Shown here piece after piece: positions 1-64,000 of a stretch of DNA of 64,000 nucleotides. Location of the stretch: the IMG/VR virus record IMGVR_UViG_3300042350_004191, positions 62,001-126,000 of that record; one strand, given 5' to 3'. Both the position numbers and the translations under genes were made by a program. The notes beneath the pieces were generated by a model that saw only the letters and a list, made by a program, of their open reading frames with translations, was not told where the DNA came from and did not search any database. This DNA comes from a virus. How positions within the stretch are numbered: the first letter of the stretch is position 1; each line of letters begins with the position of its first letter.

Positions 1-921
1 CTTGATGGTTCTTATTATTTTGATGCTCCTTGGACTAGGTGGTTTATAAATTTAGGCAACGGTCCTATATCTGGCACTAATTACGATAGTTTTTTTGAAA
101 TATATGTTTATCCGAATGAAATTAAAAAAATAAACTATAATGGAACTTCTTATTCTGTACTAGAATCATACAATTTAAGCAATTCCCAACAAATAGCTGT
201 AAAAGTTAATACACTTGAACAAAACTTAAGTTCATTGGCAGATCCTCCAAATTATATTCAACCAAGTGCTACATTAACTAATTTTAGTGGAACACCATTT
301 GAAGTTGGACAAACAGTTACACAAACATTAACTTTAGATTGGACTCAAGGAAGTGCTGGTAGTTTTACAACAGGCACATTTTCTAGAAATGGTTCGGTTA
401 TATTAACCAATACTGTTTTACCTTCAACATATAATGTTAATGAAATTACAGGAACATCCTCAATAACATATAGAAATACTGTCAATTATAATCAAGGTCC
501 TATATTGAACAATTCATTAGGATATCCCGATCCTACTGGAAGAATTGCTGCTGGTTCTAAATTTATTGAAGTATCTCATCGCGGTTATTATAAAATGTTT
601 TTTGGTAGTGTTCCAACTGGACAAATACCAGCAAACCTTAGAAATTTACCAAGTAATAAATTTGATTTAGCTGGTGCTTCTGGTTCAATAGCACCAACAG
701 AATTTGGGACGATAAGTGCAGTAAACATTGTATTTGTTTTACCAACACCAAGAGTATTAACTTCTGTAATAACAGATTCAAACGAGGATCTTACTTCAAG
801 TTTTACACTTTCACCAACATCCATAACCTTACCAAATGGATCTACATACTCCTATAATTATTACAGACTAACAACAGTTATTCCTTTGGGAATACCGTTT
901 AGAACAATTACCTACGCATGA
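1..921 (+). CDS. Tail fibre or adhesin protein, 5' end cut by the window edge
   Basis: Frame 1 is open from the first base to the stop at 919-921, giving the last 306 residues of a longer protein. No start codon for it lies in the window; a TTG at 235 is inside the frame and is unlikely to be the start. The sequence is rich in Thr, Ser, Asn and Gly and looks all-beta, as expected of a fibre or receptor-binding protein. I recognise no specific domain. It overlaps the next gene by four bases (ATGA), and the following genes are all fibre-like, so it belongs to the same late adhesin operon. The function is inferred from composition and context only. Confidence 0.6.
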   Translation, partial: LDGSYYFDAPWTRWFINLGNGPISGTNYDSFFEIYVYPNEIKKINYNGTSYSVLESYNLSNSQQIAVKVNTLEQNLSSLADPPNYIQPSATLTNFSGTPFEVGQTVTQTLTLDWTQGSAGSFTTGTFSRNGSVILTNTVLPSTYNVNEITGTSSITYRNTVNYNQGPILNNSLGYPDPTGRIAAGSKFIEVSHRGYYKMFFGSVPTGQIPANLRNLPSNKFDLAGASGSIAPTEFGTISAVNIVFVLPTPRVLTSVITDSNEDLTSSFTLSPTSITLPNGSTYSYNYYRLTTVIPLGIPFRTITYA

Positions 922-1589
922 GTTATCCTTTTCCAACATTTCCATTAGTTAAAAGAGTTGGCTTAACCACAGCCGCATCTAATGTTGATGCGCGTTATGG
1001 TCCATGGTTATCTATTAATGATGCATTAACATCATTCAATGCTGGCCTTAGATCAAAAGGTTTGACTGTTGGTATATACACGCCAAATGATAACATAAAC
1101 AGTCCTGTAATAGAATACTGGTGGAAGAGTGGTATAACAGATAATGATTTAATCTTAAAACAGCCTGAAGAAACCAATCAAGGTAAGATTAAAATTTTAT
1201 CTAATAATGAATTTACATTAAGTGCCAGTTCTTTTTCTTCGTTTTTTAAATCAGTTACAAGTTCAAACGATTTTACTTTTTCAAATTTTTTATCAGGTGC
1301 TTCCATAACATTATATGTTTCTGCAAATCATGTAGGTTATTTTAGACATTATGTTCCACAAACGTCTTTTATAGGAAATGCGGGTGAAGGTAATACATTT
1401 TTTACATTTGAAAACAAAATTACAAAATTAACATTACAAAATGTTGGGGATTATTATATAGGTTTAGCTGATCCTGTTTCTTATGATGTTGTTCAAGTAA
1501 CCGCTCCTACGGGTGATAGTATACTTCTAGATGCTTATATTGGTTATCTTAAACTAGAAAATGGATACTATATACTTTTAGACCAGTAA
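918..1589 (+). CDS. Fibre/adhesin protein with phage-fibre N-terminal module
   Basis: This 223-residue protein has near its N-terminus (about residues 23-85) the pattern DARYGPW, then IEYWWKSG, then DLILK. A similar string (DaRyGpy, veYwf.gG, DLvlK) recurs in many phage and prophage tail fibres, where it precedes variable tips. The remainder is beta-rich and ends with an aromatic tail (GYYILLDQ). The start overlaps the upstream stop (ATGA), so translation is probably coupled. It most likely contributes to a host-binding fibre or its tip. No enzymatic motif is visible. Confidence 0.6.
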   Translation: MSYPFPTFPLVKRVGLTTAASNVDARYGPWLSINDALTSFNAGLRSKGLTVGIYTPNDNINSPVIEYWWKSGITDNDLILKQPEETNQGKIKILSNNEFTLSASSFSSFFKSVTSSNDFTFSNFLSGASITLYVSANHVGYFRHYVPQTSFIGNAGEGNTFFTFENKITKLTLQNVGDYYIGLADPVSYDVVQVTAPTGDSILLDAYIGYLKLENGYYILLDQ

Positions 1590-1601
1590 GTAATTAGATA
1601 T

Positions 1602-2294
1602 ATGGCTGATTTAAGAATATCGCAATTGAATCAAGTGGTAACACCCACTTTAAATGATATATTTCCTGTTGTAAATTCTGCGGAAACCAAAAGAATAACT
1701 TTTGGTAATATTAATAATTCATTGCCAACTACCACCTTTGTCAGGGCCAATTCTGGTATATGGAACAAAACTTTAGATTCAGCAAGAATGGAAATAAACG
1801 GAAATGTAGGTATAGGAAATACGCTTAATAATGTTGAATATATTGTTAATTGGAACAGTTTAACTTATCAAACTAATAGTGGTGTAATCGAAGCCGACAT
1901 AACAAATGATAATATGATCATAAAAGAAACTGGTAACTATTTGGTAAGTGCCAGATATTCCAGCTATGACCTAACAGATGATACCGACAGCTTAAGAATA
2001 AGAATAAGGGGAGCATTTAATTCTCCTATAACCACAATAAGCAGTGGAATTTTATTAGAAACATTACAAGAAAGTTTTATAAACATGGATTCGGGAATAT
2101 TTGGAACAAATGTTAATGGAAGAGCATCTGTCTGTGGAACTGTTGTTTTAAGAATTACACAAGTTCCTTATTATTTGGCTGCTACCATATTACATAGAGG
2201 AGGCTCTGCTATAGGCGGAACTACTGGTTATCCTGTATTTGAAAACTCTTTAGGTTCACAGCCATATTTTACTATACAAAGATTAACATACTAA
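1602..2294 (+). CDS. Adhesin with shared N-terminal docking tag and C1q/TNF-like C-terminal domain
   Basis: The 230-residue protein opens with MADLRISQLNQ, then NDIFPVVNS and KRITFGNI, the short tag found at the start of many phage fibres and repeated in this window at 36141, 38470 and 49689. Residues about 65-230 form a beta-sandwich-like domain clearly related to the C-terminal half of the protein at 3753-4547. Both contain VxWNS or IxWNS, a GxYxxxxRYxSYxL stretch followed by LRIR, YYxxATxLHxGG, and GYPVFxNxxGxQPY. Such domains usually form trimeric tips, which is an inference here. The gene starts 12 bases after its neighbour and has no Shine-Dalgarno sequence. Confidence 0.65.
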   Translation: MADLRISQLNQVVTPTLNDIFPVVNSAETKRITFGNINNSLPTTTFVRANSGIWNKTLDSARMEINGNVGIGNTLNNVEYIVNWNSLTYQTNSGVIEADITNDNMIIKETGNYLVSARYSSYDLTDDTDSLRIRIRGAFNSPITTISSGILLETLQESFINMDSGIFGTNVNGRASVCGTVVLRITQVPYYLAATILHRGGSAIGGTTGYPVFENSLGSQPYFTIQRLTY

Positions 2295-2295
2295 T

Positions 2296-2505
2296 ATGAA
2301 ATACTATATTTTAATAAATCCGTTTACATTTAAACCTATACAGTTTTCAACTTTTATAGACGAAGACTTTACCGTTGCGAATATACCTGAAGAAATTACT
2401 AGCAATACTGTAATTGAAAGTAAAAAAGCTTTATGTATCGAAAGTGAGTATGATCCTACTTTAATGGAAAAAACTTACGACCCTGAAACAGGAACATTTA
2501 ATTAA
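2296..2505 (+). CDS. Small 69-residue fibre-associated protein
   Basis: A short protein beginning one base after the preceding stop. It aligns by eye with the 69-residue protein at 43647-43856: both start K/T-YY, both carry a Cys about 25 residues from the end, then EY-x-P, then K-x-YD-x-E-[ST]-x-[ST]-F at the C-terminus. Both follow directly downstream of a fibre gene. The YDPETGTF ending also resembles C-termini of small phage proteins annotated as fibre assembly or tail proteins. The role is unknown; a fibre chaperone or a small structural partner would fit. Confidence 0.6.
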   Translation: MKYYILINPFTFKPIQFSTFIDEDFTVANIPEEITSNTVIESKKALCIESEYDPTLMEKTYDPETGTFN

Positions 2506-2507
2506 AA

Positions 2508-3740
2508 ATGGCACTAGATTTCGAGATTTATGGCAAAACAATTCAGTCCAAAGACATTCGATATGAAAATGTCAATCTTTTGGAATCTGAAGATTTTGGA
2601 AATTTCGTAGATGTCAGTCAGTTTGATACATTAAGTGCTGATTTAAAAACGAATTATTTTCCAACTTCTGGTGGTAGATTAATTGGCGATTTAATAGTAA
2701 CAGGTAATTTAAGTTTATCTGGTAATTTTAATCATAGACTTAATAGAATAGATATTACAACACCAATAATAAACCTAGAATCAAATAGAATTTATAATGT
2801 TGATACGACAGTTAATTCAATAACCGGACTATTACCACAAAATCCTATAATAGGAGATGAAATAGAATTTTTAGATACCAGAGGAAAATGGGACACGAAT
2901 CCTTTTTATGTAAGAAGTGGAAATCTAAGAATAGAAAAACTTAGTTCAGAAGATTTAATATGTGAAATAAAATATGGAAACTTTAAATTGAATTATGTTG
3001 ATCCTTTGAATTATGGTTGGAAAATTACCACATTCACAAACACAGTCACATCTGGGTATACAACTACAGGTTCACAACTTATACCAGCCCCGTCTGATCC
3101 TTTTGCTAGTTTTGTTAATTTATTATTGCGTATGGAGGGATCTAACGGATCAACGACTTTTGCAGATTCTACTACAGCTAATAGAGTCATAACTACAAAC
3201 GGGTCTGCACAAATTAGCACAGCAGAAAAAAGATTTGGTGATAGTTCAGCACTATTTAATGGTACAAATTCATTTTTATCGACAAATATCCCTGCTTTTT
3301 TTAGTAATGATTTTACGATTGAAGGTTGGATTTATCCTTTAGTTGATCCTGTAGTCGCAACACCTATTTTTGCTAGTGGAACTTCTGACATACAAGGTAA
3401 TTTTATAGTATATATTGAAAATAATCGTTTAAAATTTTACGCAAGTAATCAGGTTGTATTTAATGGTGGTATTTCACCATTAATATTTAATAACCAATGG
3501 ACATATATAGCAGTCGTTAAAGAGTTTAGTTTATATAATTTTTATGTAAACAATGCATTTATAGGATCTGTAAATGGAATCTTTAATCATCTAAATAGTA
3601 CTTTTAAAGTTGGTGATGGTTATGGTGGAATAAGATTTTTTAATGGCTATATAGACGAAGTAAGAGTGACTAGAGCCGTGGCTAGATACTCTATTTCTAA
3701 TAACACTTTTCCTACTTTGATTCGCTTTCCTTATCCATAA
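2508..3740 (+). CDS. Fibre protein with C-terminal LamG/concanavalin-like domain
   Basis: In this 410-residue protein, residues about 60-78 carry the fibre-type string DLIVTGNLSLSGNF, related to modules at 24263 and 60755. From about residue 200 to the end is a LamG-like jelly roll: LLLRMEGSNG, then FGDSSALFNG, then FTIEGWIYP, then QWTYIAVVK, and the closing strand GYIDEVRVTRAVARY. This is the canonical order for the laminin-G-3/concanavalin fold, which commonly binds glycans. It is therefore a strong candidate host-surface carbohydrate binder. The gene lies two bases downstream of the 69-residue gene in the same operon. Confidence 0.75.
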   Translation: MALDFEIYGKTIQSKDIRYENVNLLESEDFGNFVDVSQFDTLSADLKTNYFPTSGGRLIGDLIVTGNLSLSGNFNHRLNRIDITTPIINLESNRIYNVDTTVNSITGLLPQNPIIGDEIEFLDTRGKWDTNPFYVRSGNLRIEKLSSEDLICEIKYGNFKLNYVDPLNYGWKITTFTNTVTSGYTTTGSQLIPAPSDPFASFVNLLLRMEGSNGSTTFADSTTANRVITTNGSAQISTAEKRFGDSSALFNGTNSFLSTNIPAFFSNDFTIEGWIYPLVDPVVATPIFASGTSDIQGNFIVYIENNRLKFYASNQVVFNGGISPLIFNNQWTYIAVVKEFSLYNFYVNNAFIGSVNGIFNHLNSTFKVGDGYGGIRFFNGYIDEVRVTRAVARYSISNNTFPTLIRFPYP

Positions 3741-3752
3741 AATTTTTTATAT

Positions 3753-4547
3753 ATGATTAATTTACGGGATTATTATTATACAACGCAATTCATGGGTGCA
3801 ACGGCTAATAGAGTCGGTGTAGCTGGTTTTGTTCCTACTGCTTATCCACAAGATGCATTAAAATTTTTAAGAGGAGATGGTACATGGCAAAATGCTGGTG
3901 GTGGTTCTACAGGAGCTACAGGTATAACTGGTGCTACAGGTCCGATTGGTGCTACGGGATTAACTGGTATGGGAGCTACTGGACAAACAGGAATAACTGG
4001 TCCAACAGGTCCAGCGGGTAGTGATGATCCTTATTTTGGATTAAGAATAAATGGAAATTTTGGACTAACAAACACTACAAACGGTATTGAATCTATAATT
4101 CAATGGAACAGTAGTTATATGAATAATTCGGTTAATGCTGTATTTGGCAGTATTAATACTAGAAATTTCGAGATATATCAAAGCGGTTTATATAACATAG
4201 AAGTTCGATATGCATCTTATAACTTAGTAGATGCTGGTGATTTTTTGAGAATACGTTTGTATGGAAGCACTAGTGTAATAACTAATGCTAATTTAAATAC
4301 AGCAACTTTGTTACACACACTAGATCATGGGTTTGTTGATACCACAGGACCTGGTGAATCTTTTAAACAGGGATCTGTTACCTTAACTCTTGGACCAGCT
4401 ATCGGTGGCCCTTATTATATAGTGGCAACATGTTTACATGGTGGAGCTAACGGTGGTAATGGAAATCAAGGATATCCAGTATTTGATAATGTTTGGGGAA
4501 ATCAACCTTATATGATTGTAAGAAGAGTGTCAGGTCCTTCTATTTAA
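3753..4547 (+). CDS. Collagen-like adhesin with C1q/TNF-like tip
   Basis: Three parts are visible in this 264-residue protein. The N-terminal part contains LKFLRGDGTWQN (about residues 38-49), a linker motif common in phage fibres. Residues about 52-90 are Gly-x-Thr/Gly-x-Ala triplets ([16 protein letters not shown]), a short collagen-like stalk. The rest is a C-terminal domain paralogous to the protein at 1602-2294. The expected product is a trimeric, stalked receptor-binding protein. It is the last gene of the left adhesin cassette; a GATAAATA element separates it from the head genes. Confidence 0.7.
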   Translation: MINLRDYYYTTQFMGATANRVGVAGFVPTAYPQDALKFLRGDGTWQNAGGGSTGATGITGATGPIGATGLTGMGATGQTGITGPTGPAGSDDPYFGLRINGNFGLTNTTNGIESIIQWNSSYMNNSVNAVFGSINTRNFEIYQSGLYNIEVRYASYNLVDAGDFLRIRLYGSTSVITNANLNTATLLHTLDHGFVDTTGPGESFKQGSVTLTLGPAIGGPYYIVATCLHGGANGGNGNQGYPVFDNVWGNQPYMIVRRVSGPSI

Positions 4548-4558
4548 CAAAATTAAAA

Positions 4559-4568
4559 GATAAATAAT
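4559..4568 (+). promoter_or_regulatory. T4-late-like promoter element upstream of the neck gene
   Basis: GATAAATAAT stands 15 bases before the ATG at 4574. It matches the T4 late consensus TATAAATA at seven of eight positions, and the same 10-mer recurs at 36127 and, reversed, at 59376. No -35 element is needed for T4-type late promoters. If the start site lies about 13 bases from the element's first base, the leader would be only about two bases. Confidence 0.5.
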
Positions 4569-4573
4569 ATACA

Positions 4574-5458
4574 ATGAATCCTGTTTTACCAAATCTATTT
4601 CATGGAAGCACAACTTTTAATTCTAAAATAAAAAGTTATGACCATTTAGCTCAAAGAGTTCGTAGAGCATTAGGAGAACCACTCGTAGAAGTCGAGGTTA
4701 GTAGTGAACAAATGTATGAAAATATAGATATTGCTTGTGAATATTTTACAAAATTCGGAGGTACTACTGAGGAATATCTAGTTTTTAGATCCGACCTTTA
4801 TGAACCAGGTATTGGTTTACGGATGGACAAGCTCTTTAGCGTTACACCTGAAATGTATAATGCTAACAGAAAAGACGAAACTACAAATGCTTCTTTAAGT
4901 GCTTCATATGATTTTGATATGGACGAATATCGTAAGGTCGTGGATGTGTTTTCTTTTGCTGAAGGTAACAATTCGGGGGTCAACACACTTTTTACAATCG
5001 AACATACAATTGCACAACAAGCATATTTTGGACATCTTCTAGGAAACGTAGGATATGATCTAATAACATGGCACGCTCTTAAAGAATGGTTAGATACAAG
5101 AGACAAACTTTTGGCACTCAGACCATATTTTAGATTTTCACCCGAATCACAATATTTAAAATTAATTCCTGAACCATCCAAACAACAAGTGTATTATGGA
5201 TTAATTGGTTGTCATGTCCAAAAACCAATCCGTGACATAGTAAGTCAATTGTGGGTTTATCGTTATACTTTAGCATTGGCTAAAATAACATTAGGTCATG
5301 TCAGAGGAAAATATGCTGGTACAAATTTATTTGGTAATCAAACAGTCAATTATACTGATATGATGAGTCAGGGTCTTGCTGAAAAAGAGAAGTTAGAACA
5401 AGAAATAACCACTGACCTTATTGATCGTGAGCCAATAACCGCATTTTTTGTTGGATGA
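4574..5458 (+). CDS. gp13: Neck protein, T4 gp13-like
   Basis: This 294-residue protein has the layout of gp13-type neck/head-closure proteins of T4-like phages (T4 gp13 is about 309 residues). An early segment RALGEPLVEVEV is followed by EQMYENIDIACEYF. Then come KEWLDTRD and RPYFRFSPESQYLKLIPEP, a YYGLIGC strand, WVYRYTLALAKITLG with RGKYAGTNLFG, and a terminal TAFFVG. These proteins join the portal vertex to the tail after DNA packaging. It is followed by the gp4-like gene with a four-base overlap (ATGA) and then the head-assembly genes, which supports the assignment. Confidence 0.7.
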   Translation: MNPVLPNLFHGSTTFNSKIKSYDHLAQRVRRALGEPLVEVEVSSEQMYENIDIACEYFTKFGGTTEEYLVFRSDLYEPGIGLRMDKLFSVTPEMYNANRKDETTNASLSASYDFDMDEYRKVVDVFSFAEGNNSGVNTLFTIEHTIAQQAYFGHLLGNVGYDLITWHALKEWLDTRDKLLALRPYFRFSPESQYLKLIPEPSKQQVYYGLIGCHVQKPIRDIVSQLWVYRYTLALAKITLGHVRGKYAGTNLFGNQTVNYTDMMSQGLAEKEKLEQEITTDLIDREPITAFFVG

Positions 5459-5925
5459 TAAAACCTGTATTAGTTAAGAAAAATAAAAATTATAAACAAG
5501 GAAGATTCAATCCATTAAATCCTCACAAGTATAAAGGTACTCTTCCAATTTATTATCGTTCTAAATTAGAACTAAGTGCTATGAGAATGTTGGATAAAAA
5601 TCCTAATATTCTTACATGGGGATCTGAATCTGTTGTCATACCATACCTTTCTCCTCTAGATAATCGTATTCATAGATATTTTGTTGATCTTGTTGCGATG
5701 CTAAAAGAGTCGAATGGTAATATAAAAAAATTATTAATCGAAGTAAAACCATTTAAACAAACACAAAGACCTATGTTTAGTAATGCAAAGTCTCAAAAGA
5801 CTGTTTTATATGAAAATACACAGTATGCTATGAATATGGCAAAGTTTGATGCAGCCAAACAATGGTGTGCAAAAAAAAATTTTACATTTATTATACTAAC
5901 AGAGAAGGAAATTACATCAAAGTAG
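5455..5925 (+). CDS. gp4: Head completion nuclease-like protein, T4 gp4-like
   Basis: The 156-residue length matches T4 gp4 (about 150). The visible core is YRSKLELSAMRML, then SVVIPYLSPLD, then RYFVDLVAML, then LLIEVKPFKQT. The Glu, the Asp of FVDLV and the Glu/Lys of IEVK form the spacing of a PD-(D/E)xK nuclease active site, as in TnsA-like and gp4 head-completion proteins. In T4-like phages this protein acts at the head vertex before tail joining. The start overlaps the neck gene stop (ATGA), implying coupled synthesis. Confidence 0.72.
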   Translation: MIKPVLVKKNKNYKQGRFNPLNPHKYKGTLPIYYRSKLELSAMRMLDKNPNILTWGSESVVIPYLSPLDNRIHRYFVDLVAMLKESNGNIKKLLIEVKPFKQTQRPMFSNAKSQKTVLYENTQYAMNMAKFDAAKQWCAKKNFTFIILTEKEITSK

Positions 5926-5943
5926 TGTAAATAATATTATAAC
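5926..5943 (+). promoter_or_regulatory. Late-promoter-like element before the protease gene
   Basis: The junction contains GTAAATAATATTATA just after the stop of the gp4-like gene. Nearly the same string (GTAAATA, then a T-rich TTATA) recurs in the next two junctions, at 6619 and 6847, so the three head-gene junctions share one element. It resembles the T4 late box with G in the first position. Confidence 0.4.
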
Positions 5944-5950
5944 ATAATAT

Positions 5951-6622
5951 ATGCAAAACCAAGCTTATCGCCTTCTTGTGGAAGAACCAACGTATGAAAT
6001 ACAATACTTGGTTGAAGAAAAGAATCGTAATTCACCTTCTAATCTTTATATTCATGGACCGTTCTTAATGGCAAATGAAGCAAACAAAAACAGACGCATA
6101 TATCCATTAGAAGAAATGGTTAAAGAAGTTGATAGATATTCTTCTGAGATGATCAAGGGTAATCGTGCTACAGGTGAATTAAACCATCCACAATCTCCTG
6201 AGATTAATCTTGAGAGAATCTGTCATATGGTGACAGAATTAAAACAAAACGGAAATATCTTTGAGGGTAAGTCAAGAATTCTTTCTACACCTATGGGTCA
6301 GATTGTTAGATCACTTATTCTCGATGGTGTTAAATTAGGCGTTTCTTCAAGAGCACTTGGTAGATTGGATGCTTCTGGTGAATATAATAAAGTTTCAGAT
6401 TTTAGATTAGTTGCTGTGGATGTTGTTGCTGATCCTTCTGTTCCTACAGCATTTGTAAATGGTATCCTTGAATCTAAACAATGGATTCTTTCCGAAAATG
6501 GCAACTTTGAACCATTATTTGATGCATTTGAGAAAAAGATAAGTAATCTTCCAAAAACAAATAAAGATCTATATTTAAAAGAACAAGTGATTGCATTCAT
6601 TAATGCACTCAAAAAAATGTAA
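5951..6622 (+). CDS. gp21: Prohead core protease, T4 gp21-like (S80 type)
   Basis: At 223 residues it is close to T4 gp21 (212). The two catalytic signatures of the herpesvirus-assemblin-like fold are present: the His in GELNHPQSPEIN (about residues 76-87) and the Ser in LGVSSRALG (about residues 134-142), followed by RLVAVDVVADPSVPTAFV. It would be built into the prohead core and cleave scaffold, capsid and internal proteins after short [LI]-x-E sites once assembly is complete. Its position just before the scaffold and capsid genes is the usual one. No Shine-Dalgarno sequence is visible. Confidence 0.88.
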   Translation: MQNQAYRLLVEEPTYEIQYLVEEKNRNSPSNLYIHGPFLMANEANKNRRIYPLEEMVKEVDRYSSEMIKGNRATGELNHPQSPEINLERICHMVTELKQNGNIFEGKSRILSTPMGQIVRSLILDGVKLGVSSRALGRLDASGEYNKVSDFRLVAVDVVADPSVPTAFVNGILESKQWILSENGNFEPLFDAFEKKISNLPKTNKDLYLKEQVIAFINALKKM

Positions 6623-6633
6623 ATAGTATTATA
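6619..6633 (+). promoter_or_regulatory. Late-promoter-like element before the small core gene
   Basis: GTAAATAGTATTATA begins in the final codons of the protease gene and ends on the A of the next ATG. It is the second of three near-identical junction elements in the head operon. A start site about 13 bases from the G would fall at about 6632, giving an essentially leaderless mRNA. Confidence 0.4.
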
Positions 6634-6854
6634 TGAGAAACACAATTTCCAAATTTATCACAGCAATTTGCGAAAAGAATTATTCTTTGGCAGATTCTTT
6701 GTTAAAAGAAATTTTGACAGAAAAAATCAAAGCCAAAGTCAAGACAATAGCAGAAAAAAAAGAATATTGTTGCAACGATTGTAAACGCAAGAAAAAAAAT
6801 AATTCTTGTGGATGCAATAAAAATGATGAAACTGTATCTAGAAAGAGTAAATAG
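6633..6854 (+). CDS. Small prohead core/internal protein with Cys-rich basic tail
   Basis: A 73-residue protein between protease and scaffold, where T4-like phages carry small core proteins (gp67/gp68 type). The N-terminal half (ISKFITAICEKNYSLADSLL) is an amphipathic helix pattern typical of these core proteins. The C-terminal third is strongly basic and holds YCCNDCKRKKKNN followed by SCGC, five cysteines that could bind a metal ion. Assignment to the core is from context and helix pattern; the Cys-rich tail is unusual and could also contact DNA. Confidence 0.6.
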   Translation: MRNTISKFITAICEKNYSLADSLLKEILTEKIKAKVKTIAEKKEYCCNDCKRKKKNNSCGCNKNDETVSRKSK

Positions 6855-6861
6855 TTTTATA
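6847..6861 (+). promoter_or_regulatory. Late-promoter-like element before the scaffold gene
   Basis: GTAAATAGTTTTATA overlaps the stop of the small core gene and ends five bases before the scaffold ATG. It is the third copy of the head-operon junction element. Confidence 0.4.
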
Positions 6862-6865
6862 GCAT

Positions 6866-7753
6866 ATGGATATTTCATCAATTCTTAAAAACTTGGATCA
6901 AAACGTTTTAACAGAAGAAACAGCTTCAGCAATCGCAGAAGCATTTGAAACCGCTGTAAGTGAAAAAGTTACAGCCAAATTAACTTTAGAACTCGAAAGT
7001 GCTTTGTTGAATCAAGACAAAGAACACGCTGATAAATTAAAAAATTTAATCGAGGCTATTGATTTAGATCATACAAACAAACTTAAGGATGTTGTTGATG
7101 CAATCAATGAAAATCATACATTCAAATTAGAACAAATTGTTGAAATGTATAGAAAAGCATTAAATGAAAAAGCTGAAAATTTCAGCAATAAACTCATTAA
7201 TGAGATGAGCAATTATTTAGATCTTTATTTAGAAAAGAATCTTCCTACTACTCAACTCGAAGAGGCTGTTGCAAATACTTATGCAAAAGTTCAATTGGAA
7301 AGAATTAAAGGTCTTTTAAAATTTGATCCTGAAACTATCAATGAAGATGTTAAGAAAGTTCTTGAAACAGGCAATAGCCAAATCAAAGAACTTCAAGAAA
7401 AACTAAATGAATCTCATAATGCAAATAATCAACTTGCTTCTGAGATTGAAATTGCCAAGGCTGCTCTTGTCTTAGAAAAGAAAACCAGAGGGTTTTCTTC
7501 TGCTAAAAGAGAATACTTGACAAAGATCCTTTGTGATAAAACTCCTACGTATATTGAAGAAAATTTCAATTATGTAGTTGAGATGTTTGAAAAAAATGAC
7601 TCCGAAGAAAGGGAAGTTCTTGCTGAACAAGCTAAAAAGTCTTCTTTTTCCAAGGATGTGAAAGTTCCTACAGCAGTAATCAGTGAATCTGTTGTTGAGA
7701 GCAACGAGTTTAACCCAGTTACTGATTATTTAACTGAACTCAAAAGATCTTAA
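6866..7753 (+). CDS. gp22: Prohead scaffold (core) protein, T4 gp22-like
   Basis: The 295-residue, highly charged protein is almost entirely helical. Residues about 50-100 show three related segments (HADKLKNLIEAID, HTNKLKDVVDAIN, HTFKLEQIVEMY) of a coiled coil. The C-terminal part contains TRGFSSAKREYLTKIL and YVVEMFEKNDSEER, the conserved end of gp22-type scaffolds. It would assemble with the capsid protein into the prohead core and then be degraded by the gp21-like protease. An LTEE near residue 15-18 fits a cleavage site. It directly precedes the capsid gene. Confidence 0.82.
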   Translation: MDISSILKNLDQNVLTEETASAIAEAFETAVSEKVTAKLTLELESALLNQDKEHADKLKNLIEAIDLDHTNKLKDVVDAINENHTFKLEQIVEMYRKALNEKAENFSNKLINEMSNYLDLYLEKNLPTTQLEEAVANTYAKVQLERIKGLLKFDPETINEDVKKVLETGNSQIKELQEKLNESHNANNQLASEIEIAKAALVLEKKTRGFSSAKREYLTKILCDKTPTYIEENFNYVVEMFEKNDSEEREVLAEQAKKSSFSKDVKVPTAVISESVVESNEFNPVTDYLTELKRS

Positions 7754-7770
7754 TATAATTTTTAAGTTGT

Positions 7771-7791
7771 AGAAAAGAACGGTTCTTTTCT
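7771..7791 (+). repeat. Perfect inverted repeat between scaffold and capsid genes
   Basis: AGAAAAGAAC and GTTCTTTTCT are exact reverse complements separated by a single G. In RNA this would form a stem of about eight pairs closed by a small loop, followed by only two or three T residues. It could be a partial terminator, an RNA-processing site or a 5' stabiliser that sets capsid output apart from scaffold output. The remaining bases to the capsid ATG are A/G-rich. Confidence 0.5.
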
Positions 7792-7824
7792 AGACGTTAT
7801 CCAAAATAGAAAGAAAAAGCATAT

Positions 7825-9261
7825 ATGAATTCAATCAAACCCTCAACAGGCTTCATTGACAAAGGCCGTGCTAGTACACTCTTGGAGAAATGGGCCCCGG
7901 TTCTGAACTACAGTTCAGATCGTGTTAAGCCAATCGAAGACGATCACAGTCGTCTCGCTACGGCTATCCTCATGGAAAACCAAGAACGCTGGTGCTTAGA
8001 AGAAGCTGGAAATTCCGCTGGTGTATCCGGTGGTGTTTACGGTGGTTCTGCTCCCGGTCAAACAGGTCTTTCAAACAGTGATAGTTACGCTTCAGGTGAT
8101 GCTCGCTTACCAAAGGTTTTAATCCCAATGGTTCGTCGTACATTCCCAGAGCTTATCACCAATGAAATTGTCGGTGTTCAGCCTATGGCTGGTCCAGTTG
8201 GTTTGGCATTCGCTATGCGCTACAAGTATGATACCGCAAGTCTCGGTGGTGCTGGAGTCGATGGTTATTCCAACGGCCCTCTCACTGTCGGTAATGATGG
8301 TGTTCCTCGTCAAAATGACGGTGCTGAACTCGGTTATCAAAGACTTGACACTCGCTTCACTGGTACAAGTGCTACATTCTTAAGCGGAAGCAACGATTTC
8401 AAATACGTTGCCGAAGATAAGGGTGTTGCTCAATTACTCAGTCAGTTTGAGTTAACTGGAAACATTCCTCAAGTTACACTTGAGTTCGCAAAGACTGCTG
8501 TTGAAGCTAAAACTCGTCGTTTAGCTGCTCGCTGGTCTGTTGAACTTGAGCAAGACATGAAGAACATGAACGGCCTCGATGTCGATTCTGAATTAACAAA
8601 CGCCATGAGCTATGAAATTCAGGCCGAAATTGACCGTGAAATGATCATGAGAATGGTCCAGATTGCTCTCAATGCGGGTGCTCCTAATGGATATAGTTTC
8701 TGGTACGCTGCTTCAGCCGATGCCCGTTGGCTCGGTGAACGCAATCGTGACTTCTACAGCAAGATTATTATCGAAGCCAACCGCATCGCTATTCGTAACC
8801 GCCGTGGTTCTGCCAACTTCATTGTTGCCACACCTCGCGTTTGCACAATCTTGGAGATGTTACCTGAGTTCCAGTGGATGCCCGTAAACGGCAACGTCAA
8901 CACCCAACCTACAGGCATTGCCAAGGTTGGTACTGTTGGTGGTCGTTTCACCATCTACCGTGACACACGTACAGAAGCTCAATTATTAGGTGGTGTTAGA
9001 AGCGCAAGCGATGCTATTGAGTACGCTTTATTAGGCTATAAGGGTCCTGAATATTATGATACTGGTATTGTATACTGTCCTTACATCCCTGTTATGATTC
9101 AGCGCACAATCGGTCCTAACGACTTCGCTCCTCGCGTTGGTCTTATGACTCGTTATGGTGTTGTTGATCATATCTTCGGTGCAAGCTTGTACTACCATGT
9201 CATTATCGTCAAGGGTCTTGGCACTGATAATGTTAACTCCGCTGGTCGCCTCTATCTGTAA
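7825..9261 (+). CDS. gp23: Major capsid protein, T4 gp23-like
   Basis: The 478-residue protein has the gp23 layout: an N-terminal LLEKWAPVL and a later MENQERW, then a Gly-rich stretch. The HK97-fold body includes VRRTFPELITNEIVGVQPM, then KTRRLAARWSVELEQDM, then NFIVATPRV and ALLGYKGPEYYDTGIVYCPYIPV, and finally RVGLMTRYGVV. Alignment to T4 suggests maturation cleavage in WCLEE|AGNSAG near residue 60. Base composition is visibly higher in G+C than neighbouring genes (hand count 35/60 and 29/60 in the lines at 8701 and 8761), consistent with codon choice for very high expression. A strong terminator follows. Confidence 0.93.
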   Translation: MNSIKPSTGFIDKGRASTLLEKWAPVLNYSSDRVKPIEDDHSRLATAILMENQERWCLEEAGNSAGVSGGVYGGSAPGQTGLSNSDSYASGDARLPKVLIPMVRRTFPELITNEIVGVQPMAGPVGLAFAMRYKYDTASLGGAGVDGYSNGPLTVGNDGVPRQNDGAELGYQRLDTRFTGTSATFLSGSNDFKYVAEDKGVAQLLSQFELTGNIPQVTLEFAKTAVEAKTRRLAARWSVELEQDMKNMNGLDVDSELTNAMSYEIQAEIDREMIMRMVQIALNAGAPNGYSFWYAASADARWLGERNRDFYSKIIIEANRIAIRNRRGSANFIVATPRVCTILEMLPEFQWMPVNGNVNTQPTGIAKVGTVGGRFTIYRDTRTEAQLLGGVRSASDAIEYALLGYKGPEYYDTGIVYCPYIPVMIQRTIGPNDFAPRVGLMTRYGVVDHIFGASLYYHVIIVKGLGTDNVNSAGRLYL

Positions 9262-9280
9262 TTTGATAGACTCAAAAAAA

Positions 9281-9310
9281 CCCTGTAGGAGAAATCCTAC
9301 AGGGTTTTTT
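9281..9310 (+). terminator. Rho-independent terminator after the capsid gene
   Basis: CCCTGTAGGA and TCCTACAGGG form a perfect 10-bp stem closed by a GAAA tetraloop, followed by six T. Seven A precede the stem, so it could also stop transcription coming from the right. It is the best terminator in the window and ends the head operon. Confidence 0.93.
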
Positions 9311-9318
9311 ATTATACC

Positions 9319-9346
9319 TTGACTTTCATAGTATTAGTGAGATAAT
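9319..9346 (+). promoter_or_regulatory. Sigma-70-like promoter
   Basis: TTGACT (9319-9324) and GATAAT (9341-9346) are separated by 16 bases, each one mismatch from the bacterial consensus. It lies right after the capsid terminator and before the small gene at 9357, as expected for an early promoter read by host polymerase. The predicted start site near 9353 leaves a leader of about four bases. Confidence 0.6.
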
Positions 9347-9356
9347 TAAACATCAG

Positions 9357-9590
9357 ATGAAAAAGAAAAATTACTCTAAAATCAACAATCCTAAAGGTCC
9401 TTATAAAATGGATATTGAGTATTGGGGTATGGATATAAATGTAGTAATAGATAATGATGGTCCGTTTGACTTTAAGGTTAAAATTAAATCTAAAACAAAA
9501 TTAACCCAAGACTTTATTGATCATTTGAAAGAATATCTTGAAGCCGAAGGGTTTTATGAATCTGCACAAAGACACAATTTACACTGGTAG
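9357..9590 (+). CDS. Hypothetical small protein
   Basis: A 77-residue protein with a basic N-terminus, a central part with acidic residues (DINVVIDNDGPFDF) and a terminal helix (DFIDHLKEYLEAEGF). I do not recognise a family. It stands alone behind a sigma-70-like promoter between the head operon and a probable internal-protein gene, so early expression is likely. The ATG has no Shine-Dalgarno sequence. Confidence 0.55.
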   Translation: MKKKNYSKINNPKGPYKMDIEYWGMDINVVIDNDGPFDFKVKIKSKTKLTQDFIDHLKEYLEAEGFYESAQRHNLHW

Positions 9591-9606
9591 ATGATAAGTA
9601 TAAAAT

Positions 9607-10527
9607 ATGAGTTTGTTCAAAGATTTTTATACCAAAGTTATTCAAGAAGCTAGACAATCAACGGTTCCTTCAGTAGCAGAAGACCAGCCTTCTTATAGAA
9701 GAAGTAAGATAGAAGATGAAAAAGCAATTAAAGAAGCTTTAAAAAAATTAAATCTTGAAGAATTCAAAAAATTAAAAAAAGATCCAGATAATATAGAATT
9801 AGCAAAAGACGTTTTTAATATTATAAAAGGATTGGACGAAGAAAGTTTAAATAAAACTAATCAAAGTAAGGGTGAATTGTTAGAAACATTATTAAACGTA
9901 ACCAGAACACCTTACCATGATAGTAAAAATATGGAAAGTAAAGATGGTAAAGGTGTTAATATATCAGGGTTTAGACAAGTAGCACAACAATTTTTTATTA
10001 ATAGTAACATGTCAATGAACGATCAGGTAAGATTATTTTCACAAGTATCTGATTGGCACAATCTTTACAAAAATATTCTCCAAGAAAAGGAAGGTAAAGA
10101 AACAAAAAAATTCAGAGAAAAATTTACTGAATACACCAAAAGAGACGTATCAGTAGACCCAAGAGATGTTAAAAAGGTAGAAAAATCTGAAGTGTATTAT
10201 TTTGATCGTGATCCCTCGGATCCTGATGCAAAGCCTTTTAGAACAACTATTATAATTCCACCAGATGAATCTTATTTATATGAGACTCTCGAAGAAAAAG
10301 AAAAGAATGTTCCAATTAAAAAATCATTTTGGAACGAACCAAGACCTAATAAGGCTTATGGTATAAAATTACCTCCTCCATGGCCTTTTGGTGTTTATAC
10401 ACCGAAACAATTAAGAAACAAAACTATAGAACAGATTCGGGATGCTGTTAATAGTTCTGATGCAGAGCTTGCACATAAAGCCATGTATCCACCAAACAAA
10501 CATCCTGAGATGTATACTATGAAATAG
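9607..10527 (+). CDS. Hypothetical protein, possible internal head protein
   Basis: The 306-residue protein is rich in Lys and Glu. Its N-terminus, LFKDFYTKVIQEARQ, is an amphipathic helix ending in I-Q-E-A. T4 internal head proteins have an N-terminal targeting helix that ends in an [LI]-x-E site cut by gp21, so this protein may be carried in the capsid. Other proteins here with a similar start are at 56945, 58488 and 60326. The body contains Pro-rich segments (LPPPWPFGVYTP, MYPPNKHP) and no motif I recognise. GATAAGTATAAAATATG precedes it and resembles a late promoter. The function is an inference. Confidence 0.5.
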   Translation: MSLFKDFYTKVIQEARQSTVPSVAEDQPSYRRSKIEDEKAIKEALKKLNLEEFKKLKKDPDNIELAKDVFNIIKGLDEESLNKTNQSKGELLETLLNVTRTPYHDSKNMESKDGKGVNISGFRQVAQQFFINSNMSMNDQVRLFSQVSDWHNLYKNILQEKEGKETKKFREKFTEYTKRDVSVDPRDVKKVEKSEVYYFDRDPSDPDAKPFRTTIIIPPDESYLYETLEEKEKNVPIKKSFWNEPRPNKAYGIKLPPPWPFGVYTPKQLRNKTIEQIRDAVNSSDAELAHKAMYPPNKHPEMYTMK

Positions 10528-10531
10528 TATA

Positions 10532-11017
10532 TTAATCTTCTTCTACAATCGTAGCTTCGATCAATTCAATTTTTTCAGGCTTTTGGGGTTTATCAAAAAG
10601 CTTTTTCATTACATCTTCTCTTGTAGCTATAGCCACAACATTTGTTGTGTTGTTTTGAAGTTTTTTAATACCATCATTTTCAAGCTTCGCCACTTCGATA
10701 TTGTTTTTATGTTGTTTGATCTGAAGATTGATTTTGTTTAAGCCATCGATGGCCTTTGTTGTTGCTCCTATGAGTTGAGCTAATGCAGAGATTTCTTTTG
10801 GATCTTGGCCTGTCATTACAGAGTCTTTTAATGTATTGATTGCCTCTAAACCAGACTGTATCACTTCTGCTGTTTTATTATAAACGAATTCATTTACATT
10901 ATCATCATTTAAAGAGTTTGAATCGGTTTCTGTTTTTTTATTTGTTCGACTGCTATTATCAACCGCATCAGCAGTTAATTGATCGATAATCGCATCGATT
11001 TCACTGGAATTGTCCAT
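10532..11017 (-). CDS. Possible small terminase subunit, T4 gp16-like
   Basis: At 161 residues it is close to T4 gp16 (164). The polar N-terminus is followed by a long helical centre: TAEVIQSGLEAINTLKDSV, then PKEISALAQLIGATTKAIDG, then a coiled-coil-like LNKINLQIKQHKNN. This resembles the central helices of gp16-type small terminases, which ring the DNA and recruit it to the motor. The C-terminus is Lys/Glu-rich. No DNA-binding motif is obvious, so the call rests on length, helix pattern and phage context. The gene is convergent with 9607-10527, with only four bases between the stops. Confidence 0.4.
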   Translation of the reverse strand: MDNSSEIDAIIDQLTADAVDNSSRTNKKTETDSNSLNDDNVNEFVYNKTAEVIQSGLEAINTLKDSVMTGQDPKEISALAQLIGATTKAIDGLNKINLQIKQHKNNIEVAKLENDGIKKLQNNTTNVVAIATREDVMKKLFDKPQKPEKIELIEATIVEED

Positions 11018-11079
11018 ATTGGGAGTTTACTATACTTATTCCTGTAAAGCAATTTTTCTCTTATAAAGGAGAAATTTAG

Positions 11080-11108
11080 TAGACATCTAATAAGATCTGG
11101 TATATTAT
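11080..11108 (+). promoter_or_regulatory. Sigma-70-like promoter for the clamp loader gene
   Basis: TAGACA (11080-11085) and TATTAT (11103-11108) are separated by 17 bases, each one mismatch from consensus. The predicted start, near 11115, is two bases before the ATG at 11117, so the transcript would be almost leaderless. An AAGGAG at 11066-11071 is too far away to serve as its ribosome-binding site. Confidence 0.5.
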
Positions 11109-11116
11109 TAATAAAG

Positions 11117-12061
11117 ATGAATGTATCACATTATGATGATCTTTGGGTAGAAAAGTATAGACCATCGAACCTTCAAGAAATTCTTTTATCAGAAGAAATA
11201 AAAACTTACTTTGAATCTATTACAGAAGATATTCCAAACATTTTGTTTCATGGTAATGCAGGGACAGGTAAAACTACTTTAGCAAAAGTTTTGGTCAAAG
11301 ACATCTTAAAATGTCAGTATTTGTATATTAATGCAAGTGACGAAAATGGTATTGATACTATAAGAAACAAAGTAACTTCTTTTGCACAGGTTCGTTCTTT
11401 TGATGGACAAAAGAAGGTGATTATTTTAGATGAGTTTTGTGGTATGACTGTGGATGCACAGCGGATTCTGCGAAACGTGATGGAAGAGTATCATGATACT
11501 ACTAGGTTTATTCTCACAGCAAACTATCTAAGTAAAATAATAGAACCAATTAAATCTAGGTGTATTCTTGTAGAATTAAAAACTAAGTTTGAAGATATTC
11601 TAAAGAGATGTATTTCTATTTTAATTAAAGAAAAGATAGAAATTACTGATGAAGAAAAGAAAAAAATTAATGCATTTGTTTCTAGTCGTTATCCAGACAT
11701 AAGAAGGATTATAAACGATTTGCAAAGATTCTCGATAAGCGGAACGTTGCGTATTTTAGAAACAGATAAAGTATTTGATTTTTCCAGAACCCTCTATGAA
11801 AAACTTTTGAATAGTGTGTCTGTGACGGACATTAGAAGATATGTAATAGAATCTGAAACGCAATTTAATAACAATTATCAGTCTTTATTAAAGTCTTTAT
11901 TTGAAATCTTTTATGAGTCAAACTTGTCTGACAACATTAAAAAACTAAGCTTATTGGATATTGGGGAACATATGTACAAAGATAATTTTGTACTAGACCA
12001 TGAAATTAATTTTTATTGTTGTTTGTTTTCTTTGGAAAACACATTAAAAATTAAGACTTAA
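11117..12061 (+). CDS. gp44: Sliding clamp loader ATPase subunit, T4 gp44-like
   Basis: The 314 residues (T4 gp44 is 319) show the AAA+ order of RFC/gp44 subunits. WVEKYRPSNLQEI is at about 10-22, Walker A GNAGTGKTTLAK at 46-57, Walker B VIILDEF at 102-108, sensor-1 ILTAN at 132-136 and the SRC arginine-finger motif at 147-149. It would use ATP to open and load the gp45-type clamp during replication, and in T4 also for late transcription. The partner small subunit is probably the gene at 55269-55667. Its 3' end overlaps the convergent gene by 11 bases. Confidence 0.92.
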   Translation: MNVSHYDDLWVEKYRPSNLQEILLSEEIKTYFESITEDIPNILFHGNAGTGKTTLAKVLVKDILKCQYLYINASDENGIDTIRNKVTSFAQVRSFDGQKKVIILDEFCGMTVDAQRILRNVMEEYHDTTRFILTANYLSKIIEPIKSRCILVELKTKFEDILKRCISILIKEKIEITDEEKKKINAFVSSRYPDIRRIINDLQRFSISGTLRILETDKVFDFSRTLYEKLLNSVSVTDIRRYVIESETQFNNNYQSLLKSLFEIFYESNLSDNIKKLSLLDIGEHMYKDNFVLDHEINFYCCLFSLENTLKIKT

Positions 12062-12581
12062 TTTTAGTATTTTTCTTTGGTAAAGAATTGTCCTTTGGTT
12101 GCTGATTAGCTATATTGATTGGTTTAGCTTCAACTGCTCTATAATCAGTCAATGGTTTTTCGTATTTGTTAGGTACGCCTTGAACAGGGGGTAAATTAGG
12201 ACCAAAATCTAAAACTTCTATGTATTTGAAGTCTGCTGGTACATTAAATTCATTAAATTCTGTTGGGAAAGATAATGACCTAGGATCGGTCTTTACTGTT
12301 AAAGTGAGACTTAATGAGCCAGCATAGTCTGTAACGTTATAAGAATCGCCTGTGGTGTCATTAGCATCGATTTTATGAATAAAGAAGAAAATACCCTGTT
12401 TAACAAGATTTTTTAACCATTCAGTAAATACAGCATCGCCACTATATCTAGCCTTAAAATATGGGCTAGAAAAATAAGATTCTTTTATTTTTATAGGAGT
12501 ATTTTCTCTGAAAGCACCGCCATTAGCGTATTTTGCAAAAGCTCTTTCGTAGATAACATTAAATGAATTAAATTTAGTCAT
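12051..12581 (-). CDS. Uncharacterised protein, possibly virion-associated
   Basis: A 176-residue protein I do not recognise. It has aromatic-rich N-terminal segments (SYFSSPYFKARYSG, TEWLKNLVKQGIFFFI), a beta-like centre (SLSLTLTVKTDP), a Pro-rich stretch around GPNLPPVQGVPNKYEKP and a basic tail. On the minus strand it runs between the clamp loader gene (11-base tail overlap) and the gp25-like gene (divergent). A GATAAATATA element on its own strand, 30 bases upstream, suggests late expression, so a structural role is plausible but unproven. Confidence 0.5.
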   Translation of the reverse strand: MTKFNSFNVIYERAFAKYANGGAFRENTPIKIKESYFSSPYFKARYSGDAVFTEWLKNLVKQGIFFFIHKIDANDTTGDSYNVTDYAGSLSLTLTVKTDPRSLSFPTEFNEFNVPADFKYIEVLDFGPNLPPVQGVPNKYEKPLTDYRAVEAKPINIANQQPKDNSLPKKNTKIKS

Positions 12582-12601
12582 AGGTGTATTTTTTATATAA
12601 G

Positions 12602-12611
12602 TATATTTATC
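12602..12611 (-). promoter_or_regulatory. T4-late-like promoter element on the minus strand
   Basis: Read on the minus strand this is GATAAATATA, followed downstream by an A/T-rich run and the ATG at 12581. It sits in the divergent gap between this gene and the gp25-like gene at 12617. Confidence 0.4.
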
Positions 12612-12616
12612 CTGAT

Positions 12617-13117
12617 ATGGCTACAGTTCGACTAGATAATTTAATAAAACCTAAACAGGTTAATACTCAGCAAACTAAAATATCTGAAGAAACTTATGAT
12701 GGTATTACTTATACCGACCTACATTTAGACTTAACGATGGCTGTTGCCATAGGAACAGAAACGAGAAGAGGGTTCGCAAACGATATTAAAGTCGATTTTG
12801 ATGAACAAGCAATAAGAAATTCTGTATATAATTGTGTTTATACGAAACCTGGTGAAAAAGTATTAAATCCAGATTTTGGGATAAATTTAGATCAATTTTT
12901 ATTTGAACCAGCAACAAAGTCTAGAGGAGAATACATAGGCAGATATATATTATCTAAATTGTCTTCTTTGGAAAGACGAATAATTATTAATAAGATTAAA
13001 GTAACCGTCAATGAAGATATTAATACATACAATATTTTACTAATGTATGAAATTCCTTCATTAAAGAAAAATACTTCTATGGATATATTACTAGAATCTA
13101 AGTTTAACTCTAAATAA
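12617..13117 (+). CDS. gp25: Baseplate wedge subunit, T4 gp25-like
   Basis: The 166-residue protein carries the gp25/lysozyme-like wedge signature: RGFANDIKVDFDEQAI, then VYTKPGEKVLNPDFGINLDQFLFEP, then helices and a final NILLMYEIP strand. These proteins form the inner ring that links the wedge to the sheath start. I chose the ATG at 12617; a GTG at 12584 is in frame but would add 11 residues (YFLYKYIYPD) that overlap the divergent control region and do not belong to the family. The gene is directly followed by the gp6-like gene, the usual order. Confidence 0.85.
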   Translation: MATVRLDNLIKPKQVNTQQTKISEETYDGITYTDLHLDLTMAVAIGTETRRGFANDIKVDFDEQAIRNSVYNCVYTKPGEKVLNPDFGINLDQFLFEPATKSRGEYIGRYILSKLSSLERRIIINKIKVTVNEDINTYNILLMYEIPSLKKNTSMDILLESKFNSK

Positions 13118-13126
13118 TACTAATAT

Positions 13127-14935
13127 ATGACCGAATTATATCTAGAAAAAAATTCTTACTTAAACTTTGATGCATTAAGTTTAAAGTCTTTGATTGTTGA
13201 TCGTTTAAATAAAGGTAAAGTTTTTACAGATCAAAATTATCAAGGCTCTAATTTATCTGCTATCATAGATGTTGTCAGTTTAGTTTTTGGTAATTTATTA
13301 TTTTACTTAAATAAAACTTCATCAGAGAGCATGTTTACTGAAGCACAGCTTTATGAAAACATGAATAGAATTGTAAAATTATTGAGTTATAAACCTGTCG
13401 GAAAAACCGCAGCAGTCCTACCAATAAGACTAACAGCAAAATCAGATTTAAGTCAAAACAATTATACTATTCCTAGATATAGCTATATAAACGCAAACGG
13501 AACTTATTTTTCTTTTCCTGATGATGTATCATTTTCAAAACTAACAAATGGAAACGAAAATATAAATGCATTAAATGATAAAATATTATTAAAGCAAGGA
13601 TTATACCAACAGTTTCCTATATACACTGCAATAGGTTCTGATAATGAGGTAATGTATCTGACATTAGACCAAAAAACTGAAGTAGATCATTATAGTATAG
13701 ATGTTTATGTTAAAGAAAGAAATTCTAATAAATGGGTAAAATACACTCCCGTAAACGAACTTTTTTTACATACTGCTGAAGATACTGTATACGAAGTTCG
13801 TTTCAATGAAAATAAACGATATGAAATAACTTTTGGAAATAGTATTAATGGTAAAAAATTAAATAACGGAGATGAGGTTTTAGTTTATTACCTAGCCATA
13901 GATTCTGATGGCTCGACTATCGGTGCTGGTGCAATAACACAAGCTTTTATAGTCAAGTTTAATTCACCACAATTTTCACAGGTTATTGATGACACAAATA
14001 CTTTAAACGCAAATTATTTAACAATAAACCAAGCAAGAAACGTCTTAATATCTAATGCATTCCCTTCTACAGAAAAACAAAACGAAGAAACTGTCGATCA
14101 GATTCGTTTAAATGCTCCACAAGCATTTAGATCACAATATCGTTTGGCTACAAAAGAAGATTTTGAGTCTTTTATAAGAACAAGACATTCGAATATTATT
14201 CAAGATGTTAAAATAATGAATAATAACGAATACTTGATGAAATATATGAAATATCTTTATGATATTGGTTTAAAAGATCCTCATAAGGAAACAAACTTAT
14301 TATTCAATCAGGTTAAATTTTCAAATGCTTGTAATTTTAATAACATATACTTTTGTGGAATACCTAAAACAGCAGCAATAAATCAAGCATTTTTAAATCC
14401 TCCTCAAAAAGAGATAATAATAAACAGTTTAGAAAAATGGAAAATTATAACAACCGAAGTTGTGCCATTAGACCCTGTTTATATGATATATGATTTTTAT
14501 GTACCACCAAGCGCAGGTACTCAGATTACATTAAATGATTTAGTGCCAACATTTTTAAGAGTTCATAAATCTCGAAACTCAACAATGTCTGATTCACAAA
14601 TCGTTCTTCAAATAAAAGATATTTTTAATACTGTATTTGGTCCAGAAAATACAAGGTTAGGTCAATATATAGATATTAATAAAATTACATCAACTATATT
14701 AGCAATGGACGATGTTGAAAAAATAGAAACTTATAATTCTCGTACTAGACTTTCTGTTGACGGCATTTCTTTACTTGGTTGGAATTACTATTATCCAGAT
14801 AATGATAAAAAAGTATATACACAAAACATAATGTTGGAAGATTTTAAATATCCAGTTTTTAACAACTTTGCAAATATACAATCCCAAATACAAATATACA
14901 AAGAAACAACTACACAAGATGCTACACAATTTTAA
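13127..14935 (+). CDS. gp6: Baseplate wedge protein, T4 gp6-like (baseplate J-like)
   Basis: The 602-residue length compares with 660 for T4 gp6. The N-terminal helices (FDALSLKSLIVDRLN, AIIDVVSLVFGNLLFYLNK, SMFTEAQLYENMNRIVKLLSYKP) are typical of gp6/gpJ wedge proteins. Later come YEVRFNENKRYEITFGNS, VLVYYLAIDSDGSTIGAG, and the J-domain-like QAFRSQYRLATKEDFESFI. It would dimerise to form the baseplate ring that holds wedges together. It begins nine bases after the gp25-like gene, preceded by TAATATATG and no Shine-Dalgarno sequence. Confidence 0.88.
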   Translation: MTELYLEKNSYLNFDALSLKSLIVDRLNKGKVFTDQNYQGSNLSAIIDVVSLVFGNLLFYLNKTSSESMFTEAQLYENMNRIVKLLSYKPVGKTAAVLPIRLTAKSDLSQNNYTIPRYSYINANGTYFSFPDDVSFSKLTNGNENINALNDKILLKQGLYQQFPIYTAIGSDNEVMYLTLDQKTEVDHYSIDVYVKERNSNKWVKYTPVNELFLHTAEDTVYEVRFNENKRYEITFGNSINGKKLNNGDEVLVYYLAIDSDGSTIGAGAITQAFIVKFNSPQFSQVIDDTNTLNANYLTINQARNVLISNAFPSTEKQNEETVDQIRLNAPQAFRSQYRLATKEDFESFIRTRHSNIIQDVKIMNNNEYLMKYMKYLYDIGLKDPHKETNLLFNQVKFSNACNFNNIYFCGIPKTAAINQAFLNPPQKEIIINSLEKWKIITTEVVPLDPVYMIYDFYVPPSAGTQITLNDLVPTFLRVHKSRNSTMSDSQIVLQIKDIFNTVFGPENTRLGQYIDINKITSTILAMDDVEKIETYNSRTRLSVDGISLLGWNYYYPDNDKKVYTQNIMLEDFKYPVFNNFANIQSQIQIYKETTTQDATQF

Positions 14936-14940
14936 GATAT

Positions 14941-17900
14941 ATGATTATCCTAACATCAGACCATATTTTAAATACAGAGGGATATGTTAATACAACTGAT
15001 TTTACAGTAACTGTTGGCAATCTTCCAGCCAACACATTTATAAACTATATAGAATATATATGGGGAGATAATACAAAAAAAAGATATACACCAACAGGTG
15101 GTTCAATTTTATTTACAACACCCATAATAGAAGTTAAAAAATATAATGGAACTGGTGTTTTTAATTTAAAAGTTATAGTAAGCTATACTCGCAACAATAA
15201 AAGAGATACTTTAACAGCAAATTATAATATAAGAATAAAACCTATACCAAATGAAATATATCTTACAACTACAACCACAAGAAGTTCTGCTTCTAAACTT
15301 TATGCAAGAATTACAAGATTTAATTTCATCCCCAATCCTGAAATATTTGGACAAAATTTAGAAAATTTAAAATATGTTCAATGGGATTTAGGTAATGGTG
15401 TTTTATCAAACCGACCACGACTTATAGGAGCTACGTTCAATGAACCGGGTGTGTTTGTTGTGAGAATGTTAGCATATACAAAAGGAAACGACAAATATGT
15501 ATATGAAAGGACCTTTACAATTCAAGAATATTTAAATGATTCTATAAGATTTTCAAAAGTACCTCCTCCAACATATGCTGGACATTTAAATCGTTTTCCT
15601 TTTGAAATAGAGATTACATCACCAATAAACGAACCACATATTGTTGATTTGTATGCACAATTTTCACGGTCCTATCCCACTTTAGACAATCCAACAAAAT
15701 ATTCATTTTTAAGACCTGAATGGAGATTTTTAGATTTGAGATTGAATGTTATAAAAAGCGTTCAAACAGTAAACAATAGACCTATAAGAGTAAACGAATT
15801 TGGTGAAGAAGTTCCAGAAGGTGGTATAATTGCGGGATATAGAGGTACTGCACAGTTTTACTTTGTAGATGATTGGTTTAATCAAGATCAGGTTCTTACA
15901 AAAGAACAATATACTACTTTATGGGTTACTTTAAGAAGTAATAATATAAGAAATAATAAAACCACAGACAATATTGATGGATTACATCCCGGTCATGCAA
16001 ACAATACTGCACAAGCATGGTGTCCATATGTAACTCTTTGGAGAAAACCAGATACAATTAAATTTACAAGAAACGGTGCCAATCCTTTACCTGTTGTACA
16101 GTTTGTGGGATCAGACGTTCCTATAACATTTACCATAGGTTATAACAATCCTACTGTCCCAGATATTCACAACAGACAAGCAAGACTAACGTTAGCAGAT
16201 ACAATAGGTGGGTTTGCTCATTATGTACCACATTATGATACAAGCTTATTGTTGGATGTTAATACCAATTCATTTAATAATAATTTAAGTTCATTTTTAA
16301 AACCAAGACAACAACCTTATATTAGCTACAGAAATTCAGATAACTTGTTGTCTGGTGGTTATTATAAAACAACATATGAGAGATTGAATTCTACTACATT
16401 AACTATGTCTGCAAACATTGTTGTACCGGAACCAGACTTGAGAGCTAACAATTTCAATCCTCATATATGGTTACTGAATCCAAGTAATGCAGAAATAAAT
16501 GTGGCCCAATACATTTATACTACAAATAATATAATAAACAGTCCACAATATTTTAAAACAGATTCAATTACAAATTATAATGAATTGTTCAAAAAAGACA
16601 GAATGCCTATACCTACAGTTAGGAAAAATCCAAATATGGACACTGTATTTTTATATAAATTTACAAGTGAAAGAAAAATAAATCCACACATATCTAGTCC
16701 ATTAGATGAAAAATCTCATTTGAGCGGTTTACATACAGTAGCTGCATTAAATGCACCGACATATCATGCTTGGGTTAGTGATATAGAAAATAATAAAATT
16801 TACAGAGTAACTAGTGATGGTAGAATTTATTTAACTATAGATTTAAAAAATTTAAATTATAATTTTGGAACAGTTGAAAAGTTAATTCCATTAACAATGG
16901 TTGTTGATAAGGACTTAAATCTGTTTGTTGGGTTAGCAGGATCGAATCAAATTTTAAAATTTGATGATAGTGCTAATTTAAGAGCGGTTTTAAATTTAAA
17001 CAACGTAATCCCTATATCTTTAGATGTAGATAAAAATAACAACCTTTATATAAGTGGAATAAGAAAAAACCAAACTCAAGAAAGTATTTTATTAAAATAT
17101 AACAATTCTCTTTCAAATTTGCTTTTATCAAAAACATATTCAAATATTTTCTTAGGTAATATTTTAGTAAGCCCATTTGATACAATATTTGTAATAAATA
17201 ACGGTCATTTAGATAAAAACCTAAAAGAAGTTTATAGTATAAATTCTTTTATAGAAGAACTTAATATCAACAATTTTAATTTGATTAAAAATTATAGTTC
17301 TCAACCATTTATAAAATATATGACCTTAGATAGAGGTGGGTCTTTATATTACAATTTTTCCTTTAATAGTATATGTAAAATAAAAAGAGACGGAAGAAGC
17401 CAAGTTACTAGTTTATTGTCAGATAATTCTTCTGATAATGACAGTAGTAACAGAGTTATAGAAGGTTTGGGTTATAATATCAATGACAAGATCTACGTAA
17501 TTAATTCATTAGATAATAAAGTAACAATTTTAGATTTAAATTTAAATGTTGAGCGTTTCTTTTACATAAATCCATCAAAAATCGAATATGAACTCGACAC
17601 TTTTGGCCAAATAAAAGATCCTTTAGTCAGAATTAAATCTAAAAAAAGATCATTAAAAGCCAACGGAGATTTCACTGGTTGGTTATGGAATTATAAATTT
17701 GGAGTTAAAAATAACCGAGAAAGTTTTTCAATAACTAATAGATCTAATACTTTGTCCTTTAAACAACACAATCAGTTTAAATTTTTTGGAAAAAATGAAG
17801 TTTTTGATATTGGAAAATATATGTATGATTTTAGTTTTATGAAATCATTAAAGGAAAGTCCATTTCTTTATAATAATAAATTTTATGATACTGAAGTTCA

Positions 17901-19176
17901 GCAAGAAGTTGTTAGAAATAGTATTGAACAACTACAACCATTACAGAGGCAATTAAATACATTATTAAATAATAACGATTTTTCTAATCCAGAGCTAATA
18001 GATGCTTTACAGCGTGAAATTGATAAATTTACTGATGACCTAAGAGAAGTTGAGTTAACAACTACTAATAAAAAAGGTTTTTTTGGATCAATATTTGGAA
18101 CATTTCCATACCAACCAGACGATTTAGGCGTTTCCACCTTTTCAAAAATAGCCAATTTTACAGAAAAGACCGCAGACCCCGATACATGTGATGTTCCACA
18201 CTTATATGATATCATGAAAAAAATTGATTTTAATGATGAAAGTTATCGTATAAGATTTCCAAACGGAATAAACAGAATAATAGATTATACATCTATTTCT
18301 CCATACAAATTAATGGGTACAAAGTGTGGTTGTGGAAATGATAATTTTAAATTAAATGAGTATCAAATAGGCACTTGTTCTTTTTGTGGGCGAGAAATTA
18401 TTTCTAATAGAGGCGATGAAATTAAAAATCCCGAAGAAATAATTTATTCAGGAAATTTTGTAGTATTAAAAAATAAAACAAATGATAAATTTAGAAAAGT
18501 TCAAACAGGACCTCTTGATGGAGAAAATTCATATACTATTACAAAATTAGCTACATCTATAGGACTACCTACAGGCTGGATGGTTAATTATGCTTTTTAC
18601 AAATACCAAGAAAAACCAAACGATTTTATTGAAACTGGTTTAATAAACATTAACACATTTAATTTAAATCAAGCCAATACTATTAAAAATATAGCTTCTT
18701 ATTTTAATTTAAATAATACTTTTGTGTCTCCAGTTTCAACATATGTCTATGCTTTAACTACAAACATCAATATAGGAACTACTAATACAAATGAATGGTC
18801 GAACAATTTAAATTTATTACCAAACAGAACAATATTAAACTTTACCAGTTCTTTAAATTTAACATTATCGTCTATGTCGTATGTTTGGGAAACTTCCTCA
18901 TTTGTTAACTTTAACGATTATGAATTTTTAACTTCAAATATATTTAATATACCAAATTATAAAAAAGGATTAACATTTACAAATACAACAAGTTCAATAT
19001 CTTATAAAAGATATATCGAATTAGATAAAAAATATAGAGTCGAAAATAATATAGATTGGGATCAAACACAAACCACAGTTCCATTAATGAAATCTGAAAA
19101 TGCATGGTATGGTCAAAATGGAATTTTAGAAACTATGATAAATTTTGAATTACAGAAAGGTTTGGGTTTAATTTAA
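14941..19176 (+). CDS. Giant baseplate/tail protein with PKD-like, propeller-like and zinc-ribbon modules
   Basis: This 1411-residue protein occupies the gp7 position after gp25 and gp6. I see two PKD-like beta-sandwiches (about 1-105, YIEYIWGDN; about 115-200, YVQWDLGNG, then PGVFVVRMLAY). An NHL-like propeller follows (about 595-885), with repeats such as VSDIENNKIYRVTSDGRI and VVDKDLNLFVGLAGSNQILKF. Then come a GDFTGWLWNYKFG motif (about 908), a short coiled coil (about 985-1040) and a Cys4 ribbon (CGCG, then CSFC, about 1127-1152). It is probably part of the baseplate periphery; gp7 homology is positional only. Confidence 0.6.
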   Translation: MIILTSDHILNTEGYVNTTDFTVTVGNLPANTFINYIEYIWGDNTKKRYTPTGGSILFTTPIIEVKKYNGTGVFNLKVIVSYTRNNKRDTLTANYNIRIKPIPNEIYLTTTTTRSSASKLYARITRFNFIPNPEIFGQNLENLKYVQWDLGNGVLSNRPRLIGATFNEPGVFVVRMLAYTKGNDKYVYERTFTIQEYLNDSIRFSKVPPPTYAGHLNRFPFEIEITSPINEPHIVDLYAQFSRSYPTLDNPTKYSFLRPEWRFLDLRLNVIKSVQTVNNRPIRVNEFGEEVPEGGIIAGYRGTAQFYFVDDWFNQDQVLTKEQYTTLWVTLRSNNIRNNKTTDNIDGLHPGHANNTAQAWCPYVTLWRKPDTIKFTRNGANPLPVVQFVGSDVPITFTIGYNNPTVPDIHNRQARLTLADTIGGFAHYVPHYDTSLLLDVNTNSFNNNLSSFLKPRQQPYISYRNSDNLLSGGYYKTTYERLNSTTLTMSANIVVPEPDLRANNFNPHIWLLNPSNAEINVAQYIYTTNNIINSPQYFKTDSITNYNELFKKDRMPIPTVRKNPNMDTVFLYKFTSERKINPHISSPLDEKSHLSGLHTVAALNAPTYHAWVSDIENNKIYRVTSDGRIYLTIDLKNLNYNFGTVEKLIPLTMVVDKDLNLFVGLAGSNQILKFDDSANLRAVLNLNNVIPISLDVDKNNNLYISGIRKNQTQESILLKYNNSLSNLLLSKTYSNIFLGNILVSPFDTIFVINNGHLDKNLKEVYSINSFIEELNINNFNLIKNYSSQPFIKYMTLDRGGSLYYNFSFNSICKIKRDGRSQVTSLLSDNSSDNDSSNRVIEGLGYNINDKIYVINSLDNKVTILDLNLNVERFFYINPSKIEYELDTFGQIKDPLVRIKSKKRSLKANGDFTGWLWNYKFGVKNNRESFSITNRSNTLSFKQHNQFKFFGKNEVFDIGKYMYDFSFMKSLKESPFLYNNKFYDTEVQQEVVRNSIEQLQPLQRQLNTLLNNNDFSNPELIDALQREIDKFTDDLREVELTTTNKKGFFGSIFGTFPYQPDDLGVSTFSKIANFTEKTADPDTCDVPHLYDIMKKIDFNDESYRIRFPNGINRIIDYTSISPYKLMGTKCGCGNDNFKLNEYQIGTCSFCGREIISNRGDEIKNPEEIIYSGNFVVLKNKTNDKFRKVQTGPLDGENSYTITKLATSIGLPTGWMVNYAFYKYQEKPNDFIETGLININTFNLNQANTIKNIASYFNLNNTFVSPVSTYVYALTTNINIGTTNTNEWSNNLNLLPNRTILNFTSSLNLTLSSMSYVWETSSFVNFNDYEFLTSNIFNIPNYKKGLTFTNTTSSISYKRYIELDKKYRVENNIDWDQTQTTVPLMKSENAWYGQNGILETMINFELQKGLGLI

Positions 19177-19205
19177 GATATATCTGAATAATTATATAGA
19201 ACTAA

Positions 19206-22200
19206 ATGAACCCATATAGTGTATCGGCAATAGGCATTTGGCCCAACGAAAAATATCTGTACAAAATAGATCCTTCTATTATTGATTTCAGATATGGCGT
19301 ATTGCCTATGACTGTATTTTCTTCTCCGCAATTATCAGAAGACAATAATTTTGCTGTAATAGACTACAATAAACCGGATTTTAACAGTAATTTAATCGGA
19401 ATAAGTTCGAATGCAGGATATATCTATACTGATAGTGATGGTTTTTTTAAATCTTTCTTAACACCTAATTTGACTTTTTCATGGACTCCTTCGGCATTAA
19501 GAACCGGAAACTATGGAAATATGTTAAATGCTATTTTATTAAATACTAGTGATTGGAAATATTTCACGGTAGTTTCATACCCTTCAGAGTTATTTTTATA
19601 CCCAGTCGAAATATCTAAAATAGATAATGTGGCAAGATATGAAACAGATATAACTTCTTTATCGGTTTATACAATATCCGAGCTATTATCTACCTATTCT
19701 AATATAGAAACCATGAGTTCAGCAGGTTTAACTGCTACCGAACTTCAAACGCCGCTTATTTCGTCTATCAATTATGCTATTAGTTCTTTAAACAGTTTAG
19801 AAACAACTTTAGACATCGTATGGTATAATGCGGTTTCTTCTGGAGAAGTCACTACTAATTTTAAATTTATTAGTTCTGTAACAACAGATTTTTTTGGACA
19901 GTCTTTATCAACATTTTCTTATGTTACATTAGAGAATGTAATATGTTCTTATTATATAAACATAGATAATTTTATTGTAGATTACAATACCATAACTACA
20001 TTAGAAAATTATGTATCTAGTGTAACATTTTTAGATAAAATAACAGCAATAGATTATAAAACTTTTTTTGAAATAGCTACTTCCAGAAGTTATGCTTTAC
20101 AAACTTCTTCTATATTATTAAAACCTTACGATTTTCAATTTCTTTCCAAAAACGAGTACGCCACAACAATAAAAACTAAACACAGTGATTATTTGTCAAG
20201 AATTCCAGAAGCATTACCACTAAATGACAATAATCTCAAAACTATTTCTTATACTTTATCGGGGGCATTAGTTAATTGTAATAAAAGTTTAATAAATTTC
20301 ACAGAAACTAATAATCCTATTTATGGAAACTTTATATTAGAAGACGAAGGCGCAAATATAAGACCAGAAACAGTAAAAATTGCATATAAAATTCATTATG
20401 CAAATATGAACTCAACAAGAGAACCTAAAGAAATAACAAGTTTAGGTGATTTGTATGATGATATGTTTTTAGATTCAGATAGGTCTATCGAATCTTCTTA
20501 TATTGTTAGTAAAAATAATAATAAACTAACATTTCAATTATTACAATCAGCATTGAATTTAATCTTACCATTAGAACACCCAACAAACTGTGTATTGAGT
20601 GCTATTTTAGATTTAGACAAATGTACATTAGAATATGTAAACCAAAGATTTCCCACTTTCAATGCAATATATAATGATTTTACTCCGATATCAGGGTTTC
20701 CCGGCACTGACTTGTCTGTTCGTTACATAGCCGATAGTCCCGTTGATAACCAAAAGAAATCATTAGAAACGACTGTTTTGAACATATCCAGTAATTACGG
20801 AAATTTTTCATTAAATTCAGCAGTATCTTGTAAATCTGACAATCATGTTATTAATTGGACATTAGAATATCCACCATATTATTATAGTTTTAAAAATACA
20901 TTTGTAGACAAAAATAACAGAACATATTCAAATGTAAATTCTTTGGGCTTTTATCTATCTTCAGAAGTATTTTTTAATGAAATAATAAAACCCAACCCTA
21001 ATGATTTCACAGAAGACTATGCAAGAATAGATTTATACACAAGCGTTTATTCCGATTTTGATATTATTCAACTCCCTCTGTCACTATATGCAATTGATGA
21101 TTATATCAAATATGAATTAGTATATAGAGATCAAACTTTATTTTTAAACAACTTGTCAGCATTTTTAGTTTTACAAGAAGACAGAAGCGAAGTTTTGTCG
21201 TTTTCTTCTACTTTAATTCCTAATAGTAATTTTGTACCATATGATATAATCAATTCACCATATGTTCCTGCGGTTTCTGGTGTTTTTCTAAGACTAATTT
21301 ATAACTTAGACAATGGTGGCGCAGTATTTTCTGTTAAACCTTCTTTGTCAACAAAGATCGGTGCATTCGATGCTTTTTGGGGTACTACATTTTCAAGTGG
21401 TATAACATATAAACCAAGAAACTTTGTTAAAAATCCTCCTTTAGACACTATTGCTAAAACTATTACCAGTGCTACATTTTCTGTAGAATCTTTAACAGGT
21501 ATAGATATTTTTGGTCCAGATCTAAGGAATACAAACGTAAGATGGGATTATAAAAGTAATGGATCGAATCATTTAAAATTAATTAATAGAACCAAAGGAG
21601 ATATAGGAATTTTTACAGAAATTGTACCAAACAGTTCTTACCTTTTTAATGTGGCTAATGTCGTAGAACTAACTGGACTGAGTAATGAAACTGTAGATGT
21701 AACTTTTTATTCTGAAGAATATAATGTCAGTTCTACCAGAATAGTCTTGCCAGAATTGTTTGATTTGTATTATGAAAACAGAGTAAACATAAATTTTGAA
21801 CCTATAACCTTAAAAGAAAAAATCAAAATATTAAAATGCGATATAAGTGTGCCATTTTTCGGCAAAAATTTTAATATAACTGGCTCAGAGAGGATAAAAT
21901 GGAATTGGATATATGATAATATTACAAACCCAGATCTAGCTCCAGTAACAGCGTTTTATTTGAATAACAATAATCTAGTAACTTATGATATAGATACTAT
22001 AGGTCTAGCAACACTTAGTACATTATATTTTTATATAGACACAAACTACACAATAGTAGAAGAGTTAAATCCTTTAAGTGCTTTTGTCGAAGTCTATAGT
22101 TTAGGCGAAGTTTATTCTGGTAAAAATGTTTTTGATGTTAATTCATATCCAGATCCAACTATTTTTAGTACAGATTTTTATGTAACATATCCTAACTTTC

Positions 22201-24266
22201 CTTCATATCAATTGATCAATACAGATAGTAATATTAAATCTTTAACAAGACCACCCAACGGAACTAATATATACAACATCACTCCTTTTGAACTTAAAAC
22301 CAGAAATGTTTCAATTAGTGGAATGAATTGGAAAATTAAAAGAACAGTTTTAAATTCGTTTAGCAATACTCTTTCAACAAACGAAGAAGAATTGTCCTTA
22401 ACTCCGAATGCTTCTGGTTTTTATGATGATATTATCTTAAACAGAGATTATAATTTATACAACATAACTTCTAAAAAATATTATAATAATGAAATTTTTA
22501 CAAGTAATTCTCCATTAGTATTTTCGTCCTTACCAATTACTAATATTACTGATCTTTTAAACTTAAGTTCATATTTAATTTTACCAGATTTAATAACCAA
22601 TAATGTTTTTGTAACAAATATAACTGCTACAGAAAATATCTCACCATTAGCTACATCTATAAATTTTATAACAACATCGTATTATATAACATCGTTTGAT
22701 GTTGTAGATAGTATTGATATAGTTAAAAATTTAAACAATCTTTATACATATTCATTTTATACTTCCACCAATTTTATTAATATAAATAATCAACCTGTTG
22801 AATATACTATTTTTAATGTAAACTATTGGTTATCAGCAAATTATACTATAAAAACTGATAAACAAACTGAAATTGATGCTTTTAGTTCTTTGTACATAAA
22901 TCCCAACTTAAATAATTTTCTTTCATATAATTCAGTTATCAATCCAACTACAACAGTCGAATATGATGTTACTAAAAAAGAAATAGAAAAAAATTTATAT
23001 GCAATATATGATATTTCTTTAAATGCCGAAAGTGTTAGTATTCCTAACTGGACAAACTTATACGACTTTTCAAAGTCTGGACAGATTATTGTAGCAACCG
23101 ACACAGAATTTATTACTTTACCAAAATTAATTTTGACACCAAATTTTGTTTGGGTTCCTCAATGGAAATCACCTAATTTTTCTAAATTATCAAATAAGTT
23201 TGTCACTGTACTTTCTGGCTACAATCCCAATAACATTTTTCAGTTTTTGACAGGAAAAACTTATGGAAACAGGAAAGATAATTTTCAAGAATATAATGTG
23301 ATTGTTCAAGATGTTCAAGAATTCAAAATAAACAAATTACAAGATTCTATAACAATATTTTTAGGCGCAGGTTCTAATAATGAATTTATACAAGATCAAA
23401 TAATTGATCGACCAGAAGAATATCGTTTTACTGATAATGGAGAAAAAACTATATTAATTGAAAATTTCAGAATTCCAATAAAACCAGAAATATATAGCAC
23501 TGATGGTATGGTTGTTTATCTAACAGCATATAATAAATTTTTTCCCACTACTGGCGGTTTACAATATTATGGGTTGAATTCATTAACCGCAACAGAATTA
23601 ACACTTTTTAACTATCCTATAACAGCAAGAACTTTAAACAAAGACATAGCTTGGGATAATGAAAAACCAACTGAGTTTGAAATAGACAATTTCTTATTCG
23701 ATGCTGTATATCATAATCCAAAACTTTTTGAGTATGAAAAAGCAAAATTGTTATTCTATCCTAATATTATAAACATTAATTTGGATACTGAAAGATTGAT
23801 TCAAGTCAAACAAATTCTGGAAATAAATCCTTTAGAATCTCCTAATGAGATTGAGGTAGATAAAAGTACAGTTACATATGAATTAAAATCTGATTACTGG
23901 TCTGTTTCATCTGTTGTTCCTGCTGTATCAAATAGATACTTTGATTTGTTTAGATTAACTGTGGGGGATTCTACAATTCCATTAACTGTTTCAAACTTTG
24001 AAAGAAGTACATTATTTTTAAGTGCTACTGCAAATATAGCTACTAAAATACCTCCAATGACTTTTAATAGAACAGCCTCAAGTCAATATACAGGACCAAC
24101 CGATTTATGGAATACAGTATATCAAAAAGCAATAGGAAATGAAGAAACACCGTCTGAACAGTATAAAATCTTATTTTCAGAGGTAAATAGTCTTAGTACT
24201 TCAACCGGAACGGTCAGTACATATAATACACTTGCTATTAATGATAATTTAATTTTGACAACATGA
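19206..24266 (+). CDS. Giant tail/baseplate structural protein
   Basis: At 1686 residues this is the largest complete gene in the window. It is Ser/Thr/Asn/Tyr-rich and appears all-beta. A recurring module is visible: IDIFGPDLRNTNVRWDY and later VPFFGKNFN followed by KWNWIYDN. Both resemble a segment of the upstream giant protein (PEIFGQNLENLKYVQWDLGNG), so the two proteins share a beta-domain type. No enzyme motif or transmembrane segment is seen. It is expressed between the wedge genes and a fibre gene and ends with an ATGA overlap, so it is almost certainly a virion tail component. The exact role is unknown. Confidence 0.55.
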   Translation: MNPYSVSAIGIWPNEKYLYKIDPSIIDFRYGVLPMTVFSSPQLSEDNNFAVIDYNKPDFNSNLIGISSNAGYIYTDSDGFFKSFLTPNLTFSWTPSALRTGNYGNMLNAILLNTSDWKYFTVVSYPSELFLYPVEISKIDNVARYETDITSLSVYTISELLSTYSNIETMSSAGLTATELQTPLISSINYAISSLNSLETTLDIVWYNAVSSGEVTTNFKFISSVTTDFFGQSLSTFSYVTLENVICSYYINIDNFIVDYNTITTLENYVSSVTFLDKITAIDYKTFFEIATSRSYALQTSSILLKPYDFQFLSKNEYATTIKTKHSDYLSRIPEALPLNDNNLKTISYTLSGALVNCNKSLINFTETNNPIYGNFILEDEGANIRPETVKIAYKIHYANMNSTREPKEITSLGDLYDDMFLDSDRSIESSYIVSKNNNKLTFQLLQSALNLILPLEHPTNCVLSAILDLDKCTLEYVNQRFPTFNAIYNDFTPISGFPGTDLSVRYIADSPVDNQKKSLETTVLNISSNYGNFSLNSAVSCKSDNHVINWTLEYPPYYYSFKNTFVDKNNRTYSNVNSLGFYLSSEVFFNEIIKPNPNDFTEDYARIDLYTSVYSDFDIIQLPLSLYAIDDYIKYELVYRDQTLFLNNLSAFLVLQEDRSEVLSFSSTLIPNSNFVPYDIINSPYVPAVSGVFLRLIYNLDNGGAVFSVKPSLSTKIGAFDAFWGTTFSSGITYKPRNFVKNPPLDTIAKTITSATFSVESLTGIDIFGPDLRNTNVRWDYKSNGSNHLKLINRTKGDIGIFTEIVPNSSYLFNVANVVELTGLSNETVDVTFYSEEYNVSSTRIVLPELFDLYYENRVNINFEPITLKEKIKILKCDISVPFFGKNFNITGSERIKWNWIYDNITNPDLAPVTAFYLNNNNLVTYDIDTIGLATLSTLYFYIDTNYTIVEELNPLSAFVEVYSLGEVYSGKNVFDVNSYPDPTIFSTDFYVTYPNFPSYQLINTDSNIKSLTRPPNGTNIYNITPFELKTRNVSISGMNWKIKRTVLNSFSNTLSTNEEELSLTPNASGFYDDIILNRDYNLYNITSKKYYNNEIFTSNSPLVFSSLPITNITDLLNLSSYLILPDLITNNVFVTNITATENISPLATSINFITTSYYITSFDVVDSIDIVKNLNNLYTYSFYTSTNFININNQPVEYTIFNVNYWLSANYTIKTDKQTEIDAFSSLYINPNLNNFLSYNSVINPTTTVEYDVTKKEIEKNLYAIYDISLNAESVSIPNWTNLYDFSKSGQIIVATDTEFITLPKLILTPNFVWVPQWKSPNFSKLSNKFVTVLSGYNPNNIFQFLTGKTYGNRKDNFQEYNVIVQDVQEFKINKLQDSITIFLGAGSNNEFIQDQIIDRPEEYRFTDNGEKTILIENFRIPIKPEIYSTDGMVVYLTAYNKFFPTTGGLQYYGLNSLTATELTLFNYPITARTLNKDIAWDNEKPTEFEIDNFLFDAVYHNPKLFEYEKAKLLFYPNIININLDTERLIQVKQILEINPLESPNEIEVDKSTVTYELKSDYWSVSSVVPAVSNRYFDLFRLTVGDSTIPLTVSNFERSTLFLSATANIATKIPPMTFNRTASSQYTGPTDLWNTVYQKAIGNEETPSEQYKILFSEVNSLSTSTGTVSTYNTLAINDNLILTT

Positions 24267-27136
24267 GCGATTTTTTTCCCATACAAATTAGACACTTAGA
24301 AAGTTTATCAGAACCTATTTGTAGTTCTGATGTTTTTCCTTTACAAATAGGAAATTTAATTGATGGCTTTGAAACCAGAGCATCTAAAATGTCTGATGTT
24401 CTTAGTTATGTAAATTTACAAAATCAAAATACTAATATTTCCAATTTAAATGTTTCAAATTCTGCTGTTGTCAGTAATCTTTTATATATCGGAAACGTAA
24501 ACGAAATAAATGGTGTTAAATTTTACGTAGACGGAAATGCGATTATTAGTGGAACATTAAGTGCTCTTAGTGGTATTACATATTTCAACACAAATATTGC
24601 ACAAACTACTGCTTTGTTTTTATCAGGTGCTTCTGGTGTAGGATTGAAAGTTACGCAAGATTTTGAATTTCCGATTGCTCAATTTTATGATTCTAACAAC
24701 ATAGCTTTGCATGTTGATGGTACGTCTGAACGCGCAGGGAACGTAGGTATTAAAACTGTTGTTCCAAATGAATCTTTAACCGTTATAGGTAATATAAGCT
24801 CTACAGGTACAGTTTTTGGGGAGGGATTGAGTGCCAATACTGGTTACGTTAATTATCTTAGCTCTTACAATTTACATGTAATTGGCAGTGCTATCCTTGA
24901 CTCTGAAACGAATTCTAGCCTTACTATAGGAAATCTAGTATCGTCAAAAACAACAATATACGGTGATGTTTTTATTAACGCAGTAACTGCGGCCAGTTCT
25001 TACAATACATACATAGGAAATGTTAATTCAGATGTTTACGTTAATGGTTATCTTTTTACAAAAAATTTATCATCTGGTGGAAACATTTTTATCAATAATA
25101 TTAATGGCGAAAATTCTCAGTTTAATTTAGGAAATCCTGATGCCGTAAACAATATAACTGGAACTACTATCTTGAGTGGTAATGTTTATATAGATGGTAA
25201 CATTGTTTTAAATGGTGGTGATAATGACAATACTTTTATAAATTCTAACGGTAATAAAGGAAAAGTTTATATAGGAAATCCTGAAAATTCTTCTGAAATA
25301 AATTCTAGTTTATTAACACATAACGCAAATTTAACAAGCGAATTATTTGTTTCAAATTACACTGATTTTGATGCTTTAACCTCTAATATAGATACTTTAT
25401 ATGATGATTTTTCAATTGTTTATTTAGTATCTGCTGTCAATTTATTAAATCCCAGTATAACTAGTGTACAATACAAATACGTTGAAAATGTAGAAGGTTT
25501 AAAAATAGATTTAAATAACAAAAATATTAATTTAGGAAAATCTAATTTTGCTACAAACATAAATGGTAATGTAATAAACTCAAAAGCTGGATTACTTTTA
25601 AATTTATATACTTTATCTGGAGGTCAGGTAAAGATAGGTGATCAAAATAACACTGTAGACTTACGTGGGTTTAATTTAAGAATTAATGATTCTGGTGATG
25701 GTGTTACTAAAAATACTTACATAAACACAGAGTTAGATTCTGGTAACATAGAAATTGGAAATCCTTTAAATTTTACAGGTATTAATGGTTTTAATACACA
25801 TATCAATACTCTTTCCGCTGGTGAAACTGTTATAGGGAATGTCAGTGGAAGTGTTAAAGTATATAACCTTACTATATTAAATTCATTATCATCTTTGGTC
25901 GATACATTTAACGTTTCTAACGTAAATTCTCAAAATATTATTGTATCAAACACATCGAGTCTTAATAATACAAACATAGGTGGAACATTAAATACAACAG
26001 GCGATGCTTTATTTGTAAATCGTGTCGGTGTTGGTGTTCCTCCGCAAGAAAAGCTAACTGTATCAGGGAATATATCTGCTTCTGGTTTTGTATCTGCAAA
26101 TACATTATCTTTAAATAACATTAACCAAAACACTTTGACTGTTACTGGAAACACCTCTAGTTATGGTTCAACAACAATATACAATGAAAGTAATAATCCT
26201 GCCTTAAAAATTACACACACTGGTTCTGGTAATGTATTAGAAATTGAAGACCAAACTGAGGATACAACAATCTTTAGGATTAAAGAAGATGGTAAAATTA
26301 TTGCAGGAACCGCTGCTTTAAGTTCATTGTTTAATGAAGGTCTTTTTAATTTGGTTTCAGATAATAGAGCAATTAATACATATAAATTTGGAAATAATAA
26401 TACATCAGGTTCTTTTTATAATTATAAAACCAGAGGCAATAATGAAAATGAACATGTAATTTTAAATGCTGGTGATTTTACATCAGTTTGGGAAGCTCAT
26501 GTTTCCAATGGTTTAACATATATAGCAAATTCCAGAATAGATGCACGAATCGATCCAAATTATCAAACAACAGCATCATCGATGCCGTCCAGAATTAATT
26601 TTTATACAACCTCACCCAATACAACAAGTAGAGATATAAAGTTTTTGATAGATAGCACCGGAAATGTTGGTATAGGAACAAACGTACAAACAGTAACAGC
26701 CGCTCCTAATGAAAAATTGACTGTTGTTGGTAATATTTCTGCTACAGGTAAAGTTTATTCTGATAACGGAAATTCAGATATATGGAATCAACCAAGCATA
26801 AATTTAGTATTACCTATAACACAAGATGCACAGGTTATATCATCTGGTGATGGTGTTTTTACATTATATTCACCACAAACCTTCAGATTAACCAAAGCCA
26901 AGGTAAGTCTAAATATTCCATCAGAGAATACAGTAACAGCCACATTAAGTTCTATTACAAACAACCAATCTATAACAACCTTAACTTTACCAGCAAATAC
27001 TGGTTTTGTTGCAACAGATTCAAATTTATCTTATTTAATAAACGAAGATGACAGAATTACTTTGAATATAAACAGTGTCGGAACCGGATTTAACGGGGCT
27101 GGTTTAAAGATATATTTAACAGGTCGGTACGTATAA
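24263..27136 (+). CDS. Long tail fibre-like protein
   Basis: The 957-residue protein begins MSDFFPIQIRHLESL and then SSDVFPLQIGNL, a docking-tag-like start. The shaft contains repeated fibre motifs: NESLTVIGNISSTGTVF, EKLTVSGNISASGF and NEKLTVVGNISATGKV, together with several IGNPxNxxxINGxx units. NVGIGTN precedes the last of these, as in many trimeric phage fibres. The C-terminal about 100 residues are a compact beta-domain (LPITQDAQVIS to LKIYLTGRYV) likely to be the receptor-binding tip. The start overlaps the upstream stop by ATGA. It is probably a major long fibre. Confidence 0.75.
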   Translation: MSDFFPIQIRHLESLSEPICSSDVFPLQIGNLIDGFETRASKMSDVLSYVNLQNQNTNISNLNVSNSAVVSNLLYIGNVNEINGVKFYVDGNAIISGTLSALSGITYFNTNIAQTTALFLSGASGVGLKVTQDFEFPIAQFYDSNNIALHVDGTSERAGNVGIKTVVPNESLTVIGNISSTGTVFGEGLSANTGYVNYLSSYNLHVIGSAILDSETNSSLTIGNLVSSKTTIYGDVFINAVTAASSYNTYIGNVNSDVYVNGYLFTKNLSSGGNIFINNINGENSQFNLGNPDAVNNITGTTILSGNVYIDGNIVLNGGDNDNTFINSNGNKGKVYIGNPENSSEINSSLLTHNANLTSELFVSNYTDFDALTSNIDTLYDDFSIVYLVSAVNLLNPSITSVQYKYVENVEGLKIDLNNKNINLGKSNFATNINGNVINSKAGLLLNLYTLSGGQVKIGDQNNTVDLRGFNLRINDSGDGVTKNTYINTELDSGNIEIGNPLNFTGINGFNTHINTLSAGETVIGNVSGSVKVYNLTILNSLSSLVDTFNVSNVNSQNIIVSNTSSLNNTNIGGTLNTTGDALFVNRVGVGVPPQEKLTVSGNISASGFVSANTLSLNNINQNTLTVTGNTSSYGSTTIYNESNNPALKITHTGSGNVLEIEDQTEDTTIFRIKEDGKIIAGTAALSSLFNEGLFNLVSDNRAINTYKFGNNNTSGSFYNYKTRGNNENEHVILNAGDFTSVWEAHVSNGLTYIANSRIDARIDPNYQTTASSMPSRINFYTTSPNTTSRDIKFLIDSTGNVGIGTNVQTVTAAPNEKLTVVGNISATGKVYSDNGNSDIWNQPSINLVLPITQDAQVISSGDGVFTLYSPQTFRLTKAKVSLNIPSENTVTATLSSITNNQSITTLTLPANTGFVATDSNLSYLINEDDRITLNINSVGTGFNGAGLKIYLTGRYV

Positions 27137-27157
27137 ACTTTATTGTTATACAAGTAA

Positions 27158-27180
27158 TTCTTTATAATTATTATAAAGAA
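27158..27180 (+). repeat. Perfect inverted repeat directly before the 27183 gene
   Basis: TTCTTTATAA and TTATAAAGAA are exact reverse complements around a three-base TTA. The repeat ends two bases before the ATG of the next gene. A similar inverted repeat precedes the gene at 30899. It could be a weak terminator for the fibre gene, a transcript-processing site, or an operator. Confidence 0.55.
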
Positions 27181-27182
27181 CA

Positions 27183-29279
27183 ATGGCTACATTAATAACC
27201 AGTTCAGAATCACCAGAACCTAGATTATATATTTCTAGCTATTATGCCATTTTAGGTCAGTCAATTTTTTTCAAATTTGAAACTCCTAAACTTTTTAGAC
27301 AAAACATAATAAAAATTGTTTTAGATACTGGTGAAGAAAACCTATCTGAATCTGAAACTTCTAGATTAACATTAGACTTAGATCCTAACACTCCTATATT
27401 AGATAATTTAACTTACACTTATAAATCTACAGGGAAATATTTTATAAATTACACTGTAACATACCAATCTACAGTTAATAACAAAATTACAACTCAAACT
27501 TTCTTTATAGAAAATCCTATAACCGTTTTAAGAAATTGGCCGAGATTTAGACAACAAGATATAAGAATATTAGGAGAAAACATTCTTCGATTACCTTATA
27601 CTTTCGAACAAATACAGATAAATCCAAATGAATTTGGAACTAGCGGAGTTTATAATGCTTCATTAAGAAGACTGCACGAATGCTTGGAATATTTAAAATC
27701 AAATACTAGCATTTTAAATTCTAAAACTCCTTCTCTGTACTATGGTTGGTTTGGTTTAAATTCACTCGTAACATCAAATGGGTTTAGATGGCATACTCCA
27801 GATTATTTATCTGAATATTATAATAATGTTACCACTGGTTCTCATGGGTTTTCTGATATAAAAGACGTAGCAGAAACTAATAGTTTAATTTTTGTTTTAA
27901 ACAATAAAGATTTATCTATATATGTAAATTCTGAAAGACCTAGTAAATTATTTTTTAGAAACCAAGACGAACTATTAGAGACGTTAACTGACATAACTTC
28001 TTTCGATGTTACTACAGATGGAAGGCGAATGTTTATATTGGACGGTATTCAAAATAAAGTTTATAGGATAGATATAGATTTTGATGCAAATAATAGCATA
28101 TATCAAAGCTACAATCCAATCTTATCACTGACACATAACGTTGGTTCATATGGTGATGAAAGCGATCCTTTTACATTCAATAGTCCTACAAAAGTTTTAT
28201 GTATAAATGGTCTTGTTTATGTATTAGATTTTAATAACAAATGTATTAAAGTATATACTGAAAGATTAGAATGGGTTTATACTTATAATCCACCACAATT
28301 CCAAAATGATCAACCTATATCATTAGCTGTACAAAAAGACACTAATTTTGTTTATGTATTGACCAAAACAAAAGTATATGTTTTACCAAATCGTGTTAAT
28401 AGAGTAAATTCTACTTTTGATATAACAAATTTATCGAATTTGGAGCCTAAGACTATATTTTTTGATGAAGCTGGAGAGTTTTTTTATATTGTAACAAAAG
28501 AAAATGTATTTAAATACACCGCATTAGGTTTATACATGGATGTTTTAGACTTACCAAAAGGTTTTAATAATGAAAATTTAGAATTTATAACAGGAAAATC
28601 TGGAGTTAATAGAAACATTCTTTTAACAACTAAAACAGCAATCATAAAATGTCAAGAAGTAACAGAAATACTAACAACTGGACAAGGTTTAGATGTTGAT
28701 TATTGGTCTTTAAATCAAATTTTAATACAACCTGAAGAATTATCACAAGATTTTGTTATCAACAGAGCAATGTCTAGATTATGTTATAATTTAGTTAACT
28801 TTAGAAATTCTTTAGAGTCTAAACTAACTCTTTCAAGCGAATCAACAATAGCTGGTATCATAGAATATTTTAGACTATATCCTCTAAAAGCAGAATTAAG
28901 ACCAAAATTAGGCAATGACGTAGAAAGTAATAATGTAGCAGTTGGTGTAAATGAACTACACGTTCCTAGTGTTGTAAACCGCGAATTTAAAAAAATATAC
29001 GATGCTCTTTTGGTTATTAAGACTTTTTTGGATATAGAACCAGTACAAACTGAAAGTGAAATAGGTAGAAGTTTGAGTAGATGTCCTAATCTGTTTTGTT
29101 GGTCTTGGAAGGCTATGTCAACTTATGATGTTAAAAAGCCTATAATAAGGACATGTAATATCAATCCAATTACTTTTAGAGAATTGCAAGGCAAATTTTC
29201 AAATACAGATTATGTTCAGACAAAAACATGGGTCGAGGCTAGTAGTGAATGTTGTTACAATGTAAGAACCCCGATATAA
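27183..29279 (+). CDS. Tail protein with PKD-like and NHL-propeller-like domains
   Basis: The 698-residue protein has an N-terminal PKD-like domain (about 15-115: IIKIVLDTGEE, then LTYTYKSTGKYFINYTV). A propeller follows at about 220-500, with repeats such as FDVTTDGRRMFILDGIQNKVYRID and VLCINGLVYVLDFNNKCIKVY. The last 60 residues are Cys- and Trp-containing (CPNLFCWSWKAM, IRTCNINP, SSECCYN) and may be an attachment module. It is one of three propeller proteins in the block (with 14941 and 30899), all without catalytic signatures. A baseplate or fibre-attachment role is the best guess. Confidence 0.55.
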   Translation: MATLITSSESPEPRLYISSYYAILGQSIFFKFETPKLFRQNIIKIVLDTGEENLSESETSRLTLDLDPNTPILDNLTYTYKSTGKYFINYTVTYQSTVNNKITTQTFFIENPITVLRNWPRFRQQDIRILGENILRLPYTFEQIQINPNEFGTSGVYNASLRRLHECLEYLKSNTSILNSKTPSLYYGWFGLNSLVTSNGFRWHTPDYLSEYYNNVTTGSHGFSDIKDVAETNSLIFVLNNKDLSIYVNSERPSKLFFRNQDELLETLTDITSFDVTTDGRRMFILDGIQNKVYRIDIDFDANNSIYQSYNPILSLTHNVGSYGDESDPFTFNSPTKVLCINGLVYVLDFNNKCIKVYTERLEWVYTYNPPQFQNDQPISLAVQKDTNFVYVLTKTKVYVLPNRVNRVNSTFDITNLSNLEPKTIFFDEAGEFFYIVTKENVFKYTALGLYMDVLDLPKGFNNENLEFITGKSGVNRNILLTTKTAIIKCQEVTEILTTGQGLDVDYWSLNQILIQPEELSQDFVINRAMSRLCYNLVNFRNSLESKLTLSSESTIAGIIEYFRLYPLKAELRPKLGNDVESNNVAVGVNELHVPSVVNREFKKIYDALLVIKTFLDIEPVQTESEIGRSLSRCPNLFCWSWKAMSTYDVKKPIIRTCNINPITFRELQGKFSNTDYVQTKTWVEASSECCYNVRTPI

Positions 29280-29282
29280 TAT

Positions 29283-29894
29283 ATGGATATTCAACTATAC
29301 GAAACTACATTTAATTTAATAAGTTCAAGCAAAATTATCAACATAGATCAGTTTGCTCCAATGAGGCTTACTATAGATCCTTTTAATGCTCTGCCATCAG
29401 AAAGTTCTACACAATTTGATTTCCAGTCAAAAATTTATAAAATCGTATATGATTGGGGTGATGGGCAAGTAGAAACTGTAAAAATAAAACCACCAACTTT
29501 TAATGCTCCAGTGACTATAAATTATCCTGTTTCCAAGGACTCTGGAGATCCCAGACGAGTAACAAAACAGCATATATACACGTTAGACAACGAATTTAAA
29601 AAAGTGTTTTTATTATCTGTTAAGATATACATGTTTGGTATAAAAAATCCGATAGAATATAGAGCTATAATCAGATTAAGTGCTCCACAATTAGACGGAA
29701 CTATAAAAGGGTTTTTCAAAAATATGCATTTAATAGACGCTAAAATGTATGGTACAGACAACAAGATTTTATATATTTTTGAAGGAAAAGAACCGTCTTG
29801 GATTATGCCTGTTTTAGTAGATTGGAGAGTAAGAAGAAACGATGATACTGTAGATGAAGGAGAAGACTTTTTTACATATCAACTAAATATCTAA
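29283..29894 (+). CDS. PKD-domain tail protein
   Basis: A 203-residue protein whose centre is a clear PKD-like immunoglobulin fold: IYKIVYDWGDGQVETVKI, then a loop and the strand TKQHIYTLDNEFKKVFLLSVKIYMF. WGDG plus a later H-x-Y is the family hallmark. The C-terminal half ends with the aromatic FFTYQLNI. PKD domains act as spacers or protein-binding modules on surfaces. It starts three bases after the previous stop and is followed at three bases by the next gene, so it is part of a tightly packed tail operon. Confidence 0.6.
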   Translation: MDIQLYETTFNLISSSKIINIDQFAPMRLTIDPFNALPSESSTQFDFQSKIYKIVYDWGDGQVETVKIKPPTFNAPVTINYPVSKDSGDPRRVTKQHIYTLDNEFKKVFLLSVKIYMFGIKNPIEYRAIIRLSAPQLDGTIKGFFKNMHLIDAKMYGTDNKILYIFEGKEPSWIMPVLVDWRVRRNDDTVDEGEDFFTYQLNI

Positions 29895-29897
29895 ATT

Positions 29898-30857
29898 ATG
29901 GGAAAATATTTTACATTAACATTTTACGAAAAAAATCTCCAACCGGGTGAACTCTGGATCAGAACTCCGAATAATACAGTATTACCAGCACACGAAGCAT
30001 TGAAAAATGTCTTTTTGAAGTATAAAGATGTAGATCCTGATATAACAGGAGAACCGGGTTATCAGTCTTTTTATGATCAATTAAATACAGGAACAAATTA
30101 TTTAAGATTTGACATAATGGAAGATGTTATTTTTGTGGAAACATCGAGAGGTTGTATTTTTGATCAAATTGTTTATGAAAATAATATTATATATCCAAAA
30201 ACACAGGATAATAATTTTATGACTTCTTATAAAACTAAAAGGTTTGGGTTTCCTAGTTATTGGTTTGATGAGCATGAAAAAAAAATATATATAGCATCAA
30301 ACACTATTTCAGATTGGGCTGGTTCAGAATCATGGCAAGAGAATTATTCTGGAATTACAACAAAATATATGATAGAAGAATTTGATCTAGAAACTTCTAT
30401 TTTAGATTTAAAATGTCATTTTGATTTGGATATAAGATATGCAATTACAGAAGTTTATAAAGATTTACCAATAGTCGAACCTGTAAAATTATCTTATAAT
30501 AATGATACCAAAACATTTAATTTGTCTCATATTTGTAGAGGTCCAAAAAAACAATTTGGATTAATTAGTATTAACATTTCAAGAAATAAAGATTTAAAAG
30601 TAAAACAAGTAAATGCATTTTTACCATTACAGCCAAACATAGATTCCCCATATACTATGCCAGAATTCCCAGATCAACCACCCTTGTCTATACCAGTTAT
30701 ACCCCAAACTACTATTATCCCAACAGCAAGTCCTCCTACCCCTGTATCCACACCCATAACCACCCAAACACCCACAGTTATAACCAATCCACCAAAACAG
30801 GTACAAACACAGCCTACCACAAATATATCTGTAAGTGTTAAGCCAACAAAACCCTGA
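29898..30857 (+). CDS. Tail-associated protein with Pro/Thr-rich C-terminal tail
   Basis: The 319 residues comprise a globular region (about 1-245) with YLRFDIMEDVIFVETSRGCIF and FGFPSYWFDEHEKKIYIAS, and a low-complexity tail (about 250-319) of Pro, Thr and Val (for example PPTPVSTPITTQTPTVIT). Such tails are flexible linkers and frequent O-glycosylation targets. I recognise no family. An inverted repeat follows the stop, so the next gene may be a separate transcript. Confidence 0.5.
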   Translation: MGKYFTLTFYEKNLQPGELWIRTPNNTVLPAHEALKNVFLKYKDVDPDITGEPGYQSFYDQLNTGTNYLRFDIMEDVIFVETSRGCIFDQIVYENNIIYPKTQDNNFMTSYKTKRFGFPSYWFDEHEKKIYIASNTISDWAGSESWQENYSGITTKYMIEEFDLETSILDLKCHFDLDIRYAITEVYKDLPIVEPVKLSYNNDTKTFNLSHICRGPKKQFGLISINISRNKDLKVKQVNAFLPLQPNIDSPYTMPEFPDQPPLSIPVIPQTTIIPTASPPTPVSTPITTQTPTVITNPPKQVQTQPTTNISVSVKPTKP

Positions 30858-30859
30858 AT

Positions 30860-30890
30860 TTCTTATATTTAAAAATAAGTAATATAAGAA
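30860..30890 (+). repeat. Inverted repeat before the 30899 gene
   Basis: TTCTTATATT and AATATAAGAA are exact 10-base reverse complements separated by 11 bases. The position, just upstream of a tail gene ATG, and the TTCTT.../...AAGAA ends mirror the repeat at 27158-27180. Confidence 0.5.
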
Positions 30891-30898
30891 TATTTTAA

Positions 30899-33800
30899 AT
30901 GATTACTGTTTTTAATACAGCTTCTGCTTTTTTTTGGTATCCTGTGAAATTTAATTTTCAAGGAGGACAGGTGGAATCTTTGCATAGAAAGTACACCTTT
31001 AATAATGGTATGGTATTCAATGGTCATAACTTTTTATATCAAGCTATGGACTATGCAGATAATAATGATCAAACCATGTTTTTAACTGACATGTTATCAG
31101 CCAGTGAGCTTTTTACTATTAAAAGTAGACCACAAGAACAAAAGAATCTAATACAGATTATATCTACAATGACAGACTTTGAAGGATATATAGTAAAATA
31201 CGAAATTGAGAATATTCCAAATTTAACAAAAAAGAACAAATTAAAAAAAACAAACAGAACAACGCTATCAGATATAGATACTTTAAAATTTACGATAGAT
31301 GACACTGATGAAAATTATATTTTTATAGAAAATGATCAAGGACACGTTTTGACATGTGATTCTACGGGAGAAAATCAAACATATTTTACAACAAAAATAC
31401 AACCATACAACGATAAACAAAGATTTGAGTATTTTTTATCAGATAATGGTCAAATTAGCTTTTTCTTAGCAAATACGAATACAACTCTCGCATTAACAGT
31501 CTCGCCTTCTACAAGCAGTGTAATTTTAACTTCGGTAAACTTAAGTAATCAAATTTTTAGATTACCCAATCGTTTAATTTTTAATTTAAATTGTTATAAT
31601 AAAATTAACACACAACCAGATTATATTCCAAATAGTAAAATAGTAGAATATGAAAATAAACCAATAGACCCTATAGAAACTTTAAAAAAAGATGAAAATG
31701 TATTTAAAAACCAATATACACAAAATTATCTTTTCATGTTTCCTCCCAAAGCACCGAGAATTTTTGATGAAGAAGCTATTTTTGATGGTGAATTTTTAGG
31801 ATTAAAAAATTATCAAAATGCTGATTATGATTATGCTAAAGGTCCTTTTTTCATAGAAGATAATCCATATTTAAGAAGAATTTATTGGCAATTACACACA
31901 GGAACAAATCAAGAAGGTGGTTATGATAATATATATTTAAGCTATACTTCAAATAGTACTAAACTATTATTACAGCCTGATAGAGAAACGGAATTTCAAT
32001 TTTCACCAGTTTCTACTAGAATACCATTAACTGCGTCTAATTTAGTAGAATCCGGTGCTATTGCTGGAGAGCATCCCCTCACATCGGATAGAATATATGG
32101 TTTGGCTCAAAATTATAAAAACTCTTTACCAGCAACCTCACAGCCTGTCTCGTTTTTCCGAGAAACTGGTACTTGGTTGTGTTCTTGGTTAAAAGGAACG
32201 CAAAATGGTTCTAAAGTTTGGTATGATCGATATTATAATTCAGCTTATTATACTGCTGATGTAGCATTATCTTCACAATATTTAAATTACACTGATCGTT
32301 TAGACCCAACAAGACCTTATGTTTACGATGTTCCTACTACGCTAGTGTTAGAACCCGGTGCACGTTATAAATATTTCAGACAAGGCATACGAAGCTCGCA
32401 ACAGTTTTTACAATATCTAGATTTTACAAGCGAAACTAATTTAGGATCGAAGATTTTACACATAAATTCTTGGAATAATCCAAACGCAATTGATGTATCT
32501 CCATATAAAAATGACGGTATAATAATAAACCGAGGTATACAAAGAGACAGAAATTATCATGAATTTTATGGAAATGGACATATAATTTTTCCAGCAAAAT
32601 CAGATTTGTTAGAGACACAAAGAATAACGGTTTCTATGTGGTTATATGTAAAAGATTGGTCAGATATCGATGGTTGGCAAATATTCGGAAATTATTATAA
32701 TGGTGGTTGGGGTTTAATGAATGATGGTGGTCAAATAGCACCCTTATTAACTTTAACAGAAAACATAGACAAAAGAAGCTATACATTAAATTATAGACAA
32801 GGGTTGACAGATTCTTTTAGTTTATCATCATTTAAAAATTCATCTTTTGATTTTATAGTTAGATTACAAGATTATAACTATTGGTTAGTGGATACTTTTA
32901 ATATGAAAGTCTATAAGTTTGATAATAATGGAAAACTTATAGTAGATGATAGAAACCATCTAAGAGGTAGAATGGCTGGCGTAACTCAGGTAGAACTAGA
33001 TAGTAATTTTAACTTATATATTTATAATGGAAATCAAGGACAATTATTAGTACTAAATCAACTGGGGCAACTAGTTTCTTTCCAAGAAGGTTTACCTTAT
33101 GATAGAATAGATATCCGTTCCGATAATAAACTTGTATTGTGTGAATCAAATATCGGAATAATTGATAATGATGATAATTTATGGGAAATTGTCGGTGAAA
33201 GTTTATATAAACTAACAAATTACAACCAAAGTTTAAAACAATATACAAATAAAAATATAAAAGCGACTGTAGGTAAATGTCAAAACATTGCATGTGATAG
33301 TGAAAATAATCTTTGGTTTGTAACAAAGGATAATTTTTTAATTAAGTTTAATACTAAAACTGAAAGATTTGAATATAACAAAAAATTATTGGACGATGCT
33401 GTTGATTATTGTGATCCAAATCAACCACAATATTCTACAATAGGTATACTCAGAACACCTGCTCCTGATTTTTATAATGATTGCCCAGAACTAAAGAAAA
33501 AATTGTATGATATTATTACGGTTGTTGATAATGTTAATTTTAAAATTTATTATTTCCAAACAACAGGTCAATTAATTAAAAGAATAGATTTAAGGTCATA
33601 TATTTTAAATGAAGATGTAAGATTTAATGATAACTGGAAATTTAAATCATATGGTGATTTTACAGGATTTAATTTTATAAGAAAATTTGGAAAATCTACA
33701 AACAAAACAATTAGTTGGAAAATAGCTATAGCAGATCCACTTTTAACAGATTTTAGATATTTAACCTTAAGTTATAATGTTTCTTCTTTACCTAATGGTT

Positions 33801-34348
33801 GGCATAATTTTACTATGTCTTTCAATAATAGCCAAGGACCGTTTGGTGGAAATGCACAGGGTAGATTTGAGTATTATTTAGACTCGATTAAAGTTGGTAG
33901 TGTCGGTACACCTAAAGATTATAATATATTTTATGATTATACTTCACCTTTATTATTAGGAGCAACAACAATAAAAAATACAAGCTTAAATGATTTAGTT
34001 AAAATAGAAGACAATTATAAATTTATCGGAAGAGCTTCTGATCTTAGGATTTATAATAAATCTTTGAATTCTAGTGAAATAGAACAATTATACTTTGCAA
34101 ACCAATATTCTTTAAATAGAGGACCTTTAAATTGGAATATAATAATAGGAGAAAGAGATTACATAGAAAAAATAAACCACTTTTTCAAATACAAATTACC
34201 GGGTAGTAAAACTAATTACTATAACATAAATATACATAACTTTAATGTATCAAGGGAAATTAAAAATATCATAGAAAAAGCTATTAGAGATAATATCTAT
34301 AAAATTTCACCATATAACACGTATTTAAATAGAATTAATTGGATATGA
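30899..34348 (+). CDS. Giant tail protein: propeller inserted in a LamG jelly roll
   Basis: A 1149-residue protein. Residues about 510-635 look like the first half of a LamG/concanavalin domain (DVSPYKNDGIIINRG, then FYGNGHIIFPAKSDLLE, then ITVSMWLYVKDW). Residues about 645-905 are NHL-like repeats (YWLVDTFNMKVYKFDNNGKL, QVELDSNFNLYIYNGNQGQL). The jelly roll then resumes at about 915-1085 (GWHNFTMSFNNS, RFEYYLDSIKVGSV, FIGRASDLRIYNKSLNSSEI). GDFTGFNFIRKFG, at the exit of the propeller, is shared with the giant protein at 14941. The N-terminal 500 residues are unassigned. It is likely a glycan-contacting baseplate or fibre component. Confidence 0.6.
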   Translation: MITVFNTASAFFWYPVKFNFQGGQVESLHRKYTFNNGMVFNGHNFLYQAMDYADNNDQTMFLTDMLSASELFTIKSRPQEQKNLIQIISTMTDFEGYIVKYEIENIPNLTKKNKLKKTNRTTLSDIDTLKFTIDDTDENYIFIENDQGHVLTCDSTGENQTYFTTKIQPYNDKQRFEYFLSDNGQISFFLANTNTTLALTVSPSTSSVILTSVNLSNQIFRLPNRLIFNLNCYNKINTQPDYIPNSKIVEYENKPIDPIETLKKDENVFKNQYTQNYLFMFPPKAPRIFDEEAIFDGEFLGLKNYQNADYDYAKGPFFIEDNPYLRRIYWQLHTGTNQEGGYDNIYLSYTSNSTKLLLQPDRETEFQFSPVSTRIPLTASNLVESGAIAGEHPLTSDRIYGLAQNYKNSLPATSQPVSFFRETGTWLCSWLKGTQNGSKVWYDRYYNSAYYTADVALSSQYLNYTDRLDPTRPYVYDVPTTLVLEPGARYKYFRQGIRSSQQFLQYLDFTSETNLGSKILHINSWNNPNAIDVSPYKNDGIIINRGIQRDRNYHEFYGNGHIIFPAKSDLLETQRITVSMWLYVKDWSDIDGWQIFGNYYNGGWGLMNDGGQIAPLLTLTENIDKRSYTLNYRQGLTDSFSLSSFKNSSFDFIVRLQDYNYWLVDTFNMKVYKFDNNGKLIVDDRNHLRGRMAGVTQVELDSNFNLYIYNGNQGQLLVLNQLGQLVSFQEGLPYDRIDIRSDNKLVLCESNIGIIDNDDNLWEIVGESLYKLTNYNQSLKQYTNKNIKATVGKCQNIACDSENNLWFVTKDNFLIKFNTKTERFEYNKKLLDDAVDYCDPNQPQYSTIGILRTPAPDFYNDCPELKKKLYDIITVVDNVNFKIYYFQTTGQLIKRIDLRSYILNEDVRFNDNWKFKSYGDFTGFNFIRKFGKSTNKTISWKIAIADPLLTDFRYLTLSYNVSSLPNGWHNFTMSFNNSQGPFGGNAQGRFEYYLDSIKVGSVGTPKDYNIFYDYTSPLLLGATTIKNTSLNDLVKIEDNYKFIGRASDLRIYNKSLNSSEIEQLYFANQYSLNRGPLNWNIIIGERDYIEKINHFFKYKLPGSKTNYYNINIHNFNVSREIKNIIEKAIRDNIYKISPYNTYLNRINWI

Positions 34349-35232
34349 GCAACTTCGACTTATTAAACAGACAATGTGATGATGTTATTTTAATATCAGA
34401 TAACTTTTGTCTTGATAAATCTTTTGAAATACTCGTAAAAAATTTTGAGTTTTTTGAAGACAAATTAAATTCAATTAATAAACAAGATGACAGAGTTGCT
34501 ATATTAAAAGATAGATACGATAAAAATAAACAAAAATATTATAAGCTTATAACTTTTGTAAACCAATTCAGCGCAAGTTTAGAAAACGTACATACAGTTT
34601 TTAACAGACAAAGGGATATATGGCAAACAAAAAACACACCTTTAGAAATTATTTATAATGAAATTATACCTATAACAAGGTGGGGGTTTTTTAATACAAG
34701 TAATGGAGAAATTACTAGAAACAACAACATTATTGCCTCTATAAAAAAACAAATAATAGATTGGGTTAATCAAACTTTTATAGAAGAACAATATGGTATA
34801 TATGAAAATCTTAAAGTAAAAATTTATTTAAGTGCTGACATTACCGACACATTTACCTTTAATGGCAGATATGACGAAACTTGTGATGCTGGTGGTGGTT
34901 CTAAAACTGTATGCTGTAATCCGTGTGGGGATCCTGGTAGACCCTCCAGAGGATGTAATAGAATGGGTGTTATATATGTTGATGGTAGAAGGTTTCAAGG
35001 TCCCGGTGGTTGTGGTAATTTAGGATCTTGGTGTCCAGCAGCAGTACACGATACTACTTGTGCTACAGGCACATGTAAGGGTTGGGGTGGAGGATATAGC
35101 CCCAATGCATGGAAATCTCATCGTTTAAAGGTTTCGAGGACTATACAATATAATGATAGATATTTAATAGGACATGATACTTTAAATCTAATAATGGATA
35201 AAACAAATTTTCTTTGGAAAGAAAATATTTAA
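34345..35232 (+). CDS. Tail protein with Cys-rich Gly-rich insert
   Basis: I chose the ATG at 34345, which overlaps the previous stop as ATGA; a TTG two codons earlier is less likely. The 295-residue product has a helical N-terminal half (FEILVKNFEFFEDKLNSIN, QFSASLENVHTVF). Between about residues 180 and 247 there is a region with nine cysteines and many glycines (CDAGGGSK, VCCNPCGDPG, GGCGNLGSWC, TTCATGTC). That region could be a disulfide- or metal-stabilised tip. The next gene has a similar layout with its own Cys cluster, so they form a pair. Function unknown; probably small tail or fibre components. Confidence 0.5.
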   Translation: MSNFDLLNRQCDDVILISDNFCLDKSFEILVKNFEFFEDKLNSINKQDDRVAILKDRYDKNKQKYYKLITFVNQFSASLENVHTVFNRQRDIWQTKNTPLEIIYNEIIPITRWGFFNTSNGEITRNNNIIASIKKQIIDWVNQTFIEEQYGIYENLKVKIYLSADITDTFTFNGRYDETCDAGGGSKTVCCNPCGDPGRPSRGCNRMGVIYVDGRRFQGPGGCGNLGSWCPAAVHDTTCATGTCKGWGGGYSPNAWKSHRLKVSRTIQYNDRYLIGHDTLNLIMDKTNFLWKENI

Positions 35233-35235
35233 AAT

Positions 35236-36114
35236 ATGAAAAATATATCATTAAATCTTCCAAACGCATCTGATAATATCGGTGATTCTATTAATAAATT
35301 AAATAACATTTTTAATAATCTAAAAGGTTATATTGATGATTTAAATGATGTAAAAGGTGTATCTGAAAATTTTCAAGATTCTGTGAATGTCTGGTTAGGT
35401 GAATTACAATATAGCCTAGACTTCATGAATAAGAATAATAAGAAATATTTAAATCTTTTTGAAGAAGTTTTAAATAAAACAGATCTGTTGGTTAAACCTT
35501 TAATATTATTCTATCCTACAAAAATAAGGTCTGATGTTGCGGCATATGACAGATTATATACACAAAATCTCATTCATGATTGGATCAGTAAATACTATCC
35601 AATAAAAACACCAAATATAGAAAAGCCTAACTATGTTGAAGGTCAAAAGGCTGTAATTTATTTTTTAAGAAATGAAGAAATAAAAGCAGAAAGAAATGAA
35701 AATCAAAGTGATTTGATTCAATGTTTTACACAAGATAGACCCTTATATGTTGCCTGTGTTACGAGAAGAACTGGACAGGTCTGTGTACCAGGTTGTGGTT
35801 GTGTAGGATGTGCTGGACAAACATATTGTTCAAATTCGGCTTTTTTAGATTGTTATTTTCCTGATGGGGGTATTAGGAGAAATACTGTTTTAAGATATTT
35901 GGCATTATATATGAAATATACATATGAAGATTTTTCTGAAAAAAGATTCGATATTGTAAGATTTATAGTTGATGAGTGTGAATGGAAAATTGATAATACC
36001 CCTATAATTAGTACACCTAAAACTCCACCAAAAAATATAGAAAACGGTATTGAGACTTTTGTTGTAAAAGATCAAATACAAACTTTTACGAAAGATGATA
36101 TAGATCCGTTTTAA
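35236..36114 (+). CDS. Tail protein with Cys cluster, sister of the 34345 gene
   Basis: This 292-residue protein starts ISLNLPNASDNIGDSINKLN, a start resembling that of the protein at 36975 (LSLELDDNVGDGLAKIN). The N-terminal half is helical. Residues about 162-207 contain eight cysteines, including VCVPGCGCVGC, then YC and DC. Together with the preceding gene it makes a tandem of helical-N, Cys-rich-C proteins. No enzymatic motif is visible. A role as a small tail spike or attachment protein is an inference from the operon. Confidence 0.5.
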   Translation: MKNISLNLPNASDNIGDSINKLNNIFNNLKGYIDDLNDVKGVSENFQDSVNVWLGELQYSLDFMNKNNKKYLNLFEEVLNKTDLLVKPLILFYPTKIRSDVAAYDRLYTQNLIHDWISKYYPIKTPNIEKPNYVEGQKAVIYFLRNEEIKAERNENQSDLIQCFTQDRPLYVACVTRRTGQVCVPGCGCVGCAGQTYCSNSAFLDCYFPDGGIRRNTVLRYLALYMKYTYEDFSEKRFDIVRFIVDECEWKIDNTPIISTPKTPPKNIENGIETFVVKDQIQTFTKDDIDPF

Positions 36115-36126
36115 AACAATTAAAAA

Positions 36127-36136
36127 GATAAATAAT
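36127..36136 (+). promoter_or_regulatory. T4-late-like promoter element
   Basis: GATAAATAAT lies 14 bases before the ATG at 36141 and is identical to the element at 4559. It marks a new transcript for the adhesin genes after the giant tail block. Confidence 0.5.
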
Positions 36137-36140
36137 TAAT

Positions 36141-36962
36141 ATGCCTGTAAATTTTAACAATTTTTCTGACGGTGGTAGTAATATAGCACTTAATTCTTTT
36201 TTTGTTGGTTTTGATAGTACTCAAACGGGTGGTGAAAAAAAGTGGTCTTGGATCAATTTAAGAAGAGCAATAAGAGCACTTGTAGCTTCTTCTACTTATG
36301 TAGGAGTTGAAACAGTTATAGGTTGTACACAGACAGGTCTTGGTTACTTTAGTAAGGACACTCTAGCAATAGGTGCTTATAATCCAACACCAAGTGATTC
36401 GCGTTATTTGGCAGATTTTAACTGGCAAAAACAAAACGGAACTCAAGAAGTTCAAAGAATGGAAGCTACTGCTATAGCCACCTATAAGCCTTGGCAAAGT
36501 TTCTTCCCCTATAAACCAGAAAGTGGTTTAGCTGGTATAGATTTTCCCAATTACGCGATTAGTTCAACTAAAATGCAAGTACAACAAGGCACCATGGATA
36601 GCAGTACTAGCAATGAAAACATGAGATATACTCTTTATGTGGATTGGCAAAGAAGAAGAGCTTTTATAACTGGTATGTATATGTTGGCTAGTGGTAGTTA
36701 TAATACTGCGGTGTTTAATAGGGGTTGGACTTTTAATAATGATACAGGACCACAATCAATTCAAACAGATGGGTTTGGTGGAAATGTTTTAGGAGAAAGA
36801 AATATTATTAATGCTTATTATGCTAGTGGAGGTCAGGGTCCTTACATAGTTCATGTTAATAATGGAGGTATACATGCATTGCCTGTTTGGAATTTTGCTC
36901 CCGCTTTTAATGAAACAAGCAATGTTTCTATTTTTATAGAAAATACATATCTAGGTTCATAA
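36141..36962 (+). CDS. Adhesin with shared N-terminal docking tag
   Basis: The 273 residues begin NFNNFSDGGSNIALNSFFVGF, followed by a WINLRRAIRAL helix. This is the same plan as the tags at 1602, 38470 and 49689 (short strand, N-[DS]-x-F-x-V, then a helix). The remaining about 220 residues are Gly-, Thr- and aromatic-rich, with TLYVDWQRRRAFITGMYMLASG and FNRGWTFNNDTGPQSI, and look like a beta-structured receptor-binding domain of no family I recognise. It is preceded by a late-promoter-like element with almost no leader. Confidence 0.6.
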   Translation: MPVNFNNFSDGGSNIALNSFFVGFDSTQTGGEKKWSWINLRRAIRALVASSTYVGVETVIGCTQTGLGYFSKDTLAIGAYNPTPSDSRYLADFNWQKQNGTQEVQRMEATAIATYKPWQSFFPYKPESGLAGIDFPNYAISSTKMQVQQGTMDSSTSNENMRYTLYVDWQRRRAFITGMYMLASGSYNTAVFNRGWTFNNDTGPQSIQTDGFGGNVLGERNIINAYYASGGQGPYIVHVNNGGIHALPVWNFAPAFNETSNVSIFIENTYLGS

Positions 36963-36974
36963 AAAATTTTTCCA

Positions 36975-38441
36975 ATGGAAGATAATTTATTAAGTTTAGA
37001 ATTAGATGATAATGTAGGTGATGGATTAGCAAAAATAAACTATAACCTTCTAAATATCAATCAAGAATGTTGTACGATAGATTCTTTTTATAAAGAAAAT
37101 ACTAGGTTTCTAAATGATTTAGAAAACTTAATGGACAGAATAGATGTGCTTTTACCTGATGTAAATTATGACTTTTTAGAAAAATTAGAAGCTACTGTAC
37201 AGGTTTTGAGTGGTTATTGGAATAATTTAGAAATGTCTGTACAGTACCCATTCAACCCTATTAATGGATATGTCAGTTCTATTGTTGCTGCTGGAGAATT
37301 AGGTTCTCTTGTTTCACGCACTACACAAAATGAACAGATTGATTTAATTGCTGATACATTGGTTAAACAGGGAGTTTATTCGTCAAGGTTTGAAGCTAAA
37401 GAAGGATTCGATGATTTAGATATGGTTATAGTTTTTCGAGACGATAATGGAAATTTTACTTATTGGCAGTATCTTTATAAAAGTCTTATTTTAAATTTTA
37501 CTGTAGATAATCAAAATAATTTATACTATAACGAAAGATTGGTAGACATATATAGATTACCTTATTTTAGTGTAATTGCACCTAGAAATATAGATCTTTC
37601 AATTCAGGGAACAACTGTGGATTTTAATGATAAAGTTATTTATGTTGGGAATAACATAATACAGGCCAGTAGAGAGACTTTAAATAATTCATTTATTCAA
37701 TATACAACAGTAACAAGAAGACAATTATCTCAAACAGAAGAAACCTTGGATGTGACAACGTACACTCCTACAATAAAAAATTTAAGTGAAATAATTCCAG
37801 TTAATAATCCAACATATAAAGCAAAAATTAAAAAATTTAATGATGATGTATTAGAAAGTGTATTACAAAATCCTTTATTGAACACTATATCTTTAAGGTT
37901 TTTAAATAAATCTTATGCACCGAATAAATTTACGGATGGAAACATAATTAATGTAGTATTTTTCTTATATAATACAATAGGTTTGAATACTTCAAAAGCA
38001 AACATAGCAACGTCTTATTATGGTTTAGATGTTACTACTCCGAGAAATAATGCTAAAGTTAGGACTTTTCAAAATGAAATAACCGAAGTCGCACCATCGT
38101 CAAATACAACATTTTCTGTAAATTTTTCAAAAACCGATGTTTATGTTGAAAGAATTGTTCTTGTAAAATATAAAAAAGTTTCTAAAGTAGAATTTATAAC
38201 AAACGAAAGTACGGGAAAAGTTACCCCTAGAACTATACACTATTGGGAATTTGTTAATGCAAACATAGGTCCCAAATATAGAAAAGGTAACAGAACCAAA
38301 GTTAATGTAGATAATGCTCCTGTTTATGTAAGAAGAGCACCTACAGTATCTGAAATTAAGTTATTCCCAACTCAAATCATAACCCAAACTGGGGATATCC
38401 TAAATGATAGAAAAGGAAATACTTTCTTAATAGAAACTTGA
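36975..38441 (+). CDS. Tail structural protein, related at its N-terminus to the 35236 gene
   Basis: The N-terminal 60 residues (LSLELDDNVGDGLAKIN, then helices FLNDLENLMDRIDVLL and VLSGYWNNLEMSVQYP) follow the same plan as the 35236 protein, suggesting a common attachment domain. The remainder of the 488 residues is mixed beta (DMVIVFRDDNGNFTYWQYL, VYVERIVLVKYKKVSKVEF), with Asn/Thr-rich stretches and no Cys cluster. I do not recognise a family. The position among adhesins argues for a virion component. Confidence 0.5.
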   Translation: MEDNLLSLELDDNVGDGLAKINYNLLNINQECCTIDSFYKENTRFLNDLENLMDRIDVLLPDVNYDFLEKLEATVQVLSGYWNNLEMSVQYPFNPINGYVSSIVAAGELGSLVSRTTQNEQIDLIADTLVKQGVYSSRFEAKEGFDDLDMVIVFRDDNGNFTYWQYLYKSLILNFTVDNQNNLYYNERLVDIYRLPYFSVIAPRNIDLSIQGTTVDFNDKVIYVGNNIIQASRETLNNSFIQYTTVTRRQLSQTEETLDVTTYTPTIKNLSEIIPVNNPTYKAKIKKFNDDVLESVLQNPLLNTISLRFLNKSYAPNKFTDGNIINVVFFLYNTIGLNTSKANIATSYYGLDVTTPRNNAKVRTFQNEITEVAPSSNTTFSVNFSKTDVYVERIVLVKYKKVSKVEFITNESTGKVTPRTIHYWEFVNANIGPKYRKGNRTKVNVDNAPVYVRRAPTVSEIKLFPTQIITQTGDILNDRKGNTFLIET

Positions 38442-38456
38442 TTTTTGGTTTCTTTA

Positions 38457-38464
38457 TATAAATA
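38457..38464 (+). promoter_or_regulatory. Perfect T4 late promoter box
   Basis: TATAAATA matches the T4 late consensus exactly and starts 13 bases before the ATG at 38470. A start site at the usual distance would coincide with the A of the start codon, a leaderless mRNA. Confidence 0.5.
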
Positions 38465-38469
38465 TTTTT

Positions 38470-39066
38470 ATGGCTAATGTAACTTTTAATGACCTTCCTA
38501 ACAGAACAACCGTAGGAAATAATGATTTTTTTGTCATTAATAGTTCTGACAGAACTGTTTTGCCCGAAGGTAAAGTAGGATTTAATGTATTAAAAAATGC
38601 AATACAAAGTAATACATTAACATCAAATTATTTTAGAAGTACTACTAATAATGTACAAGTAAAAACTGCTGCTACAGGTGATAATTTAATTACTATCAAT
38701 GATTCAGGAAGATTATTCACTTTTCCTAAAAGAAATAGTAATGCATATGGAATATTTCAGTTAAGTTGTAAAAGAACAGGGCCTGTTGCGTTAACAAATG
38801 TATTAGCATTTTTTAATCTAAAATGGTATAATAGAAGTACACAAACAACTAATGCGGTTGGCTTACTTGGTAGTTTAGATCCATTAAGTTTACCTATAAA
38901 TAACGGTTCAGGTTCACCCTCTAGCTCCACTATTCACAATACATTTTTAAGTATTCCTGTTGGTGACGGTATAGGATATATGCAATTAGAAGTAAGTTTT
39001 TCTTTAAATTTACCAAATGCAAGGGCTGTAGTCGAAACTAGCAGTTGGTTATTTCAAACAACATAA
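38470..39066 (+). CDS. Adhesin with shared N-terminal docking tag
   Basis: The 198 residues open with VTFNDLPNRTTVGNNDFFVI, followed by GKVGFNVLKNAIQ, matching the docking-tag pattern of 1602, 36141 and 49689. The C-terminal domain (about 50-198) is a single beta-rich unit (GIFQLSCKRTGPVALTNV, LAFFNLKWYNRS, YMQLEVSFSLNLP, SSWLFQTT). It is followed six bases later by a tail-assembly-chaperone-like gene, a pairing commonly seen for phage receptor-binding proteins. It probably forms a short fibre or spike. Confidence 0.6.
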   Translation: MANVTFNDLPNRTTVGNNDFFVINSSDRTVLPEGKVGFNVLKNAIQSNTLTSNYFRSTTNNVQVKTAATGDNLITINDSGRLFTFPKRNSNAYGIFQLSCKRTGPVALTNVLAFFNLKWYNRSTQTTNAVGLLGSLDPLSLPINNGSGSPSSSTIHNTFLSIPVGDGIGYMQLEVSFSLNLPNARAVVETSSWLFQTT

Positions 39067-39071
39067 ATATT

Positions 39072-39290
39072 ATGGCAAATCTATCATGGGCAAGCGTACA
39101 AGAAGCAAGAAATTATTTGCTTAAGCAATCTGATTGGACACAATTATTAGACGTTCCTTTATCAGAAGAAGAAAAAGAAAAGTGGGTTACATATAGACAA
39201 GAACTCCGTGATATTACCAAAACTTTCAGAGCACCGGAGCAGGTTATTTGGCCTGTACCACCAGACCTACAAAGTCTAAATGAATCCTAA
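39072..39290 (+). CDS. Phage tail assembly chaperone-like protein
   Basis: A 72-residue protein with RNYLLKQSDWTQLLDVPLS, KWVTYRQELRDITK and VIWPVPPDLQSL. This is the full signature of the small tail assembly chaperone domain (R-x-x-LL-x-x-DW, then W-x-x-YR-x-x-LRDI, then WPxxP) found next to tail fibres of many phages. I chose the ATG at 39072 rather than an earlier in-frame start at 39045, which lies in the preceding gene and adds nine residues outside the family. It probably helps the adjacent adhesin fold or trimerise. Its end overlaps the next gene by 11 bases. Confidence 0.75.
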   Translation: MANLSWASVQEARNYLLKQSDWTQLLDVPLSEEEKEKWVTYRQELRDITKTFRAPEQVIWPVPPDLQSLNES

Positions 39291-39744
39291 TCCATTTTTA
39301 CAATATAGACATGCTTTAGGTTTAGGCGATCTTGTAGCATGTACTTTACATTCTAAATATTTAAATCCAATAACAACATTTGTAACTGGAAAAGATGGAA
39401 TGTGCATGGCTTGTGATGCTAGAAGACAAGCATTAAATATTTTATTTCCAATACCAATGTGGAAATTATTTTTTGATTCTAAAGAAGAACAAGAAAAGAG
39501 TATTCAAAAATATATAGTGTATGAAGATGTTCCTAAAGAAAAGCCATCAGAAGAAATAATAAATAACATTAAACAAAATGAAGTACAAAAACAAATCACA
39601 GAAGAGTTTATTGAAGAACCTATAATAGAAAAAATTAAAAATGTGCCTAATAACGAAGAAATAGAAGACTATAGGTTCTTAAATTCTTCAGATGTTCATC
39701 TAGATAATTATATAGTAAGAACTACCGTTTATAGAAAAATATGA
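39280..39744 (+). CDS. Conserved-looking phage protein with CxxC motif
   Basis: The 154-residue protein starts with LQYRHALGLGDLVACTLHSK and has MCMACDARRQALNILFPIP, a CxxC motif in a compact N-terminal domain (about residues 1-65). The rest is an acidic, helical Glu/Ile/Lys-rich stretch (IKQNEVQKQITEEFIEEP) with a beta-like end. The N-terminal pattern looks conserved, but I cannot name a family. It overlaps its neighbours on both sides (11 bases and ATGA), so it belongs to this small operon. Confidence 0.5.
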   Translation: MNPNPFLQYRHALGLGDLVACTLHSKYLNPITTFVTGKDGMCMACDARRQALNILFPIPMWKLFFDSKEEQEKSIQKYIVYEDVPKEKPSEEIINNIKQNEVQKQITEEFIEEPIIEKIKNVPNNEEIEDYRFLNSSDVHLDNYIVRTTVYRKI

Positions 39745-40211
39745 ATATACAGCCAAATACATTTATAACCCAACCTATGACAAGTACATTAGATGGTACG
39801 CGAAAATTTGGTTTATTTTTAAATAAAATTTTAGCTGGTATAAAGATGTTTCATTGGTATTCTTTAAATTACAATTTTCATACTGTAACAGATGATTTAC
39901 ATAAAGGTTTATCAAAACTAGTTGATACATTAATCGAGGAGCTTATTGAAGTAGTCCGGTCACAAAACATACCTTTTGAATTGAATTTACCAGAAATTCA
40001 AAATTTTGAAAACTGTCAAACATACCAACCAGAACTCCAAAGTTTTTCATCAAAATATAATGAAATTTCTTATGCGCTTTTACAAGTATTAAACTCCCCA
40101 GAATTTACGGATTTTACTCAAAAAAGTATATCGGGTATTAATAATGTAAAAGAAGAAATTGTATCTCTCTTAAACAAAACATCTTATCTTTTAAATCAAA
40201 TTAGAGAATAA
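39741..40211 (+). CDS. Ferritin-like helical-bundle protein (DUF5856-like)
   Basis: This 156-residue protein is predicted all-helical. The segment IKMFHWYSLNYNFHTVTDDL followed by KLVDTLIEELIEVV resembles the first helices of Dps/ferritin-like proteins, where HW and a later H are followed by a D/E-rich helix. Phage proteins of the DUF5856 type share this pattern. The second half is helical and lacks obvious extra metal ligands, so metal binding is uncertain. The start overlaps the preceding stop (ATGA). A strong hairpin lies across its stop codon. Confidence 0.5.
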   Translation: MNIQPNTFITQPMTSTLDGTRKFGLFLNKILAGIKMFHWYSLNYNFHTVTDDLHKGLSKLVDTLIEELIEVVRSQNIPFELNLPEIQNFENCQTYQPELQSFSSKYNEISYALLQVLNSPEFTDFTQKSISGINNVKEEIVSLLNKTSYLLNQIRE

Positions 40212-40223
40212 TTTGATTTAAAA
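40189..40223 (+). terminator. 15-bp perfect hairpin across a stop codon
   Basis: TTTTAAATCAAATTA and TAATTTGATTTAAAA are exact reverse complements around a GAGAA loop; the TAA stop (40209-40211) begins the second arm. It separates the fibre-associated operon from the sugar-transfer genes. It lacks a long T run, though T and A runs flank the arms, so it may act as a weak bidirectional terminator or an RNA-stabilising end. Confidence 0.55.
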
Positions 40224-40246
40224 TCTTTTAGAGATATAATAGATAG

Positions 40247-41140
40247 ATGGAAAAAGTAGCCATAATACGTCCCGGTGCAATTGGAGATGTATTAATGTCT
40301 TTTAATTTTTTAAAACAATTAAAAGAAAAATACGAAGTTCATTATTTCTGTCATTCGTCCATCCATTCAGTATTAAAAAGCTTTGTAAAAAATAACAACT
40401 TACTGGATCATTTTTATATATTAGAAAATTATAATTCAGAAAATTTTTTAAAAACCATAAACCTAGTAGCTTATCCCTTGCATGAAGGATATCCTCATAA
40501 AAAAATGCAAAATCATTTATTATATTATTTTGCAAAAGAAATGGATGTAAATTTTACCTTTGATGATTTTGAATTAGATTTACCACCTTTACCTAAAAAA
40601 ATAAAAAACCAAAATTATCCTCGATATATTACGTTTCAAAACAAAACAGGATGGTCTGTCTATAAAGAATGGTGGGGTTGGCAGCAGTTAGTTGATATGA
40701 TTAAAACAAATTATCCAGAAATTGAAATATATCAGATAGGTGGTCCAAATGATCCACAAATCAATAATATAGATGGTTCGTTTTGTGGTGATACTTTTGA
40801 AGATAATTTAGCAGCACAAGCATGGTCCATTGGTCATATTGGTTTAGATTCTGTATTCGAGGTAACAACAAACATCCAATGGAGAAATAAAGGAAGAAAT
40901 AAAGGAATAATACTATTTGGGTCTACCCAACATGACGCAACCGGATATCCTTTTAACACTAATATATGTTTAAATTTACCGTGTCAGCCGTGTTTTAGAG
41001 AAGATCCTAAGATAAGTCAGATGTCATTAGGGTCTTGTATAAATCCACCAAATCAAGAATATGATAATCCAAAACATGCTTGTATGATAGGAATTACGCC
41101 TGAAATGGTTTATCTAAACACCTTGAAATTGTTCAGTTAG
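40247..41140 (+). CDS. Glycosyltransferase family 9-like (ADP-heptose transferase fold)
   Basis: The 297-residue protein has the GT9 N-terminal loop IIRPGAIGDVLMS (about 6-18) and a Rossmann-like half. The C-terminal half includes YQIGGPNDPQI and a GHIGLDSVFEV helix start, then GIILFGSTQHDATGYP, the pattern of the sugar-nucleotide site in GT9 (heptosyltransferase-like) enzymes. A Cys-containing tail (LPCQPCF, GSCINPP, HACMIGI) is also typical of these relatives. It would transfer a sugar from a nucleotide donor to an unknown acceptor. It is first of three sugar-related genes in one direction. Confidence 0.75.
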   Translation: MEKVAIIRPGAIGDVLMSFNFLKQLKEKYEVHYFCHSSIHSVLKSFVKNNNLLDHFYILENYNSENFLKTINLVAYPLHEGYPHKKMQNHLLYYFAKEMDVNFTFDDFELDLPPLPKKIKNQNYPRYITFQNKTGWSVYKEWWGWQQLVDMIKTNYPEIEIYQIGGPNDPQINNIDGSFCGDTFEDNLAAQAWSIGHIGLDSVFEVTTNIQWRNKGRNKGIILFGSTQHDATGYPFNTNICLNLPCQPCFREDPKISQMSLGSCINPPNQEYDNPKHACMIGITPEMVYLNTLKLFS

Positions 41141-41156
41141 TATATTAGTATATAGT

Positions 41157-41786
41157 ATGAATATTAATAACTATCATGTTGATGACTTTGGGGTTATTCA
41201 TCAAAAAAAAATTTACCCAATAACATATGATAAAAAATATGTAAAGGAACGATACGACACTTATGGTGAAAAAGTTCGTCAAATGTCTTTTTTGCGTCTG
41301 GGTTATTTGTTAGGTGCTATAAATAAAACTCCTAAATCAATACTTGATGTTGGTTATGGAAATGGTGATTTTTTAAAAACTTGTGCATCTATCATCCCCG
41401 AATGCTTTGGAAATGATGTTACAGGTTATCCTTTACCTGAAAATATTAAGTTTATTGAAAATATTTTTGAAAACTATTATGAAGTAATATCTTTTTTTGA
41501 TGTTTTGGAACATTTTGAAAATATCAACATCATTCAACATTTAAAATGTGACTATATCATTATATCCGTTCCTTGGTGTTACGATTATGAAAATAAAGAA
41601 TGGTTTTTAAATTGGAAACATTTAAGACCAAATGAACATCTTCATCATTTTAACGAAAAATCTCTTATTAAGTTTTTTGAACATAATTCATTTCAATGTG
41701 TTTGTTATAGCAATGTTGAAGATGCTATTAGGAAAGATCCTAACAATAAAAAAAATATTTTAACTGCTGTCTTTAAAAAGATATAG
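41157..41786 (+). CDS. SAM-dependent methyltransferase (class I)
   Basis: The 209 residues carry motif I SILDVGYGNGDFL (about 60-72) and a downstream VISFFDVLEHFENI, the DVLEH hallmark of the UbiE/Methyltransf_23 group, followed by DYIIISVPWCYD and HLHHFNEKSLIKFFE. The His-rich stretch after the core is common in methyltransferases from polysaccharide loci. Sitting between two glycosyltransferases, it most likely methylates a sugar or glycan, but the substrate cannot be read from sequence. Confidence 0.8.
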   Translation: MNINNYHVDDFGVIHQKKIYPITYDKKYVKERYDTYGEKVRQMSFLRLGYLLGAINKTPKSILDVGYGNGDFLKTCASIIPECFGNDVTGYPLPENIKFIENIFENYYEVISFFDVLEHFENINIIQHLKCDYIIISVPWCYDYENKEWFLNWKHLRPNEHLHHFNEKSLIKFFEHNSFQCVCYSNVEDAIRKDPNNKKNILTAVFKKI

Positions 41787-41789
41787 TTT

Positions 41790-43661
41790 ATGAAAAAAGT
41801 AGGGACTGTATTATTAATAACTCGTTATGGTGGTTTGGGTGATCTCATAATGATGCTTCCGACCATCAAGGCTCTAAAAGAAAAACATAATAATTGTAAA
41901 ATAGTTCTTCGAACATACAAGGATTATGAAAATTTCATAAAAGAATCCCCATTAATTGATCAAGTAGTATTAGATGATAATGGCTATAATCTGTTTACTA
42001 CACACGAAGGAGTTTTTTCTTTAAAAGAAGATAACGCTTTTGCAAGTAAAGATCAAAAAGTCATTCATTACAATTTCCAAGGAGTTATAGAAAACCGTAA
42101 AGACGTTCATGGTGTAATTGCGTTTGCAGAACATGCTAAAGTAAATGTTGTTTTTGATGGAAGTTATGAAAAAAACCTTTTGAATTGGTATGATAGAAAT
42201 AGCGAAAGTCCGTCAATTGTGGTTCAATTAAGAAACGTGGGAGATGGGAGAGATTTAACTATAAAGGATTTACCTTACGAAGAACTTTTAAAAAATAATG
42301 CATATTTTATAGATAAAATTATACCAGATAAAGATTATTTGAACCTAATTGCAAATAGTAAAATTTTTGTTGGTACAAATTCTTCAGGTTTACCTATTGC
42401 TGCCGCAACTCATGTGCCTTGTATGTTTATTTTGTTTAATGAAGAATTTCCTCCTTCAATACGAAGTTACAATGGAGTTTATAATTATACAAATACAAAG
42501 GAACTATCCGCCGATTTATCAAAATATCTTTTAAAAGATTGTCATTACAAGAAGATTGGGTTGTCGATGATAGTTAAAAATGAATCCAGAGTCATTAAAA
42601 GATGTTTGGATAGTGTAAAACCATTGGTTGATTATGTTTGTATATCAGATACGGGTTCAACAGATAATACAATCGAAATAATTGAACAATGGTTAAAAGA
42701 AAACAGTATAAAAGGTGAAGTAAATCGAGAAAAATGGGAAAATTTTGCCTCTAATAGAAGTAAATCATTAGAAAATCTCAGAAAACATAAAGACATTGAC
42801 TATACATTGGTTATAGATGCAGATGAGATATTAAAATTTGATGATAATTTCGATTATTTTAAATTTAAAACTAGTTTAACAGCGGATTTATATAATATTA
42901 CTTGTAAATTTGGTAGTATTGAATATGCAAGGACAAATTTATTCAAAAATTCCAAAAATTTTTATTATAAATGTGTTTTACACGAATATCTGGAATGTTA
43001 TGAGCCTATTTTAAGTCGAGACACTGCAAAAGGCGTATATAATATCCCAATTCAAGATTCTGCCCGAAATACAGATGTTCAAAAATATCAAAATGATGCT
43101 AAATTATTAGAGGAAGCATTAAAAACGGAAAAAGATCCTTATTTAATTCAAAGATATACCTTTTATCTTGCTCAATCGTATAAAGATTGTGAGCAAAATG
43201 GTAAAGCGATCTATTGGTATAACAAAAGAGCCGAATTAGGTGGTTGGGATCAAGAAGTATATTGGTCTTTGTATCAGGTAGCTCGATTAAAAGAAATCAT
43301 GGGCTATCCCGAAGATGATATTGTCCAAAGTTATCTTCGTGCTTATGAAAAATGTACTTCCAGAATCGAAGCATTGCATAATGCTATTAAATTTTGCAGA
43401 ACACATGGTAGAGATCATCAAGCATATATGATTGGAAAATATGCCAAATCATTACCAGTTGATAAAACTGGACTATTTGTAGAAACTTGGATGATAGATT
43501 ATGCTTTAGATGATGAATTTTCTATTGCCTGTTATTGGTCAGGTCACTATGCAGAGGGATTAAAGGTTTCTGAAGAATTAATCAACAAAATACCAGAAGA
43601 TCAAAAACCTAGAATACAACAAAATATACAATTCTTTAAAGAAAAATTACTCGTAAAATGA
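41790..43661 (+). CDS. Fused glycosyltransferase: GT9-like, GT2 and TPR-like regions
   Basis: In this 623-residue protein, residues 1-250 are GT9-like (LLITRYGGLGDLIMMLPTIK, then LIANSKIFVGTNSSGLPIAAA). Residues about 254-350 are a GT2 nucleotide-sugar domain (IGLSMIVKNESRVIKRCLDS, ISDTGSTDNTIEII, and the metal-binding DAD in VIDADEIL). The remainder is helical, with TPR-like pairs (YTFYLAQSYKDCEQNGKAIY, SLYQVARLKEIMGYPEDD). The GT9 part is shorter than the stand-alone enzyme at 40247, so it may be an acceptor-binding rather than catalytic region. Together with its neighbours it suggests a phage-encoded glycan-modification module. Confidence 0.78.
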   Translation: MKKVGTVLLITRYGGLGDLIMMLPTIKALKEKHNNCKIVLRTYKDYENFIKESPLIDQVVLDDNGYNLFTTHEGVFSLKEDNAFASKDQKVIHYNFQGVIENRKDVHGVIAFAEHAKVNVVFDGSYEKNLLNWYDRNSESPSIVVQLRNVGDGRDLTIKDLPYEELLKNNAYFIDKIIPDKDYLNLIANSKIFVGTNSSGLPIAAATHVPCMFILFNEEFPPSIRSYNGVYNYTNTKELSADLSKYLLKDCHYKKIGLSMIVKNESRVIKRCLDSVKPLVDYVCISDTGSTDNTIEIIEQWLKENSIKGEVNREKWENFASNRSKSLENLRKHKDIDYTLVIDADEILKFDDNFDYFKFKTSLTADLYNITCKFGSIEYARTNLFKNSKNFYYKCVLHEYLECYEPILSRDTAKGVYNIPIQDSARNTDVQKYQNDAKLLEEALKTEKDPYLIQRYTFYLAQSYKDCEQNGKAIYWYNKRAELGGWDQEVYWSLYQVARLKEIMGYPEDDIVQSYLRAYEKCTSRIEALHNAIKFCRTHGRDHQAYMIGKYAKSLPVDKTGLFVETWMIDYALDDEFSIACYWSGHYAEGLKVSEELINKIPEDQKPRIQQNIQFFKEKLLVK

Positions 43662-43856
43662 TTGTGATTCTAAATCATAAAACTTTCCAATGTTATCTGG
43701 AGAGTATTCGATGTCAGGTAAACATATTTCAACTACATTTGAATATGTTTTAGTTGGGTAATCAAATACTTGATAAGTTCTACCATCTTGTGGAGCATTA
43801 GAATATCTCAACAGCCTGTAGTTATCATCTTGATTAAATATACCGTAATATGTCAT
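43647..43856 (-). CDS. Small 69-residue fibre-associated protein, paralogue of 2296-2505
   Basis: This 69-residue protein matches the one at 2296-2505 in length and at its end: a Cys, then EY-x-P, then K-x-YD-x-E-[ST]-x-[ST]-F. It follows the collagen-like fibre gene by one base on the minus strand, the same relation to a fibre as its paralogue. Its tail overlaps the convergent glycosyltransferase gene by 15 bases. The role is unknown; a fibre-folding helper is possible. Confidence 0.6.
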   Translation of the reverse strand: MTYYGIFNQDDNYRLLRYSNAPQDGRTYQVFDYPTKTYSNVVEICLPDIEYSPDNIGKFYDLESQSFYE

Positions 43857-43857
43857 A

Positions 43858-45925
<2,068 letters not shown>

Positions 45926-45927
45926 TA

Positions 45928-45937
45928 AATATTTATC
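45928..45937 (-). promoter_or_regulatory. T4-late-like promoter element for the collagen-like fibre
   Basis: On the minus strand GATAAATATT stands 16 bases upstream of the ATG at 45921. The predicted start site leaves about three bases of leader. Confidence 0.45.
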
Positions 45938-45945
45938 ATTTTTTC

Positions 45946-46284
45946 TTATAAATTATCTTTAATATAGATAACTCTATTAAGATGTTCTCCGTCTGAAAAT
46001 TTTATAAGAATTTCAGCATAGCCTTTGTCTAAATTGATACTAAAGTCTTCATAAGATTCACCTAGATTTTTTGATTCTAAATAAAGACTTTTTACTAAAT
46101 TAATGGCATCTTCGGTATGTAAATTTTCCGCTTTAATTGAGGTAAACCCTGAACTAGGATAAACTAGAGTATATCTTGAATTATCTAATTCTTCATTGTA
46201 ATTTAAATTTAATAAAGTTAAAGAATCTGTTTGTTTATCAAGATAAACATTTAAATACTGATCATATATTTCGACATTTTTCAT
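45946..46284 (-). CDS. Hypothetical protein downstream of the protease gene
   Basis: I place the start at the ATG at 46284, two bases after the protease stop. An in-frame TTG at 46314 would add ten residues overlapping the protease C-terminus. The 112 residues alternate short strands and helices (DQYLNVYLDKQTDSLTLLNL, EDAINLVKSLYLESKNL, YAEILIKFSDGEHLNRVIYI). No family is recognised. The tight arrangement with the protease suggests a partner, such as an inhibitor or substrate-binding companion, but nothing in the sequence proves it. Confidence 0.5.
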   Translation of the reverse strand: MKNVEIYDQYLNVYLDKQTDSLTLLNLNYNEELDNSRYTLVYPSSGFTSIKAENLHTEDAINLVKSLYLESKNLGESYEDFSINLDKGYAEILIKFSDGEHLNRVIYIKDNL

Positions 46285-46286
46285 AA

Positions 46287-47510
46287 TTAAATTACTGTTA
46301 AACCAGTTTGCCAATATCTTTTATTTCCTTCGTCAACATATGGCAAATCTGATTTTCCTTCTACATACTTAACTCTTTCTTTCCCTAAATCAGTCAAAGC
46401 TGTAGTTTGTCCATCCCACGACGATAATTGTAATGTTGAACAAATATTATCGATTCTACAAGCATATGATGGACTATTATCTCCTAAATCTGAACCAGCA
46501 AAAGTTAAACCAACCACTTTCCATGCGCTTAAAGATTGGCTTTCTGGATTTATTAAAGCACAAACAGCACTTCCAGAATCTCCACCGCTACTAGCAACAG
46601 TAAATGTTCCTCTATAAGTTAAACATGATGTAAAATTTAAAATATTTCCACTAAAATTAACACCTACAGAAACTCCGACTTGAGTAGCAGTAAGAGAACA
46701 CGATTCAGAACCCCAAGGTATAGAACCTGGCCATCCCACAGGACCAGTTGTTGCACCTGATTTAAAAATTGGATTTTTATTTATGACCAAATTATCAATT
46801 TCAGAGGTAGTGGCAAATTCAAGATTTCCATAATTTAAATTTAATTGTTTAAAAGATGTAAGTGTGTTTACTCTACTTGAATTTGTTATTGCTACAACGG
46901 CTGCATCAATTGTGTTCCCACTTGCTAAAAGCGGAACATACCTTTTTAATTTCATTGTAGATTGATTTGACCAAGGGAAAGCTTGGTATACTGTTGTTTG
47001 TCTATTGCTAAAACTTGAAGACAATAAAGATGCGTCTCTTTCTGTATAAGCAGCAACGTGTGCATTTGTTAATGCAACAAGAGTATTGTCGGTGAGATCT
47101 TTACAGATAAGTCCCATAGTTCCTGTAAATGCACTGTTTCCTAAATTTAATGGATTATCTATTGATATTCTTGTTCCACCGATATATGTTGTTCGAGATG
47201 ATCTATGTAATGAAACGGGTTCAACTGAATCACTAATTTCATAGCAAGATGGGTATGCAACAGCTTGTGGTATTTGAATAACATCAGTAGTAAAAATACT
47301 ACCATCTTCTGTTGTTATTGTTGATGGTAAAATTTCATTTTGTGGAATAGATGATAATGGTTTTTTTTCTGTAACACCAAAAACTATAGAAAGTTCGTTT
47401 GTTAATTTTCCATCAACTTCTTTAAATCCATAACCAACCGAATGAACATATTCTGGAGTTTCTTGTAAAAGCTTTTGTGTAAGCTTTTCTATATTTTCAA
47501 TATTATTCAT
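46287..47510 (-). CDS. Chymotrypsin-like serine protease in the adhesin cassette
   Basis: The chosen ATG at 47510 gives 407 residues; a TTG three codons earlier is possible. The complete S1-type triad is visible: His151 in VALTNAHVAA, Asp202 in GNTIDAAVVAI and Ser312 in SSGGDSGSAV (the GDSGS signature). The N-terminal 60 residues (VHSVGYGFKEVDGKLTNEL, SIVFGVTEKKP) match the leader domain of bacterial trypsin-like proteases. No signal peptide is seen, so it is probably cytoplasmic or a virion component rather than exported. Sitting between fibre genes, it might process fibres or cut host surface proteins. Confidence 0.82.
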   Translation of the reverse strand: MNNIENIEKLTQKLLQETPEYVHSVGYGFKEVDGKLTNELSIVFGVTEKKPLSSIPQNEILPSTITTEDGSIFTTDVIQIPQAVAYPSCYEISDSVEPVSLHRSSRTTYIGGTRISIDNPLNLGNSAFTGTMGLICKDLTDNTLVALTNAHVAAYTERDASLLSSSFSNRQTTVYQAFPWSNQSTMKLKRYVPLLASGNTIDAAVVAITNSSRVNTLTSFKQLNLNYGNLEFATTSEIDNLVINKNPIFKSGATTGPVGWPGSIPWGSESCSLTATQVGVSVGVNFSGNILNFTSCLTYRGTFTVASSGGDSGSAVCALINPESQSLSAWKVVGLTFAGSDLGDNSPSYACRIDNICSTLQLSSWDGQTTALTDLGKERVKYVEGKSDLPYVDEGNKRYWQTGLTVI

Positions 47511-48212
47511 ACGATACAAATGTTGTATATGTTGAAGATGGTATTGTGCTTACAGGTTCATCTATTCTATAAACTTTTATGCCATTAAAATATAAATCAT
47601 TAACAGTTGCTGGTGTTGGATCTGTTCCAGAAATATAAAATTTAAAACCTCTAATATTACTATAACCGTTACGTGTTATATCATTTTCAGTATAAGTTGT
47701 TGAATTTAAAGTTACTGAATAACTATAAGAATTTAAATTAGTTTTTTTCAAAACTATTCTTGCTACCATTGTTGGTGAATAATCTTGTCCTGTGCTTATT
47801 CCATTTATAATATAATTTCCTGCTCCTCCACCACCAACATTAAAATTAAAAACTTCTTGGGACCATTCTGTATCACTGTAAGCACTAAACCCCTTATTTC
47901 CGTTTCTAAAATTTACAGATATTGCTGCGGATAATGCATAACCTACCGACAAACTTGATGGTAAGTTTCTTTTTAAATCTATAAAACTTCCCGCTGGATT
48001 TCCATATGCCCCAAAAGATACTCCATTTGTATCTATTAAATTACCGAATGATTGCCCTATAAATGCACCAGCCGTACCGTTTGATGTAAAATCCCATGCA
48101 TTGAAACCATAACCAAAATTAGATGCTCCAATAAAAGATCCTCCATAGTTATTGGCTCTATCTTCACCAATAACAGAATTCGATCCTGCTAAAGATCCTA
48201 AAAATGTTCTCA

Positions 48213-48213
<1 letters not shown>
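47503..48213 (-). CDS. Adhesin-like protein
   Basis: Start at the ATG 48213, which overlaps the upstream stop; an in-frame ATG nine codons further upstream lies inside the preceding gene. The 236 residues begin MRTFLGSLAGSNSVIGEDRA and contain Gly-, Asn- and Ser-rich segments (GGSFIGASNFGYGFNAWDF, VFNFNVGGGGAGNYIINGIS) and a beta-like C-terminal half (GYSNIRGFKFYISGTDP). It looks like a receptor-binding or accessory fibre protein. No known family. The end overlaps the protease start by eight bases. Confidence 0.55.
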
Positions 48214-50933
<2,720 letters not shown>

Positions 50934-52220
50934 TTACATTATATTTATCAACAATTCACCATCAATAGTATAAAGCGGTAAACCGTTTATTGAATAAAGT
51001 GCAAGATTGTCAATATAACTAGTAGTTATTTGATTAATTTTTATTCCACTAATTCCTCTAAAAAATGTTGAATCTTTAGATTGTGGAAAAAGATTATTTA
51101 TCTTGTTTTTTATATCTTTAGTCATTCTCCCATAACCTGCTTCATTTTGTACTATAAGATCTAATGTTACTGGATAATCATATGGAAATAAATCTGTATT
51201 TAATTGAGGCAATTCAAAATAAATCAAACCAGAATCATAAGAAAATGCTGAAACAGGAACTGCATTAAATGAAGGATAAATTTGTTCCATATAGGTTCCT
51301 GAAAATGGATTAAAATACGAAACAGGTGTTGTAAAAATGTTTGGATTATCGGCACTTAAGTATAAGTTTGTTAAATTTGAAAAACTTTCACCAAAAACAG
51401 CAACACTTTTATGATCAGTTGTTTGACCAGAAAGAAAATAAAAACTTGTAGGACTTACATATCTAATCTGAGGTCTAGCTGATATGGCTGTGCTAAAAGT
51501 TTCATATTGATCTAGGTCTGTTATTAAATCGTCAGATATTAAATCTTGTTCATTGACCGGAACATAATCTGTATTGATTACATATATCTTTTTATAAGTT
51601 TCTATATAATCTGTACTCTTAAATAACCATCCTTTTATAGTAAAAGAAGTATCTGCTGTCACTCTAAACGATTGGTTTGCCCCTAAATCTGTTGGATATT
51701 GTACGTTTATATTACCAGACCATAATACTTCTGTTCTTATTTCATAATCTTTTCCATAAGACACAGGTAATTTCCAAGATATAACTATATAAGGGTCGCA
51801 ATAAGGAACAAAGTTAGATATAATTTGATCCATATCGGTCTGATATTTGGTTATAATAGTCATATTAATACCAATATTAATCGGAACAGGTTGTCTGATT
51901 CCTTTTATAAATTCTCTTTCATCACCCGCTATAGACAATGCATCAATATTAAAACCACTGTTTTTATTAAAAACTCTAGATTGATCTCTTTGAATCGAAC
52001 CGATGTTTATAGCTACGGCGGGTACAGTTAGACCACCGGGTGCTGGCTTTTTAAGCGTTTCTACAACCCTTTGTTTAGGTGCATATACAAAATTAACTTT
52101 AAATTGACTCTGTGGAATATTACTGTCTTTAGCAAATCTTTTTACTATAATATCATTGAATGCAGAGGTAAATTGCTCAATTAATGTTTGTATTTCTTTA
52201 TTATAAGTCCATTTCTTCAC
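50934..52220 (-). CDS. gp15: Tail terminator / sheath-stabilising protein, T4 gp15-like
   Basis: Residues about 1-210 follow T4 gp15: VKRFAKDSNI, then FVYAPKQRVVETLKKP, an AINIGSIQRDQSR strand, then PINIGINMTIITKYQTDMDQIISNFVPYCDPYIVISWK, and RVTADTSFTIKGWLF. In T4 the matching stretches are INLHLVDF, ELSIFTRYEDDMFQIVEQIL, PYFQPHF and FEVNGWMYPP. The 428 residues exceed gp15 (272) by a C-terminal extension (VSPTSFYFLSGQTTDHKSV onward) that may be a beta-sandwich. It would cap the tail tube and link tail to neck. The start codon is GTG at 52220; no ATG is close. Confidence 0.62.
   Translation of the reverse strand: MKKWTYNKEIQTLIEQFTSAFNDIIVKRFAKDSNIPQSQFKVNFVYAPKQRVVETLKKPAPGGLTVPAVAINIGSIQRDQSRVFNKNSGFNIDALSIAGDEREFIKGIRQPVPINIGINMTIITKYQTDMDQIISNFVPYCDPYIVISWKLPVSYGKDYEIRTEVLWSGNINVQYPTDLGANQSFRVTADTSFTIKGWLFKSTDYIETYKKIYVINTDYVPVNEQDLISDDLITDLDQYETFSTAISARPQIRYVSPTSFYFLSGQTTDHKSVAVFGESFSNLTNLYLSADNPNIFTTPVSYFNPFSGTYMEQIYPSFNAVPVSAFSYDSGLIYFELPQLNTDLFPYDYPVTLDLIVQNEAGYGRMTKDIKNKINNLFPQSKDSTFFRGISGIKINQITTSYIDNLALYSINGLPLYTIDGELLINIM
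50940..50949 (-). promoter_or_regulatory. T4-late-like promoter element inside the gp15-like gene end
   Basis: On the minus strand GATAAATATA lies in the last codons of the gp15-like gene, 22 bases before the ATG at 50927. It could give the fibre cassette its own late transcript. Confidence 0.4.
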
Positions 52221-52229
52221 TTATAATAT

Positions 52230-53888
52230 TTAGTGTATTCTATTTAAAAAATGCTTTGGTAATATATCTTTATTTTCTGTAATCGCTCTAGTGGCGTTTC
52301 CATCAAGGATATAAGTTATAGAATAATCGTCTTTGGATCTAGTACATCTACCAGCCATTTGAACCAGATTATTAAGCATCGAGTATGCATATTGATTAGA
52401 GTCTGAATCAAATTTTTTCTTAATTCTTTTAGAACTTAATGGAAGATAAGGTGCTTTTACAATAATCTGAAATCTACCTAAATCGCCATCTAAGCTAATT
52501 CCCGTATCTAAAGAAGGACTGATCAATACCGTTGGATGTAATGCTCTTTTATGTTGTTCCAAAATTTCCTCGTTAGTTATACCTTCTTGTCTAAAAAGAA
52601 ACCTAGAATCATTCTTTAAATACTTGTAAAATTCCTGTGTAATTGAATTGGTGTGTGTATGGATTACACCCTTATAGTCTTTGTGTTTTTTACACAACTC
52701 TATACAAGCATTAATAATATTATCTAAATCTTTATTTTTGGAGCTATAAGATAGATTATATTTTGTGGTACAATAAATTGGTGATTTTTCAGAATTGAAT
52801 GGGGAAAGTAGTTCTATATATTCGTATTCATTTTCAGATATACCCATACTTTTAGCAAAATGTTTGTGATTACTCAATGTGGCTGACATTAACAAAACTT
52901 TATCAGCAACATTGAATATTTCTTTAAACAAGGGCCTTATATCATAAGGAACAAAGATAACTCTCTTTGCGCTTTTTTCTTCAATTAAAAAATTACATTC
53001 GTCCCAGTATTCAATAGCTTTGGACATAGAACCTTGCAATCTAGAAAGCTTATTAAGCTTCTGCATCAATTTAGAATATTGTGCATCAGCAGAAGTTATT
53101 TTTGATATTTTCAATGCCTGTTTTTTTAAATCTTTTATCTGATCAAGAACTTGATTGTATATATCAAATAACCAACTTCTAGCTTCAGTTATATTATCAG
53201 TAATTAATTTTTTATGAGCTATATCACAAGATTTTAATAAAGAATAGTTTATTTCTATAGTGAAATGACCAACAAGCTCGTCTTCGATACCATCTGCTTC
53301 ATCACAAACAAACATTTCACGTTTTTGAAGAAAAGGTCTTAGATTAAAAAAACTTCTATAGTTTAAAATAGATGTTTTAGAATATATACTTTTGTTTTTC
53401 GCTTCATAATAAGGACATATACAAGAAGAAAAACAATTAGTTTTAATCTTTTTATCAAAAATACATGGCGCATTGTCTGTTGTCTGGTTCAAATCCACCT
53501 GACACTGATAATTGTTTTTACCTTTAAAGGTATGATGTTCTGGAAACAAACTTAAATATTGATCTTGTAATGCTTTGGTCATCGTTAGTATAAAACTACC
53601 ATATTTTGGTTTGTTAATATGGTCCATGTCATATAGATAATCTCCCATGGCACTTTTCCGATAAAGTTGATAAGCAAGAATGTCCCTTTTTCTTTCTGAA
53701 TCAATTTCTGTAGTGCTTTCAGAAGCAGCTAAAGCAATATGACTCTTTCCTATGCCTGTTGGCATACAGGCAATAACGTATTTTTTTCCACTAGCCCAAA
53801 TTTGTTCTATTTTTTCAAGAGCTTCAATTTGTGATGGTCTAGGTTCATATTGTTTAGGAAAAAAATCAATTAGGTTGAAGTTTTGCAA
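52230..53888 (-). CDS. Superfamily 2 DNA helicase with Fe-S-type Cys cluster (XPD/DinG-like)
   Basis: The 552-residue protein has Walker A CMPTGIGKSHIA (41-52) and a DEAD box VCDEADGIED (195-203). Between them are cysteines 129, 142, 152, 156 and 158, the spacing of the XPD/DinG Fe-S domain. The second motor domain includes VLLMSATLSNHKHFAK and the motif VI LVQMAGRCTRSKDD. It would unwind DNA, with ATP hydrolysis, 5' to 3' by family analogy. The start is TTG 53888, preceded by GAAGGAGGAAGAAC, the only strong Shine-Dalgarno I found. Its start overlaps the end of the zinc-finger gene. Confidence 0.82.
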   Translation of the reverse strand: MQNFNLIDFFPKQYEPRPSQIEALEKIEQIWASGKKYVIACMPTGIGKSHIALAASESTTEIDSERKRDILAYQLYRKSAMGDYLYDMDHINKPKYGSFILTMTKALQDQYLSLFPEHHTFKGKNNYQCQVDLNQTTDNAPCIFDKKIKTNCFSSCICPYYEAKNKSIYSKTSILNYRSFFNLRPFLQKREMFVCDEADGIEDELVGHFTIEINYSLLKSCDIAHKKLITDNITEARSWLFDIYNQVLDQIKDLKKQALKISKITSADAQYSKLMQKLNKLSRLQGSMSKAIEYWDECNFLIEEKSAKRVIFVPYDIRPLFKEIFNVADKVLLMSATLSNHKHFAKSMGISENEYEYIELLSPFNSEKSPIYCTTKYNLSYSSKNKDLDNIINACIELCKKHKDYKGVIHTHTNSITQEFYKYLKNDSRFLFRQEGITNEEILEQHKRALHPTVLISPSLDTGISLDGDLGRFQIIVKAPYLPLSSKRIKKKFDSDSNQYAYSMLNNLVQMAGRCTRSKDDYSITYILDGNATRAITENKDILPKHFLNRIH

Positions 53889-54138
53889 GTTCTTCCTCCT
53901 TCAATAATTGTTTAAAAATATCCAAATCTACTTGTTTTCTTAAACATAGACATGGTGTATATGTAAAATCGGTCAAAGATTTATCAATGTATCCCCTACC
54001 ATAGCACTTTTTACAGCTTTGACTGGGTTTTTTCTTTAGTGGAAACTGGCCTTGACTTAATAAGCCGACATCTTCTTTTAATACTTGAAAATATTTTCCG
54101 GTAAAAATATTATAGCAATTTATAGTTTGATCATTCAT
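53866..54138 (-). CDS. Small zinc-finger protein
   Basis: This 90-residue protein has a DnaJ-like cysteine pattern near its middle, CKKCYGRGYIDKS then CLCLRKQ (CxxCxGxG...CxC), likely to bind one zinc ion. The N-terminus (INCYNIFTGKYFQVLKED) is a short beta-like segment. It overlaps the helicase start by 23 bases and the next gene by eight, so the three are probably translated together. It may recognise nucleic acid or a partner such as the helicase. Confidence 0.6.
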   Translation of the reverse strand: MNDQTINCYNIFTGKYFQVLKEDVGLLSQGQFPLKKKPSQSCKKCYGRGYIDKSLTDFTYTPCLCLRKQVDLDIFKQLLKEEELAKLQPN

Positions 54139-54496
54139 TTGTTATTTCCTCTATCACTAATATAGTATCACCGAACTTATTATTCCTTTTTGATTTATTA
54201 AATGTACCTCTAAGGACTATTTCAGATTCGGGACAATATCTTGATAAAGATTTTAACCTATAATCAAAATAAATCAAGCCGTCTTCTTTATGTTCTTCGT
54301 GAGAAAATGGTATAGGCAATTCCAGTTTTTCTTTTTTATTTTTACTAGTTAAAATATGAAAAACCAAATAAAAATTTCTTTGAACAAACAATTCAATTTT
54401 ACCTTTTTTTAATATTTTATTTTTAATTTGAAAAGAAACAGTTTTCTGCAATAAAGACTTACACAGTTCTTCCAAGGCTGACGAAGTTATATTCAT
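54131..54496 (-). CDS. Hypothetical protein
   Basis: This 121-residue Lys-rich protein has helix-like ALEELCKSLLQKTVSFQIKN and several beta strands (IELFVQRNFYLVFHILTS, DGLIYFDYRLKSLSRYC, IVLRGTFNKSKRNNKFG). I do not recognise a family. Its ATG overlaps the stop of the next upstream gene (ATGA), and its end overlaps the zinc-finger gene by eight bases. It probably belongs to the same early or middle replication operon. Confidence 0.5.
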   Translation of the reverse strand: MNITSSALEELCKSLLQKTVSFQIKNKILKKGKIELFVQRNFYLVFHILTSKNKKEKLELPIPFSHEEHKEDGLIYFDYRLKSLSRYCPESEIVLRGTFNKSKRNNKFGDTILVIEEITNE

Positions 54497-54873
54497 TTAT
54501 TTATAAAATTATATTTTTGTTGTTTTGTCATATTTCTTATTTTTTTATCGAAATACTCCCAAAATTTTTCTTGAGGAAACGTTGGTACGGCTGTAATAAA
54601 ATTAACACCATTAGCTGGAATCATTCTCCAGTCTTGTTTTAAAATATCAAATGCTACAACTAAACCATATTTAATAGCATCGTATGGTAAACTTCCTGTA
54701 GGTGTTGTATAATGAAATGTTGTTCTGCCTAATGCAGAACTCAACAATCTTCGATCATTTGTACATAACATACGTCTTATAGGTTTAGGATTTGGTTTTC
54801 CTCTTCTATTAAAAACTAGTTCTACTAAATGATTATTACAAAGTTGTTGTAACTCATTTCGTGTTAAAATCAT
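54493..54873 (-). CDS. SH3-like barrel protein (WYL_2 / DUF2693-like)
   Basis: The 126 residues contain VELVFNRRGKPNPKPIRRMLCTND, then LPYDAIKYGLVVAFDILKQDWRMIP. The order V-x-F-x-(K/R)-x-G, then R-x-M-x-x-T, then V-x-x-D-x-x-x-x-x-WR is typical of a small phage SH3-like domain family. T4-like phages carry several such proteins of uncertain function. It sits next to the co-chaperonin gene (start and stop overlap by one base) in the minus-strand operon. Confidence 0.55.
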   Translation of the reverse strand: MILTRNELQQLCNNHLVELVFNRRGKPNPKPIRRMLCTNDRRLLSSALGRTTFHYTTPTGSLPYDAIKYGLVVAFDILKQDWRMIPANGVNFITAVPTFPQEKFWEYFDKKIRNMTKQQKYNFINK

Positions 54874-55262
54874 TATTTTTTAAATTTAACTTCACAAACA
54901 CCAAATATTCTATTTTCACTAAGAAAAACAATATTTTTGAGGTCATTTATATTTGCTGCTTGAATACCTTTGTCATTAGGGAAAACGATATGGTCGCCCA
55001 CTTTTACAGTTTTACAGTTAGGTCCTGCTAATACAACTTTTCCAACTCTCCAAACAAAGTTTACAGTATTAATTGGGACCCATATGCTTCCTCTTTTAAT
55101 CTCGGTTCCTTCTTCGTTTACATCAACATATTGTACCATTAAAATATCATCCAACACTTTAGTCAGATTCCAGCCGTCGAGTTCTAATGCATGTCCTTGA
55201 TATTGTTCTAGTTGAACTTTACCACCAATTCTATCTTCTAGGTTTTTAGGTCTTTCTATCAT
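54873..55262 (-). CDS. GroES-like co-chaperonin (functional analogue of T4 gp31)
   Basis: The 129-residue protein follows the Cpn10 fold. The first strand KVLDDILMVQYVDVNEEG corresponds to the GroES entry strand; a mobile-loop-like stretch follows (KRGSIWVPINT). Then come VGKVVLAGPN, the conserved VKVGDHIVFPNDKGIQA, and the closing VFLSENRIFGVCEV. Phage co-chaperonins such as T4 gp31 replace GroES so that host GroEL can fold the large capsid protein. The capsid gene here is of gp23 type, so the same job is likely. Confidence 0.8.
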   Translation of the reverse strand: MIERPKNLEDRIGGKVQLEQYQGHALELDGWNLTKVLDDILMVQYVDVNEEGTEIKRGSIWVPINTVNFVWRVGKVVLAGPNCKTVKVGDHIVFPNDKGIQAANINDLKNIVFLSENRIFGVCEVKFKK

Positions 55263-55268
55263 ATATGT

Positions 55269-55667
55269 TTATTTAGATATTTGTTTTAATTCTTCAAGTA
55301 TCTGTTTTTGGTTTTTAATTTCTCTTTTAGAGCATTCTCTAAAGATGTGTTCTTGTATTTCGTCCTCATCCTTTGTTTTAGGTTTTTTAATTGTTTTCTT
55401 TTTTAAATATAATAATTTTTTTGTGTATTTTTGTAATAAAACATTTAAAAATTTTGTAATCAATGTTGTATTACCATATAAATCATAATTTAAATACCAT
55501 CTATTAACTGTTTGATTTATAATTTTACAATTTTCTTGATTGGACATAGATAACCATCTCAATAACATAAATGTTGATGGTTTTTCTTCAACTGAAGAAA
55601 TATCTATTTTTGTCTTTTTTAAGATAAAATTTAAAAAACAAAAGATGTCACAGGCTTGATTGTTCAT
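55269..55667 (-). CDS. gp62: Possible clamp loader small subunit, T4 gp62-like
   Basis: A 132-residue, basic, helical protein. The N-terminal FCFLNFILKKTKIDI followed by PSTFMLLRWLSMS resembles the gp62 pattern in T4-like phages (helix, TK, then FM-x-x-x-LS at a fixed distance). Next come an N-x-x-x-x-Y/L segment and a Lys-rich end similar to the kxkrfxkW region. It is shorter than T4 gp62 (187), as in many distant relatives. Its natural partner is the gp44-like ATPase at 11117. The start overlaps the upstream stop (ATGA). Confidence 0.5.
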   Translation of the reverse strand: MNNQACDIFCFLNFILKKTKIDISSVEEKPSTFMLLRWLSMSNQENCKIINQTVNRWYLNYDLYGNTTLITKFLNVLLQKYTKKLLYLKKKTIKKPKTKDEDEIQEHIFRECSKREIKNQKQILEELKQISK

Positions 55668-56188
55668 GTGGTTTTAATTGTATCAATAAACGATACATTT
55701 AACAATTCGTAAAATGTTTTTTCAATTTGTTCACTAAAAGTTTTTTTTGTTTTTTCTACCAAATTAAAAGTTTTATTATCTAGTCCCAAATATCCTAAAA
55801 CAATATTTGATTCTGTTTCTTTATTAATATTGACAGATAAAAGATTGTCTTCATTTTTTTTAACTACTAAATTAAAATCTTTTGTTATCTTTAAATCTTT
55901 AATATCAGTAATTTTTTTTAATTCTTCATATACTTTAGTTATAAAAATTTGTTTAAAAAACGAATTTCCTTTTAAATTTAAGTTAGGTATCTCCCAACAT
56001 ATATGAATTGTGTCTTCAAAAGAAGGATATTCATTTAAAAAATAAGTCGAGTCATAGCCTATGTTTAAAGGTCCATATGCTATGATAATAACTCCGTTTG
56101 GGTTATATTTTTCTTTATAGAAATCAAAACCAAACTTTTGTTTTAATAATAAACCATCATAATTTATAGGGCCGTTTGTGTGTATCAT
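55664..56188 (-). CDS. Hypothetical protein
   Basis: This 174-residue protein has the strong beta segments GVIIIAYGPLNIGYDSTYF and DTIHICWEIPNLNL, followed by helices (FKQIFITKVYEELKKI) and a Lys/Asn-rich end. I do not recognise the family. It overlaps genes on both sides by four bases, so translation is coupled with the glycosyltransferase upstream and the gp62-like gene downstream. Confidence 0.5.
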   Translation of the reverse strand: MIHTNGPINYDGLLLKQKFGFDFYKEKYNPNGVIIIAYGPLNIGYDSTYFLNEYPSFEDTIHICWEIPNLNLKGNSFFKQIFITKVYEELKKITDIKDLKITKDFNLVVKKNEDNLLSVNINKETESNIVLGYLGLDNKTFNLVEKTKKTFSEQIEKTFYELLNVSFIDTIKTT

Positions 56189-56865
56189 AATTTTTTATAT
56201 TCTTTTTTAAAAATTTCATTACTTTTGTTCCAATTTTCTGAAATCATACTATCTCCCATGCCATGATGAACAGTATATATAGGTAATACTCCTACAGGAA
56301 CTTTATATTTGTTACATTCTAAGCAAAATGCCATATCATAATGATGAAATGCAAATTTTTCATTAAATCTAGCAGGAGTATTTTTAATTTTTTCTACGTT
56401 TACTGCTATGAATAGACCATCTATAATCAAACTTCTACTTTTTGTAGGACCAAAAACCGTTGTCCAAATATGATCATCTTTCTTATGAGACACTTCTCCT
56501 ACCATATCTTCTCTTTTTGTTGCTAGATGCCATGCCAACTTGTCTGAATTTAAATCGCAAGATTTAGTTCCAGCCAAACCAGTCACTACATAAGGAGAAT
56601 TATTTAATTTTTCATATAAAAAGATATCGTTCAATTCAACATCATCATGAACAAATAATAAAATTTTATCAGAAAACTCTTCATGGTTTATAAAAGTATT
56701 GTATACTTCTGAAAGACCTTTCTGATTGTCTTTTGCAATTCTAAAATCAAAATTTTCCACACCATGAAGATTGTGGTGCTTTTCTAGAGATTTAAATATG
56801 GGTCTTTTTTGGAACTCTTCTATTGTTTTAGATAAAGTACATATAACCGCAATAACTTGTTTCAT
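56185..56865 (-). CDS. GT-A glycosyltransferase (GT2 group)
   Basis: In 226 residues the GT-A plan is clear: start VIAVICTLSKTIEEFQ, nucleotide-binding part with LSEVYNTFINHEE, and a DxD-like ILLFVHDDVEL (about residues 75-85). The acceptor side is DGLFIAVNVEKI, then FAFHHYDMAFCLECNKYKVPVGV, and a final IYTVHHGMG. The HDDVE plus HHYD arrangement fits the StrF/GT2_5 family. It is separate from the main sugar locus at 40247-43661 but may act in the same glycan pathway. A TATAAATA element lies upstream on its strand. Confidence 0.72.
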   Translation of the reverse strand: MKQVIAVICTLSKTIEEFQKRPIFKSLEKHHNLHGVENFDFRIAKDNQKGLSEVYNTFINHEEFSDKILLFVHDDVELNDIFLYEKLNNSPYVVTGLAGTKSCDLNSDKLAWHLATKREDMVGEVSHKKDDHIWTTVFGPTKSRSLIIDGLFIAVNVEKIKNTPARFNEKFAFHHYDMAFCLECNKYKVPVGVLPIYTVHHGMGDSMISENWNKSNEIFKKEYKKL

Positions 56866-56886
56866 CGACTACTATTTTACACTACA

Positions 56887-56894
56887 TATTTATA
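56887..56894 (-). promoter_or_regulatory. Perfect T4 late box on the minus strand
   Basis: Read on the minus strand this is TATAAATA, 29 bases before the ATG at 56865. It shares the divergent gap with the plus-strand element at 56920. Confidence 0.4.
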
Positions 56895-56919
56895 ATTTTC
56901 AAGTTTTTGACTTTTTAAA

Positions 56920-56935
56920 GATAAATATAAATAAT
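56920..56935 (+). promoter_or_regulatory. Late-promoter element, twin of 60730
   Basis: GATAAATATAAATAAT combines two overlapping boxes, GATAAATA and the exact TATAAATA (56926-56933), before the ATG at 56945. The same 16 bases recur at 60730-60745, where they precede the giant beta-roll gene. Confidence 0.5.
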
Positions 56936-56944
56936 ATCATTAAA

Positions 56945-57493
56945 ATGAAAAAATGTAAAAATAAGAAAGAAGTTAATAGAATTCTAAAAAGAAATATAAA
57001 ATCTGATTTATTCGAATCAGACAATATTTTTGCTAAAAGAGTGTTATTTTCTCTAATAGGCGAACAAGAAGAAGCCTCAAAAGCTATTCCAGAAATTGAT
57101 GTAAAGGCTGAACCTGAGAATTTTACTCCTGAACAGAATCAAACTGACTTTGAAAAGTCTTTAGAACCAGAAACACCACAAGATCAATTCGATGTTGAGG
57201 GTGTTTCTACTAAGGTTCACATCGAAAATATCAAAAAAATTAAAAATTTTTCTGATAAATTGGATGAATTCGCTTCTTTCTTGAATGATCCTAACAGTAC
57301 AGAGAGTTTACATAAAATTTTATCAGATAATGATAAAGCTGGCTCTTTGTTGAGAGGTATTACAAGAAAAACTTCTGATGGTATCACCAGAGTAGCTGGT
57401 GAAATCGAAAAACTTAAGGAAGTCTTAAATTCATTCATTATCTTAGCTCCTAAAAAGCTTAGAGATACTGAACAAGTTTCTGTTGGTGGTTAA
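56945..57493 (+). CDS. Hypothetical protein, possible internal head protein
   Basis: I start at the ATG at 56945, directly behind the late-promoter element. An upstream in-frame start at 56771 would include 58 residues that overlap the divergent glycosyltransferase gene and the promoter. The 182 residues begin with a basic helix (KKCKNKKEVNRILKRNIK), then NIFAKRVLFSLIGEQEEA, which ends in I-G-E, a possible prohead-protease site. Then comes an acidic Pro-rich linker and a helical C-terminus (TSDGITRVAGEIEKLKEVL). No family recognised. Late expression and the N-terminus suggest a head-internal protein. Confidence 0.5.
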   Translation: MKKCKNKKEVNRILKRNIKSDLFESDNIFAKRVLFSLIGEQEEASKAIPEIDVKAEPENFTPEQNQTDFEKSLEPETPQDQFDVEGVSTKVHIENIKKIKNFSDKLDEFASFLNDPNSTESLHKILSDNDKAGSLLRGITRKTSDGITRVAGEIEKLKEVLNSFIILAPKKLRDTEQVSVGG

Positions 57494-58446
57494 TTGATAG
57501 TCGAATTGACTATAACGTTATAGTCAATTCCATTTATCCCTTCTTTAACACACCATTCGTTTAGATCCTTATATTCACACCCCACATTCCAGCGAAAAAC
57601 GGCTTCCCCTTTTAATAATAATTGCTTCATTTTTTCTTTGGCTGTTGCATCTAATTTAGGGTTGTCTAATATCCATATCTTTTTATGAAAAGGATATTTG
57701 GATAGTTGTTTCTTTTGGAGATCGGTCAAATTTAAGCCAGCAATTCCTACTCCGTTTTTTATAAACATAGAGTCTATTGGTCCCTCTGTTAAAAATATAT
57801 ATTCAAAATCAGAATCTATGTTGTTTAAATTAAAAATAGGCTTTTCACCACCGGATTTACTCAAATATTTAGGATCTGAGCCATCTAAACATCTTGTTTG
57901 GTAAAATTGTATTTTCTTTTCTACATAAAAAGGTATGCATAACCTATTTTTATGGGTAAAATCTTTCAAACTTATAAAATAATTAGAGCATTTGTTTATT
58001 GCTATGTCTAAACGCCTTTCTTTAATGTAAGAAAGGCTATTTTGTATAATTTTATTTGATTTATAGTAAGACAATTGGACAAGATCACTTAAATTTATAC
58101 TATCATACGGTAAATCTAAATTTTTTCTTTTATAATTGTTTATATTTTCTTTTTTTACAAGTATTTCTTCAGAATCTGAATCACCTAATGCTTCTTGCTT
58201 TATCTCTTCTAATGAAGAATTAGACACTTCGGCTATCCAGTATAGTGCGCTCCATGAACGAGAGCAGTTAAAACAATAAAAAGATTGAGTTTTTGGATAA
58301 AAAAATAATCTTTTCTTTTTACCTAAACTTTTACCTTCTTTACAAATAGGACAACCAGCATTATAAACACCATCTATTCTCTTATAAGAGGGATTATAGC
58401 TATAGGTATAGAACTTCTTAAGTATAAAAGAGTCTGTTAACTTCAT
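57490..58446 (-). CDS. gp61: DNA primase, T4 gp61-like
   Basis: At 318 residues it is close to T4 gp61 (342). A zinc-binding domain has cysteines 32, 35, 58 and 61 (CPIC and CFNC), followed by WSALYWIAE. The TOPRIM-type core has FLTEGPIDSMFIKNGVGIAG (EGPIDS at 221-226) and a later KIWILDN acidic motif. It would make RNA primers for lagging-strand synthesis with the replicative helicase. Its last codons form the perfect palindrome at 57503-57530, and its stop overlaps the convergent gene by four bases. Confidence 0.85.
   Translation of the reverse strand: MKLTDSFILKKFYTYSYNPSYKRIDGVYNAGCPICKEGKSLGKKKRLFFYPKTQSFYCFNCSRSWSALYWIAEVSNSSLEEIKQEALGDSDSEEILVKKENINNYKRKNLDLPYDSINLSDLVQLSYYKSNKIIQNSLSYIKERRLDIAINKCSNYFISLKDFTHKNRLCIPFYVEKKIQFYQTRCLDGSDPKYLSKSGGEKPIFNLNNIDSDFEYIFLTEGPIDSMFIKNGVGIAGLNLTDLQKKQLSKYPFHKKIWILDNPKLDATAKEKMKQLLLKGEAVFRWNVGCEYKDLNEWCVKEGINGIDYNVIVNSTIN
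57503..57530. terminator. Perfect 28-base palindrome at a convergent gene junction
   Basis: GAATTGACTATAAC is followed directly by its exact reverse complement GTTATAGTCAATTC, so an RNA hairpin of 11 pairs with an AACGTT loop forms on either strand. It lies in the final codons of the primase gene, a few bases beyond the stop of the opposite gene. There is no T run, so it may be a weak bidirectional terminator, an anti-antisense barrier or a protein-binding site. Confidence 0.55.
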
Positions 58447-58487
58447 CCTAGCTTATAGGATATAGTATTTTTAACAGAAAATCAAAC

Positions 58488-59363
58488 TTAATATTTGGAA
58501 GATGAGTAAAAATCTTCGTCGCTATCTCTCATAGAAGAGATTCTATCAGCAACTTCAGGGTCTTCCTCTTCAATATCGAATCCTCTTGATGGTATTTCGT
58601 CCTCATCATCAAATTCATCTTTTTCAACTTCAGCAAAAGGCTCTATTACTCCAGATGCTTTGTTAATTTCTAAATGACCGATTTCATTTTCAACTAATTC
58701 GCCTTTAGAAAGTAAATTAGATATAATTTGTTCAGCTACTTCAGGCTCTCTGCCCATTTTTCTGACCAAATATTGAACTACTTCTTCTTTAGACACAGAA
58801 TCCACACCTTGAACCATTCCTAAAACAGCATCTTCGATACTAGATCCTGTTTTTTGTGTAGGTGCTGAATCTAAATCATCCATATCAGACATTTCTGAGT
58901 TTTCATCTGGTTCCATCGTAGGTTCCACACTAGATGCTGTATGAGTTTCTTTCATTTTTTCAAAGAAACTCTTAACAATATTACTCCAACGTCTAGCTAA
59001 TGTAGACATGCCATCTTTATGTCCTTTAAATCTGGTTCTATAAACATCATTTATAATAGAACTTAATTCTGCATAAGGGATAGTTTCAATTTCATCGTTT
59101 AGTAAATTTTCAAATTTACTAACAGTTAAGCGGAGGACCGAATTAACGTCTTCGGGTGAAAGACTTCCCAAATAACTTTTGTTTGACCAATTTTTGATGA
59201 AAGGTACTACGTTATTTTTATAATAATCTGAACTTTGATCACCGATCAAATCTACAATTTTAGACAAATCAAAAGATACGTTTCCATATCTCTGTTCTTT
59301 TGAATGTGTTCCTTCTTGCAATAAAATGTTTTCTACTAAAGTATCGAATCTTAATTTTTTCAT
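58488..59363 (-). CDS. Hypothetical acidic protein, possible internal head protein
   Basis: Start chosen at the ATG 59363; an in-frame TTG at 59393 would read through the promoter-like GATAAATAAT at 59376-59385. The 291 residues begin LRFDTLVENILLQEGTH, an amphipathic helix ending L-Q-E-G, similar to the starts of the proteins at 9607, 56945 and 60326. The middle is helical (SSIEDAVLGMVQGVD, EEVVQYLVRKMGRE, winged-helix-like); the C-terminus is very acidic (EKDEFDDEDEIP). Late-type promoter and N-terminus fit a protein packaged in the head. No family recognised. Confidence 0.5.
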   Translation of the reverse strand: MKKLRFDTLVENILLQEGTHSKEQRYGNVSFDLSKIVDLIGDQSSDYYKNNVVPFIKNWSNKSYLGSLSPEDVNSVLRLTVSKFENLLNDEIETIPYAELSSIINDVYRTRFKGHKDGMSTLARRWSNIVKSFFEKMKETHTASSVEPTMEPDENSEMSDMDDLDSAPTQKTGSSIEDAVLGMVQGVDSVSKEEVVQYLVRKMGREPEVAEQIISNLLSKGELVENEIGHLEINKASGVIEPFAEVEKDEFDDEDEIPSRGFDIEEEDPEVADRISSMRDSDEDFYSSSKY

Positions 59364-59375
59364 ATAACTGTTTAT

Positions 59376-59385
59376 ATTATTTATC
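59376..59385 (-). promoter_or_regulatory. T4-late-like promoter element for the 58488 gene
   Basis: On the minus strand GATAAATAAT is followed by ATAAACAGTTATATG. The element is 22 bases before the ATG at 59363 and supports that start over the longer TTG frame. Confidence 0.5.
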
Positions 59386-60018
59386 TCAAACAATTCCAGT
59401 TAATAAACTTTGATCTTCACCATACGGTTGTCCTTCTTCAGTTAGATAAAGCTGTGTCATTTTAACTCTTTCTTGTGGTGAGCCAAAAATCTCAATTACC
59501 GCTGGACAATCTTCTGCGGGGAAAACTTTTCCTTCAGACTTGTGATAAGAGGCAACAAAAGATTTAAAAATATTATCAATTTCTTCTCTATATTCAGAAT
59601 CAGTCTCACGCATCTCTTTTTCGTTAAGTTCTATAGGAGAAACTTTGGTTAAAGGTATAAAGAAAATAATATCGTATAGTTTTAAGGTTTCTCTTACAAG
59701 TGTTCTGGTTTCTTCTAAAAATTTTTCAGACACTTTCTCTTTTAAAAAGAGCCAAGATGTGTAAACCATATTATCTAATACACATCTATCAAATATTACA
59801 TTGTCTTTTTTAGAAAATTCTATAGCCTGATCCACTAAACTATTAAGAATGGCTCTTTGTGATTCTTCTGTACCATGAGAAGAATGTGGTAAATTTTGTT
59901 CTTTAATAAGAGAACGATAACATTTTTCTGGACAGTGATAGTTTTTCCAAGTCTTTAAAAAGTCTTGAATGTATGTACTTTTACCAGTACAAGATGTTCC
60001 GCATACTGCTATTTTCAT
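59386..60018 (-). CDS. P-loop kinase/ATPase (AAA_28-like)
   Basis: The 210-residue protein begins IAVCGTSCTGKSTYIQDF, a Walker A at residues 7-15. VIFDRCVLDNMVYTSWLF follows, the DR...D pattern of small kinases of the NadR/deoxynucleoside kinase-like (AAA_28) group, and IIFFIPLTKVSPIEL, with a lid-like Glu/Arg-rich segment. It probably phosphorylates a nucleoside, nucleotide or related small molecule; the exact substrate is not readable. The stop of the upstream gene overlaps its start by four bases (ATGA). Confidence 0.65.
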   Translation of the reverse strand: MKIAVCGTSCTGKSTYIQDFLKTWKNYHCPEKCYRSLIKEQNLPHSSHGTEESQRAILNSLVDQAIEFSKKDNVIFDRCVLDNMVYTSWLFLKEKVSEKFLEETRTLVRETLKLYDIIFFIPLTKVSPIELNEKEMRETDSEYREEIDNIFKSFVASYHKSEGKVFPAEDCPAVIEIFGSPQERVKMTQLYLTEEGQPYGEDQSLLTGIV

Positions 60019-60293
60019 AAATTTGTTTCCTCTTTCAAGATTTCAGGAAATGTTGATACAATCTTAGGTGTCATTTCATCTAGATATTGTATTTCTTCTT
60101 CCAAATAAGGATTGTGAATATAAACGTTTTTTGGAGAAACTTGTGGGTTTTGTTTTTTTAGTTTATATGCTAATTCAAAAATTGATTCAACGTCTTTTTT
60201 GTCCCATTCAGCACAAACATCACACCCAGACGCAAACAATAAAGCCTCTGTGAGGTATTGAGCATCTTTTTCAGAAACTTTTATGTTTACCAT
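60015..60293 (-). CDS. Hypothetical protein
   Basis: A 92-residue protein with MVNIKVSEKDAQYLTEALLF, two nearby cysteines (SGCDVCAEW), a Lys/Glu helix and a terminal acidic segment. No family recognised. Its start codon lies inside an inverted repeat and close to a sigma-70-like promoter. It ends with ATGA coupling to the kinase gene, so both are probably early. Confidence 0.5.
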   Translation of the reverse strand: MVNIKVSEKDAQYLTEALLFASGCDVCAEWDKKDVESIFELAYKLKKQNPQVSPKNVYIHNPYLEEEIQYLDEMTPKIVSTFPEILKEETNL

Positions 60294-60313
60294 ATACTAG
60301 AGTTTAGTATATG
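60291..60313. repeat. Inverted repeat over the start codon of the 60015 gene
   Basis: CATATACTA and TAGTATATG are exact reverse complements separated by GAGTT. The first arm contains the start codon (CAT on this strand) of the minus-strand gene. The second arm lies in the promoter spacer. It could bind a regulator or fold over the start of the mRNA. Confidence 0.5.
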
Positions 60314-60329
60314 TTACTAAGAATGTCAA
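60301..60329 (-). promoter_or_regulatory. Possible sigma-70-like promoter on the minus strand
   Basis: On the minus strand TTGACA (perfect -35; 60324-60329) is followed after 17 bases by TAAACT (60301-60306), two mismatches from TATAAT. The start site would fall at about 60294, one base before the ATG at 60293. This repeats the very short leader geometry of the promoters at 9319 and 11080. Confidence 0.45.
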
Positions 60330-60694
60330 ATATTTTTTTCAGTAGGAATAGATCTTAACAATTCTTCGATTTGTTTTTCTTTTTCTTGTAAAGTGTCAGC
60401 ATTAACACTACCAGAACTTAAATCTGAAATAATTCTATCAACATTTTCATCTTCTCGATTTAATAAAGATAATAAACGAATTATTTTTTTAACCCAATCT
60501 ACTTTAATACTATCTTCTTCTACTTCGTCTAGTGCTGATGGTTTATTGATGTTTAATTCTTGAGTAGTATCATTAGCATCACCAATATTGGTATCTGGAG
60601 TCATTTCAGGCATAACATCAACATTCTGTTGTTGATCTTGTTCAGCCAAATAATCTTTTGCAATAGTTTTGTATAAATCAGAAAATTGTCCCAT
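60326..60694 (-). CDS. Hypothetical acidic protein, possible internal head protein
   Basis: The 122-residue protein begins MGQFSDLYKTIAKDYLAEQD, an amphipathic helix ending in L-A-E-Q, a possible prohead-protease site. The rest is acidic and polar (DVMPEMTPDTN, ALDEVEEDSIKVDW) with a helical middle (VKKIIRLLSLLNRED). It resembles the plan of the proteins at 9607, 56945 and 58488. A GTAAATATAT element at 60698-60707 on its strand places the expected start site on the ATG itself. Function unknown. Confidence 0.5.
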   Translation of the reverse strand: MGQFSDLYKTIAKDYLAEQDQQQNVDVMPEMTPDTNIGDANDTTQELNINKPSALDEVEEDSIKVDWVKKIIRLLSLLNREDENVDRIISDLSSGSVNADTLQEKEKQIEELLRSIPTEKNI

Positions 60695-60697
60695 ATG

Positions 60698-60707
60698 ATA
60701 TATTTAC
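60698..60707 (-). promoter_or_regulatory. Late-promoter-like element for the 60326 gene
   Basis: On the minus strand GTAAATATAT starts 13 bases before the ATG at 60694, so a start at the usual T4 late distance would coincide with the start codon. It is divergent from the element at 60730. Confidence 0.35.
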
Positions 60708-60729
60708 AACGTATATGAAATAATTTAAG

Positions 60730-60745
60730 GATAAATATAAATAAT
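60730..60745 (+). promoter_or_regulatory. Late-promoter element of the giant beta-roll gene
   Basis: GATAAATATAAATAAT, identical to 56920-56935, contains the exact TATAAATA box at 60736-60743. The ATG of the giant gene follows at 60755. Confidence 0.5.
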
Positions 60746-60754
60746 CTATCCAAT

Positions 60755-63700
60755 ATGCAATATATAAGTACCGAAGGTTTATTAATCGATACAGTAAACA
60801 AAGAAGCAAGAATTTTAGGAGTTACTAATACTGTTAGTTCAAATTCTGTTGCTTTTTTAGGAGATAACAATAATACATCTTTTTCTAGTATATCTTTCGG
60901 CGGAACTAGTAATAGCTCTAATAACAATGCTTTAACGGTTGCTGGTTCAAACAACGTTGTGGATGGTTCTTTATCATTTGATAGTACTAGCAGTCAAATA
61001 TCTTCTGATTCAGTTGATTTTAAAAGTATAAACTTAAAATCTCAGGACGGTTCGGTTTCTTTTAAAACAAATTCTAGCAGTTTGACTGCAAGTTTAGGTA
61101 TACAAAGTTCAAACGATGCTATAAACAACAATTCTGCTGCAATTTTAAGTAGGAATAACAATATCAATAACTCTTCTGTTGCAATAAACAGCATTAATAA
61201 CACATTAAATTTAAGTTCTTTTAATGTTTTAACAACCAACAGCAATACAAGAGATAGATCTGCATTGTTTAATTCTCTTTCTACAACAGCATCTCTTTCA
61301 TCTGTTGGTATTTTAGCAAATTTTTCAAATATTCAAAATTCATCTGTTGTATTAAACTCTTTAAGCAGTAATACAAACAACAAATCTATAGAATTTTTAG
61401 GTAATAACAACACAGTTACACAAAATTCTTTAGGAATAAATTCAACAAATACTAATATAAACAACAATTCTGTTAGTATAGGGGGAACCAATAATTTTGT
61501 TTCCGTTAATTCATTAAACATCAATTCTTCAGCATCAAATATTACAAATCAATCAGAAGGATTGTTTTTAGATAGAACCACATTAGATAATAATTCTTTT
61601 AGTATTGGTGGTAGTGGAAATAACATAAGAAATTCTTCGATTGGTATCAATCCTTTAAGTTCTAACATACTTGAAAGCTCAGTAGGAATTTATACTGTAA
61701 GAAATACAGTAAACAATAAATCTTTTGCTGTAAATGCGGACACAACTACGGTCAACCTTAGTTCTTTAGGTATAAATGTATCTGAATCTAATATTAATAA
61801 TCAATCAGAAGGCATTTACTTAAACAAGACTAATGTAAACAATAATTCTATTGCTATAGGAAGTGATAGTATAAATGTTTCAGATCGTTCTTTTGTTTTA
61901 AATACAACAAATTCTAATGTATCTAGCAATTCTTATGGAGCTTTTACTAATAATACCAACCTAAACCTCAGTTCATTTGCGATTGGTGGTTTTAATAATA
62001 CGCTGGCAAACAGATCTTTCGGTATTAATTCAAATACATCCAACATATCTAGTAATTCTGTTGGGATTTATACTACAAATACAAATGTAAACCTTAGTTC
62101 ATTCGCAGTCGGTGGTCGGAATAATACTGTGGTGAATAATTCTTTTGGTTTGAATTCTTTAAATTCAAACATATCTGGTAATTCTGTAGGGATAAATGTA
62201 AATTCATCTAATTTACTATTGAGTTCATTAGGTATAAACTCTTTAAACAGTTCTATAACTTCAGGCTTTGCTCACAATTCAATTAGCGTACAATCCATAA
62301 GCTCTATAGCATTAAACACGACAAATTCTCAATTGAGCAGTTCTGTTATTGTAATAGGTAACAATAATGCAGTGAACAATTCAGTATTGTTTAATGGTAA
62401 TAACAATCTTACACAGGACAATTCGGTTGCGATTTCTTCTAATTCAAACAATCTAAGTGCAAATGCATTTTCTACATTATCAAATACTGTAACAGCAAGA
62501 AGAAATGCTACTGTTTTTAATTCTACAAACAGCGTAGTATCTTCGAATGCAATACAAATAAATGGTATTAATAACAATGTTGATAATAATAGTATTTCTA
62601 TTTTAGGAAGCACAAATACTATAACCTTAACCTCTGTTGGTATTGTTTCTGATGTTAGTAGAATCATTAACAACTCAACAAACATTAACAGTTTAAGAAA
62701 TATTGTTTCTGCAAGATCTGTTTCAATAAACACAGGTTCTACAACTTTGATAGATAAAGGAATTGCAATCGGTTCTTTAAATTCAAACGTATCTACTGGT
62801 TCTATAAGTTTTAATAGTAATAGCGTAATTTTACAATTAAGTGGTATAGATATATCTGGACGCAGTAATACTGTCCAAAATAGATCCACAAATATAAACG
62901 GAAGTAATAACACGGTCCAAAATGACAGTGCTACATTTAATACTATAAACAGTACAGCCTCTGCAAATTCACTAATCTTTGGTGGTGGCTTAAACAGATC
63001 AGTTATCAATTCACTTGTAATGAATTCAAGTGGTAGTAGAGCATCTGATGGTAGTTCTGTCATAGGTGGAAGATCTACTACCGCAAATTTAAGTTCTGCT
63101 GCAATTAATACATTCAATTCTCAAATAAATGGCATTAACTCTTTAGTTTTGGGTGGTAGTGGTCATAATTTTAGATCAGGAAATTCTGTATATTTAGGCG
63201 GTAAAGATAACGAAGCTGCTTCTACATACGGAGGAACTACCATTGGTGATAAATCTATAATTTTAGGTGGTGAAAAGGTTAGAATAGGATCTAATAGTAT
63301 TGCAGTTGGAGGACTAAACAACAATTTACAAAATGGTTCTATTACACTCGGTGGTAGTGGAAATGATACAGCATCTTTCAGTAATGTTGTTATTATAGGA
63401 AGAAACAACGTGACAGCAAACAGGGGTGACATAGTTTATCTTCCTGAAATTAATGCTTTGGGTAACTTAACAATCACAGGTAACGTATCCGCTTCTGGTA
63501 CATTTACAAATGTCAGTACTACCACAGGCACAGTTTCTTCTTTGGAATTAAATAACCTTTTATATCCTTTACATACTCTGGTTGTTAATCAAAACACACA
63601 AGCAGGAAATACTTTTGAAACTGCATTGTTTAGTTTTTACAACAACCCAAGAATGTCTGTTAACAACACTGGCGTTGCAATTAATACATTTGAAAGAACA

Positions 63701-64000
63701 ACCAATCCAAATCAAGCATTAACTGTTAAAGGTAATGTGTCTGCATCTGGAGGAATGAACCTTGAAGGAACATTAAATTTGGGTTTTGATACAAACTTGT
63801 ATCGTTCTGATACCAATGTTCTCAAAACAGATGACAATTTAAATGTTGGAATATTAGCAACAGGAAACACAGACAACGTAATAACACACAGTTCAAATAC
63901 ATTACAACAAAGAAATATAAATCCTAGAGCATGGGATACTACAGCGACTTTCTTGAGTGGTAGTCCAACAGTAAATCGTGTTGTTAAACTCACAAATACA
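60755..64000 (+). CDS. Giant beta-roll adhesin, 3' end beyond the window
   Basis: The frame from ATG 60755 stays open for 1082 codons to the window edge; I read every codon and found no stop. From about residue 25 to 890 it is a long run of 14-residue repeats of the form x-x-S-[VFIL]-x-[IVL]-[GN]-x-x-x-[NS]-[NT]-[VIL]-x (for example NNSFSIGGSGNNIR, SNSVGIYTTNTNVN), some 60 copies. This is the period and style of YadA-type trimeric beta-roll heads. After it come fibre motifs GNLTITGNVSASGTF and QALTVKGNVSASGG. Composition is dominated by Asn and Ser. It probably forms a long trimeric fibre; minus-strand frames here are shadows. Confidence 0.78.
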   Translation, partial: MQYISTEGLLIDTVNKEARILGVTNTVSSNSVAFLGDNNNTSFSSISFGGTSNSSNNNALTVAGSNNVVDGSLSFDSTSSQISSDSVDFKSINLKSQDGSVSFKTNSSSLTASLGIQSSNDAINNNSAAILSRNNNINNSSVAINSINNTLNLSSFNVLTTNSNTRDRSALFNSLSTTASLSSVGILANFSNIQNSSVVLNSLSSNTNNKSIEFLGNNNTVTQNSLGINSTNTNINNNSVSIGGTNNFVSVNSLNINSSASNITNQSEGLFLDRTTLDNNSFSIGGSGNNIRNSSIGINPLSSNILESSVGIYTVRNTVNNKSFAVNADTTTVNLSSLGINVSESNINNQSEGIYLNKTNVNNNSIAIGSDSINVSDRSFVLNTTNSNVSSNSYGAFTNNTNLNLSSFAIGGFNNTLANRSFGINSNTSNISSNSVGIYTTNTNVNLSSFAVGGRNNTVVNNSFGLNSLNSNISGNSVGINVNSSNLLLSSLGINSLNSSITSGFAHNSISVQSISSIALNTTNSQLSSSVIVIGNNNAVNNSVLFNGNNNLTQDNSVAISSNSNNLSANAFSTLSNTVTARRNATVFNSTNSVVSSNAIQINGINNNVDNNSISILGSTNTITLTSVGIVSDVSRIINNSTNINSLRNIVSARSVSINTGSTTLIDKGIAIGSLNSNVSTGSISFNSNSVILQLSGIDISGRSNTVQNRSTNINGSNNTVQNDSATFNTINSTASANSLIFGGGLNRSVINSLVMNSSGSRASDGSSVIGGRSTTANLSSAAINTFNSQINGINSLVLGGSGHNFRSGNSVYLGGKDNEAASTYGGTTIGDKSIILGGEKVRIGSNSIAVGGLNNNLQNGSITLGGSGNDTASFSNVVIIGRNNVTANRGDIVYLPEINALGNLTITGNVSASGTFTNVSTTTGTVSSLELNNLLYPLHTLVVNQNTQAGNTFETALFSFYNNPRMSVNNTGVAINTFERTTNPNQALTVKGNVSASGGMNLEGTLNLGFDTNLYRSDTNVLKTDDNLNVGILATGNTDNVITHSSNTLQQRNINPRAWDTTATFLSGSPTVNRVVKLTNT

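Follow-up and report, generated by a model that had tools for sequence, protein, structure and literature searches.

A very long, Asn/Ser-rich probable tail fibre gene with YadA-like 14-residue repeats and a C-terminal collar domain in a T4-like phage

The DNA analysed here (the window) is a stretch of 64,000 nucleotides corresponding to bases 62001-126000 of a parent virus record of 210,586 bases, and close to its 3' end a long frame, here termed the fibre gene, opens with an ATG on the plus strand (Table 1). The 1082 stop-free codons that an earlier note on this DNA had claimed are real and run from ATG 60755 to the end of the window, and the contig extension that the note proposed places the stop at record position 129384, 3.4 kb past the window end, which gives a protein of 2,209 aa with a collar domain at its C-terminus. 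An assembly error is unlikely and was set aside as an explanation, because a second contig holds the same sequence, being identical over 13.2 kb counted from the start codon and differing from the record at one position within the 8 kb upstream of it. In the ORF listing of the window the plus frame appears only when open ends are allowed, beside an antisense ORF of 262 aa (62329-63117), so the remark that ordinary gene finding would report shadow frames here was right. Neighbouring genes are T4-like and encode a major head protein, baseplate wedge, clamp loader, helicase, primase and sheath stabiliser; the first of these has 34% identity to its counterparts in cyanophages, P-SSM2 among them.

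Table 1. Features of the fibre locus, in window numbering unless given as residues (aa) of the fibre.
Feature	Position	Strand	Remarks
Upstream neighbour, 122 aa	60326..60694	-	Also precedes the fibre in L012 and L172
Late-promoter-like box, GATAAATA overlapping TATAAATA	60730..60743	+	Just 5' of the fibre gene
Fibre gene, 5' part	60755..64000	+	1082 codons; gene continues to window-equivalent 67384
N-terminal segment MQYISTEGLLIDT	60755..60793	+	Conserved in homologues; presumed virion-attachment end
Repeat region, predicted beta-roll shaft	60794..63424	+	About 58 layers, aa ~14-890
126-bp tandem unit, 2.3 copies, 73%	61901..62193	+	Three-layer (42-residue) duplication
Register slip in the repeat region	62258-62332 (aa 502-526)	+	
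Start of the spacer region	63437..64000	+	VYLPE..., LTVKGNVSASG and TNLYRS..TLKTDD modules
C-terminal collar tip	aa 2038-2209	+	Beyond the window, after the spacer region

A late-promoter-like element is present at the front of the gene, where one had been proposed. The TATAAATA box (60736-60743) lies 11 bases 5' of the fibre ATG, and although TATAAATA is not enriched across the window overall, [G/T]ATAAATA in this phage clusters 8-45 nt before ORF starts, with 10 sites for each form against about 0.3-0.5 expected for each, a naive expectation under which AT-rich intergenic sequence inflates the excess. The corresponding A and C forms account for 2 and 3 sites, respectively, compared with the 10 each of G and T. 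The fibre gene has both the G and the T form upstream, and GATAAATA is also found 5' of the fibre homologue in locus L012.

The repeats fill roughly the first 40% of the fibre, where 58 full layers of 14 residues were counted (aa ~14-890), in keeping with the 'about 60' first estimated. Residue identity at lag 14 is 0.110 above expectation, or 11 sd above shuffles (shuffle sd 0.010), and lags 28, 42 and 56 are also raised, with 28 and 42 reaching the level of lag 14 and 42 the highest of all. The register is nearly free of slips over aa ~14-501, slips at ~502-526 and is less regular from there to ~890. The exact 42-bp/14-residue rhythm that had been described stands at the protein level (lag 14) but not in the DNA, where the copies of the layers have mostly diverged and the only prominent tandem repeat is a 126-bp unit. 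Ser and Asn contribute 186 residues each to aa 1-950. In the BpaC numbering of layer positions, Ser occupies position 4 in 88% of layers and Asn or Gly position 8 in 57%, while hydrophobic residues are found at position 7 in 95% of layers and at positions 5 and 14 in 74% each. YadA-type beta-rolls are described as having Gly at position 8 and hydrophobic residues at 5 and 7, with residue 7/14 close to the threefold axis (PMC9543794). The fibre has the tandem layers of a YadA-type left-handed parallel beta-roll (LPBR) head (14 residues, within the usual 14-15) together with the positional signature of such heads (hydrophobic at 5 and 7, Gly at 8, an NSVAIG-like core motif), position 8 being Asn or Gly here. 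The TVKGNVSASG motif that had been noticed behind the repeats is present as one of about five LTVxG modules.

Pfam YadA_head (PF05658) has no match at E<=10, either with the whole fibre or with two of its repeat stretches, and we therefore call the fibre YadA-like and do not file it as a member of that family. Searches with Pfam, PHROGs and NCBIfam returned nothing on the repeats; the only domain matches on the fibre are Collar (PF07484; aa 2038-2100, E 1.2e-8, 35.3 bits vs a cut-off of 24) and PHROG 14307, which covers the same end. The C-terminus also matches the solved short tail fibre 9cuy (E 4e-14). The fibre ends, as gp12-like fibres of tailed phages do, in a Phage Tail Collar domain and not in the membrane anchor of a YadA-type (type Vc) autotransporter, for which no anchor family was found. 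Matches among named phages fall mainly within the last ~180 residues, and a BLAST search with the repeats found no named-phage match outside the C-terminal part, although its low-complexity filter may hide Asn/Ser-rich matches. No relative was found in the bacterial genomes searched.

Homologous loci were retrieved via the downstream endolysin and helicase and via the fibre itself, and yielded fibre homologues in L012/L173, L172, L094/L171 and L093/L174. The two that are complete at the N-terminus, L012 and L172, have MQYIxxEGLxIDT in common with the fibre, with MQYISSEGLFIDT in L012 and MQYIKTEGLLIDT in L172 standing against its MQYISTEGLLIDT. Both the number of layers and the tip vary among these relatives. 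Trained on aa 125-502, a repeat model counts 54 layers in the fibre, 34 in L012, 23 in L172 and 27 or more in L094, which is truncated; shuffles score 0-4 and six other fibres none. The collar of the fibre is replaced by a Peptidase_S74-type chaperone at the ends of L012, L094 and L172 (by Pfam for L012 and L094, by reading the sequence for L172). The fibre is 31% identical to that of L012, whereas three downstream neighbours are 82-88% identical, and because of this difference we regard the fibre locus as fast-evolving, as would be expected of a host-recognition locus.

In another locus, L063, from a related phage, the flanking genes are the same as at the fibre locus and the downstream ones are 49-68% identical. 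Two adjacent long fibre frames (L063 2027-5194 and 5188-8205) occupy the place of the fibre there. One of these frames has SHAEGxxTTASG repeats and matches Pfam YadA_head above the cut-off (E 9.6e-7), which ties the fibre locus to true YadA-type repeats although the fibre's own dialect goes unrecognised by Pfam. Profile comparison of the fibre with this YadA_head fibre gave no repeat match; with L176 the match was moderate (probability 79%). Phage loci L176 (6381-9326) and L114 (2-1576) contain frames with 15-residue GGGxxNxxTG-type repeats; both weakly match Pfam LbR_Ice_bind, the family of grass ice-binding beta-rolls, below its cut-off, and the L176 frame also weakly matches UspA1 repeats.

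Evidence on the fold comes mainly from aa 636-1022, modelled with AlphaFold2 as a single chain from an alignment of four sequences. Over aa 636-885 the model is confident (pLDDT 79-98) and forms a 14-residue beta-solenoid with strands every 14 residues, and the spacer part behind the roll is modelled unreliably. In a Foldseek search of the PDB the best adhesin by fold was the trimeric adhesin CbpF (probability 1.00, E 4.8e-5), with low TM-scores of 0.26/0.37; the left-handed helices of GlmU and LpxD were also matched, again with low TM-scores, and matches in a viral structure library include a phage baseplate protein. A PDB profile search with the same region placed the UspA1 head first (E 0.0036), and a second UspA1 entry followed at E 0.55. 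The profile of the Asn/Ser-rich repeats alone (42 columns) had no PDB match and was too variable for a scan of the collection. Together, the sequence and the predicted fold appear to support a YadA-type roll. The proposal of an Asn/Ser-rich YadA-like beta-roll fibre is supported by the period, the signature, the aa 636-885 model, UspA1, CbpF and the YadA_head fibre of L063, and is qualified by the right-handed matches of aa 1-560.

These matches raise the alternative that the repeats fold as a right-handed parallel beta-helix resembling Ag43 or P22-type tailspikes, in which case the gene would still be that of a tail fibre. The best match of the aa 1-560 model is indeed the right-handed autotransporter helix of Ag43 (probability 1.00), with tailspikes matched more weakly, but this model is weak (mean pLDDT 61, low over aa 16-135) and its TM-scores are about 0.2, whereas the confident model of aa 636-885 matches the CbpF roll and the left-handed GlmU and LpxD helices. 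Right-handed beta-helices usually have turns longer than 14 residues, and the positional signature and the UspA1 match likewise favour a YadA-type roll, so that we consider a right-handed helix unlikely. Less probable still is a monomeric left-handed beta-roll of the grass ice-binding (ice recrystallisation inhibition) type, whose flat polar surface would bind ice or a glycan. The Asn/Ser/Thr-rich surface would suit such a roll, the grass ice-binding protein 3ult appears as a weak profile match (E 2.4) and the 15-residue repeat frames of other phages approach the ice-binding family, but the trimeric adhesin UspA1 is a far better match, and the collar that ends the fibre and the S74 domain that ends its relatives are both components of trimeric phage fibres. 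That the region is a low-complexity linker, periodic in appearance only and with no defined fold, is very improbable, since its Asn and Ser content (372/950 residues) and the low pLDDT over aa 16-135 are outweighed by the strictness of the 14-residue register and its position-specific hydrophobics, which exceed those of shuffles by far, by conservation of the register in homologues and by the confident model of aa 636-885.

The YadA-like beta-roll has several counterparts among known proteins. One is the C-terminal head of BpaC, a trimeric autotransporter adhesin of Burkholderia pseudomallei, which likewise stacks many 14-residue layers (42 predicted), with a super-repeat of three layers and many polar residues, and whose roll rises by 4.8 A per layer (PMC9543794). 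The fibre differs from BpaC in its ~58 layers, in being hydrophobic at 5 and 7, in lacking an autotransporter anchor and in being encoded by a tail gene of a phage and ending in a collar tip. The heads of the trimeric adhesins UspA1 and CbpF (PDB 3ntn, 3pr7, 9gh4), its best profile and best adhesin-fold matches, belong in contrast to bacterial outer-membrane adhesins, have low TM-scores to the fibre model and, in UspA1, consist mostly of 15-residue layers. T4 gp12-type short tail fibres and other collar fibres resemble the fibre in their C-terminal collar domain and ending, but only the last ~180 residues are common to them and they are without a beta-roll shaft.

The earlier note called this architecture one usually associated with bacterial trimeric autotransporters, and the novelty suggested by that is overstated. 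Among named phages, similarity to L063 led, among others, to the tail spike protein of Flavobacterium phage immuto and the tail fibre of Verrucomicrobia phage P8625, which, with L063, have 14-residue YadA-type repeats like those of the fibre (in immuto the Pfam YadA_head match is 17 bits, below the curated cut-off of 25). Unlike the fibre, these proteins have SHAEGxxTTASG-type repeats, are much shorter (634-1053 aa) and are not picked up by the repeat model of Asn/Ser-rich layers. Phage proteins named YadA have also been described in cyanophages and pelagiphages (PMC9146016, PMC6224464, PMC3909814, PMC7029224). Because phage YadA-type fibres have already been reported, we regard the fibre as belonging to a known type, in a new variant that is long and rich in Asn and Ser.

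The 'YadA domain-containing structural protein' of cyanophage S-TIM4, a structural protein of a T4-like phage that has been linked to host adaptation, is similarly giant, at about 2,235 aa (PMC6224464). It was ruled out as the same thing as the fibre, since it has no 14-residue layers by reading or by the repeat model, no YadA_head match, and a start that matches Mtd_N. For this protein (ORF108, L178:35210-41917) the 'YadA domain' label looks unsupported.

We consider it probable that the gene encodes a tail fibre of a T4-like phage, composed of a beta-roll shaft, probably a trimer, followed by spacers and a host-contacting collar tip. The protein would be part of the virion, attached by its short conserved N-terminus, and ~58 stacked 14-residue turns would form a stiff parallel beta-roll shaft, probably trimeric and left-handed, with the hydrophobic residues at 5, 7 and 14 in its core. 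If stacked like BpaC, at ~0.48 nm per turn, the 58 layers would span roughly 28 nm. Behind the shaft would follow the spacer modules and then the C-terminal tip, and it is more likely that this collar or S74 tip, rather than the roll, is the receptor-binding end. Differences in layer number and tip among relatives would change reach and host range. A more speculative possibility, which we put forward tentatively, is that such fibres form a distinct Asn/Ser-rich YadA-type branch in a group of large T4-like phages, with more than the 42 layers of BpaC, whose adjustable shaft may be tuned by gain and loss of three-layer units under a swappable tip.

The locus would present the layout of a trimeric-adhesin head in the role of a very long shaft of a phage fibre, in a dialect that Pfam misses. 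Its homologues (at least three), with their differing layer numbers and tips, offer a natural series in which fibre length and tip could be set against host range. Our data also point to under-annotation of such shafts among phages, while these repeats are missing from at least one cyanophage protein named 'YadA'.

Other genes of the same phage deserve mention. A 957-aa protein (window 24263-27136) has the LTVxGNISxxG spacer modules of the fibre and may be another fibre or baseplate protein that shares them. A cluster on the minus strand at 43858-49682 includes proteins resembling tail fibres (PHROG families for tail fibre and collagen-like proteins), and within the structural region a 623-aa protein (41790-43661) combines a family 2 glycosyltransferase domain with a weak match to pyruvyl-transferase. 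Elsewhere in the genome of the fibre phage, two frames (L009:12348-15011 and 15004-19209) encode proteins with collagen-like GxTGxTG repeats.
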